Positions 1 to 64,000 of a stretch of DNA of 64,000 nucleotides are shown piece by piece (the first letter of the stretch is position 1; every line of letters begins with the position of its first letter). Origin of the DNA: Venenivibrio stagnispumantis (GTDB taxonomy: Bacteria; Aquificota; Aquificia; Aquificales; Hydrogenothermaceae); contig NZ_FXTX01000001.1 in NCBI RefSeq assembly GCF_900182795.1, positions 62,001-126,000 on the forward strand. The letters run 5' to 3'. The notes under the pieces are model-generated. The model was not told the origin of the DNA and did not search any database. It saw only the letters and a list, made by a program, of their open reading frames with translations. The position numbers were made by a program, and so were the translations under genes.

Positions 1-2437
<2,437 letters not shown>

Positions 2438-2499
2438 CTTATAATTGCTTACCTCCTAAAAATCTTTTGGATACAATAACTGATTACGGTCTTACCAAT

Positions 2500-2528
2500 T
2501 TGCAAAAAGCAGGTAATTATTATATAAT
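2500..2528 (+). promoter_or_regulatory. Promoter in front of the truncated tRNA-Leu
   Basis: A -35 element TTGCAA (2500-2505) and a perfect -10 TATAAT (2523-2528) are separated by exactly 17 nt. The predicted transcript would begin near 2535, about 18 nt before the tRNA-Leu-like sequence. The arrangement is what one expects of a bacterial tRNA promoter. The core is nearly palindromic, so a minus-strand promoter for lysA may overlap it. Confidence 0.55.
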
Positions 2529-2552
2529 AATAACTTAGTAATATCAACCAAT

Positions 2553-2574
2553 GCCGAAGTGGCGGAATTGGCAG
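2553..2574 (+). pseudogene. 5' fragment of a tRNA-Leu gene
   Basis: The 22 nt from 2553 match the acceptor 5' strand, D-stem and D-loop beginning of a bacterial tRNA-Leu: GCCGAAG, then TGGCGGAATTGGCAG. The match stops abruptly at 2575, before the anticodon arm. No anticodon stem, variable arm, TTCGAAT T-loop or matching 3' acceptor strand (CTTCGGC) is found in the following 450 nt. It cannot make a tRNA. It is best read as a remnant left by a deletion or by integration/excision at a tRNA gene. The identification rests on my recognition of the tRNA-Leu consensus. Confidence 0.65.
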
Positions 2575-2702
2575 AAACAGAAACTGAAAAATTTAGGTTA
2601 TATAAATAGTTCCCTTTGTATCTCTCCAAATATTGTTTTACCAATATTTGAAGGACTTGCTTTTTTGATGTGTATGGTGTTATCTCTCCAAGAGAACTTC
2701 TC

Positions 2703-3028
2703 TTAGAGATATTCCTTTTTTTCTTCATAGTGTATAAATGTAAAGCTTTTTAGAGTATTTGTAAAGATATATCTATTAATAACTATAAAAGCTGTTTTTA
2801 ATCTTTCTAAATGTTTTTGGGTTTCCTCATATGCTTTTTTATATATGATTTTATGGTTCATAACAATCTTACTCCAGATTTCAATATATATATCTATATC
2901 TCCACTTTTTTATTTACATCTGCCCTTGAACCAAATATCCAAAGTTTTACATCTTCCCCAAAGATATCTTTTGCCAGAGATTTTATAGCTTCTATTTCAA
3001 AATCTGATAATCTTAACCTGTTATTCAT
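2703..3028 (-). pseudogene. Broken MNT-type nucleotidyltransferase
   Basis: Reading from ATG 3028, the first 41 residues look like a minimal nucleotidyltransferase (MNT, antitoxin partner of HEPN proteins), including the hallmark GSRAD motif at residues 33-37. The frame then hits a stop at 2894-2896. Dropping to the next frame near 2902-2910 restores the expected continuation GDIDIYIE, the catalytic DxD strand, so a single G appears to have been lost. After that strand the restored frame stays open to TAA at 2703-2705 but no longer resembles the family. The gene is therefore frameshifted and probably also rearranged. It starts 3 nt beyond the end of the permease gene on the same strand and abuts the tRNA fragment. 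I do not recognise a HEPN partner. Confidence 0.6.
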
Positions 3029-3031
3029 TTT

Positions 3032-4408
3032 TCAACTTTCAATTCTACGGCTATTTTTATATCCATATAAAAAGTATATTAAAAGACCTATGATGCACCA
3101 TACTATAAATCTAATCCATGTTTCATGAGGAAGACCTGCCATTACTACCATAAGTAAAATTATATTTATATACAGGAGTATATTTCCAAAAGGCACTTTA
3201 AAGGAAGGATTATAATCTTTTTCTGTTTTTCTTAAATATAAAACTGCTATTGCTACTATAAGATAAGAAAATAAAGTTCCGATATTAACAAGCTCTGCAA
3301 GAATTTTAAGAGGTATTAATCCGGCTAATGTGCTCAGTAATATTCCACCTAAGATAGTAGCTTTATATGGTGTTTTAAATCTTGGATGAATATCTGCAAA
3401 TTGTTTAAAAAATAATCCATCTCTTGAAATAGCAAATATAACCCTTGTAAATCCAAGACCCATTACAAGCAAAACTGAAATTATAGTTATTACTGCACCT
3501 ATGGATATAAAAGATGCAATAATAGGTTCATTTACTTTATACATAGCAAAGGCAAGAGCATCAGGCACATTTAACTCTTTATAAGAAACCATACCAACAA
3601 GAACAAAAGAAACAACCATATAAAACAAAGTGCTTATTGCAAGAGATAATATTAAACCAAGTGGAACTGTTTTATTTGGATTTTTTGCTTCTTCTGCAAC
3701 TGTGGCTATTGCATCAAAACCAAGATATGCAAATACTATTAAAGCTGCTGCTCTCCATACACCTTCCCATCCATAAGGTAAAAAATCTGAAAAATTTGCA
3801 AAATTTATATGAGGTAATCCAAATATTACAAAAACAATTAATACTAAAAGCTTTAAAGCTACAATAAAGTTATTAAAAGTTGCACTTTCTTTTATTCCTA
3901 TGGTAAGAAGAATAAAAACAAAAACCAATGCCAAGAAAGCAAATAAATCTATATATGTTCCTGCTTCTAAGTTAAAAGAACCGGATATCTCTTTTGGTAT
4001 ATGAATACCTAAGCTCTCTTCTAAAAATCTTCTAAAATATCCTGACCATCCGGTAGCAACTGCCGATGCTGCAATTCCATATTCAAGTAATATATTCCAT
4101 CCTACAAGCCAAGCTATTATCTCTCCCAAAGATGCATAAGTATAGCTATAAGCTCCACCGGCTACCGGATAAGCAGATGCAAGCTCTGCATATACTAAGG
4201 CTGATATACCTATTGTTATTGCTCCAAGCAAAAATGATAAAACAATACCTGGACCTGCATATAAAGCCGCAGCCTGACCGGTAATAACAAATATACCTGC
4301 TCCTATAATACCACCTATTCCAAGTAAAACTAAATCTAAAACACCAATTTTTCTCGGCAAACCGGTTTTGTCCTTTTGATATATTTTTTTTCTAAATATG
4401 CCATTCAT
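3032..4408 (-). CDS. APC-family amino acid permease
   Basis: This 458-residue integral membrane protein belongs to the amino acid-polyamine-organocation family, resembling the cationic-amino-acid/YfnA-type branch. The first transmembrane segment carries the family signature GIGGIIGAGIFVITG (about residues 31-45), the discontinuous helix that binds substrate backbone atoms. The pattern of hydrophobic stretches fits 12 transmembrane helices. A loop motif FDAIATVAEEAKNP (mid-protein) is also typical of this branch. Substrate cannot be read from the sequence. The ATG at 4408 follows an AGGTAAGGTCAGG region. Length and ends look complete. It is transcribed away from ribBA, with 118 nt between them. 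Confidence 0.9.
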   Translation of the reverse strand: MNGIFRKKIYQKDKTGLPRKIGVLDLVLLGIGGIIGAGIFVITGQAAALYAGPGIVLSFLLGAITIGISALVYAELASAYPVAGGAYSYTYASLGEIIAWLVGWNILLEYGIAASAVATGWSGYFRRFLEESLGIHIPKEISGSFNLEAGTYIDLFAFLALVFVFILLTIGIKESATFNNFIVALKLLVLIVFVIFGLPHINFANFSDFLPYGWEGVWRAAALIVFAYLGFDAIATVAEEAKNPNKTVPLGLILSLAISTLFYMVVSFVLVGMVSYKELNVPDALAFAMYKVNEPIIASFISIGAVITIISVLLVMGLGFTRVIFAISRDGLFFKQFADIHPRFKTPYKATILGGILLSTLAGLIPLKILAELVNIGTLFSYLIVAIAVLYLRKTEKDYNPSFKVPFGNILLYINIILLMVVMAGLPHETWIRFIVWCIIGLLIYFLYGYKNSRRIES

Positions 4409-4526
4409 CCTGACCTTACCTCATTATTTTTTTATAAATTATATCATTACCTTTTTTGATTGAAAATTTATATTTTTAAGATTATATTAATAAGCTAACT
4501 AAATAATTTATCCGAGGTGAAAAAAT

Positions 4527-5780
4527 ATGGAGATAAAATTTAGCAAAATAGAGGATGCTATAAAAGATATACAGGAAGGGAAAATGATAATTGTGGTTGA
4601 TGACCCTGATAGGGAAAATGAAGGGGATTTGGTTATGGCTGCTGAAAAGGTTACGCCTGAGGCTATTAACTTTATGGCAAAAGAAGGAAGGGGATTAATA
4701 TGCCTTTCAATGCTTCCTGAAAGATTAAAAGAGCTTGATATTCCACTTATGACACAAAATAATACAGACCCGAAAGGAACAGCTTTTTGTGTTTCAATAG
4801 ATGCCCATCCTAAGTATGGAACTACTACCGGTATATCAGCTTTTGATAGAGCTATAACCATAAAACTTGCAGTAAGCCCTGATGCTAAACCATCTGATTT
4901 TGTAAGACCGGGGCATGTATTTCCACTTATGGCTAAAAAAGGTGGAGTATTGGAAAGAACAGGACATACAGAAGCTTCTGTAGATTTAGCAAGATTGGCC
5001 GGATTGTATCCTGCAGGGGTAATTTGCGAAATAATGAAAGAAGATGGGACAATGGCAAGACTGCCTGATTTGGTAAAATTTGCAGAAAAATATAATCTAA
5101 AAATAATAACAATAGCAGATTTAGTTCAATATAGATTAAAAAGAGAAAAACTTGTCCAGAGAGAAGCGGAAGCTATGCTTCCTACAAAATATGGTGTATT
5201 TAAAATTTATGGATACAGGAGCCTTGTTGATAATTCAGAACATGTTGCCCTTGTAATGGGAGAGATTAAAGAAGATGAACCGGTTCTCGTAAGAGTCCAT
5301 TCAGAATGTTTAACAGGTGATATTTTTGGCTCATTAAGATGTGATTGTCAATCCCAATTACATAAAGCATTAAAAATGATTTCAGAAAATGGGAAAGGTG
5401 TGCTTGTTTATATGAGAGGACATGAAGGAAGAGGAATAGGAATAATAAATAAAATAAAAGCATATAATCTACAAGACCAAGGATATGATACGGTAGAAGC
5501 AAATCAAAAACTCGGATTTAATGCAGATTTAAGGGATTTTGGCACCGGAGCCCAGATACTCCTTGACCTTGGTGTTAGAAAAATGAAACTGATGACAAAC
5601 AATCCAAGAAAAATAGTAGCATTGGAAGGATTTGGACTTGAGGTTGTTGATAGAGTTCCTATTTTGACAAAACCAAATCCACATAATGTAAAATATCTAA
5701 ATACAAAAAAGGATAAATTAGGACATCTTATTGAAGAATTTGAGGGGCAATCATGCAGTTTAGAAGATTTATCTTCTTAA
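4527..5780 (+). CDS. ribBA: Bifunctional DHBP synthase / GTP cyclohydrolase II
   Basis: This fused enzyme makes both precursors of riboflavin. The N-terminal half (about 1-200) is 3,4-dihydroxy-2-butanone-4-phosphate synthase, with [31 protein letters not shown] and GHTEASVDL. The C-terminal half (about 205-400) is GTP cyclohydrolase II, with the zinc cysteines in [14 protein letters not shown] and the catalytic RGHEGRGIG motif. The 417-residue length suits an active fusion. RBS GAGGTG lies about 8 nt before ATG 4527. I see no FMN-riboswitch signature in the 118 nt upstream. Its 3' end overlaps the next gene by 28 nt, so the cytochrome is likely translationally coupled. Confidence 0.96.
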
Positions 5781-6679
5781 TATTGGCTTCTTCTTTATTA
5801 TCTTCCTGTGATAAGATTGGAAATATTTTTCAAGAAAAAGATTTATTACAAAGACCTGTTGCTAAAAGATGTTCTGACTGCCATACAGAAATATACAACC
5901 AATGGAAAGAATCGAGACATGCAGTATCTTGGATAAGCGAGCATTATAAAAAAGCCTCAGGAAATTATACAGAAGTATGTATATCCTGCCACGTCCCTTA
6001 TGAGATAACTGCTTATGAAAAACCCAAAAGCAGAGATTTCCATAGAGAAGATGGAATAAATTGTGCTTCCTGCCATTTTAAAGATTCTACAAAATCTATG
6101 CATGGTCCTTATGATGTTTTTTCACCACCTCATCCTTCCACAAAAGATGAGCTTTATACAAAAGCAGATATATGCTCCGGCTGTCATCAAGAAACATTTA
6201 AACAATGGAAAACTGCTTCTGTAGAAAGATCATGCCAAGAATGCCACATGCCGGCAAAAGAAGGAAAATTGATACAAAAATTTCCATTTAATCTAATGCA
6301 TGCATCTAAGCCGGTTCATGACCATTCTTTTAAAGTGCCTACACCAAAAAAAGATTTTTTTGATATACAGATAACAAAGCAAGATAAAAATTTAAATCTT
6401 GTAGTTATTAATAAGAAAATTCCTCATAATATTCCAACCGGAGATAATGGAAATCCAAAATATTATATAGATGTATCTTTCTTAAAAGATAAGCAGATTG
6501 TTTATACGGATAGTGCCATGATTACAAAAAAGGAAAACGAGGCAATACCTTACAATCAACCAAGAGAAATTAGCTTTTACTCTCCAGCTGATTTTGATGA
6601 AGTTAAAATAACATTTAGCAGAAAATTATCATGGCAAGATAAGCCGGAAAAAATCTTTGATATAAAGAAATCCTTTTAA
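5753..6679 (+). CDS. Pentahaem c-type cytochrome lipoprotein
   Basis: This 308-residue secreted electron carrier has a lipoprotein signal peptide. Its hydrophobic core ends in the lipobox LLSSC, with C19 as the lipidated cysteine. Five CxxCH haem c sites follow at C40, C76, C104, C141 and C161. The spacing and the WKxSRHAVSW segment resemble the cytochrome c554/multihaem family. The C-terminal 120 residues have no haem site and look beta-rich, with HNIPTGDNG and many alternating hydrophobic residues. The start ATG 5753 lies inside the end of ribBA, preceded by GAGGGG, and gives the proper signal peptide. A role in periplasmic respiratory electron transfer is inferred; partner and substrate are unknown. 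Confidence 0.88.
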
Positions 6680-7647
6680 AGCTTTATATCTTTAAGCCAA
6701 TCTCTATTTTGGAGATACCATTCTATGGTTCTTTTTATGCCTTCTTCAAATGGTATTTCCGGTTTCCAACCTAATAACTTTTCTGCTTTTGTAATATCTG
6801 CCCATGTTTCTTTTAAATCTGCTTTATGAAACTCTTTTTGAGAAATAACCGCTTTTTTACCAAGATATTTTTCTATGGTAGAAATCACTTCTTTTAATGA
6901 TATAGGATTTTTCCCACCACCGAGGTTTATAATTTCATATCCTACCGGTTTTAATGCTTTAATTGTTCCTCTTGCTATATCATCTACATAGGTAAAATCT
7001 CTGGATTGGGAGCCATCTCCAAAAAGTTCTATAGGTTTTTCCTCATCTATCCATTTTATAAATCTAAATATACTCATATCAGGTCTTCCTGCCGGCCCAT
7101 AAACGGTAAAATATCTAACGACGGAAACATCTATTCCATAAAGATAATGGTATGTATAACATAAAACTTCTGCAGCTTTTTTTGAAGCAGCATAAGGAGA
7201 GATAGGTGTATTTACCGGTAAATCTTCCTTAAAAGGCATGGGTTGCCCTGCATATAAAGAAGATGTTGAAGCCAAAACAAATTTATTTATACCGTATTTT
7301 CTACTAAGTTCTAATAGATTTAATGTTCCTTCTGCATTTGTAGAAAGATAAACAAAAGGATTTTCTATACTATATCTAACTCCTGCCCTTGCTGCCAAAT
7401 TTATAACAGCATCTATTTTATTATCTTGAAATATAATATCCATCGCTTCTAAATTCTCTATATCGGCTTTATAAAATTTAAAATTTTTAAAATCTTTAAG
7501 CTGATTTATTCTGTATTCTTTTAATCTAACATCATAATAATCATTCATATTATCTATTCCGATAACATTTATACCTTCTTTTAATAAAAATTCTGCTGTT
7601 TTCCAACCTATAAATCCAGCTACTCCCGTTAATAAAATATTTTCCAT
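6676..7647 (-). CDS. NAD-dependent nucleotide-sugar epimerase (UDP-glucuronate 4-epimerase-like)
   Basis: This is an extended short-chain dehydrogenase/reductase of about 323 residues. It has an N-terminal NAD-binding loop TGVAGFIG, a catalytic YAASK motif (YxxxK) and a serine pair in STSSLY upstream. The NDYYD segment after the second strand is characteristic of UDP-glucuronate 4-epimerases, so that is the most likely activity; a UDP-glucose 4-epimerase is the alternative. I placed the start at ATG 7647, not the upstream ATG at 7659, because the stretch ATGGAGGTTGTT is itself the Shine-Dalgarno (GGAGG) for the second ATG. It converges on the cytochrome gene with a 4 nt overlap. A role in surface polysaccharide precursor supply is inferred. 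Confidence 0.88.
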   Translation of the reverse strand: MENILLTGVAGFIGWKTAEFLLKEGINVIGIDNMNDYYDVRLKEYRINQLKDFKNFKFYKADIENLEAMDIIFQDNKIDAVINLAARAGVRYSIENPFVYLSTNAEGTLNLLELSRKYGINKFVLASTSSLYAGQPMPFKEDLPVNTPISPYAASKKAAEVLCYTYHYLYGIDVSVVRYFTVYGPAGRPDMSIFRFIKWIDEEKPIELFGDGSQSRDFTYVDDIARGTIKALKPVGYEIINLGGGKNPISLKEVISTIEKYLGKKAVISQKEFHKADLKETWADITKAEKLLGWKPEIPFEEGIKRTIEWYLQNRDWLKDIKL

Positions 7648-7714
7648 AACAACCTCCATCAGTTTTAAATTATGGTAAAATTATAGCATAATTGATAATT
7701 CCTTAGAGGTTTAG

Positions 7715-8668
7715 ATGGAAGATATTTTATCTTATGAGCTTTTTGGAGTTAAATTTAAGAATCCGGTTTGGACAGCTTCCGGCACATTCAGTTATGGACT
7801 TGAAGTAGCAGAGCTTTATGATTTATCTGAGCTTGGAGCAATTGTTGTAAAAGGATTATCATTAAAGCCAAGAAAAGGTAATCCGCCGGAAAGAATAGTA
7901 GAAACACCTGCCGGAATGCTTAACTCTATCGGTCTTCAAAATCCGGGAGTTGATTATTTTATTGAAAATATCCTTCCAAAACTAAAAAAATATGATACAA
8001 GAATATTTGCCAATGTTTTCGGAGAAGATGAAGAAGAATATATGGCAGTAACTGAAAAACTTGATAAAGCAGATGGGGTAGATGGTCTTGAACTTAATGT
8101 ATCCTGTCCTAATGTAAAAAAAGGAGGACTTGCATTCGGAAATGACCCAGAAACATTATATAATCTTGTTTATAAATTAAGAAAATTAACAAAAAAACCT
8201 TTAATTGTAAAATTAAGCCCAAATATAACAAATATTTTGGATACTGCCGATGCATGCGTTTCTGCAAAAGCAGATGGTCTTGTTCTTATAAATACATTAC
8301 TTGGAGTAGCCATAGATGTAGAAAAAGAAAAACCGATATTATCAACAATAACCGGTGGATTATCCGGACCTGCTATCCTTCCTATTGCAGTTAGAATGAT
8401 TTGGCAAGTATATTCTAAGTATGGAGATAAAGTGCCTATAATAGGCGTAGGTGGAATAACAACTTATCAAGATGCCCTGCAACATATACTTGCAGGAGCC
8501 ATTGCAATCCAAGTTGGCACCGCTAATTTTTATGACCCATTTTCACCTTTAAAAATAAAAGAAGGATTAATTAAACATATAAATAAAAAAGGATATAAAC
8601 ATTTTCTTGATTTAGTAGGAAAAGCCCATAAAATGATAATAAAAGAAATCGTAGGAGAAGGAAGATGA
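7715..8668 (+). CDS. pyrD: Dihydroorotate dehydrogenase, class 1B catalytic subunit
   Basis: PyrD oxidises dihydroorotate to orotate in pyrimidine synthesis. The FMN/substrate motif [15 protein letters not shown] lies near residues 14-28. The [11 protein letters not shown] loop supplies the class 1 active-site cysteine. VGVGGI and the late GTANFYDP phosphate-binding motif are also present. The GTFSYG and SCPNVK patterns and the 317-residue length point to class 1B, which needs a PyrK iron-sulfur/FAD subunit. A PyrK-like gene lies at 61841 in this window, not adjacent. RBS AGAGGT precedes ATG 7715. The stop overlaps cysS by 4 nt. Confidence 0.95.
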
Positions 8669-10128
8669 GTTTAAAAATCTATAACACATTAACCGGAAAA
8701 AAAGAAGATTTTGCACCTATTAAACCGGGAGAAGTAAAAATATATACCTGTGGTGTAACCACTTATGATTATAACCATGTAGGACACGGAAGAAGTTTAA
8801 TAGTTTTTGATATGATAAGAAGATATTTAAGGTATCTTGGATACAATGTAATCTTTGTAAGGAATTTTACAGATGTTGATGATAAGATTATAAATAGAGC
8901 AAAAAATGAATGCCTTCCATTTAATGTTATATCTGACAGATATATAAAAGAATATTTTGATGATGCAGAGAAATTCAGAATAGAGCCGGCAGATATAGAG
9001 CCAAGAGTAACAACCCATATACCGGATATTATAGATTTTATACAAAAATTGATAGATAAAGGATATGCTTACGAAGTTGATGGAGATGTTTATTTTTCTG
9101 TAAGAAAATATAAAGATTATGGAAAATTATCAAAAAGAAGCATAGATGAACTGCTTATCGGTGCAAGAATAGAAGCATCGGAAAAGAAAAAAGACCCGCT
9201 TGATTTTGCTTTATGGAAAGCATCAAAAGCTGGAGAACCGGCTTGGGATTCACCTTGGGGGAAAGGAAGACCCGGATGGCATACAGAATGCTGTGCAATG
9301 ATATTTAAACATCTTGGAGAAACTATAGATATACACGGTGGCGGACTTGATTTAATATTTCCACATCACGAAAATGAGATTGCACAGGCAGAAAGCTTAT
9401 CAGAAAAACCATTTGCAAGATACTGGGTTCATAATGGACTTGTTACTGTAAATGGACAAAAGATGTCTAAATCTCTTGGTAATTATATAACTTTAAAAGA
9501 GATATATGCAAAATATAATCCGGATATACTCAGATTATTAGTTTTATCTGTCCATTACAGAAGCCCACTTGATTTCTCTTGGGATAAAATGGAAGAAACA
9601 AAAAAAGCCTATGAGAGATTAAAAAATGCTATAGATGAATACTCTATACTGGAAAAACTTCCGATAAATAATGATTTCAATATAGATTTATACCAAACTA
9701 TCCAAAAAATCCAATCCCAATTTTACGCAGCAATGAGTGATGATTTTAATACACCGGAAGCCCTTGCTTCAATATTTACCCTTGTAAGAGAGATGAATAT
9801 ATTAAAAGATAAAGCAGTAAAAGAAGGTGGTATCTCCAAAAAAGCATTGGCTTCTTATAAAGAAGCAGCAGACACTATACATAATCTTTGTAGAGATATA
9901 TTTGGTTTATTTGATAGCTTAAAGCCATGTATAAAAGAAGAAAAAATAGAGATAGAGCAAAAAGAAGAAAAATTAGATGAAGAATTAATACAAACATTAA
10001 TTGAAGTCAGGGAAAAAGCAAGAAAAGAAAAACAGTATGCCATTGCTGATTTTATAAGGGATAAATTATCAGAAAAAGGTATTATTATTGAAGATACACC
10101 GGTAGGAACAAAATGGAAAAAAATATAG
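8665..10128 (+). CDS. cysS: Cysteinyl-tRNA synthetase
   Basis: This class I aminoacyl-tRNA synthetase charges tRNA-Cys. The HIGH-type motif is HVGHGRS near residue 38, shortly after the zinc-binding cysteine in [11 protein letters not shown]. The second zinc cluster is in HTECC, with HHENEIAQ downstream. The KMSKS loop is intact ([10 protein letters not shown]). The C-terminal helical anticodon-binding region follows, and total length (487 aa) is normal. It overlaps pyrD by 4 nt and the next methyltransferase by 16 nt, so the three form one operon. Confidence 0.97.
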
Positions 10129-10778
10129 CCCAAAATATATTTGATAGTATAGTTCATAGCTATGATAAATTTTTAAATAGCACCACTTTTGGACAGATAA
10201 AAAAATGGCAAAAAGAGTTGATAGAAAACTCAAAAATAGGAAAATATGCAGTAGATATAGGAACCGGAACCGGTGAAGTTATAAAATATATATCTGAAAA
10301 ATTTCCTTATGCAAAACCTATTGGATTAGATATATCTTTTCAGATGCTAAAAAAAGCAAAAGAAAAAGGCATAAAAGCCACATTTATAAAAGCAAATGCA
10401 TTAAATATGCCATTTAAAGATAACTCTATTGATAATATCTTCTGCTCTTTATCATTTAGGCATTTTCCTACCGATTTAGCTATAAAAGAATTTAAAAGAG
10501 TATTAAAAACCGGTGGAGAAATCTCTATCCTTGATATATCAAAACCAAAATCTAAAATATTTTATAATGCAGTTTATTTTTTTGCAGATAAAATATTTAG
10601 ACCAATAGGAAGATTGATTTTTTCAAAAGAAGAGTATGATTATTTTGTTGAATCAGTAGAAAACTCAAAAACAGTTCCGGAGCTCGTAAAAATATTTGAA
10701 GAAAACCAATTTAAAATAAAATACACCAAAGAAAGATTTTTTAAATTAATACATATTATTGTAGTAGAAAAAATATAA
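10113..10778 (+). CDS. Ubiquinone/menaquinone C-methyltransferase (UbiE/MenG family)
   Basis: This 221-residue class I SAM-dependent methyltransferase has motif I VDIGTGTGEV and the family segment SFRHFPTDLAIKEFKRVLKTGG, which closely follows UbiE/MenG. The final-ring methylation of menaquinone (or a methionaquinone-type quinone) is the likely reaction. That would fit the menaquinone gene mqnE elsewhere in the window. A generic methyltransferase cannot be excluded. The start lies inside the cysS 3' end (16 nt overlap), so it is translationally coupled. A weak AAGCTT hairpin (10777-10793) follows immediately and may act as an inefficient terminator. Confidence 0.8.
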   Translation: MEKNIAQNIFDSIVHSYDKFLNSTTFGQIKKWQKELIENSKIGKYAVDIGTGTGEVIKYISEKFPYAKPIGLDISFQMLKKAKEKGIKATFIKANALNMPFKDNSIDNIFCSLSFRHFPTDLAIKEFKRVLKTGGEISILDISKPKSKIFYNAVYFFADKIFRPIGRLIFSKEEYDYFVESVENSKTVPELVKIFEENQFKIKYTKERFFKLIHIIVVEKI

Positions 10779-10793
10779 GCTTTTCAGAAGCTT
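10777..10793 (+). terminator. Weak hairpin after the pyrD-cysS-ubiE operon
   Basis: AAGCTT (10777-10782) and AAGCTT (10788-10793) form a 6 bp stem with a 5 nt loop, starting at the stop codon of the methyltransferase. Only a short TATATAATT tract follows, so termination efficiency is doubtful. Confidence 0.3.
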
Positions 10794-10898
10794 TATATAA
10801 TTGATATTGTAAAGAAATATACAAAATATACAAAAATTTTATATTTAAAAAACAATTATGTTATAATTGTACTATAAAAAATGTAAAATAGTTTGTAA

Positions 10899-12371
10899 AT
10901 GCTAATAGAAAATAGAGTATTAGTCTTACATATAAGAAATAAAACAAAGATTGATATATCAAATAAATTTATTAAAACCTGTCAGCATTTTAAGAATTTA
11001 GTGTATCTGATAATTAAAGAAAAAGGATATTCTATTTTAAATATATCTGCCTTTAAAAAATCATTAGTAGAAAGAAACAGAAAACAATTATCGGTTAAAG
11101 AGATTGAAATAATTGATAAAATTCAATCATCAAGTTATTTTCCATCTTTAAAAGAAATGTCTAAAAACCTATCATCAGTCACAGTTCAAAAACTAATAGA
11201 ACAGGTAATGAATGAGTATAAAAGTTATTTCAATGCTTTAAAAGATTATAAGGAAAATCCTCGTAAATACAAAAATAAACCTAATCCACCTAAACCAAAG
11301 AAATTAAGTAGAATAAATAATTTCTCAATAAGTTTTGTTAAAAACAATTTTGTAATTAAGGATAAAGGATTAGTTCTTACACTTAATAATAACCTAAAAC
11401 TAAAATTTAAACTGCCAAAACATATATTAAGAAAAGAAATATCATCTATTAGATTAGTCAAAAGATTAGATGAATATGAACTACATATCATATATAAAGA
11501 AAAGATATTAAAGGAAAATTTATTATTAAATGAAAACATTTATGTAGGTATTGATTTAGGATTAGATAATTTAGCAAGTATATTTACCAATAATCCATCT
11601 ATTGAAAGCCTAATAATAAATGGAAAACAAATAAAATCATTTAATCAATGGTTTAATAAGAAAAAATCAGAATTACAATCATTGAAAGATAAATCAAAAG
11701 ATATTGAAGAGAAAGCAAAATACGATTACTTAATCAGGAAGTTATTTAGATATAGAAATAAAAAAATAAAAATATGGTTTCATTTAATATCTACAAGAAT
11801 AGTAGAATATGCAATATTGTCAAAAGCAAAACATATTATCATTTCCAGAGATATTTTAGGCTCTAAAAATGGTATAAATTTAGGTAAAACAAATAATCAA
11901 AATTTTGTCAGTATACCATTTGCATTGTTAATTGATATGATAAAATATAAAGCAAAAAAATATGGTATAGTTGTAAAAGATAAAGAAAAAGAATATTTTA
12001 CAAGTCAAGCAAATTGTTTAACCAATGATATTAGGAAAGTTATGAGAAATAAGAACATTGAATTGTCAGGTGAAAGAGTAGAAAGAGGATTATACAAGGA
12101 TTTTGTTTATGGATTAAAATTTAATGCAGATATCAACGGTGCCGTAAACATTGTTAAAAGAATTAAACTTAAAGTTATTGATTTTTATTTTAAAAGCAGG
12201 GAACTATTTAAGGTATTAAAGAGAAAACTTTGCAGACCAATTAAATTTAATATTTATCAGTTACAAAATGCAAACCTGTTCCTGCATAGGTTATTATCTA
12301 TGCCGGCAGGGATTAGTAATAGTTGTAGTGGTTTAAATGCAGAAATATATAAATTTTTATATGTTTTTTGA
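10899..12371 (+). CDS. tnpB: Solitary TnpB-type (IS200/IS605 OrfB) RNA-guided nuclease family protein, copy 1
   Basis: This 490-residue protein is of the TnpB family, programmable nucleases of IS200/IS605 elements and ancestors of Cas12. RuvC-I is GIDLGLDNLA with D219; RuvC-III is FNADINGAVNI with D411. No CxxC...CxxC zinc ribbon lies between them, and the usual glutamate of the second RuvC motif is not at its canonical place. Instead NLGKTNNQNF and KEYFTSQ (E363/E365) occur, a pattern I associate with a recognised TnpB subgroup with a relocated catalytic glutamate. No Y1 transposase tnpA lies nearby, so any mobility would need one in trans. The start ATG at 10899 has no clear Shine-Dalgarno. 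A related copy is at 50274-51944. Confidence 0.85.
   Translation: MLIENRVLVLHIRNKTKIDISNKFIKTCQHFKNLVYLIIKEKGYSILNISAFKKSLVERNRKQLSVKEIEIIDKIQSSSYFPSLKEMSKNLSSVTVQKLIEQVMNEYKSYFNALKDYKENPRKYKNKPNPPKPKKLSRINNFSISFVKNNFVIKDKGLVLTLNNNLKLKFKLPKHILRKEISSIRLVKRLDEYELHIIYKEKILKENLLLNENIYVGIDLGLDNLASIFTNNPSIESLIINGKQIKSFNQWFNKKKSELQSLKDKSKDIEEKAKYDYLIRKLFRYRNKKIKIWFHLISTRIVEYAILSKAKHIIISRDILGSKNGINLGKTNNQNFVSIPFALLIDMIKYKAKKYGIVVKDKEKEYFTSQANCLTNDIRKVMRNKNIELSGERVERGLYKDFVYGLKFNADINGAVNIVKRIKLKVIDFYFKSRELFKVLKRKLCRPIKFNIYQLQNANLFLHRLLSMPAGISNSCSGLNAEIYKFLYVF
12281..12310 (+). ncRNA. Hairpin near the 3' end of tnpB copy 1, candidate guide-RNA scaffold
   Basis: Inside the last 100 nt of the tnpB frame, CCTG-CATAG (12281-12289) pairs with CTATG-(CCGG bulge)-CAGG (12298-12310) around an 8 nt loop. 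It sits where omega RNAs are usually encoded, overlapping the 3' end of tnpB. A second A/T-rich inverted repeat of about 10 nt (GAAATATA..., TTTATATTTC) spans the stop codon near 12342-12386. No expression evidence can be had from sequence alone, so this is a candidate only. Confidence 0.35.
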
Positions 12372-12433
12372 TATTTTTTATATTTCTGTATACCATGTTA
12401 TTATATTAATAAAAAATTTATCAAGGAGAGGAA

Positions 12434-13429
12434 ATGAAAGAGTTTATCTTTGATGCAAGAAATGCAGATAAAAATGCAATTACAACTGCTATAGAATCCG
12501 GTGTTGATTATATATTAATAGATGAAGAAAAAGCTGGAGAGATAAAAAAACTCGGGAGAATTAAAACAATAATTGTAGATAAAGAAGGAAATTTATCTGA
12601 TGATTTCGTGATAGTGAAGATAGAAAGCAAATCAGATGAAGAAAAAGCTGCCCAGCTTGCAAAATTTGGGAAAAAAGTTATTGTCCAAACAACAGACTGG
12701 ACAATCATTCCACTTGAAAACCTAATAGCCCAGTCGGAGAATATATATTCTTTTGTAAAAGATGCAGAAGAAGCAAAAACAGCTGTTGGAATCCTTGAAA
12801 AAGGTGTAAAAGGCATTGTTTTAAAAACAAATGATTTAAACCAGATAAAAAAAGTTGCAAAAATTATAAAAGAAGATAGTGAAAAATTAAATCTTGTAAA
12901 AGCAAAAGTAGTAAATATCCAACTTCTTGGAATGGGAGATAGGGTAGCAGTAGATACAACTTCCTTATTAAAGAAAGGGGAAGGAATGCTTGTTGGTAAT
13001 TCTTCTGCCGGAATGATTCTTGTCCATGCCGAAACAGAAGAATCAGAATATGTTGCATCAAGACCATTTAGGGTAAATGCCGGAGCAGTTCATATGTATA
13101 CAAGGGTTCCCGGTGGAAAAACTGTTTATCTCTGTGAATTATCAGCAGGAAAAGAGGTTATGATTTATGATATTAATGGAAATGGTAGAGTTGTAAATGT
13201 AGGTAGGTCAAAAATAGAAAGAAGACCTATGATTTTAATAGAGGCAGAATATCAAGGTAAAAAATTATCAGCAGTATTACAAAATGCCGAAACAATAAGA
13301 GTAGTAAAAGGAGATGGGACGCCAATATCAGTAGTAGATTTACAAATAGGTGATGAAATCATAGGATATATAGAAGAAGCAGGAAGACATTTTGGTATGA
13401 AAGTAGAAGAAACAATTATGGAGAAATAA
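12434..13429 (+). CDS. 3-dehydroquinate synthase II
   Basis: The 331-residue protein matches the archaeal-type 3-dehydroquinate synthase (AroB', MJ1249 family). It forms dehydroquinate from 2-amino-3,7-dideoxy-D-threo-hept-6-ulosonate by NAD-dependent oxidative deamination and cyclisation. It is unrelated to classical AroB. Family features include the N-terminal lysine/aspartate-rich region FDARNADKNAITTAIESG, the SSAGMILVHAETEESEYV segment and the RPFRVNAGAVHMY segment just after it. RBS AAGGAGAGG stands before ATG 12434. The next gene follows after 1 nt, although an MCE protein has no known functional link. Presence of this enzyme implies the partner ADTH synthase elsewhere in the genome. 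Confidence 0.88.
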   Translation: MKEFIFDARNADKNAITTAIESGVDYILIDEEKAGEIKKLGRIKTIIVDKEGNLSDDFVIVKIESKSDEEKAAQLAKFGKKVIVQTTDWTIIPLENLIAQSENIYSFVKDAEEAKTAVGILEKGVKGIVLKTNDLNQIKKVAKIIKEDSEKLNLVKAKVVNIQLLGMGDRVAVDTTSLLKKGEGMLVGNSSAGMILVHAETEESEYVASRPFRVNAGAVHMYTRVPGGKTVYLCELSAGKEVMIYDINGNGRVVNVGRSKIERRPMILIEAEYQGKKLSAVLQNAETIRVVKGDGTPISVVDLQIGDEIIGYIEEAGRHFGMKVEETIMEK

Positions 13430-13430
13430 A

Positions 13431-14978
13431 ATGAAAACCCAGTTAAAAGTAGGGATATTTGTAACAATAATTGCATTAATTGCCGGCTATTTAATAATAA
13501 CCTTTGGAAATAAAAATTTTGGAGTAGCAACAAAATATTATTATGTATATTTTGATGATGCCGGCGGATTATCAAAAGGAGCAGATGTTCAGGTAAGAGG
13601 TGTAAAAGCCGGGATGGTTGATGATATCACCTTTGAAAATTCAAAAGTGAAAGTAAAATTCTCTATAAACAAAGATATACCAATATACAAAGATGCAAAA
13701 ATATATATTAGAACTTATGGTTTAATGGGAGACAAATATATATATGTTGACCCGGGAAATCCATCGGCAGGGGAGCTTGCAGAAGGTAATGTTATCCAAA
13801 ATGTTCAGATGGTAGCAACTACAGAAGATACAATGCAAGCAGTCAAAGAAGCTGCAAATAAATTCGGAAACCTTTCGGAAACATTAAATCAGGCAACCGG
13901 AGATGATAGATTAAAAAAATTATTGGAAGATTTTGATAGATTTGCTGCTACAACTGCAGATACAGTTTCAGAAAATAGAGAAAATATAAAAGCATCCATA
14001 GAAAATATAAAGGCAATTACAGCTTCTTTAAGAGAAACATTACCACCTTTAATAGCTAAAATAGATAAAACCGTTGATAATGTAGAAAAAATAACATCAG
14101 AAAACAGGGAAGATATAAGAGCATTAATAGCAAATCTAAAAGAAACATCGGCTGCTTTAAAAGAAAAAACTCCAAAGGTTCTTGATTCTGTAGAAAAAGC
14201 AGCAAATCAGGTAGATGTAGTTTTATCTGAAAATAGAGGAGATATAAAAGTATCCATAGAACAGTTAAGAGAATCAACAAAACAGCTTCATGAAATACTT
14301 GCAAAAGTAAATGAAGGAAGAGGAACCCTTGGAAAACTTGTAAATGACGATAGTTTATATAACAATACAAATGAAGGTGTAAAATCTTTTGCTAAACCAT
14401 TTAAAATAGTAAATGATTCAAGACTTGATATTCAGATGTATGGAGAAAAACATACCGGTAATAAAGATTCTAAGGCAGGTTTTGGTGCAGCATTTATCCC
14501 ATCTGATGATAGATATTATTATGTAGGAATATTATCAAATTCAAATGGAACTGTATCTAAGAAAGAAGAAGTGACTGCCGGTGGAACAACAACAACTTAT
14601 GTGACAAAATCTTACGGAATATTATTTGATTTACAATATGCAAGAAGATTATTAACATTTGGAGCTACCCAGTTTTGGATAAGAGCCGGTATAAAAGATT
14701 CTTCTGCTGATATAGGGGCTGACTTAGTTCTATCTGATAATCTAAAATTATATTCTGATTTATACAGATTTAACAGAAAAGATTTAGTAAACCAACCAAA
14801 CAATCCACAACTTGATATAGGTTTCCAATATAAATTTGGAGATACACCTTTCTTTATCAGAGCAGGGGGTTCAGACCTTGCAAATCGCTCTGTAAGAGGT
14901 TTTTATATAGGTGGAGGTTTATTATTCACAGACGATTACTTGAAATATCTGTTTAGCTCAATTCCAATAAGAAGATAA
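13431..14978 (+). CDS. MlaD-family MCE protein with long helical region and possible C-terminal beta-barrel
   Basis: One N-terminal transmembrane helix (about residues 7-27) anchors the protein in the inner membrane. An MCE domain follows (about 36-118: YYYVYFDDAGGLSKGADV, VRGVKAG, TYGLMGDKYIYV), the lipid-binding ring module of Mla-type transporters. Residues about 130-310 form a long, charged, heptad-like helix, as in needle-forming MCE proteins. The last about 190 residues are different: alternating hydrophobic strands with aromatic belts and a GFYIGGGLLF segment, resembling an outer-membrane beta-barrel or plug. Length 515 is well above the about 180 aa of E. coli MlaD. No MlaE or MlaF gene is adjacent. 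A trans-envelope lipid transport role is inferred. Confidence 0.8.
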   Translation: MKTQLKVGIFVTIIALIAGYLIITFGNKNFGVATKYYYVYFDDAGGLSKGADVQVRGVKAGMVDDITFENSKVKVKFSINKDIPIYKDAKIYIRTYGLMGDKYIYVDPGNPSAGELAEGNVIQNVQMVATTEDTMQAVKEAANKFGNLSETLNQATGDDRLKKLLEDFDRFAATTADTVSENRENIKASIENIKAITASLRETLPPLIAKIDKTVDNVEKITSENREDIRALIANLKETSAALKEKTPKVLDSVEKAANQVDVVLSENRGDIKVSIEQLRESTKQLHEILAKVNEGRGTLGKLVNDDSLYNNTNEGVKSFAKPFKIVNDSRLDIQMYGEKHTGNKDSKAGFGAAFIPSDDRYYYVGILSNSNGTVSKKEEVTAGGTTTTYVTKSYGILFDLQYARRLLTFGATQFWIRAGIKDSSADIGADLVLSDNLKLYSDLYRFNRKDLVNQPNNPQLDIGFQYKFGDTPFFIRAGGSDLANRSVRGFYIGGGLLFTDDYLKYLFSSIPIRR

Positions 14979-14988
14979 GAGGTAAAGC

Positions 14989-15672
14989 ATGGAAAGAGAA
15001 GAGATTTTGAGGAAAATAGATATATTTAAAGAGTTGAAAGATGACCAGATTAAAGAGATAGCCAAATTTTTTTATATAAAAGAATACAAAAAAGGAGATT
15101 ATATCTTTACAGAAGGAGATGAAGAACCGGGAATATATATAGTATTAGAAGGGATAGTAAAACTTGAAAAAGAAACCTTAGAAGGAAAAACAGTAATTTT
15201 AAGGCTTGCAACACCTTATGATATTATAGGTTGGCCTGTATTAAAAGATTCTAAACCAACAAGCACTTATACAGCAAGAGCACTTATAGATTCTAAATTA
15301 TTGTATATATCAAACTCAAATTTTCTAAAACTGCTTGTTATGTATCCTGCATTGGCAGTTAGAATAACCTGTGATATATCCAAAAGGATATTAGAAGCTT
15401 ATGATAGATTAAAAAGTTTAGCCGTTGAAAAAGTTGAAGGAAGAATAGCCACATTATTATTAGAACTTGCAGAAAAAATAGGAAAAAAAGAAAAAGATAA
15501 AGTAGTTATAAATGCACCTATAACAAGACAGGATATAGCAGAAATGACCGGCACCACCGTAGAAACAGCAATTAGAATAATAAGTAGATGGAAAAAAGAA
15601 GGAATAATTGATACAGAAAGGGGAAAAATAGAAATATACGATATTGATTACTTGAAAGATATAATATCCTGA
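14989..15672 (+). CDS. Crp/Fnr-family transcription regulator
   Basis: This 227-residue protein has an N-terminal cyclic-nucleotide-binding-type beta-roll (about 10-125: YIFTEGDEEPGIYIVLEGIVKL, then LRLATPYDIIGWPVL). A dimerisation helix follows (about 125-160), then a C-terminal winged helix-turn-helix (about 170-205: TRQDIAEMTGTTVETAIRII). It lacks the N-terminal cysteine cluster of oxygen-sensing FNR, so it is not a [4Fe-4S] sensor; its only cysteine is in the dimer-helix region. It follows the MCE gene by 10 nt with RBS AGAGG. It lies just upstream of the TolC/RND operon, whose promoter region carries tandem repeats and is a possible target. Ligand is unknown. Confidence 0.88.
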   Translation: MEREEILRKIDIFKELKDDQIKEIAKFFYIKEYKKGDYIFTEGDEEPGIYIVLEGIVKLEKETLEGKTVILRLATPYDIIGWPVLKDSKPTSTYTARALIDSKLLYISNSNFLKLLVMYPALAVRITCDISKRILEAYDRLKSLAVEKVEGRIATLLLELAEKIGKKEKDKVVINAPITRQDIAEMTGTTVETAIRIISRWKKEGIIDTERGKIEIYDIDYLKDIIS

Positions 15673-15686
15673 TGGGATAGCTAATA

Positions 15687-15713
15687 TTGAAATTTTGGCG
15701 ATTTTATTATAAT
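15687..15713 (+). promoter_or_regulatory. Putative promoter of the efflux operon
   Basis: TTGAAA (15687-15692) and a consensus TATAAT (15708-15713) with a short 15 nt spacer precede the tolC-like gene by about 50 nt. The short spacer could indicate a promoter that needs an activator, such as the adjacent Crp/Fnr-type protein; this is inference. Confidence 0.45.
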
Positions 15714-15718
15714 ATATT

Positions 15719-15742
15719 AATATTCTAATATTCTAATATTCC
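15719..15742 (+). repeat. Three tandem 8-bp repeats between efflux promoter and start codon
   Basis: AATATTCT (15719-15726), AATATTCT (15727-15734) and AATATTCC (15735-15742) run head to tail directly after the -10 box and end 19 nt before ATG 15761. They may be a repeated operator half-site or a slippage tract in the 5' UTR that changes its length. Confidence 0.7.
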
Positions 15743-15760
15743 ATAAATACGGAGGAGAAA

Positions 15761-17149
15761 ATGAGATTCAGATATAGTTTGTTTATGCTTACTTTAATAT
15801 CTTCTGCAGTTTTTGCAAAAGAATTAACACTGCAAGAAGCTATAAATACAGGACTGGAAAATAGTTATGAGTTAAAAGCCCAAAAAAATCTTTTACAATC
15901 AAAAAAATACCAATATGAATCTTCAAAAGGTATGAGATTTCCTACTGTATCTTTAAATGAGATATTTTATAGAACAGATAACCCCGGTTATGCTATAATG
16001 AATACTTTAAATCAAAAAAGGCTTGATTTTATAACTTCATCAAAATTTGTTGATATGACTGCCTTAAACCCAATGTTTGGTTCAATGGGAATAAATTTTA
16101 ACAAACCGGATTATCCTTATGTAAATAACTGGCAAACAAAAATAGATATACAGCTTCCTATTTATACCGGTGGTAAAATAACAACCGGAATAAAGATGCA
16201 AGAAAAAGATTTTACTGCTACAAAATATGAAACAGAAAGAACAAAAGAAAAAGTTATATACGATATATCAAAAGCATATTACGGAGCCCTTCTTGCAAAA
16301 GAAGCTATAAAATTGGCAAATCAAGCATATAAAGATGCAGAAAAACATTATAACACTGCAAAAGTTATGGTAGAAAATGGTCTTGCAATAAATGCAGATT
16401 TACTAAGAGCAAAAGTTTATCTTTCTGATATGAAATCTAAAATAAAAGAAGCAGAAAATAACTATCTTATTGCTAAAAAAGGTCTTTTAACAGCAATGGG
16501 AGAAGAAAATCAAAATCCAGCAGATATTGAGATAGTTGGAGATTTATATTGTGAAGATTTAAAAACAGATTTAGAAAGCTATGAGCAGGAAGCCCTTTCT
16601 AAAAGATTAGATTTAATAGCAGTTAAAGAAAAAGTAAATATAGCAAAAAATATGGTAGATTTTTCAAAATCGGATTTTCTCCCAACCATAGGAGCATTTG
16701 CTTCTTATGAAATGAATGATAAAAATTTTGCCGGTGCAAAAGGAAATTGGTTTACTGTAGGAGTTGCTTTAAACTGGAAATTATTTGATGGTATGCAAAA
16801 TATAAACAGATATAAAGCTTCAAAAGAGATGTATAATCAATATAAACAACAGGAAAAAGGATTTGAAGAGTTTATTAAATTCAATGTATATAAAGCATAT
16901 AAAGAAGCATTAACCCAGCAAGATAAATTAAAAACAGCAGAAGAAAATCTTAAATATGCAGAAGAGGTTTTAAGAACAACAGAGATAAGATATAAAAATC
17001 AGCTTGCTTCAATGATAGATTTACTTGACACTCAAACAATGTATGATAAGATAAAATTTGATAAAGCACAGGCAACATACAACTGCCAATTATCTATCTT
17101 GGAGCTTAAATATCAATCAGGAAAACTTTTGGAGGAGATTAAGCAATGA
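15761..17149 (+). CDS. TolC-family outer membrane efflux protein
   Basis: The 462-residue precursor starts with a classical signal peptide ending at VFAKE (cleavage about residue 19-20). It then shows the two homologous halves of the TolC fold, long coiled-coil helices with beta-strand segments (YDISKAYYGALLAKEAI in the first half, VYKAYKEALTQQDKL in the second). TolC proteins form trimeric channels through the outer membrane and the periplasm. The gene overlaps the adaptor gene by 4 nt and is the first of a three-gene RND efflux operon. RBS GGAGGAG precedes ATG 15761. Substrates cannot be predicted. Confidence 0.92.
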   Translation: MRFRYSLFMLTLISSAVFAKELTLQEAINTGLENSYELKAQKNLLQSKKYQYESSKGMRFPTVSLNEIFYRTDNPGYAIMNTLNQKRLDFITSSKFVDMTALNPMFGSMGINFNKPDYPYVNNWQTKIDIQLPIYTGGKITTGIKMQEKDFTATKYETERTKEKVIYDISKAYYGALLAKEAIKLANQAYKDAEKHYNTAKVMVENGLAINADLLRAKVYLSDMKSKIKEAENNYLIAKKGLLTAMGEENQNPADIEIVGDLYCEDLKTDLESYEQEALSKRLDLIAVKEKVNIAKNMVDFSKSDFLPTIGAFASYEMNDKNFAGAKGNWFTVGVALNWKLFDGMQNINRYKASKEMYNQYKQQEKGFEEFIKFNVYKAYKEALTQQDKLKTAEENLKYAEEVLRTTEIRYKNQLASMIDLLDTQTMYDKIKFDKAQATYNCQLSILELKYQSGKLLEEIKQ

Positions 17150-18321
17150 TGAAAAATAAGGTGTTAAAATTTATACTCTTTTTTGTAGTTCCTATTGCTA
17201 TATTTATACTATGGCTTGGTGGATTTTTATCCCACAGGGTAGAACCGGGAACGGCAAAAGAAGAAAAAAAGGTTGTATCCGGATTGTCAACTTTACAGAT
17301 CACACCGGAGCAGGTTGATGAATATTACAAAACAGATGGAACACTTTCTGCAGAAAACAATGCAAAAGTTGCTACAAAATGGATGGGAAGAGTTTTAAAA
17401 ATAAATGTTAAAGAAGGAGATTATGTAAAAAGAGGACAGGTTCTTGCAGTTCTTGATGATTCTGAAATAAGACAGCAAGAGGCAGAAGCTTTTGCAGGTT
17501 TAGAAGAAGTTAAAAAAGCAAGAGAAGAAGCCCTTGCCGGAAAAAAAGCAGCACTTGAAAATTATGAATTTGCAAAAAGAACTTATGAAAGATTTAAAAA
17601 TCTTTATCAAGATAATGCAGTATCAAAACAACAATTGGAAGAGATAGAAACTAAAATGATAGCAGCAAAATCTATGGTTGACCAGATAAATGCAAAAATC
17701 TCTCAAATAGATGCAAAAGAGAAACAGGTTAATGCGAAAATAGGACAGATTAAAGTTATGAAATCTTATGCAACAATTACAGCACCTTTTGATGGATATA
17801 TACTTAAAAAGATGAATGATGAAGGAGATATGGTAGCACCGGGAATGCCAATATTCATCATCGGTGATAAAACATTACAATTTGTTGCAAATTTAGATGA
17901 ATCTCTTGTGGATAAAATAAAAGTAGGCGATGAAGTAGAAATAAAAATAGATACTCTTAACAAAGTTGTAAAAGGAAAAGTTATTCAAAAAAATCCAAAT
18001 ATAGACCCTATGAACAGAAGTTTTATGATAAAAGTAGAAATTCCTTATGAAGAAGGATTATCTTCCGGAATGTATGGAAAAATGTTATTGCCTATAGCAA
18101 AGAAAGAAAAAATACTTATTCCAAAATCAGCAGTTGTTAAATGGGGTCAGCTTAATGCTGTTTATGTAGTATCTAAGGATGGAACAATGAATTTAAGATA
18201 TGTTAAACTCGGTGAAGATTATGGAGATAAAGTAGAAGTCCTATCCGGCTTAACCTCAGGGGAAGTTATAGTAAAAGATAATGTAGAAAAAGCATGTGAT
18301 GGCTGTAAGATTGGAGGTTAA
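17146..18321 (+). CDS. RND efflux periplasmic adaptor (membrane fusion protein)
   Basis: This 391-residue HlyD/AcrA-type adaptor has an N-terminal membrane anchor (about 8-27). A lipoyl half-motif follows (LKINVKEGDYVKRGQVLAVLDD, near 85-106), then an alpha-hairpin rich in A/K/E (about 110-200). The second lipoyl half is ATITAPFDGYILKKMNDEGD, followed by beta-barrel and membrane-proximal domains. It bridges the TolC channel and the RND pump in the periplasm. It overlaps the TolC gene by 4 nt and lies 3 nt before the pump gene. There is no lipobox cysteine, so the anchor is a transmembrane helix. Confidence 0.92.
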   Translation: MMKNKVLKFILFFVVPIAIFILWLGGFLSHRVEPGTAKEEKKVVSGLSTLQITPEQVDEYYKTDGTLSAENNAKVATKWMGRVLKINVKEGDYVKRGQVLAVLDDSEIRQQEAEAFAGLEEVKKAREEALAGKKAALENYEFAKRTYERFKNLYQDNAVSKQQLEEIETKMIAAKSMVDQINAKISQIDAKEKQVNAKIGQIKVMKSYATITAPFDGYILKKMNDEGDMVAPGMPIFIIGDKTLQFVANLDESLVDKIKVGDEVEIKIDTLNKVVKGKVIQKNPNIDPMNRSFMIKVEIPYEEGLSSGMYGKMLLPIAKKEKILIPKSAVVKWGQLNAVYVVSKDGTMNLRYVKLGEDYGDKVEVLSGLTSGEVIVKDNVEKACDGCKIGG

Positions 18322-18324
18322 GGG

Positions 18325-21300
18325 ATGAATAATCTTGGATTAGCAGGAAAAATAGCAAAGGCTTTTATAAATTCAAAATTAACACCTTTATTGGTTGTTG
18401 CTTCTTTATTACTTGGATTTTTTGCAGTATTTACTACCCCAAGAGATGAAGAGCCTCAAATAGTTGTCCCTATGATAGATATAATGGTTCCATTTCCCGG
18501 AGCCAAATCAGATGAGGTAAATAATCTTATAGTAAAGCCCCTTGAAAAATTAATGTGGGAAATTCCTGATGTAGAGTATGTATATTCTTATGCCGGAGAT
18601 GGTTTTGGAATTACTACCGTAAGATTTAAAGTTGGAGCAAGTCCGGAAGATAGCCTTGTAAAACTATACAGCAAAGTAATGTCTAACTATTACAGAATGC
18701 CGGAAGGGGCAATGAACCCTATTATCAAACCAAAATCCATAGATGATGTGCCTATCCTTGCAATAACATTACATTCAAAGGAGTTATCTTCTTATGATTT
18801 AAGAAGAATAGCCGAAGTTGTAGAAGATGAGATAAAACAGCTTCAAAATATATCAGAAACAACAATAATAGGTTCAAAACCAAAAGAGATAGATATATAT
18901 TTTGACCCTGCAAAATTAAATGCTTATAACATATTTTTACCTCAGGTAGTTCAGGCACTTCAAAATGCTAATTTCTCTTTACCTTCCGGAGAATTTGATA
19001 AAGATAATTATAGATATAAAGTAAGAACAGGTCAATTTTTCAAATCTAAGGAAGATGTGGAAAATGTAGTTATTACGGTATATCAAGGAAAACCTATCTT
19101 TATAAAAGATGTTGCAAGGGTAGAAGAAGGAGAAGGAGAGATTGAAAATTATGTCCAATTTGGATATGGAGTTCAAAGTGGCAAAGATAGAAATCAGATA
19201 GATAATGCAGTTACAATAGCAGTAGCTAAAAAAACTGGAAGTAATGCAGTAGTAGTTGCAGAAAATGTAATAGAAAAATTAAATGAAATGAAAGGTAGAA
19301 TTATACCTTCCAATGTAGATATTACCATTACAAGAAATTATGGAGAAACTGCTTCCGAAAAAGCAAATGAGCTAATAGAACACCTACTCATAGCAACATT
19401 CTCAATTGTTTTACTTATAGCAGTAACTCTTGGATGGAGAGAATCATTAATTGTTGCAGTTACAATACCGGTAACCCTTGCAATAGCATTATTCCTTAGC
19501 GAGATGTATGGATATTCTTTAAACAGGGTTACTTTATTTGCACTTATATTCTCCATAGGTATTTTAGTTGATAACTCTATTGTTGTTCTTGAAAATATTC
19601 ATAGATGGTTTTCTATGAAAAAATTATCAATGGAAGATGCTGCCGTTGTTGCAACAGATGAAGTAGGTAATCCTACAATACTTGCTACATTTGCTGTTAT
19701 TGTAGCTCTTTTACCTATGGCTTTTGTAACAGGTTTAATGGGCCCATATATGAGACCTATACCGATTAATTCATCGGTAGCAATGTTTTTCTCTATGCTT
19801 CTTGCTTTCATATTGACACCTTATCTTGCAATAAGATGGATGAAACATGATGAAGAGCATAAATCACCGGAAGCCCTTGCAAAAGAAGATGAAGCAAAAG
19901 CTGATATATTAGTTAAATTATTTAACAAAATATATATGCCTTTATTCCAAAGTAGAACAAAAAGATGGCTTTTCCTCGGATTTGCCGGTATGCTTCTTGT
20001 TATATCTATCTTATTATTAGTTTCAAGGGCAGTGCTTGTAAAAATGCTTCCTTATGATAATAAAAGTGAGTTGCAGGTTGTGTTAGATATGCCAGAAGGA
20101 ACACCACTTCAAGAAACATACAGGGTTGCAAAACAGATAGCAGATTATGTAAAAAATATAAATGAAGTTAAAAATTATGTAATATACGTAGGACAACCGG
20201 CACCTTTTGACTTTAACGGGCTTGTTAGACATTATTATCTAAGAGAGGCTCCAAACCTTGCTCAAATACAGATAAATTTAATAAGCAAACACGATAGAAA
20301 AGCCCAAAGCCATGAAATAGCAGAAAGAATAAGAGATGATATAGCAAAAATAGCTAAATCCAATGGAGCTAAATATATAGCAGTAGTAGAGCCACCACCA
20401 GGACCGCCGGTTTTATCTCCTATTGTTGCAGAAGTTTATGGGCCAGACCATAAAGGGCAGTTATATGTTGCAAATGAAATAAAGAAAATATTTGAAAATA
20501 CACCGGGAATAATAGATGTAGGAATATATGATAATAACCCTCAAAAAGAGTATCTTATTAAAGTAGATTCGGAAAAAGCCAAAAGATATGGCTTTACAGA
20601 AGATATGATAGTAAAAACCGTAAGAATAGCCCTTGCAGGACATAAAGTAGGATTAATGCATACCTCTGATGATTTACATCCGGTAAGTATAGTTGTTAGA
20701 TTAGATGAAAAATATAGAACTTCCATTGAAGATATATTATCTATGAAACTTCCAACACCACAGGGCGGTGTTCCACTTGGTTCTCTTGTTTCAGTAGAAC
20801 AAAGCTCTACAGAAAGAGATATATATAGAAAGAATCTCCAATCTGTTGTTTATGTAATAGCTAATGTAAATGATAAAGTTGGTAGTCCGGTTTATCCTAT
20901 TTTAGATTTATGGGATAAAATAAAGAATATCAAAACTCCTGATGGAAAAGGAGTAGAAGAGCTATTAACTCACCAACCTGAGCTTACAGATAGATATTAT
21001 GTAAAATGGGATGGAGAATGGCAGGTTACTTATGAAACATTTAGAGATATGGGAATAGCTTTTGGTGTGGCAATAGTTGTTCTTTATATCTTACTTGTAG
21101 GATGGTTTAAATCTTTCAAAATGCCTGCTGTTATAATGTCCCCTATACCTTTTACTCTCGTTGGTATTATTCCGGGGCATTTTATAATGGGTGCTTTCTT
21201 TACAGCAACATCTATGATAGGATTTATAGCTCTTGCCGGTATTATATTAAGAAACTCTATATTGCTTGTTGAATTTGCAGAACAAAAATTAAAAGAAGGA

Positions 21301-21576
21301 TATTCTTTGGAAGAGGCATTACTTGAAGCCGGTATAGTAAGAACAAGACCTATATTATTAACTGCAGCAGCTATTGTAGTAGGTGCATTTGTTATAATCT
21401 TTGACCCTATTTTCAATGGACTTGCTATTGCATTAATATTTGGAACAGTTGCATCAACATTATTAACCCTTGTTGTTGTTCCGGTATTATACTATATGAT
21501 AGTAGGTGAAGAAAGAAAATTACATCTTTGCCCAGAAGTGCCTATCACAGACAAAGAAGATAAATGTGAAATGTAA
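18325..21576 (+). CDS. RND efflux transporter (AcrB/MexB-like superfamily pump)
   Basis: At 1083 residues this has the full RND layout: TM1 near residues 18-35, a large periplasmic loop, a TM2-6 block (about 345-505), a second periplasmic loop, and a C-terminal TM8-12 block. The TM4 motif GILVDNSIVVLENIHRWF contains the proton-relay aspartate followed by N where AcrB has a second aspartate. That variant is common in non-enteric pumps. It is driven by proton flux and works with the two upstream genes. Substrate may be drugs, metals or lipids and cannot be settled here. The gene ends the operon; a GC-rich hairpin lies downstream. Confidence 0.93.
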   Translation: MNNLGLAGKIAKAFINSKLTPLLVVASLLLGFFAVFTTPRDEEPQIVVPMIDIMVPFPGAKSDEVNNLIVKPLEKLMWEIPDVEYVYSYAGDGFGITTVRFKVGASPEDSLVKLYSKVMSNYYRMPEGAMNPIIKPKSIDDVPILAITLHSKELSSYDLRRIAEVVEDEIKQLQNISETTIIGSKPKEIDIYFDPAKLNAYNIFLPQVVQALQNANFSLPSGEFDKDNYRYKVRTGQFFKSKEDVENVVITVYQGKPIFIKDVARVEEGEGEIENYVQFGYGVQSGKDRNQIDNAVTIAVAKKTGSNAVVVAENVIEKLNEMKGRIIPSNVDITITRNYGETASEKANELIEHLLIATFSIVLLIAVTLGWRESLIVAVTIPVTLAIALFLSEMYGYSLNRVTLFALIFSIGILVDNSIVVLENIHRWFSMKKLSMEDAAVVATDEVGNPTILATFAVIVALLPMAFVTGLMGPYMRPIPINSSVAMFFSMLLAFILTPYLAIRWMKHDEEHKSPEALAKEDEAKADILVKLFNKIYMPLFQSRTKRWLFLGFAGMLLVISILLLVSRAVLVKMLPYDNKSELQVVLDMPEGTPLQETYRVAKQIADYVKNINEVKNYVIYVGQPAPFDFNGLVRHYYLREAPNLAQIQINLISKHDRKAQSHEIAERIRDDIAKIAKSNGAKYIAVVEPPPGPPVLSPIVAEVYGPDHKGQLYVANEIKKIFENTPGIIDVGIYDNNPQKEYLIKVDSEKAKRYGFTEDMIVKTVRIALAGHKVGLMHTSDDLHPVSIVVRLDEKYRTSIEDILSMKLPTPQGGVPLGSLVSVEQSSTERDIYRKNLQSVVYVIANVNDKVGSPVYPILDLWDKIKNIKTPDGKGVEELLTHQPELTDRYYVKWDGEWQVTYETFRDMGIAFGVAIVVLYILLVGWFKSFKMPAVIMSPIPFTLVGIIPGHFIMGAFFTATSMIGFIALAGIILRNSILLVEFAEQKLKEGYSLEEALLEAGIVRTRPILLTAAAIVVGAFVIIFDPIFNGLAIALIFGTVASTLLTLVVVPVLYYMIVGEERKLHLCPEVPITDKEDKCEM

Positions 21577-21591
21577 ATAAAAAAGATTAAT

Positions 21592-21619
21592 CCTCTCCAT
21601 CATCTTATAGGTGGGGAGG
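21592..21619 (-). terminator. Hairpin between convergent genes
   Basis: CCTCTCCA (21592-21599) pairs with TGGGGAGG (21612-21619) around a 12 nt loop, with one G-T wobble. Read on the minus strand the stem is followed by ATTAATCTTTTTT, so it may terminate the minus-strand genes. On the plus strand no T-run follows. Confidence 0.4.
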
Positions 21620-21718
21620 GAAAATATATATATTTGGTAAATTTAAATTTTTGAAAAATTTAGATATGGCAGAATATATTTATACGGTTTATTTTGAACT
21701 CCTTCTGATTTCTTTGAA

Positions 21719-22255
21719 TCAATTTAATTGATTTATTTTATCAAAATTAAGGATATCCATATATTCCCATTCTTTATAAGCCATTGCATATATTTTTTGT
21801 TTTGTTAGATAGTTTATTATATCTTCTTCTAATCTTAAGCTTGCAAAGATAGGAATTAGTTTATATTCCCTATATTCCGGAAATAAAGTTAAAAATCTAT
21901 CTATCTTTTTATCTTTAAACTCATTTATATAATCAATTTTTGGTGTAGATTTAACTTCCACTAAAAATACAGTCTTACAATCATCACTAACTGCTATAAC
22001 ATCAAACTCATCTTTTAATCCGGTTTTTTTATCTTTTTTCTTTCTGTTAACCTGTAAATCATCTATTTCACAATTAAAGTATTGTTTTATAACCGGAGAA
22101 ACAGCCGGAGCTATTATATCTTCAACAATTGTCCCAAGTTTATTAGCTAACTCACCCCATCTTTTGTTCATCTCTTTGGACAATCTTTCATTCAATTTTA
22201 TTAATTCTTCCATTAAATTTTCAAGCCTTTCAACTCTTTCTTCTACTGTAGCCAT
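21719..22255 (-). CDS. PD-(D/E)XK nuclease-fold protein with N-terminal coiled coil
   Basis: This 178-residue protein has a leucine/glutamate-rich coiled coil in the first about 45 residues (VEERVERLENLMEELIKL). A compact nuclease-like core follows. DEFDVIAVSDD then FLVEVKS places D...(E/Q)xK-type acidic residues and lysine as in the PD-(D/E)XK superfamily. The architecture matches the DUF3782-type proteins common in thermophiles and cyanobacteria. No partner gene for restriction or repair adjoins it, and its biological role is unknown. The upstream EAL gene is on the same strand, with 79 nt between. Enzymatic activity is inference from the fold only. Confidence 0.7.
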   Translation of the reverse strand: MATVEERVERLENLMEELIKLNERLSKEMNKRWGELANKLGTIVEDIIAPAVSPVIKQYFNCEIDDLQVNRKKKDKKTGLKDEFDVIAVSDDCKTVFLVEVKSTPKIDYINEFKDKKIDRFLTLFPEYREYKLIPIFASLRLEEDIINYLTKQKIYAMAYKEWEYMDILNFDKINQLN

Positions 22256-22334
22256 TTCAATTCTCCAAAATCAAAATTACATACAAAAAATATATTCTAA
22301 ACTACTTGAATTTTCCATTTTAATTCCTTCTATC

Positions 22335-24392
22335 TTATGCCTTTATCTCATCTTTATAATAAGTAGGAACATGAAGATAAAACCCCTGTAATAACAAGTT
22401 TTCCGGATTTAATTTTAGATATTTAGCAATCTCTTTAATCTTATTAAGTATTTCTTCATTTTCTATAAATTCATATACGGTACTCATACCTACTTTATTG
22501 GAAAATAAAGTTATTGATTCAACCATTGATTCATAGATTTTAGATTCTACCATTCTTTTTACTATTGACCCATCTATTTTTATTACTTTTGCCCTATTTT
22601 TCTCTCCAAGTTCTCCTACTATCTCATAATTTGTATATCCTGTGCCAAAATCATCAAAAGCAATGAAAAGATCTTTGTTTTCTAAATGGTTAAAAATTTC
22701 TTTGTTTGATACGATAGCATATTCAGTTATTTCAAGGAAGAGATTAAGATTTTCTTCTTTAAAAACATTTACTACTTGTTCTATTTCTTTAACTACAGGC
22801 TCATACGAAAGAGATGTTGGATAAATATTTACAAAGATATTTTTAGATATCTTTTTTATATCTTTTATGTTTTCTCTTAATTTTTTTAGAATAACCCTAT
22901 CAAACTCACCCATAAGTCCTTTTTCTTCAAATACCCTTAAAAACTTACCGGCAGGTATATATTTTTTATCAGAGGGATTTTTTATCCTTGCAAGTATCTC
23001 AAGTGCAAATTCTTTTCCGGTTAAATCAAAAATTTTATGGACAAACAAATCTATTTCCTCTTTTTTCAGTTGATTAAGTGCAATTCTTTTAATCTCTAAA
23101 TTTTCATAAACTGCACTTATTATCTTATTTATCTGTGTATTATAATCTACTATTAATATAATATCATCACTTTTTTCTTTTTCTAAAATATCTCTAATTA
23201 AGTTAATAATTTCGGATATTTCTTCTTTATTTAAAGAATACATTTTTAAAGTAGATAAATCGATTCTTCCAATTCTTATAATAGGTTTTTCAGTGATAGA
23301 AATATATTTTTCTTTCAAATAATCAGCAATATTCTTAAATCCTTTCAATAAATTATCTAATTTTAGATTAAAATAATAATCTTCCTGATTGATTAATATA
23401 TTAATATTTCCGTCTATTTCATCAAAAATTATAAATTGGAAATCTATAAAATAATTTTCTAAATAGTTAAATATAACTTTTTTTATGTCATTTCCTATCA
23501 AAATATCCTTTTTAGTTTCTATAATAAGTAAGTATGTTTTTAAATTATTTTTTTGGGAATAAATATACTCAGATAAAATTGATTTTTTATTATCTCTCCA
23601 TCTTAAAGAAATATCTGAATAAGTATAAATAAGCTTATATAGGTAAAACAACATTTCAGATGTTAAAATTACAGACTCTTTATACTTACCGTTTACAAGA
23701 TAAGAAATTATATCTCTTGTATATTCGTGAATTTTTTTGTGGATAGATTTAAATTCCAAAAGTTGCTCTTCTTTGCCATAAAACATTACTTTAAAAGCAA
23801 TACTGTTTTCAAGCTTAAAAACATTACAAATTGTGTGTGTAAATAATGAAAGTTTATCAAAGTTTTTATTAGTTTCATCTACTAATTCTTTTATTTGTTT
23901 TAAATAATTTAAAACATTTTCATAAAAATAATCATCATATTTATTTGTATTTTTTAATTCTTTTTCTTTATTAAGAAAATCTATTATTTCATTTATATAT
24001 TCTTTTATATAAGTTTTTGCAGTAGTTTCTTTTAACATATTTTCCATTGTATTTATTACAGATTCATCAACATTTATTTTTTTTTCATTAAGTAAATTTA
24101 TATAAAGATTTATGAAATCAAATATACTTTTTGGAGATATTCCCAATTTAAAATGTCTTTCTGCTAATTTATATAATTCTCTTTTGACTTCTTCATTTTT
24201 ACTTTCTTCAAGGGCTTCTATCGCATTAAGTAGAAAAAAACTTTGTCTTTCTATTAAAAATTCTATCTGATTAAAAGATGAAAAAAAAGATGATGCATGT
24301 TCATCTTCATGAATGAAATTATAAAATTCTACAAAAACATTTTTAAGAGTATCCAAAATTTCCGCTTCTCTGTTTTCATTCTTTTTTGTCAT
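22335..24392 (-). CDS. EAL-domain signalling protein with globin-like N-terminal region and degenerate GGDEF
   Basis: The 685-residue cytosolic protein has an EAL (c-di-GMP phosphodiesterase) domain over about residues 435-680. The glutamate of the EAL motif is kept as E-I-L (about residue 463). Also present are N in FVNIYP, E in EITEYA, the metal-binding pair in FDDFGTGY (about 578), K in VIKIDGS and the final QGFYLHVP. Catalysis is therefore plausible. Upstream, about 300-430, lies a GGDEF-like fold without a GG(D/E)EF motif. The first about 150 residues contain FYNFI, IERQSFFLLNAI and RHFKLGISPKSIFDFI, which recall globin-coupled sensor domains with a proximal histidine. That assignment is tentative. 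Confidence 0.75.
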   Translation of the reverse strand: MTKKNENREAEILDTLKNVFVEFYNFIHEDEHASSFFSSFNQIEFLIERQSFFLLNAIEALEESKNEEVKRELYKLAERHFKLGISPKSIFDFINLYINLLNEKKINVDESVINTMENMLKETTAKTYIKEYINEIIDFLNKEKELKNTNKYDDYFYENVLNYLKQIKELVDETNKNFDKLSLFTHTICNVFKLENSIAFKVMFYGKEEQLLEFKSIHKKIHEYTRDIISYLVNGKYKESVILTSEMLFYLYKLIYTYSDISLRWRDNKKSILSEYIYSQKNNLKTYLLIIETKKDILIGNDIKKVIFNYLENYFIDFQFIIFDEIDGNINILINQEDYYFNLKLDNLLKGFKNIADYLKEKYISITEKPIIRIGRIDLSTLKMYSLNKEEISEIINLIRDILEKEKSDDIILIVDYNTQINKIISAVYENLEIKRIALNQLKKEEIDLFVHKIFDLTGKEFALEILARIKNPSDKKYIPAGKFLRVFEEKGLMGEFDRVILKKLRENIKDIKKISKNIFVNIYPTSLSYEPVVKEIEQVVNVFKEENLNLFLEITEYAIVSNKEIFNHLENKDLFIAFDDFGTGYTNYEIVGELGEKNRAKVIKIDGSIVKRMVESKIYESMVESITLFSNKVGMSTVYEFIENEEILNKIKEIAKYLKLNPENLLLQGFYLHVPTYYKDEIKA

Positions 24393-24500
24393 AGGTAATC
24401 ACCTTATTCATTTATTTTTTCAGTATAATTGTGGAAAAATTATATCATATTTAATAAATTGCTATTCATCTAACAAGTGTATTTAAAACTTTTACAAATT

Positions 24501-26360
24501 TTACACTGCTTTTTTATTTTCTTTCATTTTTTCAATATGGACTAAAATAGCAGTTATGGCAGCCGGTGTTATGCCTTCAAGTCTGGAAGCTTGCCCGAGG
24601 GTTATAGGCTTTGCCTTTGTTAATTTCTGAACTGCCTCTTTTGTAAGTCCTGCTACTTTTGAATAATCTATATCCGGTGGTATTTTTATATTTTCTAAGT
24701 ATCTTAATTTTTCATTCATTTTTATCTCTCTTTCAAGATAGCCATCATATTTTATATTTATCTCAATTTCTTCTTTAATATAATCAGATTGTGGAACCGG
24801 AACATCATAATCTGTAATATTTTCCATATTTATCTCAGGTTTTTGTAAAACTGAAAATACTGAGATTTTTTTATTTTCTTCCTTTATAAATCTATTTTTA
24901 TAATCTTCTATCCATCTTGATATTTCATCTTCTATCTCTTTTACGAATTTATATTCTTCTTCTGAAAGCATTCCTATATTGTATGCTTTTTTGTAAAGTC
25001 TGAGTATTGCATTATCTTGTCTTAAATGTAATCTGTATTCTGACCTTGAAGTAAATAATCTGTAAGGCTCTATAACTCCTTTTGTTGTTAAATCATCTAT
25101 CATAACTCCGATATAGGCTTCATCTCTTCTTATATAAAATGGTTCTTTTCCAAAAGCTCTTAATGCTGCATTTATTCCGGCAACTATTCCCTGTCCTGCT
25201 GCTTCTTCATATCCGGTTGTTCCATTAAAATTACCTGCATGATATAATCCTTTTATTCTTTTTGTTTCAAGAGTAGGATATAACTCTGTTGGTGGGACTA
25301 CATCATACTCTATTGCATAAGCCGGTTTTAGTAATACTACATTTTCTAATCCGGGAATAGACCTATACATCTGCCATTGTATCTCTTCCGGCAAAGAAGT
25401 GCTCATTCCATTTGGATATATGCTTATTCCATCTTTTGTTTCCGGTTCTAACCATATTGTATGTCTTTCTTTTCCTTCAAATTTTACAATTTTATCTTCT
25501 ATGGAAGGGCAATATCTTGGACCTATGCCGGTTATAGCTCCACCATATAAAGCTGTTCTATGTAGATTTTCTTTTATTATTCTGTGGGTTTCAGGTGTTG
25601 TGTAAGTTATATAACAATCTATCTGCTCTTTTTCTTTAAACCAATAACTTCCTTTTGGCTGAGTCCAGAATGAAAATTTAGGTGGTGGATAATCTCCGGG
25701 GGCTTTTTCAAGGATTGAGAAATCTATTGTTCTTTTATCTAATCTTGCAGGTGTTCCTGTTTTAAATCTAACAAGTTCAAATCCGGCTTTTTTATAAAAT
25801 TCAGGTAATTTGTTTGCAGGTTTTTCTTCCATTCTACCGGCAGGAAATCTTTTATCTCCTATATGAATAAGACCATTTAAAAATGTGCCGGTTGTAATTA
25901 CTACTGATTTTGTTGCTATTTTTAAGCCTTTATCTGTTTGGACTCCTTTTACTTCTTTTTTTATCTCATCTATAAATATATCTGTAACTTCATCTTCTAT
26001 TACGGTTAAATTTTCTGTATTTTGAGTTTTATTTACCATATATTTTCTATATTCTTCTTTATCTGCTTGGGCTCTTGGAGACCTTACTGCCGGACCTTTT
26101 CTTGTGTTTAAAACTTTAAACTGAATACCTGTCTGGTCTATTGCTTTTCCCATCTCTCCACCAAGAGCATCTATCTCTCTTACAACTATTCCTTTTGCTA
26201 TTCCACCAATAGCCGGATTACAGGGCATCAATCCTATCTTTTCTTTATCAAGAGTTATCAAAGCAGTTTTTGCTCCAAGCTTTGCAGCAGCCAATGCTGC
26301 TTCTATACCGGCATGTCCGCCACCTACTACAACAACATCAAACTCAATATCATATACCAT
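24501..26360 (-). CDS. mnmG: tRNA uridine-34 carboxymethylaminomethyl modification enzyme
   Basis: MnmG (GidA), with MnmE, installs the cmnm5 group at the wobble uridine of certain tRNAs. The FAD-binding motif [17 protein letters not shown] is at residues 9-25, and the conserved [11 protein letters not shown] segment follows near 48. Family blocks GTPARLD and ARYILDILP-like C-terminal helices fit a complete 619-residue protein. The Lys-rich C terminus ([15 protein letters not shown]) is the MnmE-interaction region. It stands alone between the EAL and Uma2-type genes, and no mnmE is in the window. Confidence 0.96.
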
Positions 26361-26445
26361 TTATTTTTCACTCCATTTTTTAAAAATTTTGCTTATATAA
26401 TATATATTTTTTTACAGATTTAAACAAATCAAATTTGAAATCTGG

Positions 26446-26985
26446 TTAGCTAAATAAAGCCTTTACCTCAATATTGATATCACAACCATTTTTTAATGTT
26501 ATTTTAAGGATTTCTTCATCAGAATCAAAATATTTTTCATATTTATTATTAACAAGGTTAAAAACTCTTACTTTTTCAATATCCGGATAAGCAAGAATAT
26601 AGTAAGGAACTTTTTCCCTTTGGTATATATCATATTTTATATACTCATCTTTTTCGGCAGTAGATTTTGAAACTACTTCAATAACTACCTCCGGTGCTTC
26701 TTTTAAATAAAACTCTATCTTCTTACAGATAACTATCAAATCCGGTCTTAGGACAGTATTTTCTGATATTATCCAATCAAGTTCTGGATAAATTTTACAT
26801 TTTTCAGGACAATTTTTAATAGATTCAAAAATTTGTATTATCAAATTAGAAATAATTTCTTGATGTTTTCCAAAAGGTGAAGGAGCCATAGCATAAGGAA
26901 TGCCTTCTATAAGTTCCCAATCACCTTCCCATTTTTTATAATCCTCAATTGTATACTTAGGAAGATATTTTAAAACTATATCCAT
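26446..26985 (-). CDS. Uma2-family (DUF820) putative endonuclease
   Basis: The 179-residue protein belongs to the Uma2/DUF820 family, PD-(D/E)XK-fold proteins found in many copies in thermophiles and cyanobacteria. The characteristic core is seen as VLRPDLIVI (the aspartate), then EVVIEVVSKST (glutamate and lysine-region strand). IPYAMAPSPFGKHQEI in the N-terminal third is also typical. No substrate or cellular role is established for most members. RBS-like GAGG precedes ATG 26985. It is divergent from the Rad50-like gene, with 103 nt between, so they may share a promoter region. Confidence 0.8.
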   Translation of the reverse strand: MDIVLKYLPKYTIEDYKKWEGDWELIEGIPYAMAPSPFGKHQEIISNLIIQIFESIKNCPEKCKIYPELDWIISENTVLRPDLIVICKKIEFYLKEAPEVVIEVVSKSTAEKDEYIKYDIYQREKVPYYILAYPDIEKVRVFNLVNNKYEKYFDSDEEILKITLKNGCDINIEVKALFS

Positions 26986-27088
26986 TTTTTACCTCAAAAA
27001 TGTTTTTAACTTAATATTATTTCAATTTAATGACGAAATCAACTATGATAAAATTTTATAACAAAAAAATCTACAAAGAGGCTTAAAG

Positions 27089-29755
27089 TTGAGATTAAAA
27101 GGCATTGTTTTAAATAATTTTCTTATCCATGATAACACAGAAATAGAGTTTGCAGATAATGGAATAACTGCTTTTATAGGAAATAATGGAGCCGGAAAAA
27201 GTTCTATTGTTGAAGCAGTTAGCTTTGCATTATTTGGAAAATCAGACAAGGGAAATCTGATAGATTTAATAAAATGGGGAAGAAATAGAGCAGTAGTAAA
27301 GCTTTATTTTACAAAAGATAATAAAGATTTTGTTATAAAAAGAGAAATAACAGCAACAAGAGGAAGAGCAAACACAACCTCTTTGGTATATCAGCTAAGA
27401 GGAGAACAGGAAATTCCTTATATTCAAAAAAATATAGATAAAGAATTACCAAAATTAACCGGTTTAACATTAAAAACATTTATAAACTCAGTCCTTGTAA
27501 AACAAGGAGATATAGAAGGATTAATAAAATTAACACCATCAAAAAGAAAAGAAGTTTTAGAAGAACTACTTGATTTAAAAGTATTCCAGCTATTGTCAGA
27601 AAAATATGCAGAAAAAAGAAGAGAAAAAGAAAGATTAATCAAAGATATAGAAGTAAGAATTCAGGATTTAGATAATTTAATTGCAAATATGGAGAAATTA
27701 TTATCAGAAAAAGAAGAAAAAGAAGCAGAAAAATCAAAAGTAGAAGAAGAAAAAAGAAAAATAGAAAACCATAAAAAAGAGATACTACAAATTTTAAATA
27801 ATTTAAGAAAAGAAAAAGAAGAAATAATCCAGCTGAAAAACCGAATAGAAACAATAAATATAAAAATAGAAAATAATAAAAAAAGATTAAAAGAGATAGA
27901 AGAATTTATAAAAAATGTAGAAAATGAAGAAAAGAAATTACCTGAACTTACTCAAGCAGTTAAAGAGTTAAAAGAAAAGGAAGAAATTTTATCACTTTAT
28001 CAAGAAGTTAAAAAACTTGAAATAGAGAGAAAAAATTTAGAAGAAAAATATAACAAAGCAAAAGAAAATGAAGAATTTATAAAGAAATTTGAAAAAATAG
28101 CCAAAGAGTATGAAGAAAAAGAAAAACAAAAAAAAGAGTTAGAACAACATTTATCACAGATAAATAAAAAAGAAGGAGAGTTAAGACAATTACAATCAGA
28201 AATAAATCAGAAAGAAAAACAACTAAAAGAACAAAGAGATAAAGTTATAAATGTAGCAAAAATACTTTCATCAAAAAAACAGATTTATAAAATGCTTGAA
28301 CAAAATCCGGAAGTGAGAAATGAAATGATAAAAAATAATCAAGATAAAATAAATCAATTAAGAAAGCAACTTGAAGAACTAACCGCAGAAAAAGGAGCAG
28401 TAGAATCTCAGATAAAAATATTAAAAAAACAGCTTGAAAATATAAATAATCTAAAAGGAAGTTGTCCTACCTGCCTTAGACCATTAGACCAACACTCAAA
28501 AGAAGAAGTTATAAAAGATTTAAATCTACAACTACAACAAAAAACAGCAGAATATAAAGAAATATCTGATAAATTAAAACAAATAACTCAGCAGATAGAT
28601 TTTGAAGAAGAGATAAGGAAGTTATTGGAAGAGTATAAAAATCAATATGAAATTTATAAAACAATATATAAAGAACTAAACGAAAAAAAAGCTAAATTTG
28701 AAGTAGCTAAAAGAGAGATAAGCAAAAAAGAAGAGATAGAAAATCAGATAAAAGAAATAGAGATATTCCTACAAAATCAAAAAGATGATTATTCAAAATA
28801 TAAAACAATTTTAAGAGAAAACCTAAATATTCAAACTCTACAAAAACAGCTCAATGATTTAAGAGCGAAGATAGATAAAATCTATTCTCAAATAGGAAAA
28901 GTAGAAGAAAATAAGTTAAAGCAGGAAATACAAAATCTAAAAGAAAAAGAAAGAGAATTTATAAAAGTAAAAAATCTAATAGAGCAAAAAAAAGAACAAG
29001 AAAAATTATCTTTAAAAATAAAAGAAGAGATTAAAAATCTACAAGAAGAGCTTGAAAAAATTGATTTATCAAATAAAAGAGATGAAAATTTAATCCAGCA
29101 AGATATAAACTCAAAAGAATTACAGCTTTCTCAGATAGAACAAAATTTAACATATTTAAATAATAAACTTTCCGGATTAATGGCTCAGATAGGAGAGTTA
29201 TCCGGATATATAAATGCTTTAGAAAAACAGATAGAAGAGATAAAAGATTTAAATAACAAAATGGAAAATTTAAAAATTTCTGTGAAAAAATATGAAGAAG
29301 TAGAAAATGCATTATTTGAATTACAAAAAAATATAAGAAATAGGGCTTTATATGAGCTTCCAAAAGTTGTTTCTCATCTATTTTTCTTTAAAGATTATTT
29401 TTCAAAAATAACATTTGATGAAGATTTTGATATAATCTTATATCCGGAAACCTTAGAAAGACAAGAAAGAAAGATAAGCGTAGAAGCATTAAGTGGAGGA
29501 CAGAGGGTAGCCCTTAGCCTTGCTTTAAGACTTGCAATAGCAAGGTATCTTGGTAGTAAAGCAAATTTCTTAATACTTGATGAGCCAACAATACATCTTG
29601 ACACAGAAAGAAGACAGGAACTTGTAGATTTACTCGGTAGTATAAAAGAGAAAAATTTTATAAAACAGCTTATAGTGGTAACCCACGACCAAGAAATAGA
29701 AGATAGAGCCGATATTGTTTATCGTGTAGAAAACGGCTCAGTAAAACCATTATAA
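27089..29755 (+). CDS. Rad50/SbcC-family ATPase
   Basis: This 888-residue SMC-like ATPase acts in DNA double-strand-break processing with an Mre11/SbcD nuclease. The N-terminal Walker A is GNNGAGKSS (about residues 31-39). A very long K/E-rich coiled coil follows, interrupted by a zinc hook C-P-T-C at C459-C462. The ABC signature is LSGGQRVALSLALRLA and Walker B is FLILDEPTIHLD near the C terminus. Length and hook are closer to archaeal Rad50 than to about 1040-residue E. coli SbcC. The start is TTG 27089 with AAGAGG upstream. No sbcD/mre11 gene is adjacent. It heads a run of genes through folP, 16 nt apart. Confidence 0.88.
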   Translation: MRLKGIVLNNFLIHDNTEIEFADNGITAFIGNNGAGKSSIVEAVSFALFGKSDKGNLIDLIKWGRNRAVVKLYFTKDNKDFVIKREITATRGRANTTSLVYQLRGEQEIPYIQKNIDKELPKLTGLTLKTFINSVLVKQGDIEGLIKLTPSKRKEVLEELLDLKVFQLLSEKYAEKRREKERLIKDIEVRIQDLDNLIANMEKLLSEKEEKEAEKSKVEEEKRKIENHKKEILQILNNLRKEKEEIIQLKNRIETINIKIENNKKRLKEIEEFIKNVENEEKKLPELTQAVKELKEKEEILSLYQEVKKLEIERKNLEEKYNKAKENEEFIKKFEKIAKEYEEKEKQKKELEQHLSQINKKEGELRQLQSEINQKEKQLKEQRDKVINVAKILSSKKQIYKMLEQNPEVRNEMIKNNQDKINQLRKQLEELTAEKGAVESQIKILKKQLENINNLKGSCPTCLRPLDQHSKEEVIKDLNLQLQQKTAEYKEISDKLKQITQQIDFEEEIRKLLEEYKNQYEIYKTIYKELNEKKAKFEVAKREISKKEEIENQIKEIEIFLQNQKDDYSKYKTILRENLNIQTLQKQLNDLRAKIDKIYSQIGKVEENKLKQEIQNLKEKEREFIKVKNLIEQKKEQEKLSLKIKEEIKNLQEELEKIDLSNKRDENLIQQDINSKELQLSQIEQNLTYLNNKLSGLMAQIGELSGYINALEKQIEEIKDLNNKMENLKISVKKYEEVENALFELQKNIRNRALYELPKVVSHLFFFKDYFSKITFDEDFDIILYPETLERQERKISVEALSGGQRVALSLALRLAIARYLGSKANFLILDEPTIHLDTERRQELVDLLGSIKEKNFIKQLIVVTHDQEIEDRADIVYRVENGSVKPL

Positions 29756-29771
29756 AATCTGGAGAAGAAAA

Positions 29772-30848
29772 ATGAATAAAGCATTTATCCAACCTATCCA
29801 AAAAAAAGCTTACAAAATAATTTTTGAAAATCCATTTATTGAGCCGGTAGTGGTAGAAAATGAAGACCAGTTTAAAGAGTTAATATATAAATTGAAAAAT
29901 GAAGGAAAAAATCAGGAAGCACAGGAACTTACAGAACAATGGGTAAATCTGAAAAAGGAGCATTTTAAAATTAATTATAAAGGCAAATTTATAAATCTTG
30001 GAACAAAAACGGTAATAATGGGGGTTTTGAATCTAACACCGGATTCTTTCTCAAATGGAGATACAAATCCTTATTATAAAAATGTAGAAAAAGCAGTAGA
30101 AAGAATAGCCAAGATGCTTGAAGAAGGAGCAGATATTATAGATATAGGTGGGGAATCTACAAGACCGGGAGCAACACCTGTACCGGTAGAAGAAGAGCTG
30201 GAAAGGGTTTTACCGGTTATAAAAGCAGCAAGGAAAGAACTTGGCGATAAATTCTTTATCTCCATAGATACTTACAAGTCCAAAGTTGCCCAGTATGCAA
30301 TAGAAGAAGGGGCAGACATAATAAATGATATTAGCGGTTTTACCCTTGATAGAGAGATGCCATCGGTAGTAGCAAAATATGATTGTCCGGTAATCGTGAA
30401 TCATATAAGAGGAAATCCACAAACAATGCAACAAGGAGATATTTATTATGATGATGTAGTTATGGATATATCAAAATTTTTGCATAAACAGATATCTTTT
30501 GCTATGGAAAAAGGAGTTAGAAAAGATAGATTTATTATTGACCCTGGTATAGGATTTGGAAAAAAAGTTGAACATAATGTAGAAATAATAAAAAGATTAA
30601 ATGAATTTAAAATCCTTGGCTTTCCAATAATGATAGGAATATCAAGAAAATCATTTCTTGGAATAATACTTAAAAATTTATTAAATCTTGAAAAGATGCC
30701 ATCACCGAAAGAAAGATTAAATGCAACTCTTGGAGCTACTGCTTATGCAGTATTAAATGGAGCACATATTGTAAGAACCCATGATATTAAAGAAACGGTT
30801 GAGTTTTTAACAATCTTGGATATCATAAGAGGATACAAAATTGTATGA
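29772..30848 (+). CDS. folP: Dihydropteroate synthase with N-terminal extension
   Basis: FolP condenses pterin pyrophosphate with p-aminobenzoate in folate synthesis. Both signatures are intact: GVLNLTPDSFSNGD (about residues 88-101) and DIGGESTRPGATPV (about 122-136). Later motifs KPIGFGK-like DPGIGFGKK and GISRKSF are present. The 358-residue length exceeds the usual about 280. The extra about 80 N-terminal residues (FENPFIEPVVV, then a K/E-rich helix) resemble the extension seen in several Aquificota and archaeal-like DHPS proteins; its role is unknown. RBS GGAG precedes ATG 29772. The TGA stop overlaps the next gene by 8 nt. Confidence 0.93.
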   Translation: MNKAFIQPIQKKAYKIIFENPFIEPVVVENEDQFKELIYKLKNEGKNQEAQELTEQWVNLKKEHFKINYKGKFINLGTKTVIMGVLNLTPDSFSNGDTNPYYKNVEKAVERIAKMLEEGADIIDIGGESTRPGATPVPVEEELERVLPVIKAARKELGDKFFISIDTYKSKVAQYAIEEGADIINDISGFTLDREMPSVVAKYDCPVIVNHIRGNPQTMQQGDIYYDDVVMDISKFLHKQISFAMEKGVRKDRFIIDPGIGFGKKVEHNVEIIKRLNEFKILGFPIMIGISRKSFLGIILKNLLNLEKMPSPKERLNATLGATAYAVLNGAHIVRTHDIKETVEFLTILDIIRGYKIV

Positions 30849-31680
30849 TTATATAAACACAATATTATCAATAAAGCTAACGGATATTTTAGATATTATT
30901 ATAGTTTCTATTTTAATTTATTTTGCGATAAAATTTGCCGTAGGAACAAGAGCTTGGCAAATTATTACTGGATTATCAATACTTTTAATAATCTGGATAA
31001 TAGCCAAGGTTTTAGAACTTTCAACTCTTGAATGGATATTTGATAATATTTTATCCATAGGTATGTTTTTATTAATAGTAATATTTCAACCGGAACTTAG
31101 AAGAGGTCTTGCAAAACTTGGAGAAAAAGGTATATTTGCAGGTATAACAATTCCTCAAAAAAAGATAATAGATGATATTATCAGAGCATGTAGCTTTATG
31201 GCAGAAAGAAAAATAGGAGCATTAATAGTTTTTGAAAGAAATGTTGATTTAACCCATTATATAGAAGGACAGGTTATAATAGATGCACAACCAAGCTTAG
31301 AGCTAATAATTACCATATTTACTCCACAAACACCTTTACATGATGGAGCAGTTATAATAAGAAATAAAAGGATAGCTTATGCAAGAGCTTTTTTACCACT
31401 TACCATTAATCCGGAAATAGCCGAAGATGTAGGAACAAGGCATAGAGCAGCAGCCGGAATAACAGAAGAGACAGATGCAGTTGCAATAATAGTATCTGAA
31501 GAAAGAGGAGAAATATCTATTGCAGTAGATGGAAAATTATATAAAAATCTTGATATATTAACAGTTAGAAAAAAATTAAATAAATTACTTGGAGTAGAAA
31601 AACCATCAAAATTTACAATATTAAGAGAAAAATTAAAAAAGGAAAAAGATGAAATTAAAGAGAAGATTAATACTGATTAA
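30841..31680 (+). CDS. cdaA: Membrane diadenylate cyclase
   Basis: CdaA makes cyclic di-AMP from two ATP. Three N-terminal transmembrane helices (about residues 18-34, 40-59 and 65-82) precede a DisA_N (DAC) domain of about 150 residues. The domain has the catalytic LHDGAVIIRN and GTRHRAAAGITEETDA motifs intact, so it should be active. The frame starts at TTG 30841, overlapping the folP stop by 8 nt; I see no better ATG before the first helix. The K/E-rich tail extends to the overlap with cdaR (32 nt). The pairing with a YbbR protein is the standard cdaA-cdaR arrangement, with folP unusually in place of glmM in this stretch. Confidence 0.92.
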   Translation: MYDYINTILSIKLTDILDIIIVSILIYFAIKFAVGTRAWQIITGLSILLIIWIIAKVLELSTLEWIFDNILSIGMFLLIVIFQPELRRGLAKLGEKGIFAGITIPQKKIIDDIIRACSFMAERKIGALIVFERNVDLTHYIEGQVIIDAQPSLELIITIFTPQTPLHDGAVIIRNKRIAYARAFLPLTINPEIAEDVGTRHRAAAGITEETDAVAIIVSEERGEISIAVDGKLYKNLDILTVRKKLNKLLGVEKPSKFTILREKLKKEKDEIKEKINTD

Positions 31681-32044
31681 AGATATGATATTTTCTAATT
31701 TTTGGTATAAATTAATATCTATATTTGTGGCTTTTCTTCTATGGCTGAATATAAATTCTACCACAAAAGCAAAATTTCAATTTTACAGCTATGTAGATGT
31801 TATAAATATAAAAGATAATTTTGTAATAGAAAAGGTAAAACCGGAAAGAGTTTCTATAACAGTAAGAGAGAAAAAAACATTTATAAAAGATATAAATATA
31901 TCCCAAATCCAAGTTTATGTAGATGCATCTAATATAAAAGAAGGTAGAAATCAATTAAAGGTAAAAGTAATAGCACCAGATGATTTTGAAATTTTAGATA
32001 TAAAACCGGCAGAAGTTATAGTTTATGCAAAAAAAATAAAATAA
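31649..32044 (+). CDS. cdaR: Short CdaR/YbbR-like regulator of diadenylate cyclase
   Basis: The 131-residue protein has one N-terminal transmembrane helix (about 16-33: WYKLISIFVAFLLWLNI). It is followed by a single YbbR-type beta domain (VKPERVSITVREKK, then IQVYVDASNIKEGRN and IKPAEVIVYAKK). Firmicute CdaR carries three or four such domains, so this is a minimal version. It would sit outside the membrane with its helix next to CdaA. It overlaps cdaA by 32 nt, implying coupled translation, and is followed at once by a strong terminator. The assignment rests on the YbbR-like pattern and the gene order. Confidence 0.82.
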   Translation: MKLKRRLILIKDMIFSNFWYKLISIFVAFLLWLNINSTTKAKFQFYSYVDVINIKDNFVIEKVKPERVSITVREKKTFIKDINISQIQVYVDASNIKEGRNQLKVKVIAPDDFEILDIKPAEVIVYAKKIK

Positions 32045-32067
32045 AGCCCCTTTTAGGGGCTTTTTAG
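32043..32067 (+). terminator. Rho-independent terminator after cdaR
   Basis: AAAGCCCC (32043-32050), loop TTTTA (32051-32055), and GGGGCTTTTT (32056-32065) form an ideal GC stem with a T-run, starting at the cdaR stop. The A-tract on the 5' side makes it usable on the minus strand too, where it would serve speD. Confidence 0.9.
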
Positions 32068-32493
32068 TTAGATTAATCTTTCTCTTTGGCTATTTGTTAT
32101 AGTAGTAGCCAAGCCAATATCTCTTGGAAATTCTGTTCCTCTTGAAGTTGTTTGTATCTCAAGTTTATCTGTTTGGAAAAATTCTTTAATTATATCTATG
32201 GCTTCTTTTATATTAAAATCTTTACAAGAGAATATATCTATTGAGAAATATCCTTTTTCAGGAAAAGTATGTATGCTTATATGACTCTCTGCTATGATAA
32301 CAAATCCTGAAATACCCCAATCTTCCGGTTTCTCACCACCATCATATTTAAATACATAAGGTGGCATTATCTTTGTCATTCCGATTTGAGCAGGTAGCTC
32401 ATCCAAAAATTTTGTTATACTTTCAATACTTGCGAGAGTTTCAAAACTCCCCTCATAACCATCAACCATTAAATGGGGTCCAAATCCTATCAA
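32068..32493 (-). CDS. speD: S-adenosylmethionine decarboxylase proenzyme
   Basis: SpeD supplies decarboxylated SAM for spermidine and longer polyamines, which are abundant in thermophiles. The autocleavage site is E-S in [11 protein letters not shown] (about residue 70), where the serine becomes the pyruvoyl cofactor. The downstream conserved [11 protein letters not shown] contains the catalytic cysteine. The 141-residue length is typical of the small bacterial/archaeal class 1b enzyme. The N-terminal [15 protein letters not shown] also fits. It converges on the cdaR terminator and is divergent from the dsbC-like gene; a palindrome lies between the divergent starts. Confidence 0.94.
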
Positions 32494-32571
32494 TTCTTCA
32501 ATACCTCCAAAATTTAATTAAATTTAATGAAAAACAAAGATAATGCATTTTTCCCTAAATGTAAATATATG

Positions 32572-32592
32572 TTTGCACAAAAAATGTGCAAA
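32572..32592. promoter_or_regulatory. Palindrome in the speD/dsbC divergent region
   Basis: TTTGCACA (32572-32579) and TGTGCAAA (32585-32592) form a perfect 8 bp inverted repeat around AAAAA. The size and spacing suit a dimeric winged-helix or Crp-type operator. It lies about 80 nt from each start codon. TATGATATGATATT (about 32609-32622) downstream may hold the dsbC -10 box. Confidence 0.4.
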
Positions 32593-32655
32593 TTAAAATT
32601 TAAATCTTATGATATGATATTAAACAATTAAGTTATTTTCAAAGGAGGAAATTTT

Positions 32656-33543
32656 ATGAAAAAATTGATATTTTTAGGAGTAGCTGTTTTATCTATTTCT
32701 ACATCTATTTTTGCTGCCGGTAATTCTTGCTTAGGAAATAGCAAAATAAACAAATCAGATGTAGAAAAAGCTTTATCACCTATACTCGGCAATGCAAAAG
32801 TTGTATCAGTATCTGATGCTCCAATAGATGGTCTTTATGAAGTAGTTATTCAAACTAATGGTAAAAAAGTTCCGGTTTATATTGATTGTTCATTAAAATA
32901 TTTAGTTAATGGAGAGATTATAGATATTAAAAATAAAAAAAGCATAACAAGAGAAAGATTTATGCAGTTATCTCAGGAAGCTAATCAGGAAAAAGAAAAA
33001 GAATTTGTAAAAATTCTTGGTGATAAAAAGCTACAGGAGCTAAAAAAGGCATTTCCTGGTATATTAGAAAGAGCATCAATAGTAGATGCAAAAAATATAC
33101 CACAAACAAATATTATTTTTGGCAATCCACAAGCTAAAAAAGTTGTTTATGTTGTTACAGACCCACAATGTCCTTTCTGTGCTAAATTACATCAATCTAT
33201 AACAGAATTACTTAAAGAAAGAAATGATATAGCATTTAAAATGATATTCTATCCATTACCTTTTCATAAATATGCAAAAGCTGTTTCGGAAAATGTTATA
33301 TGTAGCAATGATAAATCTCTATTAGATAAATCTTTTGAAGCAGTTTTAAAAAATGATGAAGCTTCTTTATCTAAATTGGCAAAAACTTGTAATAAAGCAA
33401 ATTCTACAATTGAAGCAAATATAAAATATGGACAGGCTAATGGAATAAACGGAACACCTACAATAATATTCCCTAATGGACTTGCAATCTCCGGTGCTAT
33501 GTCAAAAGATGATTTAAAGAAATTAATTGATATTATTTTTTAA
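32656..33543 (+). CDS. DsbC/DsbG-like periplasmic thiol:disulfide isomerase
   Basis: The 295-residue precursor has a signal peptide (about 1-20, ending SIFAAGN). An N-terminal dimerisation-type region follows, then a C-terminal thioredoxin domain with the redox motif DPQCPFCAKLH (CPFC near residue 174). The cis-proline loop NGTPTIIFPNG is at the C terminus. DsbC isomerises wrong disulfides in exported proteins, and several c-type cytochromes in this organism would be clients. Three further cysteines occur (C24, C77 and a late pair). RBS AAGGAGGA is ideal. It is followed after 3 nt by an ABC ATPase with no obvious functional tie. Confidence 0.87.
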   Translation: MKKLIFLGVAVLSISTSIFAAGNSCLGNSKINKSDVEKALSPILGNAKVVSVSDAPIDGLYEVVIQTNGKKVPVYIDCSLKYLVNGEIIDIKNKKSITRERFMQLSQEANQEKEKEFVKILGDKKLQELKKAFPGILERASIVDAKNIPQTNIIFGNPQAKKVVYVVTDPQCPFCAKLHQSITELLKERNDIAFKMIFYPLPFHKYAKAVSENVICSNDKSLLDKSFEAVLKNDEASLSKLAKTCNKANSTIEANIKYGQANGINGTPTIIFPNGLAISGAMSKDDLKKLIDIIF

Positions 33544-33546
33544 TTA

Positions 33547-34341
33547 ATGAAAGAGATTTTAAAAGTAGATAATCTTAAAGTTGATTTTTATATAGGAGAG
33601 CAAAAGATAGAAGCAGTAAAAGGGATATCTTTTTCCCTTTTTTCAAATGAGATAGTAGCTATTGTTGGAGAGTCCGGTTCAGGAAAAAGTGTAACCTGTC
33701 AGGCAATTTTAGATATATTGCCTTCTTATGCAAAAGTGGAAGGCAATATTTTATTTCAAAATAAAAATATAAAAAATTTATCTAAGGAAGAAAAAAGACA
33801 GATAAGAGGAAATAAAATATCAATGGTTTTTCAAGAGCCTTCTGCTGTTTTAAATCCCCTATTAACAGTAGGAGAGCAGATTGTTGAAACAATAAAAGCT
33901 CATAATAATGTTTCAGATAAAGAAGCAAAAGATATAGCAATACAGACATTAAAAAAGGTAGAAATACCTCAGCCGGAAAAAAGGTTTTATCAATATCCAC
34001 ACGAGTTATCCGGTGGTTTAAAACAAAGAGTTGTAATAGCCATAGCAATAGTAAATAATCCTGTATTATTGTTGGCAGATGAGCCTACTACGGCTTTGGA
34101 TGTAACTACTTCTGCAAAAATTTTGGATTTATTCTTAAAACTAAAAGAAGATTATAAAATGAGTATATTGATAATAACCCATGATTTGGGAGTTGTAGCT
34201 CAGGTTGCTGACAGGGTTATTGTTATGTATAGAGGAGAGATATTAGAGCAGGGAGATGTTTATCAGATATTTGAAAACCCAATTTCGGAATATACAAAAA
34301 TGCTTTTAAATTCAAGATTTTCAATCAGGAGTAGAAATTGA
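33547..34341 (+). CDS. ABC transporter ATP-binding protein, DppD/OppD-like
   Basis: This 264-residue ABC ATPase has Walker A GESGSGKS (about 39-46), Q-loop FQEP, the signature LSGGLKQRV, Walker B LLLADEPTTALD and a switch histidine in ITHDLG. Overall it is closest to the oligopeptide/nickel family (DppD/OppD). It lacks the about 60-residue C-terminal oligopeptide domain of full-length members, ending soon after the YTKMLL segment. No permease or binding-protein genes are adjacent, so it is an orphan subunit here. It overlaps the nitrilase gene by 4 nt. Confidence 0.85.
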   Translation: MKEILKVDNLKVDFYIGEQKIEAVKGISFSLFSNEIVAIVGESGSGKSVTCQAILDILPSYAKVEGNILFQNKNIKNLSKEEKRQIRGNKISMVFQEPSAVLNPLLTVGEQIVETIKAHNNVSDKEAKDIAIQTLKKVEIPQPEKRFYQYPHELSGGLKQRVVIAIAIVNNPVLLLADEPTTALDVTTSAKILDLFLKLKEDYKMSILIITHDLGVVAQVADRVIVMYRGEILEQGDVYQIFENPISEYTKMLLNSRFSIRSRN

Positions 34342-35081
34342 GATTATATACATTACAGATAAATCTAAAACTTGGTGATGTAGAGGCAAATCTTGAAAAG
34401 ATATTTTCTTATATTGAAAAAGTAGAGCAAAACTCATTTTTATTACTTCCTGAAATGTTTAGCAGTGGATTTGATAATCTAAATCTTTCTACCCACTGCG
34501 AAAAAACAGAAAATATATATATTAAACTTTCTGAAATATCAAAAAGAAAAAATATAACAATTGGCGGGACATTGCCGGAAAAAAGAAAAAAAGGGATATA
34601 CAACACAGCTTTTTTAATTGATAAAGGAGAAATTATTTATAAAAGAGATAAAGTTAAATTATTTACACCTACCGGTGAAGATAAATTTTTCAAAAAAGGA
34701 AAACCTTTATACGATATAGCAGAAAGCTCTACCGGAAATATAGGATTTTTAATATGCTTTGAACTTAGATTTTGTAATATTGCTTATTTACTTAGAAAAA
34801 AAGGGGTAGAAATATTGGCAGTCCCTGCCCAATGGGGAAAGGAAAGAAAAGAACATTTAACAACCCTTTCAAAAGCAAGAGCAATAGAAACCCAATCATT
34901 TTTAGTAGTTTCCAATACTGTAGGAAAAATAGGAGATATTGAGTATGCCGGATATTCCGGTATATATTCCCCTTGGGGAGAAGAGCTTGTATCTGCAAAA
35001 GAGGAAGAAGGATTATTTTTTGCTGATATAGATTTGGAAGAAATATATAAAGTTAGAAATAAAATAAAAATGGAGTTGTAA
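34338..35081 (+). CDS. Carbon-nitrogen hydrolase (nitrilase superfamily)
   Basis: The 247-residue protein has the superfamily E-K-C triad: E in LLPEMF (about residue 37), K in KRDKVKLF (about 105), and C in GFLICFELRF (about 139). The closest functional group by pattern is omega-amidase/YafV-like enzymes. These hydrolyse short-chain amides such as 2-oxoglutaramate, but the substrate cannot be read from sequence. It overlaps the ABC ATPase by 4 nt and precedes pyrE by 1 nt, so all are in one transcript. Confidence 0.87.
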   Translation: MRLYTLQINLKLGDVEANLEKIFSYIEKVEQNSFLLLPEMFSSGFDNLNLSTHCEKTENIYIKLSEISKRKNITIGGTLPEKRKKGIYNTAFLIDKGEIIYKRDKVKLFTPTGEDKFFKKGKPLYDIAESSTGNIGFLICFELRFCNIAYLLRKKGVEILAVPAQWGKERKEHLTTLSKARAIETQSFLVVSNTVGKIGDIEYAGYSGIYSPWGEELVSAKEEEGLFFADIDLEEIYKVRNKIKMEL

Positions 35082-35082
35082 G

Positions 35083-35634
35083 ATGGATTATAAAAAAAGA
35101 TTGGAAGAACTTATAAGAGAAAGAGCTTTAAAAGTAGCAGATGAACCGATTTTTAAATTATCTTCCGGAAAAATGAGTAATTATTATCTTGATTTAAGAA
35201 CAATAACCCTTGACCCGGAAGGTGGCTTTGTTATAGGTAATATTATTTTTGATATGATAAAAGATAAAAATCCGGATGCTATTGGGGGACTTACCCTTGG
35301 AGCAGACCCAATAGCCTATGCAACATCTATAATATCTTTTATAAAGAATAAGCCAATAAAACCTTTTGTTGTAAGAAAAGAACCAAAAGGACACGGCACC
35401 GGAAAACAGATAGAAGGAAATTTAAAACCGGGAGAGAATGTATTTATAGTTGAAGATGTTGTTACAACAGCCGGTTCATCTTTAAAAGCAGCAAAAGTAG
35501 TAAAAGAGTTTGGAGCAAATATTCTTGGAATAATTGCAATAGTGGATAGAGAAGAAGGCGGAGAAGAAAATATAAAAAAAGAAGGATTTAATTTTTACCC
35601 TATATTTAAAGTATCATATTTTCTTAAAAAGTAG
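35083..35634 (+). CDS. pyrE: Orotate phosphoribosyltransferase
   Basis: PyrE makes OMP from orotate and PRPP. The PRPP-binding motif is VFIVEDVVTTAGSS (about residues 121-134), with the flexible-loop KEPKGHGTG upstream. The N-terminal FKLSSGKMSNYYLDLR matches the orotate-binding segment. The 183-residue length is usual for the short bacterial/archaeal type. It begins 1 nt after the amidase gene; RBS lies in that gene's end (GGAG). It converges with the CcsA-like gene, overlapping by 11 nt. Confidence 0.95.
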   Translation: MDYKKRLEELIRERALKVADEPIFKLSSGKMSNYYLDLRTITLDPEGGFVIGNIIFDMIKDKNPDAIGGLTLGADPIAYATSIISFIKNKPIKPFVVRKEPKGHGTGKQIEGNLKPGENVFIVEDVVTTAGSSLKAAKVVKEFGANILGIIAIVDREEGGEENIKKEGFNFYPIFKVSYFLKK

Positions 35635-36424
35635 GATGTCTAACAAGCCAGAATATAATAAATGCCATTAAGCTTCCTATCAATGTTAGGTATGAAGCTT
35701 TTCTTCCTTTGAGATGTTTTATAATTCTTGTGTGTAAAATAAATGCATAAAATAACCAAAGTAAAGATAACAATATCTGCTTTGGCTCCCAAATCCAATG
35801 TTTACCTATATAAAGTGCTGTCCATATAGATGAAGATATTAAAGCAAGACTAAGTGAAATAAAAGCAAATAATGTTGATTTATACTCTATATCTTGCAGT
35901 AATTTTATAGAAGAAGAAAATCTAACAACAAAAAAAGAGTTTAATTTTTTTCCCTTTAAATCTTTATCTGTTAGTATATACAAAACAGCAGATATTGTTG
36001 CTATTAATATCAATGCATACGTAAGAATAGAAAAACCAATATGCAGATAAAACCATATATTATTGTATTGATTTGCATTTGTCTCTAAGCTTTGTAAAGA
36101 TAAAGCAGTCAAAAATACTATGACAGGAGCAATTATAGAACCAAAATCTTGAAGTTGTCTTCTATATTTTAAAGAAAAAAGATAAAATAACATAGCAATT
36201 AAAAATGCAAGAAAAAATATTAAATCTTCTGAGGAAACAATAGCAAAACTCTTCGTTATAAAAGATTTTACGGTTATATATAAAATCTGCGATAAAAATC
36301 CAAGCCCAAAAAAACTATATCCTATCTTTTGCCCTAAATCTCTTTTCCCATATATATATATCCAAAAACCAATAGAAGACACAAAATAAAATATTAAACT
36401 AATCAAAATAAAAATTTTTAGCAC
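35624..36424 (-). CDS. CcsA/HemX-like cytochrome c assembly membrane protein
   Basis: This 266-residue polytopic protein, about 8 helices, belongs to the cytochrome c assembly (CcsA/ResC/HemX) group. The tryptophan-rich loop is represented by GKHWIWEPKQILLSLLWLFYA. It corresponds to the WGxYWxWDPKE motif of the family with partial conservation. Histidines flank the helices (LHIGFSILTYALI). It may move haem for c-type cytochromes, fitting the pentahaem cytochrome here, or be a HemX-type regulator of haem synthesis. No ResB/Ccs1 partner lies next to it. It is convergent with pyrE. Confidence 0.78.
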   Translation of the reverse strand: MLKIFILISLIFYFVSSIGFWIYIYGKRDLGQKIGYSFFGLGFLSQILYITVKSFITKSFAIVSSEDLIFFLAFLIAMLFYLFSLKYRRQLQDFGSIIAPVIVFLTALSLQSLETNANQYNNIWFYLHIGFSILTYALILIATISAVLYILTDKDLKGKKLNSFFVVRFSSSIKLLQDIEYKSTLFAFISLSLALISSSIWTALYIGKHWIWEPKQILLSLLWLFYAFILHTRIIKHLKGRKASYLTLIGSLMAFIIFWLVRHPTF

Positions 36425-36498
36425 TTTTAAACCCTTAAAAATTTTTTTTCGTTATAATAAATATAACAAAATTTTAGATAAAAAAGTAGGAGAAATGA

Positions 36499-38016
36499 AT
36501 GTTATCTATCATAAAAAGTGGTGGGAATATAGGTATAGATGGATATATAGCCTATGTTGAGGTAAGTATATCTCAGGGACTTCCCCAATTTATTATTGTA
36601 GGACTTCCGGATACAGCAGTAAAAGAAAGTAAAGAAAGGGTAAAAACAGCAATAGAAAATATAGGAATAAAATTTCCCCTTAAAAAAGTTGTTGTAAATT
36701 TAGCACCGGCTGATATTTTAAAACAAGGAACATTATATGATTTACCTATTGCAATTGGGATATTGGCAAATAGTGGAATAATAAAACAAGAAAGATTAGA
36801 AAAAACAGCTTTTATAGGTGAGCTTGCTTTAAATGGAGATTTAAGAGGTGTAAAAGGAATACTTCCTATTGCTATTAAATTAAAAGAAGAAGGTTTTGAA
36901 GAGTTTATACTTCCAAAAGCAAATGAAAAAGAAGCAGCCCTTGTAAAAGGATTAAATGTTTACGGATTTAACAATCTAAGGGAGATAATTGATTTTCTTA
37001 ATGGGGATTTAAAAATAGAGCCTGCTACCATTACAGAAGAAGATTTTAAAGAAAGTAAAAGAAGTTATATTGATTTTTCAGAGATTAAAGGACAACAAAC
37101 TGCAAAAAGAGCTTTGGAAATAGCAGCTGCCGGATTTCATAATGTTTTATTAATTGGTTCCCCAGGTTCAGGTAAAAGTATGCTTGCAAAAGCTTTTAAC
37201 TCTATACTGCCACCAATGAGCTTTGAAGAAGCAATAGAAACAACAAAAATCCATAGTGTTGCAGGTATATTAGAAGGATTTATTGTAAATGAAAGGACTA
37301 TCCGTTCGCCCCATTCCACAACCTCTGATATAGCACTTGTAGGTGGTGGAAGTTATCCAAAACCGGGAGAATTATCCCTTGCCCATAATGGAACATTATT
37401 TCTTGATGAACTTCCGGAATTTAAAAGGTCTGCCCTTGAAGCATTAAGACAGCCCCTTGAAGACAGAGTAGTAACAATTTCAAGAGCTTCAATGAAAATA
37501 ACATTTCCGGCAAAATTTCAATTAATAGCAGCTGCAAATCCATGTCCTTGTGGTTATAGATTTGACCCAAATAAAGAATGCAAATGCACTCCAATAGAGA
37601 TAAAAAGATACTTAGGAAAATTATCAGGTCCATTACTTGATAGAATAGATATCTCTATAACCGTTTTGCCTGTTAATCCGGAAGATTTATCAAAAAAACC
37701 TGTTGGTGAAAGTTCTACCCAAATAAGAGAAAGAGTGATAAAAGCAGTTGAAATCCAAAAAGAAAGATTTAAAAAAGAAAAGATAAATTTTAATAGTGAA
37801 ATGACACCAACATTAATAGAAAAATATGCAAACCTTTCAAAAGAAGCAGAAAATATACTTAATCTTTCAACAAAAAAATTTAATCTTACAGCAAGAAGTT
37901 ATCACAGAATTATAAAAGTAGCAAGAACCATAGCTGACCTATCAAATAATGAAAAAATAGAAGCTACACATATTATGGAAGCTATAAATTATAAAGTTAA
38001 TGAGAATCTATTTTAA
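36499..38016 (+). CDS. comM: YifB/ComM-type Mg-chelatase-like AAA+ ATPase
   Basis: The 505-residue protein has the three parts of this family. They are an N-terminal Lon-like S5 fold (about 1-175: QFIIVGLPDTAVKESKERVK), a central AAA+ domain with Walker A LLIGSPGSGKSML and Walker B TLFLDELPEF, and a C-terminal helical domain. A cysteine cluster NPCPCGYRFDPNKECKC lies after sensor 1, as in the family. In Vibrio and others, ComM is a branch-migration helicase that helps integrate transformed DNA. Natural competence here is inference. RBS GTAGGAG precedes ATG 36499. It converges with motE. Confidence 0.9.
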   Translation: MLSIIKSGGNIGIDGYIAYVEVSISQGLPQFIIVGLPDTAVKESKERVKTAIENIGIKFPLKKVVVNLAPADILKQGTLYDLPIAIGILANSGIIKQERLEKTAFIGELALNGDLRGVKGILPIAIKLKEEGFEEFILPKANEKEAALVKGLNVYGFNNLREIIDFLNGDLKIEPATITEEDFKESKRSYIDFSEIKGQQTAKRALEIAAAGFHNVLLIGSPGSGKSMLAKAFNSILPPMSFEEAIETTKIHSVAGILEGFIVNERTIRSPHSTTSDIALVGGGSYPKPGELSLAHNGTLFLDELPEFKRSALEALRQPLEDRVVTISRASMKITFPAKFQLIAAANPCPCGYRFDPNKECKCTPIEIKRYLGKLSGPLLDRIDISITVLPVNPEDLSKKPVGESSTQIRERVIKAVEIQKERFKKEKINFNSEMTPTLIEKYANLSKEAENILNLSTKKFNLTARSYHRIIKVARTIADLSNNEKIEATHIMEAINYKVNENLF

Positions 38017-38450
38017 GGTTTATTTTCATTCTTAATTTCTGTTAAGGCTTTAACTATTTTGTTCACCATTTGAGGGTCTGTATTTTGTAGTACAGCACCG
38101 GCTTTTTTTTCATTCATATTGTATATGATATATGCTGCTATTTTTGGGTCATCTATTTTAGATAATTTTTGTCCGGCAAGTTCTGGATCCATTTTTTCAA
38201 ATATTTTTGCTAAATTTTTATATCTTTCTTGTTGCATAGCTTTTTTTTCATTTTCTATCTGAGTTTTTAAAGCTTCAAGAGCTTCTTTTTCTTTCTTAAT
38301 TTGTTCTAATAATGCCTGATTTTTTTCTATCTCCTTTCTTAAAGATTCTCTTGCTTCTTCTATCCTTTTTAGTTCTTTTTTGGTTTCTTTTTCTTCTATC
38401 TGGGCAAAAGTTATATTACATATTAATAAGCTTATTATTAAAAATCTCAT
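38013..38450 (-). CDS. MotE-like flagellar chaperone/MgtE-N-domain protein
   Basis: The about 145-residue protein starts with a hydrophobic segment ending ITFAQ, a signal peptide or anchor. A long charged coiled coil follows (about 20-85) and a small C-terminal MgtE-N-like helical domain (ILARIFEK-type: NLAKIFEKMDPELAGQKL, then KIAAYIIYNMNEKKAGAVL). MotE in Campylobacterota stabilises the stator partner MotB, and the location just after motA-motB-fliJ agrees. I chose ATG 38450 with AGG upstream at normal distance, not TTG 38456, where the same AGG is too close. It overlaps the fliJ-like gene by about 35 nt. Confidence 0.75.
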   Translation of the reverse strand: MRFLIISLLICNITFAQIEEKETKKELKRIEEARESLRKEIEKNQALLEQIKKEKEALEALKTQIENEKKAMQQERYKNLAKIFEKMDPELAGQKLSKIDDPKIAAYIIYNMNEKKAGAVLQNTDPQMVNKIVKALTEIKNENKP

Positions 38451-38826
38451 TAGCAAGCCTATTCTCCTTCTCTATCTCTGATTTTTGTAAGACCTTCATA
38501 AGATATTCCTGATATAAAGATACTGCTTTATTTTCAGCCTTTATTTTTTTCATTTTTTCTTCTAATTTTTCAAGCTGTTTTTCTAACTCTTCCACCTGTT
38601 TTTCCAACTCTTCCATCTGTTTTAATATATACAGTCCGTAAGCTATCAGATTTTGTGCTTCATAAACAGTTTTAGGTTCTATATTTTTTATTTTTTTGTA
38701 TTCCTCATTTAAAACTTCTTTTTTTAATTCAAGGTCTAAAAATTTACTTCTAAGCTGGTCTAATTCTAATCTTAGCTGGTTTAACATAAATTCCTGATAC
38801 CTTTTAATCAGATTTATTACCCTCAT
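38416..38826 (-). CDS. FliJ-like flagellar export coiled-coil protein
   Basis: The 136-residue protein is almost entirely alpha-helical coiled coil rich in E, K and L, with few glycines. The size and composition match FliJ, the soluble stalk protein of the flagellar export ATPase FliI. FliJ sequences diverge strongly, so the name rests chiefly on location between motB and motE and on the helical pattern (LIKRYQEFMLNQLRLELDQL). It overlaps motB by 23 nt and the following gene by 35 nt. A general coiled-coil protein is the alternative. Confidence 0.65.
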   Translation of the reverse strand: MRVINLIKRYQEFMLNQLRLELDQLRSKFLDLELKKEVLNEEYKKIKNIEPKTVYEAQNLIAYGLYILKQMEELEKQVEELEKQLEKLEEKMKKIKAENKAVSLYQEYLMKVLQKSEIEKENRLANEIFNNKLINM

Positions 38827-39568
38827 TTTTATTAACCTCTTTTTGCTTTAATTCTTCTAACTGTGGTTCCTTATCTGTTCCGGTTATTATTGTTATTTCT
38901 ATTCTTCTATTCATTGCCCTTCCTTGAGGAGTAGTATTAGGTACTAATGGTCTTGTATCTGCATATCCGGAAACAACAAAAAGTTTTGGATCAATTTTTC
39001 CACTTTCTATTAAAAATCTAGCTACTGCTGCTGCCCGTGCTGCAGATAGCTCCCAATTAGATGGATAAATACAACTATCACTTGGTGGTATATTATCTGT
39101 ATGTCCTTCTACACTTATAGGATAACTAAATTCTTTAAATGCTTTTGCAAGTTGCTCTAATAAATTTTTATATTCAGGTTTTATCACTGCACTGCAACTA
39201 TCAAAAAGTATATAATCCAATATTTTTATCTTTACTCCTTCCGGTACATACTCAACAGATACCTTTCCTTCAAGTCCAAGCTGTTTTATTATTTTTTCTG
39301 CTTTTTCTTTTAATTTTTTCTTTTCTTCAGATTTTGATTTTTTTACTCCAATCCCTTCAATTATAGAAGGCGGAGCAGTTGTGGATATAGGTTTAAATGA
39401 AAAAGCTGCAGAAATTGCCTCAACAAAAGATGCAAGTTTCTTTTTATCTATTGTAGATATTGCAAAAAGAGCTATAAACAAAGCAAGTAATAAACTCAAG
39501 AAATCTGCATAAGGAACTGCCCAGCGTTCTCCTGCACCATGCTCTTCATGTTTTTTCTTTCTTGCCAT
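38804..39568 (-). CDS. motB: Flagellar stator protein MotB
   Basis: MotB is the peptidoglycan-anchoring half of the proton or sodium stator. A short basic cytosolic head (MARKKKHEEHGAGERW) is followed by one transmembrane helix with the ion-carrying aspartate in VPYADFLSLLLALFIALF (about residue 23). A plug/linker follows, then a C-terminal OmpA-like peptidoglycan-binding domain (VEGHTDNIPPS, LSAARAAAVARFL, GYADTRPL, NRRIEITI). The aspartate is kept, so it should conduct ions. It lies 1 nt after motA and overlaps fliJ by 23 nt. Confidence 0.94.
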   Translation of the reverse strand: MARKKKHEEHGAGERWAVPYADFLSLLLALFIALFAISTIDKKKLASFVEAISAAFSFKPISTTAPPSIIEGIGVKKSKSEEKKKLKEKAEKIIKQLGLEGKVSVEYVPEGVKIKILDYILFDSCSAVIKPEYKNLLEQLAKAFKEFSYPISVEGHTDNIPPSDSCIYPSNWELSAARAAAVARFLIESGKIDPKLFVVSGYADTRPLVPNTTPQGRAMNRRIEITIITGTDKEPQLEELKQKEVNKNEGNKSD

Positions 39569-39569
39569 T

Positions 39570-40334
39570 TTATTCTTTACCTTCTTCTGCTTCTTGTCCT
39601 GTATAAATCATAAGTTGCTCTTTTAACATTTTAGGATTTTTAGATAAAGCTATACCAATAATTCCTTCCAGTATCATCTCTCTTGTTTTTATTATATCTT
39701 TAGCCTTTGCTTTCATTTTATGCCCGAATGGTCCAAATAAAAGATAAGAAGAAACTATACCTGTAACTGTTGCTGTAAAAGCTCCTGCAATACCTTCTGC
39801 CATTTCAACCGGATTTTCAAGTCTTTTTAAAGCTAAAATCAATCCCATAACTGCACCAACAAGTCCAAAAACAGGAGTTGTTTCTCCGGCAGTTATCCAA
39901 TATTTAGCAGCTCCTTCATAATATTCTTCTATTTCTCCTATTTCTAACTCTAACCTTTCTCTTATAGCTTCCGGTTCTACACCATCAACAAGCATTTGAA
40001 GACCTTTTCTAAAAAATGGGTCATCAATATTTGCAATTTCTGTTTCTATGGATAATATTCCTTCTTTTCTTGCTTTTTCTGCCAGAGATATTATTTTGTT
40101 TAATGTTTCCATTGGATTTAAATTAGGATTTCCAAAAACAATTTTTAGCTCTTTATAAGCTGCTACAACATATTTTTGTTTAGTTGCAACTGCTGCTGCT
40201 GATAATGTTGTAGGCACAACTATGATTATAGATGATATATGAATTAGCCCAAGGGGATTTCCTCCTTCTAATATATCCCCAACTGCAAAAAGAACTAAAG
40301 CTGCAATTATTCCCCCTATAACTGTTAAATCCAC
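39570..40334 (-). CDS. motA: Flagellar stator protein MotA
   Basis: MotA is the four-helix membrane subunit of the stator. Helices lie near residues 2-22, 32-50, 148-168 and 180-202. A large cytosolic loop between helices 2 and 3 carries charged residues (RERLELEIGEIEEYYE) that contact the rotor protein FliG. The signatures GLVGAVMGLILAL and AEGIAGAFTATVTGIVSSY match the family. RBS AGGAGG lies before ATG 40334. It heads motA-motB-fliJ-motE, which together imply a motile cell. No fli/flg structural genes are in the window. Confidence 0.94.
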   Translation of the reverse strand: MDLTVIGGIIAALVLFAVGDILEGGNPLGLIHISSIIIVVPTTLSAAAVATKQKYVVAAYKELKIVFGNPNLNPMETLNKIISLAEKARKEGILSIETEIANIDDPFFRKGLQMLVDGVEPEAIRERLELEIGEIEEYYEGAAKYWITAGETTPVFGLVGAVMGLILALKRLENPVEMAEGIAGAFTATVTGIVSSYLLFGPFGHKMKAKAKDIIKTREMILEGIIGIALSKNPKMLKEQLMIYTGQEAEEGKE

Positions 40335-40418
40335 TATATAGCCTCCTTCTTAATTGCCCAAAATTTATTGTGATTTATTATAATATACAATCCAAAATTA
40401 ATACAACTTCAAATTTTT

Positions 40419-40565
40419 TTACTCTTCTTTATTATTTTTCATATACTTAATTAATCCATAAATGGCTATAAAAACTAAAAATAACCATGTCAAAAGTAAT
40501 GCTGAATACTCTATAAGTAAAACAGGATTTTTTAACATCTCCCTACCATGTAAAAAAATATCCAT
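40419..40565 (-). CDS. Small 48-aa single-pass membrane protein
   Basis: A minus-strand ATG at 40565 follows an excellent Shine-Dalgarno (AGGAGG, 9-10 nt upstream). It opens a 48-codon frame ending in TAA at 40419. The product begins MDIFLHGREML, has one strongly hydrophobic helix (about residues 16-40, LIEYSALLLTWLFLVFIAIY) and a basic tail KYMKNNKEE. This is typical of small subunits of membrane complexes, for example of oxidases. I do not recognise the family. It lies 84 nt upstream of motA on the same strand and could share its transcript. The opposite frame is not a better candidate. Confidence 0.6.
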   Translation of the reverse strand: MDIFLHGREMLKNPVLLIEYSALLLTWLFLVFIAIYGLIKYMKNNKEE

Positions 40566-40639
40566 AATTGCAACCTCCTATTTAAATATATTAAATTTTA
40601 GATTAAATAAAATCTTAGTGCAACTTTATTTTAAACTAT

Positions 40640-40667
40640 TTGCATTATTTAGAAAATATTATATAAT
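40640..40667 (+). promoter_or_regulatory. Strong promoter for the DUF2203 leader RNA
   Basis: TTGCAT (40640-40645) and a perfect TATAAT (40662-40667) are spaced by 16 nt. Transcription would start near 40674, just before the structured leader. Confidence 0.65.
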
Positions 40668-40673
40668 TTATTG

Positions 40674-40791
40674 TCAGGAGGTAAGTGTGGATAAATACCG
40701 CCTGCCGGGAGATATCCACAAATAAATAAGGCGGATTATAAATACCCGGTCCAAAGCTACTTACTGCTTTGGTAAGAAAGGTAAATAAAAG
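40674..40791 (+). ncRNA. Structured 5' leader RNA of the DUF2203 gene, possible novel riboswitch
   Basis: Between the promoter and ATG 40792 lie five GC-richer paired elements in otherwise AT-rich DNA. P1 is TGTGGATA (40686-40693) with TATCCACA (40713-40720). P2 is CCGCCT (40698-40703) with AGGCGG (40729-40734). P3 is GCCGGG (40704-40709) with CCCGGT (40745-40750). P4 is a hairpin CCAAAGC (40751-40757) with GCTTTGG (40766-40772). The loop of P4 (ACTTAC, 40759-40764) is complementary to GTAAGT at the RNA 5' end (40681-40686). P1, P2 and P3 interleave, so they are pseudoknotted or mutually exclusive. The pattern does not match any riboswitch class I know. Confidence 0.5.
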
Positions 40792-41217
40792 ATGATTATA
40801 AAATATTATAGTGTAAATGAAGCAAATAAAATATTACCACAACTTAAAGCTCTTGTTGAAGAAATAAAAGAAAAAAGAGAACTATTATATAATGAAATAG
40901 AAAGACATGAATTATTAGAAGAGGAAGATAAAGATAATATATTAGAGCTAATGTATACAAAAACACAGATTAATACCTTAGATGCAGAAATTAGAGAACT
41001 TATTGAAATTATTGAAAGTTTTGGAGTGTATGTAAAAGGATTAGACCCATTTTTGATAGATTTTCCTTCTGAACATAATGGAGAAGCTATCTTCCTTTGT
41101 TGGAAAGAAGGTGAAGAAAGAATAGAATGGTGGCATAAAATTCATGAAGGATTTGCCGGAAGAAAACATATATCGGAACTAAATAAAGATAATCCTACTA
41201 AATTTTTTTATAAATAG
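40792..41217 (+). CDS. DUF2203-family protein
   Basis: The 141-residue protein matches the DUF2203 family. The N-terminal YYSVNEANKILPQLK is followed by a long charged helical hairpin (about 15-85). The conserved C-terminal part has VKGLDPFLIDFPS, EAIFLCWKEGE and WWHKIHEGFAGRKHI. The family has no established function that I know of. It is small, soluble and conserved in thermophiles and Bacillus-like species. Here it is under its own promoter and a structured leader RNA, which hints at ligand- or factor-controlled expression. RBS AAAGG is 10 nt before ATG 40792. The 3' end overlaps the convergent bioC by 20 nt. Confidence 0.82.
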   Translation: MIIKYYSVNEANKILPQLKALVEEIKEKRELLYNEIERHELLEEEDKDNILELMYTKTQINTLDAEIRELIEIIESFGVYVKGLDPFLIDFPSEHNGEAIFLCWKEGEERIEWWHKIHEGFAGRKHISELNKDNPTKFFYK

Positions 41218-41905
41218 CACTAATAAAGATTAATTTGTAATTTAAAAAAGCCGGCTTTGTATAGTTTTTAAATTTATCAACAATTTTTTTCTTTTCTCCT
41301 ACGGTTTTACCTTTTTTTCCTACGGCAGAGCCGGTTTTATGCAGATGCTCTAATAAAGATATTCCATCTTTAAAAGATATAAAAAACTCTTTTTCAAAAG
41401 ATTGCTTAATAATAAAATCATTTTCTTTTAATATTTTAAGCAGTTGATTTTTGTCTAAGAAATCAAAATTTTCCTCTCCGATTATAGTTTCTACTATTTT
41501 TAATGAACCTTTTACGGGCATATTAAATATAAAATAGCCATTTTCTTTTAAAACTCTTTTTATCTCTGCTACTGATTTTTTTAAATCTGTCCAGTGTAAG
41601 CTAAAATTGGATAAAGCAAAATCAAAGATATTATTTTTAAATGGTAGATTTTCAATATCTGCAACAACTACTTTTTTATTTTTTCTTTTATAATGATTTG
41701 CCATATTAAATGATATATCTATACCAATAATATCTTTTTTTATATATTCATATAAAAAACCGGTTCCACAACCAAGGTCTATACCTTTTCCTTTAATATC
41801 TTTTGCTATCTCTGATAAAATTTTTGCAGAATGTTTTTGAATTACTGCCTCTTTCTCATAAATATCTGCTGCTCTTGAAAAAGATAATTTAATAATTTTA
41901 TTCAA
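41198..41905 (-). CDS. bioC: Malonyl-ACP O-methyltransferase, biotin synthesis
   Basis: BioC methylates malonyl-ACP so that fatty-acid enzymes can build the pimeloyl chain. The 235-residue SAM methyltransferase has the BioC-type N terminus (FSRAADIYEKEAVIQKHSA), motif I GIDLGCGTGF (about 41-50) and the FALSNFSLHWTDL segment. That segment is especially characteristic of BioC. It overlaps the BioH-like gene by 8 nt, giving the classical BioC-BioH pair on one transcript. This context raises confidence over a generic methyltransferase. Confidence 0.88.
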   Translation of the reverse strand: MNKIIKLSFSRAADIYEKEAVIQKHSAKILSEIAKDIKGKGIDLGCGTGFLYEYIKKDIIGIDISFNMANHYKRKNKKVVVADIENLPFKNNIFDFALSNFSLHWTDLKKSVAEIKRVLKENGYFIFNMPVKGSLKIVETIIGEENFDFLDKNQLLKILKENDFIIKQSFEKEFFISFKDGISLLEHLHKTGSAVGKKGKTVGEKKKIVDKFKNYTKPAFLNYKLIFISAIYKKI

Positions 41906-42554
41906 CGATTAAATCCTTTATCAAATCTTTATTTTCTAAAAATGGAGCATGATTAGAATTTGTTAGATAAATTACCGGCTCTTTAATAATATTTTTACAA
42001 AATAAAGTAGCATATGGATTAACAATTATATCATCCTTTCCATGAATTATAAAAGCTTTTTTGTTCAAAAATTTTTCTGTTAAATCAATATTTATAAAAT
42101 CTTTAAGTAATTTAATACTTCCTTCTTTTTCCGGAAGTTTAATATCTCTAAACTCATCAGAAGTGGCATTTTTTCTAAAGTTATAGATAGTATTTTCAAA
42201 ATCTTTTTGAAGATTTATTAAGAATGCTTTTATAAATTTTGGATTTGAGCCAAGATTTATATCATTAAATTTAGGAGAAAAACCTATAAGGATTAATTTA
42301 TCTATATTTTCTGTCTGTAAAGCAGTTAAAAAAGATACGGTAGCCCCTATTGACCATCCTATCAGATTTACTTTTTCTTTTTGAGAGTTTATTATATTTG
42401 CAATTTGTAAGCTAAAATCCTGTAAAGATTGATACTCTCTATTTTCCCCATGGGATGGTAAATCTAAAAATAAGGCATTTTTTATGTTAAAATAATCTTT
42501 CCATATATTTTTATCAAAGCTCCATCCGTGTATAAAAATATGCTTTATTTCCAT
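41898..42554 (-). CDS. BioH-like pimeloyl-ACP methyl ester esterase
   Basis: The 218-residue alpha/beta hydrolase has the oxyanion region IHGWSFD, nucleophile motif LIGWSIGATV (serine about residue 76), the acid in IIHGKDDIIV and the catalytic histidine in NSNHAPF. BioH removes the methyl group added by BioC once the pimeloyl chain is complete. The identification depends on adjacency to bioC, since alpha/beta hydrolases are hard to separate by sequence. It could be a functional replacement (BioG/BioV-like) rather than a true orthologue. It is divergent from der, 51 nt apart. Confidence 0.8.
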   Translation of the reverse strand: MEIKHIFIHGWSFDKNIWKDYFNIKNALFLDLPSHGENREYQSLQDFSLQIANIINSQKEKVNLIGWSIGATVSFLTALQTENIDKLILIGFSPKFNDINLGSNPKFIKAFLINLQKDFENTIYNFRKNATSDEFRDIKLPEKEGSIKLLKDFINIDLTEKFLNKKAFIIHGKDDIIVNPYATLFCKNIIKEPVIYLTNSNHAPFLENKDLIKDLIVE

Positions 42555-42605
42555 CCGATTAATTTTATCATAAAATATAAATAAAATAAATTCTTAGGAG
42601 AGAAA

Positions 42606-43955
42606 ATGTTTAGAGTAGCAATTGTTGGAAGACCTAATGTTGGAAAATCTTCTCTTTTTAATAAAATTATAAGAAAGAGAAAAGCTATTGTTGAAGATAT
42701 TCCGGGAGTAACAAGAGATAGAATTATAAGCACGGCAGATTGGAGAGGTTATAAATTTGAGATTGTAGATACAGGTGGATTTACAACCGATGAAGAAGAT
42801 AAATTTGCACCTTATATAAGAAGACAGATAGAAAAAGAGCTTGAACTATCTGATATGTTTATATTTGTTGTAGATGGGAAAGAAGGACTTACAGCTCTTG
42901 ATAAAGAGATAGCAGAAATATTAAGAAGAACCAAAAAACCGGTAATAGTTGCAGTAAATAAAATAGATAATCCTAATGATGAAAAAAATATATATGAATT
43001 TTATGAACTTGGATTTGAGAAAATATATCCGGTTTCTTCTATCCAAAAATTCGGTATAGCCGAAATACTTGATGAAATCATAAATAATATGCCTGAATAT
43101 GAAAAAGAGATATCAAGGATATCAGAAAAGGAAGAAGAAGAGGAAAAGGAAGAAGTTATAAAAGTTGCAATTGTTGGAAAGCCTAATGCCGGTAAATCTT
43201 CTCTTTTAAATGCAATAGTAGGAGAAGAAAGGGCATTAGTTTCTGATATTCCCGGAACAACAAGAGATACGGTAGATACATTATTTGAATGGAAAGATAA
43301 TAAAATATTATTCCTTGATACTGCCGGTATGAGAAAAAAATCAAAAGTAGAATATGGTTTAGAGTTTTACTCTGTTGGTAGAACCTTGGAAGCAATAGAA
43401 AAAGCAGATGTCGTTATTCTTGTTATAGATGCAACAGAAGGGGCTACAGAGCAAGATACAAAAATTGCAGGATTGATACAAAGAAGATATAAACCGGCTA
43501 TTATCGTAATAAATAAAATAGATATGCTTAAAAATGAAAATGAGATAAATAAAGTAGTAAATCAGGTAAAAGAAAAGTTATATTTCATCCCTTATGCTCC
43601 TATAATACTAACTTCTGCAAAAGAAAGAAAAGGAATTAAAAAATTAATTGAAACTATAATAGATGTTTATAATCAAAGCTGGAAAAGGGTAGGCACAGGA
43701 CAACTTAACAGAGCCATAAAACAGATACTTTCAATAAGACAACCTCCATCTTATCAAGGAAAACCTTTAAAAATCTATTATGCTACTCAGCTTGAAGGAA
43801 AACCTCCGGCTTTCTTACTTTTTGTAAATAATCCGGAAGGTTTTAAACCAAATTATGTAAAATTCCTTGAAAATAGTATTAGACAGATACTTGGATTTGA
43901 AAATACACCTATAAAACTTATATTTAGAGGAAAAGAAGAAGAGAAGAAAAAATAA
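42606..43955 (+). CDS. der: Ribosome-biogenesis GTPase Der
   Basis: Der (EngA) has two tandem GTPase domains and a C-terminal KH-like domain; it assists 50S subunit maturation. In domain 1, G1 is GRPNVGKS (about residues 8-15), G3 is DTGG and G4 is NKID. In domain 2, G1 is GKPNAGKS (about 194-201), G3 is DTAGMR and G4 is NKID. The tail AFLLFVNNPEGFKPNYVKFLENSIR fits the KH domain. The 449-residue length is standard. RBS AGGAG precedes ATG 42606. Confidence 0.97.
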   Translation: MFRVAIVGRPNVGKSSLFNKIIRKRKAIVEDIPGVTRDRIISTADWRGYKFEIVDTGGFTTDEEDKFAPYIRRQIEKELELSDMFIFVVDGKEGLTALDKEIAEILRRTKKPVIVAVNKIDNPNDEKNIYEFYELGFEKIYPVSSIQKFGIAEILDEIINNMPEYEKEISRISEKEEEEEKEEVIKVAIVGKPNAGKSSLLNAIVGEERALVSDIPGTTRDTVDTLFEWKDNKILFLDTAGMRKKSKVEYGLEFYSVGRTLEAIEKADVVILVIDATEGATEQDTKIAGLIQRRYKPAIIVINKIDMLKNENEINKVVNQVKEKLYFIPYAPIILTSAKERKGIKKLIETIIDVYNQSWKRVGTGQLNRAIKQILSIRQPPSYQGKPLKIYYATQLEGKPPAFLLFVNNPEGFKPNYVKFLENSIRQILGFENTPIKLIFRGKEEEKKK

Positions 43956-43959
43956 TGTA

Positions 43960-45078
43960 TTATTCATAAATCTTAACAGGATTATATAATGTATCTCTTT
44001 GAACCGGAATTTTTCCGGCTTCTTTTATTAATCTGATTAATCTTTCCTTTTGTTGCTGGGTTGGAGATTTTGCACCGGCAAAATGAGCTATTTTTTCTTC
44101 CATAACTGTTCCATCCATATCATCTGCACCAAAATTTAGAGCCACCTGAGCAACTTTTTCTCCTATCATAACCCAGTAAGCTTTAATATGGTCTATGTTA
44201 TCAAGCATTAATCTTGAAATGGCTATTGTTTTTAAATCATCTATTCCGGATGTATCTTCAAAAACAGGAAGCTCATTATTTTCAGGCTGATATGCAAGAG
44301 GAATAAAACAGGTAAAACCACCTGTTTCATCTTGGGCTTCTCTTATTTTTATCATATGGTCTATTCTGTCTTCTATATTTTCTACATGTCCATAAAGCAT
44401 TGTTGTTGTGGATTTCAACCCCATCTTGTGAGCTAATTTGTGTATCTGTAGATATTTTTTATAACCTATCTTCTTAGGAGCTATAATCTGTCTTACCCTT
44501 GGAGAAAATATTTCTGCTCCTCCACCGGGCAAGCTATCTAAACCTGCTTCTTTTAATTTTATTAATACTTCTTCATAACTTAAACCGGATATTTTTGAAA
44601 AATAATCAATTTCCACGGCAGTAAATGCTTTTATATGTAAATCAGGAAAATTTCTTTTTATAGCAGATACGATTTCAAGATATTTTTCAAATTTCCAATC
44701 AGGATGAAGCCCCCCAACAATATGAACTTCACAGGCTTCATTCTCAACTGCATATCTTACTTTTTCTAAAATCTGCTCAATACTCATTTCATAGGCTTTT
44801 GGGCTGTTTTTATCCATATCTGCAAATGCACAAAATTTACAATCTAATACACATACATTTGTTGGATTTATCTGTCTATTTATTACAAAATAAGCATATT
44901 TACCATTTTTCTTTTCTGATACATAATTAGCAAGCCATCCGATAGTAAGTAAATCATGACTTTTGAATAATTTAACCCCATCTTCAAAAGATAATCTTTC
45001 ACCGGATAAAACTTTATCTATAATAGGAAATATCTCTCTATCATCAGCTAATGCTAAAACTTTTTCAATCTCTAACAT
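43960..45078 (-). CDS. mqnE: Aminofutalosine synthase
   Basis: MqnE is the radical-SAM enzyme of the futalosine route to menaquinone; it joins the MqnA product with SAM. The cluster motif is CVLDCKFC (CxxxCxxC). The PGGGAEIFSPRVRQI segment is diagnostic of MqnE rather than MqnC, and TTTMLYGHVENIEDR also fits. I place the start at ATG 45078 because AAAGGAG stands upstream at good spacing. The longer open frame to 45243 runs backwards through the tRNA-Ala gene and is an artefact. The product is about 372 residues, normal for the family. It follows the tRNA on the same strand. Confidence 0.93.
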   Translation of the reverse strand: MLEIEKVLALADDREIFPIIDKVLSGERLSFEDGVKLFKSHDLLTIGWLANYVSEKKNGKYAYFVINRQINPTNVCVLDCKFCAFADMDKNSPKAYEMSIEQILEKVRYAVENEACEVHIVGGLHPDWKFEKYLEIVSAIKRNFPDLHIKAFTAVEIDYFSKISGLSYEEVLIKLKEAGLDSLPGGGAEIFSPRVRQIIAPKKIGYKKYLQIHKLAHKMGLKSTTTMLYGHVENIEDRIDHMIKIREAQDETGGFTCFIPLAYQPENNELPVFEDTSGIDDLKTIAISRLMLDNIDHIKAYWVMIGEKVAQVALNFGADDMDGTVMEEKIAHFAGAKSPTQQQKERLIRLIKEAGKIPVQRDTLYNPVKIYE

Positions 45079-45206
45079 TTTTCTTTGCTCCTTTTTTATA
45101 AAAAATTTTATGCAAAAAAAAATTTTATCACAATTAAAAATTAATGATTTGTAATTTTTTTGTAATAAAATTGTAATTTTTAGATAGGAATGAAGATTAA
45201 TTTTAA

Positions 45207-45279
45207 TGGAGTCGACGGGATTCGAACCCGTGACCTTTGCCATGCCGAGGCAACGCTCTCCCAGCTGAGCTACGACCCC
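45207..45279 (-). tRNA. tRNA-Ala (anticodon GGC)
   Basis: The minus strand folds into a full cloverleaf of 73 nt. Acceptor GGGGTCG pairs with CGACTCC, including the G3-U70 wobble pair that is the alanine identity element. The D-arm GCTC...GAGC is intact. Anticodon arm TTGCC-TCGGCAT-GGCAA gives anticodon GGC. The T-arm is ACGGG-TTCGAAT-CCCGT and the discriminator is A73. CCA is not encoded. It lies between smc and mqnE on the same strand. Its first 10 nt are also the end of the smc reading frame. Confidence 0.98.
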
Positions 45280-48200
45280 AACTCTTCTGTATTAATATTA
45301 TTACCCAAAATCTGATTAATATCAAGGGTATAAACATTAGAAATGCCATCTTTTGCAGAAACACCAATTAATCTATCTGCATAAGTTGCCATTGTATCTC
45401 TGAGGGTAACAACTATAAATTGGGCTTCTTTTGAAAACTCTTTAAATAGTTCTGCTATTTTTCTTGCATTGGCATCATCCAGATGAGCATCTATCTCATC
45501 AAAATAATAAAAAGGTGCCGGTTTATATTGCTGAATAGCAAGCAAGAAAGAAAGGGCTGTTAATGTTTTTTCACCACCGGAAATTATCTCAATTCTTTTA
45601 ACTTCTTTGCCCCTTGGTTTAGATTTTAGTAATACACCACCATTTAAAGGCTCTTCTGTATTTTCCAGTTCTAAGTAAGCCTTTCCACCGGGAGATAATC
45701 TTTTAAAGATTTTACCTAAATTTTTATTTACTTCATTAAAAACTTCCATAAATGCTTCCACTTTTTTGTTTTCTATATATTCTATTAATTCAAGCACTCT
45801 GTTTTTTTCTTCAATTAAGACCGATAGTTTTTCATTTATTTCATTAAATCTTTTTAATGTTTCTTCATAATCTTCTATTGCCTTTTCATTTATAGCACCG
45901 AGATTTTTTCTTTTTTCTTCAAGGGTTTTTAAACTTTTTTCTAAGGCTATAATATCTCCTTCTTCCGGCTCTCCCTGAAATTCTTCTTTCAATGCAACAA
46001 TTCTTTGTTTTATATCAGATAATTTTTGTTCTAACTTTCCTTTATCTTCAAGGGTTTTTGTTATTTGATTATTTATATTTTCTTCTTCATATCTTAAAAT
46101 TTTTAATTTTTCTTTCTGGGAAGACAATTCATTTAATATATTTTCCCTTTCTTGTTCTGTATCTTTTAACTCTTTCCATAAGTTTGATAAATCTTTTGAT
46201 AACTCTTCTATCTGTTTATGTAAATTTTCTACTTCTTTTAATTTATTTTTTATCAGGTTCGCTATTTCTTCTTTTTCTGTTTCTATTTGGAATATTCTTC
46301 CTTTTAGATTGTTTTCTAATCTATCTTTTAATCTTTCTATTTGGGATTCTATATTTTTCTTTTTTTCTCTTAATGCATATACAAGATTTGTTGCTTCTTC
46401 CCATTCTTTTCTGAGTGTATGTAGGCCTTCGGTTTCCATTTTTTCAAGTATTGTTTTTTTTCTATTTTCTACAACCGATAGCTCTTTTTGTAAAATATTT
46501 AGATTTTCATTTATTTTTTCTATCTGTGCTTCTATTTCAAGGGATTGTTTTTTTAATGTAAATATTTCTTTATTTATAGCTTCTAATCTGTTATTTTTTG
46601 CTATTATCTGGTTTTGTATATCTTCCTTTCTTTGGGAGAAGCTGACGGCTTCAACCTGTATTTTTGATAACTCTTTTTCTTTTTCTGTTATTTGCAAGAT
46701 TATATCATTTAGTTCTTTTGATATTTTTTCTTCTTCTTGTTTTAATTTATCATCTTCTTTTTCTAAGATTTCTCTTTCTTGCTCTAAGGCAGTTCTTCCT
46801 ATGGATATTGATTGGTTTGTTGTTCCACCGGATATTACACCGGATTTTTCAAATAAAGAACCATCTAAGGTAACCATTCTATAATTTCCGATACCTACTG
46901 CTTTTGCTACATCAAAATTTTCTACAAGAATTGTATCTGCAAATACATATTTTATTGCTTTCTCTATGGATTTATCATAATTAACAAAATCTATTAAAAA
47001 TCCTTTTACTCCTTTTATATTTGGAAGTCTTGGTAAATCCTGAACTTTTATTTTGTTTAAAGGAATAAATGTTGCTTTTCCGAGTTTTTCTCTTTTTAAT
47101 ATCTCTATGCACTCTTTTGCCACATCCTCATTTTCTACAACTATATTTCTTAATCTATTTCCGGCAGCACTTTCTATTGCCTGAACTACTTGATTATCTT
47201 TTATGGTTATTAAATCAGCTACCTGTCCGTATACACCTTTTATATTTGATATTGCCAAGATAACTCTATCTTCTCTCATATTGGCAAGATTTGCAAGAAT
47301 TTGGGCTAGTTTTTTAAAGTTTTGTTCTATCTTTTCTCTATTTTCTTTTAATCTTTTTTCAAGACTTTCTTTTCTAATTTTTAGCATATTTATCTGATTT
47401 GATAATGAATTATATCTTTTTTGGGATTCTTGGGTATATGATTTGATATTTTCAAGGGATTGTTCTAAGTTTTTAATTTCTTTTTCAAGATTTTCTATTT
47501 CTTCTTTATAAAGATTTATTTTGTCATTTATTTTTTCTAAATTGTTTTCTAATTGTAATTTTTGGTTTTGGATAGATAAAATCTCATCTTTTAATCTTTT
47601 TTCCTCTTTTTCTACTTCTCCAAGGTCTAATTTTGCTTTGCTTCCTCCTATTTCTATCTGTTTTAATTGGTTATTTTTTTCTTCTAAATTTTTATTTGCT
47701 ATTTCAAGCTGTTTTTCTAAATCCGGAAGCTCTTTTTCAAGGGTTTTTATCTGCTGTTCTATACTCAATATCTCTTTTATTTTTTCTTCTTTTTCAAGTA
47801 ATAAACTACTTTCTTTTTGTTTTAATGCCTCTATCTCTTTTTCCAATTCATTTTTCTTTTCATTGGCAAGTCTAATCTGGGCTGTTATACCCCCTTCTTT
47901 TTCTTTTATTGGCAATAAAGATTGTTGTATTTCATTAAATTTATCTTCTAAATTTTTGATAATTGATATTATTTCTTTTTGTTTTTCTATCAGGTTTTCT
48001 TTTTCTGTATATAGTTTAGAAATCATATTTTCTATTTGGGTAAACTGATTATAACTTTCTTCTTCTTCTTTTAATAGATTGAATAATTTTGCAGATAAAA
48101 TTTTTTGCTTTAACTGATTAATCTGATTTTCAATAGAAATTGCAATTAAGGCATTTTCTTTTTCTTCTTCTAATCTTTTTAAATTGGTTTGTATCTCTTT

Positions 48201-48785
48201 TAAAATGATTTTTACATTATTTATTTTTTCTTCTGTTTCTTGTAGGTCTTTTAATGCTTTTTCTTTTTTTTCTTCGTATTCTGTTATTCCGGCTATCTCG
48301 CTGAGAAGTTCTCTTCTTTCTGCCGGTGTCATTTTTATAAATCTAAATATATCTCCCTGAGTTACTATATTATATCCTTGTATAGGTATGCCGGCAGATG
48401 CAAGTAATTCTTCTACTTCTTGTTGTTTTGCTACTCTACCATTTATTTTATATGTAGATTTTCCGCTATGGTCTATTTTTCTGTAAATTGATACTTCTTC
48501 ATCATTTAGAGGAAAAGCTCCAAGATTTTTAAATATTATTTCTACCTCTGCATACTCGGCAGATTTATTTTTAGAAGAAAATATTAAATCTGTAAGTTTT
48601 ATAGCTCTCATAGCTTTTGCAGAGGCTATTCCAAGGGCAAAAACAATACTATCTCCTATATTACTTTTACCGGCTCCATTTGGACCAACTATTCCGATAA
48701 AACCTTCACCGATTGGAATGGTTAATCTTCTATCTCCATAAGATTTAAAACCATATACATTTATTCTATCTATATAGGTTTTCAA
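45270..48785 (-). CDS. smc: Chromosome segregation ATPase SMC
   Basis: SMC dimers extrude DNA loops and organise the chromosome. The head Walker A is GPNGAGKSN, followed by two long coiled-coil arms. A central hinge (about residues 520-650: VYGQVADLITIKDNQ, then GGTTNQ near its end) separates the arms. The C-terminal signature ISGGEKTLTAL and Walker B YYFDEIDAHLDD complete the head. I prefer the TTG start at 48785 (GTAGGTGG upstream, 12 residues before GFKSY, as in the family) over ATG 48812, which lacks a Shine-Dalgarno. That ATG does overlap the metF stop as TAATG, so coupling remains possible. The stop TAG lies within the tRNA-Ala gene. Confidence 0.95.
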   Translation of the reverse strand: MKTYIDRINVYGFKSYGDRRLTIPIGEGFIGIVGPNGAGKSNIGDSIVFALGIASAKAMRAIKLTDLIFSSKNKSAEYAEVEIIFKNLGAFPLNDEEVSIYRKIDHSGKSTYKINGRVAKQQEVEELLASAGIPIQGYNIVTQGDIFRFIKMTPAERRELLSEIAGITEYEEKKEKALKDLQETEEKINNVKIILKEIQTNLKRLEEEKENALIAISIENQINQLKQKILSAKLFNLLKEEEESYNQFTQIENMISKLYTEKENLIEKQKEIISIIKNLEDKFNEIQQSLLPIKEKEGGITAQIRLANEKKNELEKEIEALKQKESSLLLEKEEKIKEILSIEQQIKTLEKELPDLEKQLEIANKNLEEKNNQLKQIEIGGSKAKLDLGEVEKEEKRLKDEILSIQNQKLQLENNLEKINDKINLYKEEIENLEKEIKNLEQSLENIKSYTQESQKRYNSLSNQINMLKIRKESLEKRLKENREKIEQNFKKLAQILANLANMREDRVILAISNIKGVYGQVADLITIKDNQVVQAIESAAGNRLRNIVVENEDVAKECIEILKREKLGKATFIPLNKIKVQDLPRLPNIKGVKGFLIDFVNYDKSIEKAIKYVFADTILVENFDVAKAVGIGNYRMVTLDGSLFEKSGVISGGTTNQSISIGRTALEQEREILEKEDDKLKQEEEKISKELNDIILQITEKEKELSKIQVEAVSFSQRKEDIQNQIIAKNNRLEAINKEIFTLKKQSLEIEAQIEKINENLNILQKELSVVENRKKTILEKMETEGLHTLRKEWEEATNLVYALREKKKNIESQIERLKDRLENNLKGRIFQIETEKEEIANLIKNKLKEVENLHKQIEELSKDLSNLWKELKDTEQERENILNELSSQKEKLKILRYEEENINNQITKTLEDKGKLEQKLSDIKQRIVALKEEFQGEPEEGDIIALEKSLKTLEEKRKNLGAINEKAIEDYEETLKRFNEINEKLSVLIEEKNRVLELIEYIENKKVEAFMEVFNEVNKNLGKIFKRLSPGGKAYLELENTEEPLNGGVLLKSKPRGKEVKRIEIISGGEKTLTALSFLLAIQQYKPAPFYYFDEIDAHLDDANARKIAELFKEFSKEAQFIVVTLRDTMATYADRLIGVSAKDGISNVYTLDINQILGNNINTEELGS

Positions 48786-48811
48786 TTTTTTCCCACCTAC
48801 TTTGGTGTACA

Positions 48812-49687
48812 TTATAACAAATGTTTTATATTTTCATAAATTTTTATAGTTGCATCTGATTTATTTAATGTGTAAAAATGTAATCCTTTTACATTATTTT
48901 TTAATAAATCTTCGCATTGTTTTGTCGCTATTTCTATGCCTATTTTTTTTGTTTCTTCCGGATTATCTATATATTTTTCAAATTTTTTAACAATTTCTTC
49001 CGGTATTGTTGCCCCGCATAACGATGCAAACTTTCTTATCTGACCAAAATTAGTAATAGGCATTATTCCGGGAATAACAGGTATATTTATATTTTCTTTT
49101 TCAAGTAGAGATAAATATTTATAAAAATATCTGTTATCAAAAAACATCTGGGTAATTGCAAAATCCGCTCCGGCATCTACCTTTTTTTTGAAATAATAAA
49201 TATCCCTTTCTATATTTGGACTTTCAGGATGCCCTTCCGGATAAGCCGCTACTCCGATACTAAAATAATCACCGAAATTTTCCCTTATTAATGCAACAAG
49301 TTCATTTGCATATTTACAACTATCTTCCGGAATTTTAAAATTTTCAAAATTTAAAGGAATATCTCCCCTTAATGCTAATATATTTTGTATTCCGATATTT
49401 TTATAATCATTAAGGATATCTAAAATCTCTTTTTTTGTATGACCTATACAGGTAAGATGTGCCATTACGGTTAATCCGGTTTCTTCATGGATTTTTTTAA
49501 CAATATTTATAGTTCTGTCTCTTGTGCTACCACCGGCTCCGTAAGTTATAGATACAAATGTAGGTTTTATATATTCAAGCTCTTTTATTGTTTCAAATAA
49601 AGATTTTTCTGCTTCTTCTGTTTTAGGTGGGAAAAATTCAAAAGAGATAGACCTATTAACCTGCTTTAACTTTTCCGAAATTTTCAT
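48812..49687 (-). CDS. metF: 5,10-methylenetetrahydrofolate reductase
   Basis: MetF is the FAD enzyme that reduces methylene-THF to methyl-THF for methionine synthesis. The N-terminal [13 protein letters not shown] contains the catalytic glutamate. [16 protein letters not shown] (about 45-60), LALRGDIP and [13 protein letters not shown] are the family's conserved blocks. 291 residues is the usual bacterial length. It overlaps the upstream dnaJ-domain gene by 4 nt and meets smc at its stop codon, so the three form one minus-strand operon. Confidence 0.96.
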
Positions 49688-50208
49688 GATGATATTTTAG
49701 CATAATCTTTACTTTCCTGCTGATAATCTTCATAAAAATCTTCACTCTCTACATAAGATTTAAGTATTTGATAATAATGGTTTATTTCAAGCATTTTTAA
49801 GGTTGCTTCTTTTTTATTTTTATTTAAATCCGGATGATATTTTTTTGCAAATTCTCTGTATTTTTTCTTTAATTCATTTTTTGTTAATTTTTTTAATCCA
49901 AAATAATCCATAGCTTCTTTTATATAGTAAGGATATTTTTCCGGATTTTTACAGAAACTCCAGTAAGCTTTTATATAACTTTTTATTATGCTTTTCTTTC
50001 TTAAATTATACAAAACATAACTTTCATAAAACTCTTCTTTCCTGAAAAATTTAAGCATTAGATTTAATGTATAATTTTCAAACCATGCATTATAAAATTT
50101 ATCAATATCAGAGTTATACTCCCTGTAAAGTTTAAAAAACATACTTTGGAACAACTCCATCTGTTTGCTGTATATATAATCTATAACTTTATAGAAGAAT
50201 AGCCTCAT
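49684..50208 (-). CDS. J-domain protein with N-terminal helical region
   Basis: The 174-residue protein carries a J domain at its C-terminal end (about residues 100-160) with the essential HPD in AKKYHPDLN, enough to stimulate a DnaK ATPase. The first about 100 residues are rich in F, Y and K and look helical ([19 protein letters not shown]). They resemble no chaperone partner domain I know. It is not DnaJ itself, because the glycine-rich and zinc-finger regions are missing. A specialised co-chaperone is likely. It heads the dnaJ-like/metF/smc run and overlaps metF by 4 nt. Confidence 0.82.
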
Positions 50209-50273
50209 AGTTATAGTCCTTATTTTTATAAAATTTATATCAAATTATAACAAAAGATTGTATAATATTATAA

Positions 50274-51944
50274 ATGAAATCCTATAAAAGAGCATTAAGC
50301 ATTAGGATAAGTGGAAAACAGAAAAAAGAGAGAATATCAGATTTACAATATAAGTTGATGCAATTTAGAAATCTACTTATCATATTTAACCAAATTTATT
50401 ATAAAAACTATGGATACATTGTTTTAAACGAAAGCTATTTATTTAATCTGCTATCCGATAAACCGTATAGACCGAGAGATACAAAAGATGAAAATGGTAA
50501 TATTAAAAAATCTAAAGAAGAAAAATTGCAGGAATATAATGATATTTTACAAAACATTGATAAAGTTCAAGAATTAAAAGAGTTTATAGTTAAACTAAAA
50601 CAACAAAAAGACAGTGTAAAAAATGTCCATGTAATTCAATCGGTAATCAGGCAATATATAAGTGATTACAATAGTTATTTTAAGTCTTTGAATGAATATA
50701 CTAAAAAACCTAACAAATTCAGAGGAAAACCAAGACCACCAAAAGCTAAGAAATTAAAGGATATTATATCTTTTACTGTTGAACTTAACTCTAATTCATT
50801 TGAAATTATAGATGGTAGATATATCTTAGTTAGATTAACATTTGATGATGAGAATTCAAGATATATAAAAGTTAAATTACCTGAATATATAGATAGAGAA
50901 AAAATAAAATCAATAAGAATAAAAACCATAGGAACTGATGCATATATTGATGTAGTTTATACAAAGAAAATAAAAATTCCTGAAACAGAAAAACAATATA
51001 TAGCAGGAATAGATTTAGGATTAAATAATCTATTAACAATATTTAGCAATAATCCAAGTTTAAGAACTCTAATAGTCGGTGGTAAAGAAATAAAATCGTT
51101 CAATCAATGGTTTAACAAAGAAAAAGCAAAAATACAATCAGAAATAGATTTACTGCAAAATCAAATAAATAAACTATCAAAAGATGGTTTAAATATAGAT
51201 AATCTAAAATTACAGATAAAAACACTAATAAATAAACAAAAACAACTATCGGCATTCAGAGAAAGATATTTAAATAATATTTTCCATCAAATAACAAGAA
51301 AAATAGCAGATTATCTATATGAAACCGGACATAAAAAGGTAATAATAGGCAATGGAGCAATGAGTAGTAAAGATGGCATAGATTTAGGGAATAAAACAAA
51401 TCAACATTTTGTTAGTATACCATTTAGAAAAATAATAGATATGCTAAAATACAAACTTGAAGAGTATGGAATAGAAGTTGAAGAAATATCAGAAGAATTC
51501 ACAAGCAAAACATCACCATTTGCTAATTTAAATGAAGTTTTAGAAATTGGAGAGGAATATTTAAAGGTAAAAAGAGAACTAAAGAATACCGATTTATCAG
51601 AAGAAGAATTAAATCAGTTAAAAGAAAAGGAAAAAGAGTTAAAGGAACAATTAAATACTCTTTATAATGGTAAAAGAATAAAAAGGGGATTATTTAAGGA
51701 TTTTATAACAAACAAAGTATTTAATGCAGATGCAGTAGGAAGTTATAACATATTAAGAAAAGTGGCTATGCCACTAATAAATAACACTAAACTATTAATT
51801 GATAAATTATCAAGACCGGTTAAATTAAAATTAAAAGATTTATTACAAGTATCCCGTGATTTTGTAGTGGAAATACTGCAAATAACGGGTAGTAGGCAAA
51901 ATCGGGTACTCTGCAAGATAGTAGAAGGATATAACTTTTTATAA
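50274..51944 (+). CDS. tnpB: Solitary TnpB-type (IS200/IS605 OrfB) RNA-guided nuclease family protein, copy 2
   Basis: At 556 residues this is a longer relative of the copy at 10899. RuvC-I is GIDLGLNNLL with D247; RuvC-III is FNADAVGSYNI with D486. The same TnpB subgroup blocks occur: NLGNKTNQHF-type segment, then EISEEFTSKTS with E407/E408, the likely relocated catalytic glutamate. As in copy 1, there are no zinc-ribbon cysteines. An insertion (about residues 415-455, ELKNTDLSEEELNQLKEKEK) lies before RuvC-III and makes most of the extra length. The frame is intact, and no tnpA adjoins it. A TATAAT box lies within about 20 nt of ATG 50274 with no Shine-Dalgarno. Confidence 0.85.
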   Translation: MKSYKRALSIRISGKQKKERISDLQYKLMQFRNLLIIFNQIYYKNYGYIVLNESYLFNLLSDKPYRPRDTKDENGNIKKSKEEKLQEYNDILQNIDKVQELKEFIVKLKQQKDSVKNVHVIQSVIRQYISDYNSYFKSLNEYTKKPNKFRGKPRPPKAKKLKDIISFTVELNSNSFEIIDGRYILVRLTFDDENSRYIKVKLPEYIDREKIKSIRIKTIGTDAYIDVVYTKKIKIPETEKQYIAGIDLGLNNLLTIFSNNPSLRTLIVGGKEIKSFNQWFNKEKAKIQSEIDLLQNQINKLSKDGLNIDNLKLQIKTLINKQKQLSAFRERYLNNIFHQITRKIADYLYETGHKKVIIGNGAMSSKDGIDLGNKTNQHFVSIPFRKIIDMLKYKLEEYGIEVEEISEEFTSKTSPFANLNEVLEIGEEYLKVKRELKNTDLSEEELNQLKEKEKELKEQLNTLYNGKRIKRGLFKDFITNKVFNADAVGSYNILRKVAMPLINNTKLLIDKLSRPVKLKLKDLLQVSRDFVVEILQITGSRQNRVLCKIVEGYNFL

Positions 51945-51977
51945 TCTTTTGATTACATTTGATTACCTTTTACTATC
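51853..51977 (+). ncRNA. Structured 3' end of tnpB copy 2, candidate guide-RNA scaffold
   Basis: A nested hairpin lies within the last 100 nt of the frame. CCCGT (51853-51857) pairs with ACGGG (51885-51889), enclosing TTTGTAGT and ACTGCAAA (8 bp with one wobble). GATAGTAGAAGG (51917-51928) then pairs with CCTTTTACTATC (51966-51977, 11 of 12) across the stop codon. This matches the usual location of omega RNA and of the right-end hairpin of IS200/IS605 elements. The element's right boundary is therefore probably near 51977. Confidence 0.42.
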
Positions 51978-52030
51978 TATAAGGGTACCTGATAAAATTA
52001 TAACATAAACAAAATTAGCAGGTTTTATAG

Positions 52031-52510
52031 GTGCTTAGGATAGGCATTGGGTTTGATATACACCGGTTAGAAGAAGGAAGAAAGTTAATAATAGGCGGTA
52101 TAGAGATACCATCAGAAAAAGGTTTTTTAGCCCATTCAGATGGTGATATATTTTTTCATGCTTTAACAGATGCAATTCTTGGAGCATTATGCTTAGGTGA
52201 TATAGGAGAACTATTTCCGGATAAAGATGAAAGATGGAAAAATGCAGATAGTAAAATATTTCTACAAGAAGCATATAGACTAATGAAAAAAGAGAAATAT
52301 AATATATTAAATATAGATGCAGTTATAGTTATAGAAAAACCTAAGCTACTTCCTTATAGGGAAAAAATCAGAGAGAATACGGCAAAGATATTAAATATAT
52401 CTAAAAATCAGATATTTTTAAAAGCAAAAACAAATGAAAAGCTTGATGCCATCGGAGAAAATAAAGGGGCATCCTGTATGGCAGTAGTTTTATTAAAGAA
52501 GGAGGATTGA
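52031..52510 (+). CDS. ispF: 2-C-methyl-D-erythritol 2,4-cyclodiphosphate synthase
   Basis: IspF forms the cyclic diphosphate in the MEP isoprenoid pathway. The zinc ligands are in GFDIHRLEEG (D8, H10) and LTDAILGAL; the HSDGD motif carries H42. The C-terminal KAKTNEKLDAIG is conserved. 159 residues is the family norm. Translation starts at GTG 52031; there is no ATG that would keep the first strand. Only TATAG precedes it, so the RBS is weak. It lies 54 nt beyond the tnpB terminal hairpin, and 1 nt before the next gene. Confidence 0.95.
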   Translation: MLRIGIGFDIHRLEEGRKLIIGGIEIPSEKGFLAHSDGDIFFHALTDAILGALCLGDIGELFPDKDERWKNADSKIFLQEAYRLMKKEKYNILNIDAVIVIEKPKLLPYREKIRENTAKILNISKNQIFLKAKTNEKLDAIGENKGASCMAVVLLKKED

Positions 52511-52511
52511 A

Positions 52512-52730
52512 ATGAATATTGATTTAGATACAACAATTGGAGCTGTTTTGAGAAAATATCCTTTTACGAGAAAATTTTTTGAATCAAAAAATATGTATTG
52601 TAATATATGCCAATGTAAAACCCACGAAAGATTGCAAATTGCTGCAATAAATTACGGACATGACCCTGTCCAATTTGTAGAAGAGCTAAAAGAGTTTATA
52701 AACCAACATGGAAAATCTTCAGAAAGCTAA
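52512..52730 (+). CDS. DUF1858-domain small protein
   Basis: The 72-residue protein matches the DUF1858 helical domain: IGAVLRKYPFTRKFFESKNMYC then ICQCKTHERLQIAA. Its cysteines (C30, C33 and C35 region, NMYCNICQCKTHE) could bind a metal or redox cofactor. The domain often appears in small proteins beside hybrid-cluster or redox proteins, but no function is established here. It sits between ispF and recG in one operon (1 nt gap, then 23 nt overlap). RBS AAGGAGG is inside the ispF end. Confidence 0.8.
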   Translation: MNIDLDTTIGAVLRKYPFTRKFFESKNMYCNICQCKTHERLQIAAINYGHDPVQFVEELKEFINQHGKSSES

Positions 52731-55086
52731 GCAAATAATAGAAAAAACTTTATCTTATGATGATATTTTACTTTCAAGGGTAAAAGGTCTATCAAATACA
52801 TTAAATGATTTGATTTATGGAGTTTTGCCAAAAGATTTATATGAAGATTTGCAATATATTGATGGTTTATCTCCGGCAAAAAAAAGAGCCATTTTAAAAA
52901 TGGTAAATGATTACATAGATTTAATCTTAAATAAAAAAACTCTAAAACAGCAAGAAAAAAAAGATATAAAAAAACTGCCGATAGAAAGATTTAGACAGAT
53001 AACAGAATTTAAAGAGTTAAAACCAATTGAAAAAAGAGCATTAAAAAAAGTTGGAATAAAAAATGCAGAAGATGCTTTTTTCTATATTCCAAAAAGATAT
53101 GAAGATAGAAGATTAAAAGATATTCAAAAAGTAAAAGATGGAGAAACCGGAACATTTGAATGTAAAGTAATAGAAACAAAAAAGATAAACAAAGGAAAAA
53201 TAAAGGTTGAGGTAGTTGTAGAACAAAAAGGAAATAGATTTTCTTTATATTTTTTCCATGATAAACCATTTTTATTTACTTTTTTCAGAAAAGATAAAGT
53301 AGTAAAAATTTTCGGAAAAGTTAAGGTTTATGGCAAAGAAAAATCTATACTTCAACCGGAGCTTTTAAATGAAGATTTTGAAGGAATATTTGGGGTATAT
53401 TCTTTAAGAGGAGATAGCAATATAAAAATAACTTCCCAAACTTTAAATCATCTAAGAAGAGCTTTAATAAAAATTTCACAAAAATATGCTGATTACTATC
53501 CTGATATTTTACCATCTTATATATTAGAAAAATATGGTTTTCCGGATATTTCAGAAAGTATAAAAAATATACATAAACCACCTGAAAATGAAAATATAGA
53601 TAAACTAAATGATTTTGAAACAGATTATCAGAAAAGGTTAATTTTTCAAGAATTATTTATACTTCAACTTGCACAAAAATATAAAAAATACCATATCCAA
53701 AAAGAGCCTTCTTATAAAATAAAGATAGATTTGGATTTATTGGAAGAGGCTATAAAATCTTTACCATTTGAGCTAACAAATGCCCAAAAGAGAGTATTAA
53801 AAGAAATTCTTGATGATTTATCAAGAGATTTTCCTATGAATAGATTGGTGCAGGGAGATGTTGGAAGCGGAAAAACCGTTATTGCTGCTTTATCTGCATT
53901 GATGGTAGCAAAAAATGGTTATCAAGTAGCTGTAATGGCACCTACAGAAATTCTTGCAAATCAGCATTATAAAAATTTTGTAAATTTTTTACAGAAATTT
54001 AATTTAAATATAAAATTACTTACAGGAAGCTTATCTCAAAAAGAAAAAAAAGAGATATATCAAGATATAAAAGATGGAAAGGTTGATATTGTTATAGGAA
54101 CCCATGCATTAATAGAAGATGATGTAGAATTTAAAAATCTTGCATTTGTAATAATAGATGAACAACATAGATTTGGTGTAGAACAAAGAAAAAGACTAAC
54201 AGATAAAAGCCATAAATATCCACATACAATGGTTATGACTGCTACCCCTATACCAAGGACAATGGCTCTTGCATATTTTGGAGACCTTGATAAATCAATA
54301 ATAGATGAACTTCCAAAAGGAAGAAAACCGGTAAAAACAGCAATATTATTTGAAAGTGAAAGAAATTATCTTTATAAAAAAGTAAGGGAAGAGATAGAAA
54401 AAGGAAGACAGGTATTTGTAATATATCCACTTATAGAAGAATCAGAAAAATCAGATTTAAAATCTGCAATGGAAGGATATAAACATTGGAAAGAGGCTTT
54501 TCCTGATAAAGAAGCTTTTTTACTTCACGGAAAGATGAAACAGGAAGAAAAAGATAGGATAATGAGAGCTTTCTTGGCAAAAGAAGCCCATATTCTTGTA
54601 TCCACAACAGTAATAGAGGTAGGAGTAGATGTTCCAAATGCTTCTGTAATGGTTATTGAAGAAGCTCACAGATTTGGATTATCTCAAATTCACCAGCTAA
54701 GAGGTAGGGTAGGGAGAGGTCAGTATGAGGGATTTTGTTTTTTAATGGTTCCTGATGAATTTAAAAATGCTACTGAACCATCAAGATTAAAAACCTTAGA
54801 AAGATTAAAGATATTAGTTAGAACTAATGATGGATTTAAAATAGCAGAAGAAGATTTAAGATTAAGAGGTGCAGGTGATATAGCCGGCACAGCCCAATCC
54901 GGTAAAAATATAGATTTTTCAATAGTTGATTTAGAAAGACCTATTGATTTAATCTTAATGGAAGATGCCATAAAAGAAGCAGAAAATCTAATAAAACAAG
55001 ACCCTGAATTAACAAACTTCCCACTTCTAAAACAATATATGCTTGAAAAATATAAAGATAAATTAGATATTGTAAATATTGCATAG
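52708..55086 (+). CDS. recG: ATP-dependent DNA helicase RecG
   Basis: RecG regresses stalled replication forks and drives branch migration. A wedge/OB domain follows an N-terminal extension (FYIPKRYEDRRL about residue 127). The helicase core then shows Walker A GDVGSGKTV, DEQH box IIDEQHRFGVEQR, motif III TATPIPRT and the C-terminal TRG region SQIHQLRGRVGRG. At 792 residues it is about 100 longer than E. coli RecG, as in other Aquificota and Thermotoga proteins, because of the N-terminal helical extension. It overlaps the DUF1858 gene by 23 nt. Confidence 0.95.
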   Translation: MENLQKAKQIIEKTLSYDDILLSRVKGLSNTLNDLIYGVLPKDLYEDLQYIDGLSPAKKRAILKMVNDYIDLILNKKTLKQQEKKDIKKLPIERFRQITEFKELKPIEKRALKKVGIKNAEDAFFYIPKRYEDRRLKDIQKVKDGETGTFECKVIETKKINKGKIKVEVVVEQKGNRFSLYFFHDKPFLFTFFRKDKVVKIFGKVKVYGKEKSILQPELLNEDFEGIFGVYSLRGDSNIKITSQTLNHLRRALIKISQKYADYYPDILPSYILEKYGFPDISESIKNIHKPPENENIDKLNDFETDYQKRLIFQELFILQLAQKYKKYHIQKEPSYKIKIDLDLLEEAIKSLPFELTNAQKRVLKEILDDLSRDFPMNRLVQGDVGSGKTVIAALSALMVAKNGYQVAVMAPTEILANQHYKNFVNFLQKFNLNIKLLTGSLSQKEKKEIYQDIKDGKVDIVIGTHALIEDDVEFKNLAFVIIDEQHRFGVEQRKRLTDKSHKYPHTMVMTATPIPRTMALAYFGDLDKSIIDELPKGRKPVKTAILFESERNYLYKKVREEIEKGRQVFVIYPLIEESEKSDLKSAMEGYKHWKEAFPDKEAFLLHGKMKQEEKDRIMRAFLAKEAHILVSTTVIEVGVDVPNASVMVIEEAHRFGLSQIHQLRGRVGRGQYEGFCFLMVPDEFKNATEPSRLKTLERLKILVRTNDGFKIAEEDLRLRGAGDIAGTAQSGKNIDFSIVDLERPIDLILMEDAIKEAENLIKQDPELTNFPLLKQYMLEKYKDKLDIVNIA

Positions 55087-55115
55087 TATAGCATTTCTAA
55101 ATTTCCGAATTAGCG

Positions 55116-55163
55116 TTTGAAAATAAAAAATTTATATATATACTTATATATACAAATTTCAAA
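55116..55163. promoter_or_regulatory. AT-rich palindrome before mazEF
   Basis: TTTGAAA (55116-55122) and TTTCAAA (55157-55163) bracket a near-palindromic TATATATA tract, ending 17 nt before the antitoxin ATG. It fits the autoregulatory operator expected for an AbrB-type antitoxin, but the low complexity of the DNA weakens the case. Confidence 0.35.
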
Positions 55164-55179
55164 TTTAGGAGTTTAGTAT

Positions 55180-55419
55180 ATGATTACAATTAATAAATGG
55201 GGAAATTCACAAGGAATAAGAATACCTAAGAATTATCTAAAAAAATTAGGTTTAGATATAGGAGATGAAGTTGAAATTAGGATTGAAGATGAAAAACTGA
55301 TAATTGTTCCGGTAAAGAAAAAAAGAAAATCTAAATTAGACATAAACAAATTATTTAAGGAAAAATATGAAGAAAATGAAGAATACAACTGGGGACAAGT
55401 AGGAAAAGAGATATGGTAG
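55180..55419 (+). CDS. mazE: MazE-like AbrB-fold antitoxin
   Basis: The 79-residue protein has the AbrB/SpoVT swapped-hairpin DNA-binding fold in its first 48 residues (ITINKWGNSQGIRIPKNYLKKLG, then DEVEIRIEDEKLIIVP), characteristic of MazE. The charged C-terminal tail (DINKLFKEKYEENEEYNWG) is the toxin-wrapping region. It overlaps the toxin gene by 7 nt, the usual antitoxin-first order. RBS TAGGAG precedes ATG 55180. The antitoxin looks intact even though its toxin is damaged. Confidence 0.9.
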   Translation: MITINKWGNSQGIRIPKNYLKKLGLDIGDEVEIRIEDEKLIIVPVKKKRKSKLDINKLFKEKYEENEEYNWGQVGKEIW

Positions 55420-55655
55420 ATTATATTCCGGAAAAAGGTGATATAATCTACCTTAACTTTGATCCTTCATTAAGGCATGAGCAAAAAGGAAACAGATACG
55501 CTATTGTAGTAAGCCATTACGTTTTTAATAAAAATACCGGAATGTGTTATGCAGTTCCTATTACCTCAAAATGTCAGGTAGTTTTCAAAGGGAAACTTCC
55601 CAAAAATCAGTTAGAAAAAATCCTTGATATAATTGAAACTATAATTTTTTCTTAA
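55413..55655 (+). pseudogene. MazF/PemK toxin with in-frame internal deletion
   Basis: The N-terminal 55 residues are a good MazF: YIPEKGDIIYLNFDPS, HEQKGNRYAIVVS, NKNTGMCYAVPIT. The sequence then jumps from CQVVFKGKLP directly to the C-terminal helix NQLEKILDIIETI. About 30-35 residues are missing compared with about 110-residue MazF, including the strand pair with the conserved DQVKSxxW...R region next to the active site. The reading frame is kept, so a stable but inactive 80-residue remnant is expected. It overlaps mazE by 7 nt. It is called a pseudogene because of the lost core. Confidence 0.75.
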
Positions 55656-55790
55656 ATTCATTTCAAAAACAAAAAAACATATTGTACAGAATATAAAATT
55701 TAATTGTTATTGTTTTTTCAGTAACAACTAAACTTTAATTTTGATTTTTGCCATTTTCTGATAACCATAAATACTTACTTTTATTAAGTA

Positions 55791-55812
55791 GGGGCATAAA
55801 GCCCCCTTATTT
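55791..55812 (+). terminator. Hairpin terminator after mazEF, shared with DUF505
   Basis: GGGGC (55791-55795), loop ATAAA, GCCCC (55801-55805), then CTTATTTTTATTTATTT. It terminates the plus strand transcripts; the 3' end of the minus-strand DUF505 gene abuts it. The 135 nt between mazF and the hairpin show no gene. Confidence 0.7.
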
Positions 55813-57765
55813 TTATTTATTTAAAAGTTCATAAGCTTCAAGTATTTCAAGAGCAGATTCATGGAGTGAAGTTCTTCCAATGAATCCTGCAAGTCTTGCA
55901 ACGGCAATTTCCTTCTCAAATGTTTCTTTATCAAAACCTGAAAGTCTTATTGCTTCTTCCCAGTTTTTAGGAAGAGTTCTAACTCTTTTCTCTTTTACAT
56001 AAAGATTTCCTACCTGTTTAATAGCTTCAAGTATTTTAACTATTGCAGGGTTGATTGGATTTGCTATACCTTCCGGAACTCCAGAAAGAGCTTTTTTAAT
56101 TAATTTCCCTGCTTCTGTTAAAATAATTCCATCATTTGGCAATATATCAAGTATATATCTTGCTTCTAATTTATTTACTGCATACTGAACTTCTTCTTTT
56201 AATGTTTCATCAAACTCATTAAAAAGCTCATCTAAAAACATTCCATATTCAGGTATTTTGTGAAGAACCATAAGCTCAAATCTTGAAACATGAGGAATTC
56301 TTTTAATGTTATAAGCAAGGTCTTTATAAAGCTGTCCTGATTTTGTAGGATATCCTTCACCTACAAGATGTTTATTTACTGCCTGCTGATACCACTCATA
56401 ATTTGGAGCACCAAACTCTGTTTCAGATATGCTAATAGCCTTAACAGCAGTAGAGGTAATTTCTCTAACTCCTTTTTCTTTAATATCTTTTAAAACTTGC
56501 TCTCCGTAAGGAGTAAATTTATAAACTGTTTTTCCTGTTTTTTCATCAATTTCTGATTTTATAAGATTAAATGCTTCCAATGAATATAAAGATTCTTTTA
56601 CGGTATCAAAAAGTTTTTCATACCATTCATTTCCTTTTTCCCAGAAATGTTTAAATAGGTCTTCAATTGTGAAAAGCTCAGCCCATTTTTTCTTAAGCTC
56701 TTCTTTCTTTTGATAGCCCATAGATTGATTTATCATTCTGCCATACCATTCTTTTAAATGTTTATAATCTTTTAAAGGTTTTTCCATTAAATAGTGGACT
56801 ATTTCTTTATCTGTTGGAACTATTTCAGAATTTTCTTTATTTTTTTGCCATATTTTTTCTATTCCAAGGAGTAATTCTTCATCTAAAGTTTCAAGGTTAA
56901 ATGTTTTTATAGGTTTATAATCTCCTTCTTTCCATAGCTTATAAACTTCAACTAAATGCTCTCCGGCAGGTAAAATATTGCCTTCATTATCTATAAAAGC
57001 AAGTTCTTCCAATACTTCTTTTTCTTGGTCTGTTAAACTATCCATTCCTCTATCTAAAAGCTTTATAAGTGCATACATATAATCTTCATTTATTACAGTA
57101 TCTAATGCAGGTACCATAGTTTGAACTGTTTTTTGAACGGCAACTCCAAGTCCGGATAAGTTATAAACATCAGAATTTGGAACAGAAAAAGATATTAATC
57201 TCATAGATTCCATTATTTCTACATTTCTACCGTGAACCGGTAAAAATTTAGTTTCTGCAGGACCAGGAGCCATTGATGAGATATATTCAGCTAATTCTTT
57301 AGAAATTTCAAGTCTTGGTTTTGCATTTTTATAAATTTCATAAATAGATTTTCCATATTCATTTAGCTCTTTAAACCAGCCTTTTTTCTCTTCGTGAACT
57401 TCTTGAGCAAATCCTCTTTCTTTTAATGCATTAAACACTTTATTGCCTGTTAGATTTCCACTTTTTACAGATGCTTCTATCATTGCAATAACTTCAGAAC
57501 CTATCCATCTAAATCTTTCATCCCATTGGGAAGGGTGGCTGATTAAACCTTTTTGTATCATTTCTTCTAATAAATAAACAAGATTTCTTCCCCAGTATGT
57601 TAATACAAATTCAACCGGACTGTTCCCTTGCTCAAGTAAGTTTTGAAGTTCAAGCTCAACATAGGGGTCGCTTTCTGCTTTTACTGCTATTTGGCAGGCA
57701 AGACCTTTCTCTTCCTGAGATTTTACATTTAAAAGGGCAAGTGCATGTTCTTTTTTGATTAACAT
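55813..57765 (-). CDS. DUF505-family protein
   Basis: This 650-residue soluble protein matches DUF505, a family I know from Aquificota, methanogens and Fusobacteria with no assigned function. It looks like a chain of winged-helix-like units: repeated helical blocks followed by IxLTxxGxxL-type strands, for example KFTPYGEQVLKDIKEKG and IILTEAGKLIKKALSG. It has a characteristic central MAPGPAETKFLPVHGRNVEIMES-type segment. There is no signal peptide or membrane segment. RBS GGAGG precedes ATG 57765. It is a single-gene unit with a 148 nt AT-rich upstream gap. DNA or protein binding is only a guess from the repeated fold. Confidence 0.85.
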   Translation of the reverse strand: MLIKKEHALALLNVKSQEEKGLACQIAVKAESDPYVELELQNLLEQGNSPVEFVLTYWGRNLVYLLEEMIQKGLISHPSQWDERFRWIGSEVIAMIEASVKSGNLTGNKVFNALKERGFAQEVHEEKKGWFKELNEYGKSIYEIYKNAKPRLEISKELAEYISSMAPGPAETKFLPVHGRNVEIMESMRLISFSVPNSDVYNLSGLGVAVQKTVQTMVPALDTVINEDYMYALIKLLDRGMDSLTDQEKEVLEELAFIDNEGNILPAGEHLVEVYKLWKEGDYKPIKTFNLETLDEELLLGIEKIWQKNKENSEIVPTDKEIVHYLMEKPLKDYKHLKEWYGRMINQSMGYQKKEELKKKWAELFTIEDLFKHFWEKGNEWYEKLFDTVKESLYSLEAFNLIKSEIDEKTGKTVYKFTPYGEQVLKDIKEKGVREITSTAVKAISISETEFGAPNYEWYQQAVNKHLVGEGYPTKSGQLYKDLAYNIKRIPHVSRFELMVLHKIPEYGMFLDELFNEFDETLKEEVQYAVNKLEARYILDILPNDGIILTEAGKLIKKALSGVPEGIANPINPAIVKILEAIKQVGNLYVKEKRVRTLPKNWEEAIRLSGFDKETFEKEIAVARLAGFIGRTSLHESALEILEAYELLNK

Positions 57766-57913
57766 TTTACATCCTCCAAAATTTTAGTTTTTTATTGTAA
57801 AATAATATAAAGTATTTTACTAAAATTATCAAATTATTTTATACTTTATAAAAATATTATAAATTTAATTTATAAAATCTTACTAAGATTCTTACACCAA
57901 TCTTAATATTCCG

Positions 57914-58603
57914 TTAAATCATTTTCTTTATAACTTCTTCTATTGTATATTTTTCCGGTATTATATCTGCTTTTAAGCCTTTTTTGTTTAAAGCTTTTTC
58001 TGTGGTTTTGCCGATTACGGCTATTTTAACTTTTTTTAATAAATCAATTGATTCATTTTCAAATGTATAAAAAAATCCATCAATTGTGGATGGGCTTGTG
58101 AATAAAATATAATCTATTTTTGAATTTAAAATCATATCTTTTATTTGATTGGCATTTTCCGGTTTATTTAAAGATGTTTGATATACCGGTATTAATTTTA
58201 TATTTTTTATATTTTCTGTAAGGGTATTTATGCCTTCTAAAGCTCTTATTAATGCAATTTTTTTATCTTCAAGATAGTTATTTTTTATATATTCTAAAAT
58301 ACCTTCTGCACTAAATAAATCCGGTATTATTATATCTTTATATCCAAGCTCTTTTAACTTTTCTGCTGTTTTAGAACCAACGGCTATTATCATTTTGTTT
58401 TTTATGATAGGCATTTTTTTATGAAAAAATTTAACTGCATTAGCACTTGTAAATATATAAATATCAAAATCTTCATTTATTGAAAAATCCGCAGGTGTTA
58501 TCTTTATAGTAGGAAAAGGAATAGGATTTAAACCATTTTTTAAAAATAAATCCTTTATCTCTTCAAACTGCTCTTTTGCCCTTGTTATAATTATATTTTT
58601 CAC
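57914..58603 (-). CDS. hemD: Uroporphyrinogen-III synthase
   Basis: HemD closes hydroxymethylbilane to uroporphyrinogen III in haem synthesis. The family is poorly conserved. The features seen are the N-terminal NIIITRAKEQFEEIKDLF, the interdomain FTSANAVKFF, the IIAVGSKTAEKLKELG block and the second-domain YILFTSPSTIDGFF with VKIAVIGKTTEKAL. These give the paired Rossmann-like halves of the enzyme. 229 residues is normal. It overlaps the potassium channel gene by 4 nt and is the last gene of the trpS-channel-hemD run. Confidence 0.88.
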   Translation of the reverse strand: MKNIIITRAKEQFEEIKDLFLKNGLNPIPFPTIKITPADFSINEDFDIYIFTSANAVKFFHKKMPIIKNKMIIAVGSKTAEKLKELGYKDIIIPDLFSAEGILEYIKNNYLEDKKIALIRALEGINTLTENIKNIKLIPVYQTSLNKPENANQIKDMILNSKIDYILFTSPSTIDGFFYTFENESIDLLKKVKIAVIGKTTEKALNKKGLKADIIPEKYTIEEVIKKMI

Positions 58604-60132
58604 TCAGTTTCAACTCCTTGAATTAAAAATATATAATCATTTTTTTCAAGGATAAAATCATCTTGCGGATTTAATATTATTTTCTTTTTTCTTTCTACTG
58701 CTATAGGTAGATAATTTTTTGTTCTTACATAATCCAAAAGCTCTTTGAATTTTTCAAAACTGCCTATTTCTGATAATTTTATTTTCTTTATTCCAAGTTC
58801 TTGGTCTATCAATGTTTTTATTAAAGTTGTGGCCCCAGGATTTAATAATGTTGCAAACATCATTTTTCCTATTATCTGACCATGAATAAGAATATCTTTT
58901 GTTGTCAATCTATTTTTAAAGATTTCTGCATTCTCATCAAGTAAAACTTCTACATATAATCTTGCAGTAGGATTTATATCTTTTACCAACATTGCAGTAA
59001 GGGCAGTTCTTGCATCTATACTTCTATCTGATAGATTTTCCACTTTTTCAGCGATAATAACCACATCGGAAGCTTTATCTATGGCAACATCCATTAATAT
59101 ATTTTCATTTACAAAATCTCCTTTTTTATAAAGGATAAAACCTGATAAATCAATATCAAGCTGGGATTTATCATAATTTGTTATCAATACTACCGTTTTT
59201 TCCCTATCTATTTTAGATTGTTGTATAAGCTCTAATATCTCCTCTGATGTTTCGTTATAACCACATATCACTATATGATTTTTTAAATCTCTCATCTTTA
59301 CTACTCCTTCTTTAAGCATTAATAATCTTTGGACAAATGTAGCAGAAAATGTAGCAGTTAATCCAGATACAAATATAACAACAGATATAGATAAAAAAGA
59401 AGCTATAAATCTTCCTTCGACTGTTTGAGGAACAATATCTCCGTATCCTACGGTCATTGAAGTTATTATAGCCCAGTATATTGCATCTGCAAAAGATGAA
59501 AAATCTTTATTTCCTGCATCATACTCAAAAATATATGCAAAGATAGCAGATACAAATATTAACAAAAATATTAAGCTAAATATAAAAAATATTAAAAATC
59601 CACCTTCTTTTATTGCAAGAAATAAACTTTTAAATACAGAAGAATATCTGAATAGCTTTAATATTCTTATGGCAAGTAATAATCTAAAAGCACGAAGTGG
59701 TCTTAGTATCGGTAAAATTGCTAATAAATCTATAATAGATGAAGGTTTTATCATCCATAATATTTTCGGCATTATTGCTTTCTTAAAAGCTAATAAATAT
59801 ACGCTTATATTATGCCTTTTATGATTTTTTAGTTCTTCCTGAAAATCTGTAAGAAAATCAGAAATAACCCACCATCTTAAAATATACTCTATTAAAAAGA
59901 AAAATAAAGCAAAATCTTCATAAATATCCAAATATCTATCCAAATCCGGTGGCAATCTTTCTATATGGGAAAAAAACGTTTTTGTAATAACAGATAAAGA
60001 AGAAGTTATAACTATAATTATAGCAAATACATCATATATATGTTTATAAGGGCTATTTTCATTTTCTAAAATGTTATACAAATAAAGCTTTAAAATATGT
60101 AAATATCTTTTGTTTCTACTTAATCTATCCAT
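58600..60132 (-). CDS. Voltage-gated-type potassium channel with RCK/TrkA-N domain
   Basis: The 510-residue membrane protein has six predicted transmembrane segments in its first about 250 residues. These include an arginine-bearing S4-like helix (ILRPLRAFRLLLAIRILKLFR) and the selectivity filter SMTVGYGDIVP (about residue 226). A cytosolic RCK domain follows (HIVICGYNETSEEILELI, about 290-420) with a nucleotide-binding GYN loop variant. A TrkA-C-like tail ends at LEKNDYIFLIQG. It is therefore a Kv-like ligand-regulated channel. It overlaps trpS by 13 nt and hemD by 4 nt, although the functions are unrelated. Confidence 0.88.
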   Translation of the reverse strand: MDRLSRNKRYLHILKLYLYNILENENSPYKHIYDVFAIIIVITSSLSVITKTFFSHIERLPPDLDRYLDIYEDFALFFFLIEYILRWWVISDFLTDFQEELKNHKRHNISVYLLAFKKAIMPKILWMIKPSSIIDLLAILPILRPLRAFRLLLAIRILKLFRYSSVFKSLFLAIKEGGFLIFFIFSLIFLLIFVSAIFAYIFEYDAGNKDFSSFADAIYWAIITSMTVGYGDIVPQTVEGRFIASFLSISVVIFVSGLTATFSATFVQRLLMLKEGVVKMRDLKNHIVICGYNETSEEILELIQQSKIDREKTVVLITNYDKSQLDIDLSGFILYKKGDFVNENILMDVAIDKASDVVIIAEKVENLSDRSIDARTALTAMLVKDINPTARLYVEVLLDENAEIFKNRLTTKDILIHGQIIGKMMFATLLNPGATTLIKTLIDQELGIKKIKLSEIGSFEKFKELLDYVRTKNYLPIAVERKKKIILNPQDDFILEKNDYIFLIQGVETE

Positions 60133-61295
60133 AGATTCATAGCATTCCTGATTTGATGCATATTTTCAGAAGCTTCTTTTTTTGCTTTATTATTTCCTTC
60201 TTTAAATATATCTATCAAATCTTCTTTATTTTTTTCATAAAAAGCCCTTTTTTCTCTGATTGGTTCTAAGAATTTATTTAAATTTTTTGCAAGGATTTTT
60301 TTGCAATCTATACATCCTATTTGGGCATTTCTACAAGATGTATCTATCTCTTTTACTATATCTTCATCGGTAAATAATTTATGATAAGAAAATACATTAC
60401 ATATATCCGGATTTCCTTTATCGGTTTTTCTTATTCTGCTTGGGTCTGTTTTCATTGATAAAACTTTTTTATTAAGTTCTTCTTCTGTATCTGCAAGATA
60501 AATTGCATTATTGTAAGATTTTGACATTTTTCTTCCATCTATACCGAGCAGTTTTGATTGTGGTGTAAGTAAAGCTTTCGGCTCGGGAAATACTTCTTTA
60601 TAAAATCTATTAAATCTTCTTGCTATCTCTCTTGTTATCTCTATATGAGGAAGTTGGTCTTCTCCAACCGGCACAGCTTCTGCCTTATAAATTAGAATAT
60701 CTGCTGCCATCAATACTGGATAACCAAAAAATCCAAAAGTATCTATCTCTTTTCCTATTTCACCTTCTGCTAAATTATTTACAATCTCTTTTGCAACTTT
60801 TTCATTTGAGATTTTTTTTAGCTCTTCTTCCATTAATCCAAAATCTACATCTTTTTTATGATAAAACGCTTTATAAACAATTTCTCTTAGTTGTTCTTCC
60901 TGTATTTTTATATTTTTTCCATATAAAAAATCCCTGATATATTGGAAAAATAAATTAAATTTTAAATCTTTGTAAGAAGGATTTAGTTCAAGCCAGCTTT
61001 TTGGTGTAATCATTCCAAGTAATAATGCAAGTTCAGAATGCTCTTTTATTGCAGATTGGATAAAAACTGTCGCTTTTTGTGGGTCAATTCCACAGGATAA
61101 CCAATCTATCATCATCTGAAATATATTTTCTTTTAAATCAGAAGTATCTTTATATTTATTGGTTAATGCATGCCAATCTGCTATAAAAAACATACATTCA
61201 TTATTTTCTTGTAAAATTAGCCAATTTTTAATAACACCTAAATAATGTCCAAGATGAAGCTTGCCGGTAGGTCTCATTCCACTAACTATTTTCAT
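60120..61295 (-). CDS. trpS: Tryptophanyl-tRNA synthetase
   Basis: This class I synthetase charges tRNA-Trp. The HIGH-type motif is GKLHLGHYLG (about residues 12-21), and the KMSKS loop is GRKMSKSYNN (about 250). The body is normal up to about 330. At 391 residues it is about 50 longer than typical bacterial TrpRS. The extra part includes a cysteine cluster CRNAQIGCIDCKK near residue 320-335, a probable metal/FeS-type site seen in some thermophile TrpRS proteins. It is divergent from bcp (61 nt). Confidence 0.93.
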   Translation of the reverse strand: MKIVSGMRPTGKLHLGHYLGVIKNWLILQENNECMFFIADWHALTNKYKDTSDLKENIFQMMIDWLSCGIDPQKATVFIQSAIKEHSELALLLGMITPKSWLELNPSYKDLKFNLFFQYIRDFLYGKNIKIQEEQLREIVYKAFYHKKDVDFGLMEEELKKISNEKVAKEIVNNLAEGEIGKEIDTFGFFGYPVLMAADILIYKAEAVPVGEDQLPHIEITREIARRFNRFYKEVFPEPKALLTPQSKLLGIDGRKMSKSYNNAIYLADTEEELNKKVLSMKTDPSRIRKTDKGNPDICNVFSYHKLFTDEDIVKEIDTSCRNAQIGCIDCKKILAKNLNKFLEPIREKRAFYEKNKEDLIDIFKEGNNKAKKEASENMHQIRNAMNLWID

Positions 61296-61356
61296 CCTTT
61301 CTTAACCTCTATTTTGTTATATAATTATTATAAACTAATTTTTGAGGTAGTTAATC

Positions 61357-61836
61357 ATGCTAAATGAAGGAGATAAAGTTCCAAATTTTTGCCTTGATGG
61401 TATAGATGAAAAAGGAGATGAAAAAAGATTTTGTCTTGAAGATTTATTAAAAAATGGCAAGGATATAATACTGTATTTTTATCCAAAAGATGATACCCCC
61501 GGATGTACCACAGAAGCCTGTGATTTTAGGGATAATTTTAATATTTTATCTGATAAGGTTTTAGTTGTAGGAGTTAGTCCGGATAGTATAGAAAGCCATA
61601 AAAAATTTAAGGAAAAATATAATTTAAATTTTATACTTTTATCTGACAAAGATAAAGAAGTGATGAAGATGTTTGGGGCTTACGGAAAGAAAAAGATGTA
61701 TGGAAAAGAAACAGAAGGAGTTATTCGCTCTACATTTTTAATATCCAAAGATGGAACAATAAAAAAAGCATGGAGAAATGTAAAAGCAAAAGGACATGTA
61801 GCCCAGATTATCAAATATCTTGAAAATGAGAAATAA
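61357..61836 (+). CDS. bcp: Peroxiredoxin, Bcp/PrxQ type
   Basis: The 159-residue thiol peroxidase has the peroxidatic-cysteine motif YPKDDTPGCTTEACDF, with the first C about residue 49 and the resolving C five residues later, the PrxQ spacing. The thioredoxin-fold core continues with VVGVSPDSIESHKKFKEKY. It reduces hydroperoxides using thioredoxin and protects against oxidative stress. RBS GAGGT precedes ATG 61357. It overlaps or just precedes the pyrK-like gene. Confidence 0.94.
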   Translation: MLNEGDKVPNFCLDGIDEKGDEKRFCLEDLLKNGKDIILYFYPKDDTPGCTTEACDFRDNFNILSDKVLVVGVSPDSIESHKKFKEKYNLNFILLSDKDKEVMKMFGAYGKKKMYGKETEGVIRSTFLISKDGTIKKAWRNVKAKGHVAQIIKYLENEK

Positions 61837-61840
61837 GATA

Positions 61841-62629
61841 ATGGCAAAAAAATTTGAAATTCAAGGCAGGATTTTAGAAAATAGATATATATCCGGTAAA
61901 ACTTGGTTATTAAGGGTAGAAGTTCCAGAAGAAGTTATAAAAAACACAAAACCGGCTTCTTTTGCAATGATTAAACCAACACCGAACAACTATTTTGACC
62001 CATTACTTAGAAGGGCTTTTGCAATAGCAGATATAGAAAATAAAAGTATTTTATTATTTTATGATATCCACGGAAAAGGTACTTCCTTTTTAACATCAAG
62101 AAAAGAAAATGAAGAAATATCAATATTAGCACCACTTGGAAATAACTTTTTTCCGGAAAATTATGATAACTATATAATAGTCGGTGGTGGAATAGGATTT
62201 GCCGGATTATCATTATTAATGAAAGAATTAAGAAAAAAAGGCAAAAATTTTATATCTTTATACGGAGCAAGAACAAAAGAAGAGCTTTCTATGATGGAAT
62301 GGATTAATAAAAATAGTTTTGATGTTAAATATTATACAGATGATGGAAGTTTTGGAAAAAAGGGATTTGTTACACAGGATTTGAAAGAGATTGCAGAAGG
62401 GATGGAAAATGTAGCCTTTGCAGTATGCGGACCAACTCCTATGATGAAAGCAGTATCTAAGATAGCAAAAGAGTTAAATATTCCTTGTTATCTATCCCTT
62501 GAAAGTAGAATGGCTTGCGGTATAGGAATATGCATAGGTTGCGTTATAAAAGATAAAGAAAATGACACATACATAAGGGTTTGCTACGAAGGACCCGTTT
62601 TTGAAGCAAATAAAATAGAGCTATTATAA
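61841..62629 (+). CDS. PyrK-like dihydroorotate dehydrogenase electron-transfer subunit
   Basis: This ferredoxin-reductase-type protein has an FAD domain (DPLLRRAFAIAD, then ILAPLGNNFF), an NAD domain (YIIVGGGIGFAGLSLL, then CGPTPMMKAV) and a C-terminal iron-sulfur cluster site MACGIGICIGC with a further C in YIRVCYEGP. This is exactly the PyrK plan, and class 1B PyrD in the window would need it. I chose ATG 61841, 4 nt after the bcp stop, over in-frame ATG 61826 and TTG 61820 inside bcp. The first conserved segment begins only at KFEIQGRI, and no start has a strong RBS. Confidence 0.85.
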   Translation: MAKKFEIQGRILENRYISGKTWLLRVEVPEEVIKNTKPASFAMIKPTPNNYFDPLLRRAFAIADIENKSILLFYDIHGKGTSFLTSRKENEEISILAPLGNNFFPENYDNYIIVGGGIGFAGLSLLMKELRKKGKNFISLYGARTKEELSMMEWINKNSFDVKYYTDDGSFGKKGFVTQDLKEIAEGMENVAFAVCGPTPMMKAVSKIAKELNIPCYLSLESRMACGIGICIGCVIKDKENDTYIRVCYEGPVFEANKIELL

Positions 62630-62639
62630 GAGGTTAAAA

Positions 62640-63125
62640 ATGAAATATGAAATAACTAAAATATTTAGATTTGAAGCAGGACATAGGGTCTGGAAGCAAG
62701 ATTTATCAAGAGGTAAAGGAGCAAAATTATCAGGTGAAAAAATACCTGAAAATAAATGTATAAACCTTCACGGACATAGTTATGTTTTAGAAGTTACTGT
62801 TGGTTCAGATAGTTTGAATGAGCAAGAAATGGTTGTAGATTTTTACCATATAAAATCGGCTCTAAAATCTCTTATAGATGATGTTTTTGACCATTCATTT
62901 ATAATAGATAGAAATGACCCTATTTTTCCGGAATTTCAAAAATTATTTGGATGTTATAAACTTACGGTAGTTGATTTTTGTCCTACTGCCGAAGCCCTTG
63001 CAAAATATTTTTATGATTATCTCACCCAAAAGCTAAAAGAAGCTAATCTGGAAGAAGATATAAAAGTTGTATCTGTCACCCTTTGGGAAACTGCCACCGG
63101 AAAAGCTACATACAGAGGTGAGTAA
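62640..63125 (+). CDS. queD: 6-carboxy-5,6,7,8-tetrahydropterin synthase
   Basis: QueD converts dihydroneopterin triphosphate to 6-carboxytetrahydropterin, the second step to queuosine/7-deazaguanine modifications. Zinc histidines are in FEAGHRVW and in the signature CxxxHGH (CINLHGHSY), whose cysteine is catalytic. The C-terminal glutamate block is VSVTLWETATGKATY. The CxxxHGH pattern separates QueD from PTPS-III folate enzymes. 161 residues is usual. RBS AGAGG precedes ATG 62640. The stop overlaps a tiny downstream ORF by 8 nt. Confidence 0.93.
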   Translation: MKYEITKIFRFEAGHRVWKQDLSRGKGAKLSGEKIPENKCINLHGHSYVLEVTVGSDSLNEQEMVVDFYHIKSALKSLIDDVFDHSFIIDRNDPIFPEFQKLFGCYKLTVVDFCPTAEALAKYFYDYLTQKLKEANLEEDIKVVSVTLWETATGKATYRGE

Positions 63126-63243
63126 GATAATAGAAATTATAGCAGTTGCATCAATTATGGGATTTGCAACCGGTTTATATTTTTTCATAGGATATAACTT
63201 TTTAAAAAAGAGGAAGAAAAATGCCAATAATAAAAGGTTATAA
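63118..63243 (+). CDS. Tiny 41-aa single-pass membrane protein
   Basis: A GTG codon at 63118, directly following AGAGG, opens a 41-codon frame. The product has one hydrophobic helix (about residues 4-28: IIEIIAVASIMGFATGLYFF) and a basic tail (KKRKKNANNKR). It overlaps queD by 8 nt and the next gene by 23 nt, so it would be coupled. The hydrophobic-plus-basic pattern and gap-filling position argue for a real gene, but the length is short and I do not recognise the family. Confidence 0.5.
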   Translation: MSKIIEIIAVASIMGFATGLYFFIGYNFLKKRKKNANNKRL

Positions 63244-63745
63244 AGGAAAATACCCGAAAATAGACCAGACAGCTTTTATAGCAGAAAATGCAGTAATCAT
63301 AGGAGATGTGGAAATAGGTAAAGATGCAAGTATTTGGTATAATGTGGTTATAAGAGGAGATGTTAATTATATTAGGATAGGAGATAGAACAAATATTCAA
63401 GATGGAACGATTATACATGTTACCCATGATACACATCCTACAATCATAGGAAATGAAGTAACAGTGGGACATAATGTTATGCTACATGGATGCGTAATTG
63501 AGGATAGGGTTTTAATAGGTATGTCTGCTACCGTGATGGATGGAGTAATTGTTGGAAAAGAATCTATTGTCGCAGCCGGTGCATTAGTCCCACCAAATAA
63601 AAAGATAGAGCCCCATTCTTTATGGGCAGGAGTTCCGGCAAAATTTGTAAGAAATTTAACAGAAGAAGAGATAAAGCATCTTGAAAAATCTTATCAAAAT
63701 TATATAAAATATAAAAACATCTATTTGGAGAATAAAGATGAATGA
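63221..63745 (+). CDS. Gamma-type carbonic anhydrase-like protein
   Basis: The 174-residue left-handed beta-helix has hexapeptide repeats such as VIIGDVEIG, TIIGNEVTVG and VLIGMSATV. The zinc histidines of gamma carbonic anhydrases are at HVTHDTH (position about 68 and 73) and in GHNVMLHGC. The final KSLWAGVPAKFVRNL fits the YrdA/PaaY/CaiE group. Hydration of CO2 is likely, but many members of this group have untested activity. RBS AAGAGG precedes ATG 63221. The stop overlaps the next small ORF by 8 nt. Confidence 0.87.
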   Translation: MPIIKGYKGKYPKIDQTAFIAENAVIIGDVEIGKDASIWYNVVIRGDVNYIRIGDRTNIQDGTIIHVTHDTHPTIIGNEVTVGHNVMLHGCVIEDRVLIGMSATVMDGVIVGKESIVAAGALVPPNKKIEPHSLWAGVPAKFVRNLTEEEIKHLEKSYQNYIKYKNIYLENKDE

Positions 63746-63899
63746 AAACACCGAATTAATATTAGCAATAGTGATTTTTGGGATTGCTGCTTTATTGATT
63801 GTAGGGCTTATGGTTTATTGGAGTAAGAATAATGTTGTTGTTGATGAAAGAGATAAAAAATATTATGAAAAAAAGGAGAATTTAGATGACAAGAGCTGA
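63738..63899 (+). CDS. Small 53-aa single-pass membrane protein
   Basis: ATG 63738 lies within the carbonic anhydrase end (8 nt overlap) and follows GGAG at 7-8 nt. The 53-residue product has an acidic start (MNENTE), one helix (about 7-28: LILAIVIFGIAALLIVGLMV) and a long charged tail (DERDKKYYEKKENLDDK). It overlaps the HU/IHF gene by 14 nt. The layout between two real genes and the clear helix suggest it is genuine. I do not know the family. Confidence 0.6.
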   Translation: MNENTELILAIVIFGIAALLIVGLMVYWSKNNVVVDERDKKYYEKKENLDDKS

Positions 63900-64000
63900 T
63901 ATAGTTGAAGCTATCCATAAAAGTGGAAAAGTAGATTTATCAAAAAGACAGATTTCCCAGTTAGTAAATGCCACTTTTGATATAATTTCTGAGTATCTTT
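63886..64000 (+). CDS. HU/IHF-family DNA-binding protein, 3' end cut by the window edge
   Basis: The frame starts MTRADIVEAIHKSGKVDLSKRQ and continues QISQLVNATFDIISEYL to the window end. This is the N-terminal helical dimerisation region of HU or integration host factor, nucleoid proteins of about 90-100 residues. The first 38 codons are seen. The TRADIVEAI start is closer to IHF-alpha/beta than to classical HU, but the DNA-contacting arm is outside the window. RBS AAAAGGAG precedes ATG 63886. It overlaps the preceding small ORF by 14 nt. Confidence 0.85.
   Translation, partial: MTRADIVEAIHKSGKVDLSKRQISQLVNATFDIISEYL

What the first reader, a model, noticed from the sequence alone, without database searches (positions are those of the whole stretch)
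40674..40791. Structured leader RNA with interleaved pairings upstream of a DUF2203 gene
Seen: a promoter (TTGCAT / TATAAT, 16 nt spacer), then an about 118 nt untranslated leader. It holds three pairings, TGTGGATA/TATCCACA, CCGCCT/AGGCGG and GCCGGG/CCCGGT, in the order 1-2-3-1'-2'-3', so they cannot all be plain nested stems. A fourth hairpin (CCAAAGC/GCTTTGG) presents the loop sequence ACTTAC, complementary to GTAAGT at the RNA 5' end. GC-rich blocks stand out sharply in AT-rich DNA. Known: I cannot match this to TPP, FMN, SAM, cobalamin, THF, ZTP, preQ1, c-di-GMP, fluoride, glmS, HDV-like or twister patterns. Inference: a pseudoknotted riboswitch, ribozyme or protein-binding leader that controls DUF2203, whose function is unknown. 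This is the best candidate in the window for an undescribed system.
Basis: partly seen in the sequence, partly recalled or inferred. Interest (0 to 1): 0.75.

Follow-up and report, generated by a model that had tools for sequence, protein, structure and literature searches.

The report
Transposon guide-RNA core as mRNA leader
The odd interleaved RNA in front of this gene is a piece of the guide RNA of a TnpB "jumping gene" that inserted between the gene's ribosome-binding site and its start codon, and in related heat-loving bacteria dozens of such orphaned pieces now sit, still folded, at the front of housekeeping genes.

Summary
In detail: promoter, 118-nt leader, three interleaved helices (order 1-2-3-1'-2'-3') and a following hairpin are all present. 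The helices are strongly supported by covariation: 78 distinct relatives, 96.3% of cells paired, 16 of 21 pairs with changes on both sides, 0/500 shuffles. The interpretation (a DUF2203 riboswitch or ribozyme) is not supported. All 28 relatives' DUF2203 upstream regions that could be read have a plain Shine-Dalgarno sequence and no RNA. In the window the RNA sits exactly between AGGAGG and the ATG.

The same RNA core lies at the right end of IS607-type tnpA-tnpB elements in thermophiles. These insert directly 3' of GGAGG, which is both the Shine-Dalgarno sequence and the published IS607 TnpB target motif. The linked copies also have the canonical reRNA pseudoknot. The window copy is an orphan, without tnpB, the 5' domain or the ACCAGG end.

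Orphans are common: up to 35 RNA copies in one closed genome without this TnpB, and 101 of 107 sampled orphans lie just upstream of a start codon. At htpX the orphan leader is kept in eight genomes with compensatory changes. Rfam has no match. Most likely: a TnpB guide-RNA remnant turned constitutive structured 5' leader. A function for the window copy itself is not shown.

The parts
40640..40667 (+). host promoter of the DUF2203 gene (TTGCAT-16-TATAAT)
   Evidence: many relatives also have a TATAAT-like box before their plain leader
40676..40681 (+). AGGAGG: original Shine-Dalgarno sequence of the DUF2203 gene and presumed target / TAM of the inserted element
   Evidence: complete IS607-type elements in relatives begin directly after GGAGG; published IS607 TnpB TAM is AGGAG (PMC11061315); relatives have a Shine-Dalgarno sequence close to the ATG with no insert
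40686..40720 (+). P1 helix (40686-40693 with 40713-40720)
   Evidence: 8 of 8 pairs show changes on both sides among relatives
40698..40734 (+). P2 helix (40698-40703 with 40729-40734), interleaved with P1
   Evidence: near-invariant; outer pair switches C-G to G-C in 10 sequences
40704..40750 (+). P3 helix (40704-40709 with 40745-40750), interleaved with P1 and P2
   Evidence: all 5 main pairs show changes on both sides; e.g. UA 44, CG 32, GC 2
40751..40772 (+). P4 hairpin following the core
   Evidence: a >=6-bp hairpin directly after the core in 88/107 orphans and 51/52 TnpB-linked copies; 33/107 expected after shuffling
40773..40781 (+). TAAGAAAGG: decayed right-end tail (ACCAGG in TnpB-linked copies), now probably serving as the new Shine-Dalgarno sequence
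   Evidence: ACCAGG in 65/69 TnpB-linked/edge copies, 12/107 orphans; AGG/GGA 3-18 nt before the start in 82/101 orphans
40792..41217 (+). DUF2203 gene, the recipient gene; not functionally tied to the RNA
   Evidence: PF09969 E 1.1e-37; orthologues lack the RNA

Best explanation
The leader RNA is the 3' core of the right-end RNA (reRNA / omegaRNA) of an IS607-type tnpA-tnpB transposon. The element inserted at the GG of the DUF2203 gene's Shine-Dalgarno sequence AGGAGG, between that site and the start codon, and then lost its left end, tnpB and the 5' part of the reRNA. What is left is the triple-interleaved pseudoknot core, hairpin P4 and an AGG that acts as the replacement ribosome-binding site, so the RNA is now the gene's structured 5' untranslated region. 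In complete elements TnpB would bind the whole reRNA and use the sequence after ACCAGG (the start-codon region of the host gene) as guide against empty GGAGG sites. In orphan copies no guide function remains. The core probably acts in cis as a constitutive structured module that sets off the new ribosome-binding site and stabilises the mRNA or helps translation at high temperature. Shown by sequence: structure, insertion position, empty sites, element anatomy, orphan positions, conservation at htpX. Inferred: TnpB binding, homing, and the present effect on expression.
For: Covariation of all three interleaved helices. Second own-genome copy before thrC with a wholly different but still paired P1. 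28 natural empty sites at DUF2203 without the RNA. The core overlaps the 3' end of tnpB in 52 copies. IS607 TnpA lies directly upstream of both TnpBs in G024. Left junctions follow GGAGG in 11 of 12 complete elements read and GAGG in the other, including two Firmicutes; right ends are ACCAGG followed by the start codons of metE, adk, leuC and guaB. IS607 exchange at GG and the AGGAG TAM are published (PMC6188088, PMC11061315). The canonical reRNA pseudoknot (hairpin loop CUUGG/CCUGG with guide-adjacent CCAGG) can form in 45 of 52 linked copies, with a covarying 5' domain. TnpB keeps RuvC D-E-D-like motifs and its model matches Cas12f1. Orphans: 101/107 directly upstream of a start codon against 42% control. 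The htpX leader shows compensatory changes in eight genomes.
Against: The window copy itself has no tnpB, left end, 5' reRNA domain or ACCAGG tail, so its derivation rests on the core, P4, position and relatives. Only 4 of 107 orphans keep a GGAGG directly upstream of P1, so most orphans do not display the insertion site. No cognate TnpB was found in the own genome. In the genome richest in copies there is no such TnpB either, so the opposite direction (a host leader captured by the transposon) is not strictly excluded. No expression, binding or cleavage data exist.
Confidence: 0.82

Rival explanations
1. A ligand-sensing riboswitch or a ribozyme that controls DUF2203.
For: Position in the 5' leader, compact pseudoknot, strong covariation.
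Against: Absent from all 28 DUF2203 relatives that could be read. The same core precedes unrelated genes such as rpsU, rpsT, hfq, ndk, ilvC, ftsH, rho and htpX, which no single ligand explains. P4 is followed by an open Shine-Dalgarno sequence, not by a switching terminator or sequestered site. No Rfam class matches.
Confidence: 0.04
2. A host leader RNA, i.e. a genome-wide 5' UTR module of thermophiles bound by an unknown factor, is ancestral, and IS607-type TnpB elements captured it as part of their guide RNA.
For: Orphans outnumber linked copies in the sample (107 to 52), and one closed genome has 35 copies with no such TnpB. Orphan leaders are conserved at htpX.
Against: The TnpB-linked RNA is longer and has the canonical TnpB pseudoknot. 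Orphans look like truncated, decayed versions with the ACCAGG tail mostly lost (12/107 against 65/69). The window insertion is recent relative to empty sites in relatives. Linked copies occur in both Firmicutes and Aquificota.
Confidence: 0.12
3. Neutral relic: a dead right end left in the leader, kept only because it carries the replacement ribosome-binding site. (Shares its origin with the best explanation; differs only in present function.)
For: The window copy is found in this genome only. Many IS607 right ends are expected at GGAGG.
Against: Structure is conserved with compensatory changes at orthologous htpX leaders. 35 copies occur in one genome, mostly at core genes, nine of them with near-identical cores but unrelated flanks. 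All pairs of P1-P4 in the window copy are intact.
Confidence: 0.35
4. Trans-acting guide for a nuclease-dead TnpB (TldR-like transcription factor).
For: TnpB-type RNA upstream of genes; TldR systems are RNA-guided TnpB-derived transcription factors (PMC13418256, abstract).
Against: The associated TnpBs keep RuvC D-E-D-like motifs. Orphans lack the tail and 5' hairpin needed for the pseudoknot. The genomes richest in orphans lack the TnpB.
Confidence: 0.04

Closest known systems
IS607 TnpB reRNA of the RAGATH-18 type (ISFba1; PMC11061315)
   Same: RNA at the right end of IS607 elements next to tnpB, target motif AGGAG, pseudoknots
   Different: Different RNA: no Rfam match to RAGATH-18 or any other family; the core is a triple-interleaved pseudoknot; [quoted passage not shown] TnpB frame is about 540-595 aa (ordered to about 436); position between Shine-Dalgarno and start codon, and orphan leaders, were not found described
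ISXfa1 IS607 TnpB reRNA (PMC10711439)
   Same: Pseudoknot between the apical loop of an upstream hairpin and the nucleotides next to the guide; GG crossover
   Different: Core topology, hosts, and exaptation as mRNA leader
ISDra2 TnpB omegaRNA (PMC10097598)
   Same: RNA overlapping the 3' end of tnpB and the right end; pseudoknot next to the guide
   Different: IS200/IS605 element with TTGAT motif; helix order S1-PK-S1'-S2-S2'-PK', not 1-2-3-1'-2'-3'
TldR (TnpB-derived RNA-guided transcription factors; PMC13418256)
   Same: Domestication of TnpB-type components for gene control
   Different: In TldR the protein is domesticated and acts in trans; here the RNA core is kept in cis without the protein

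Membership tests
IS607-family TnpB right-end RNA (reRNA / omegaRNA) | RNA lies at the 3' end of tnpB, at the transposon right end | tested here: met
   met for 52 relatives; the window copy itself is an orphan
IS607-family TnpB right-end RNA (reRNA / omegaRNA) | element also has an IS607 serine transposase | tested here: met
   two complete tnpA-tnpB-RNA elements in G024; absent for the window copy
IS607-family TnpB right-end RNA (reRNA / omegaRNA) | insertion at GG with AGGAG-type target motif on the left | tested here: met
   left junctions GGAGG in 11 of 12 elements; window AGGAGG 40676-40681
IS607-family TnpB right-end RNA (reRNA / omegaRNA) | pseudoknot between upstream apical loop and guide-adjacent nucleotides, in the TnpB-linked relatives | tested here: met
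   can form in 45 of 52 linked copies
IS607-family TnpB right-end RNA (reRNA / omegaRNA) | the same pseudoknot, in the window copy itself | tested here: not met
   both partners are absent; the window copy is a remnant of the core, not a complete reRNA
IS607-family TnpB right-end RNA (reRNA / omegaRNA) | TnpB with RuvC catalytic triad | tested here: met
   conserved D, E, D motifs by inspection of A5; Cas12f1-like fold
IS607-family TnpB right-end RNA (reRNA / omegaRNA) | RNA bound by TnpB and guiding cleavage | not testable with these tools
   needs pull-down and cleavage assay
RAGATH-18 RNA (Rfam) | match to the Rfam covariance model | tested here: not met
riboswitch | conserved association with one gene or pathway | tested here: not met
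   absent at DUF2203 in relatives, present before unrelated genes
riboswitch | specific ligand binding | not testable with these tools
   needs in-line probing
TldR | nuclease-dead TnpB | tested here: not met
   RuvC motifs retained

The most novel reading that the evidence does not exclude
A transposon guide-RNA core has been domesticated, without its nuclease, as a mobile 5'-leader module of core genes: in one closed Aquificaceae genome up to 35 genes, mostly housekeeping, share it, recognised by an unknown host factor or acting as a thermostable translation/stability element. It would be a dispersed leader regulon built by a transposon that uses the Shine-Dalgarno sequence as its homing site.
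Probability: 0.4. Interest if true: 0.9.

Novelty: new variant of a known kind. Interest (0 to 1): 0.76.

Why it matters
TnpB is the ancestor of CRISPR-Cas12, and domesticated TnpB proteins are known. Here it is the guide RNA that appears domesticated, in cis, as the 5' UTR of many host genes. It also explains why an AGGAG target motif is useful to a selfish element: it homes to ribosome-binding sites, inserts between Shine-Dalgarno and start codon, and brings its own replacement, so essential genes can stay expressed. The RNA is a covariation-supported triple-interleaved pseudoknot that Rfam lacks.

Tried and rejected
Known Rfam classes, also at permissive thresholds: none. DUF2203-linked riboswitch: rejected by 28 relatives without the RNA. 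P4-loop / 5'-end pairing: chance level. Plain MFE fold: misses the interleaved helices. The two TnpB-like genes in the window (10899-12371, 50274-51944): other subfamilies, and no core RNA seen in the 260 nt after either stop codon. Left ends by blast across genera: not sharp, so junctions were read within genomes or genus pairs. Prior description in the Aquificales ncRNA survey: not found (PMC4227106). TnpB with Shine-Dalgarno, start codon, exaptation, or leader RNA in Aquificales: no relevant paper found in the held library, which lacks most subscription papers.

Full report
Observation. The window segment was read back and every named element is there. The DUF2203 gene is confirmed (PF09969, E 1.1e-37). 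Rfam gives nothing at the curated thresholds or at permissive E-values. Folding the single sequence is only mildly better than shuffles (z -1.7), as expected for helices that a nested fold cannot show.

The RNA is a family. A search of the own genome found a second copy before thrC, in which P1 is completely different (AGATGCCT/AGGCATCT for TGTGGATA/TATCCACA) yet still pairs, and P3 changes with it. Three weaker copies exist in the same genome, the weakest at E 0.05. A covariance model of the core (R1) finds it in 85 of 112 genomes of the order, with up to 35 copies in one genome.

Structure. On 78 distinct copies, the three interleaved helices give 96.3% paired cells (77.8% after shuffling, at most 49% when partners are slid), 16 of 21 pairs with changes on both sides, 275 double-change cells (71 expected) and covariation score 0.487 (0.135 expected), 0/500 shuffles. 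P1 was part of the model, but P2 and P3 were not, so their support does not come from fitting the alignment to them. A >=6-bp hairpin follows the core in 88 of 107 orphans (33 expected).

Not a DUF2203 element. Among 28 relatives whose DUF2203 upstream region could be read, all have a plain Shine-Dalgarno sequence (mostly GGAGG) close to the start codon, and the model finds no RNA. In the window the RNA lies precisely between AGGAGG (40676-40681) and the ATG (40792). It is an insertion found only in this genome.

The carrier. In 52 fetched copies the core overlaps the 3' end of a TnpB reading frame (NCBIfam TIGR01765 and TIGR01766). In G024 both complete copies have an IS607-family serine transposase directly upstream. 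Of the five near-identical elements of G025, four could be read at both ends and sit between a purine-rich Shine-Dalgarno sequence and a start codon, of metE, guaB, adk and leuC by their translated starts. Left junctions in other genomes, including two Firmicutes, also follow GGAGG. The literature states that IS607 exchanges DNA at a GG dinucleotide without target duplication (PMC6188088), and that TnpBs of IS607 elements need the target motif AGGAG, or less often GAGGG (PMC11061315). The Shine-Dalgarno sequence of these bacteria, reported as GGAGG in the Aquificales (PMC4227106), is therefore the element's natural homing site. The passages of the papers consulted do not mention this link.

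Guide-RNA anatomy. The TnpB-linked RNAs have a further 5' domain of about 220 nt with covarying helices. In 45 of 52 linked copies the apical loop of the hairpin just before the core (CUUGG or CCUGG) can pair with the CCAGG that ends the element, next to the presumed guide. This is the pseudoknot described as conserved in TnpB right-end RNAs (PMC10711439). TnpB keeps its RuvC motifs. Its predicted fold, ordered to about residue 436 and disordered where the frame overlaps the RNA, matches Cas12f1 best (E 3e-10). This is homology evidence; binding and cleavage are inferred.

Orphans. 107 copies in the sample have no TnpB upstream, though about eight may be misclassified, since they keep both pseudoknot partners. 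101 of the 107 have a co-oriented start codon 10-75 nt after the core, 42% being the random expectation under this lenient rule. Orphans have mostly lost the ACCAGG end (12/107 against 65/69 in linked or contig-edge copies) but 82 of 101 keep an AGG/GGA before the start. In G045 all 30 fetched copies precede dispersed genes, among them rpsU, rpsT, rpsR, rpsK, rpmF, rplY, hfq (two), ndk, ilvC, glyA, rho, ftsH, ppa, trxA and nuoB (names from my reading of the translated starts, not from a family search). G045 has no TnpB of this subfamily, only five of others. About half of the orphans (52 of 107) lie within 60 nt of the end of a same-strand ORF, i.e. probably inside operons; 42 of 107 have a TATAAT-like box within 20 nt before P1 (24% after shuffling).

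Selection. At htpX, eight genomes of one genus carry the orphan leader. Five of eight P1 pairs show changes on both sides, 97% of cells pair, 0/500 shuffles on cells with double changes, and several of these genomes have no such TnpB. Structure is therefore maintained without the nuclease, which argues for a cis function. For the window copy itself only intact pairing is shown, not function.

Mechanism proposed. Step 1, insertion at the GG of AGGAGG (shown by junctions and empty sites). Step 2, the element supplies the reRNA and a replacement Shine-Dalgarno sequence, so the gene stays expressed (the sequence is shown, the expression inferred). Step 3, TnpB uses the start-codon region as guide against empty sites (inferred from known TnpB biology). 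Step 4, loss of tnpB leaves a core plus P4 as leader (shown as pattern; direction inferred from the truncated, decayed state of orphans). Step 5, in some lineages the leader is kept or copied for a cis effect on mRNA stability or translation at high temperature (hypothesis).

Limits. The linked and orphan sets were drawn partly by a sequence pattern and are not a census. The direction of evolution rests on pattern, not on a rooted tree. The confidences given to rivals overlap, since the neutral-relic reading shares its origin with the best explanation.

Noticed in passing
L101, L106, L108, L111-L117 (G045): Ten copies in one genome were grouped as type B; nine of them have near-identical cores (mean identity of the ten 92%), but their P4 hairpins (62%) and upstream sequences (56%) look unrelated, as if the core were copied or homogenised as a unit.
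   Followed up: partly
window 10899-12371 and 50274-51944: Two other TnpB-like genes lie in the window; their subfamilies differ and no core RNA was seen in the 260 nt after either stop codon.
   Followed up: partly
L228 and L214: What looks like the same gene, radA by its translated start, has an orphan leader in Thermovorax and a TnpB-type right end (TnpB-side marker and ACCAGG tail) in a Tepidanaerobacteraceae MAG: a possible before/after pair for loss of tnpB.
   Followed up: no
G049, G051, G098, G099: Genomes with 7-13 TnpBs of the same broad family (about 44-53% identity) but no core RNA match listed; their guide RNAs may be of another type.
   Followed up: no
L124 1204-1272 (G025) and L112 383-448 (G045): Orphan leader before what looks like rpoA, by its translated start, in two different families: shared ancestry or repeated insertion at the same ribosome-binding site.
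   Followed up: no
G000:C38:1-62 and C3:51535-51598: Two diverged further copies in the own genome; one is at a contig edge, and the other has no clear start codon after it.
   Followed up: partly
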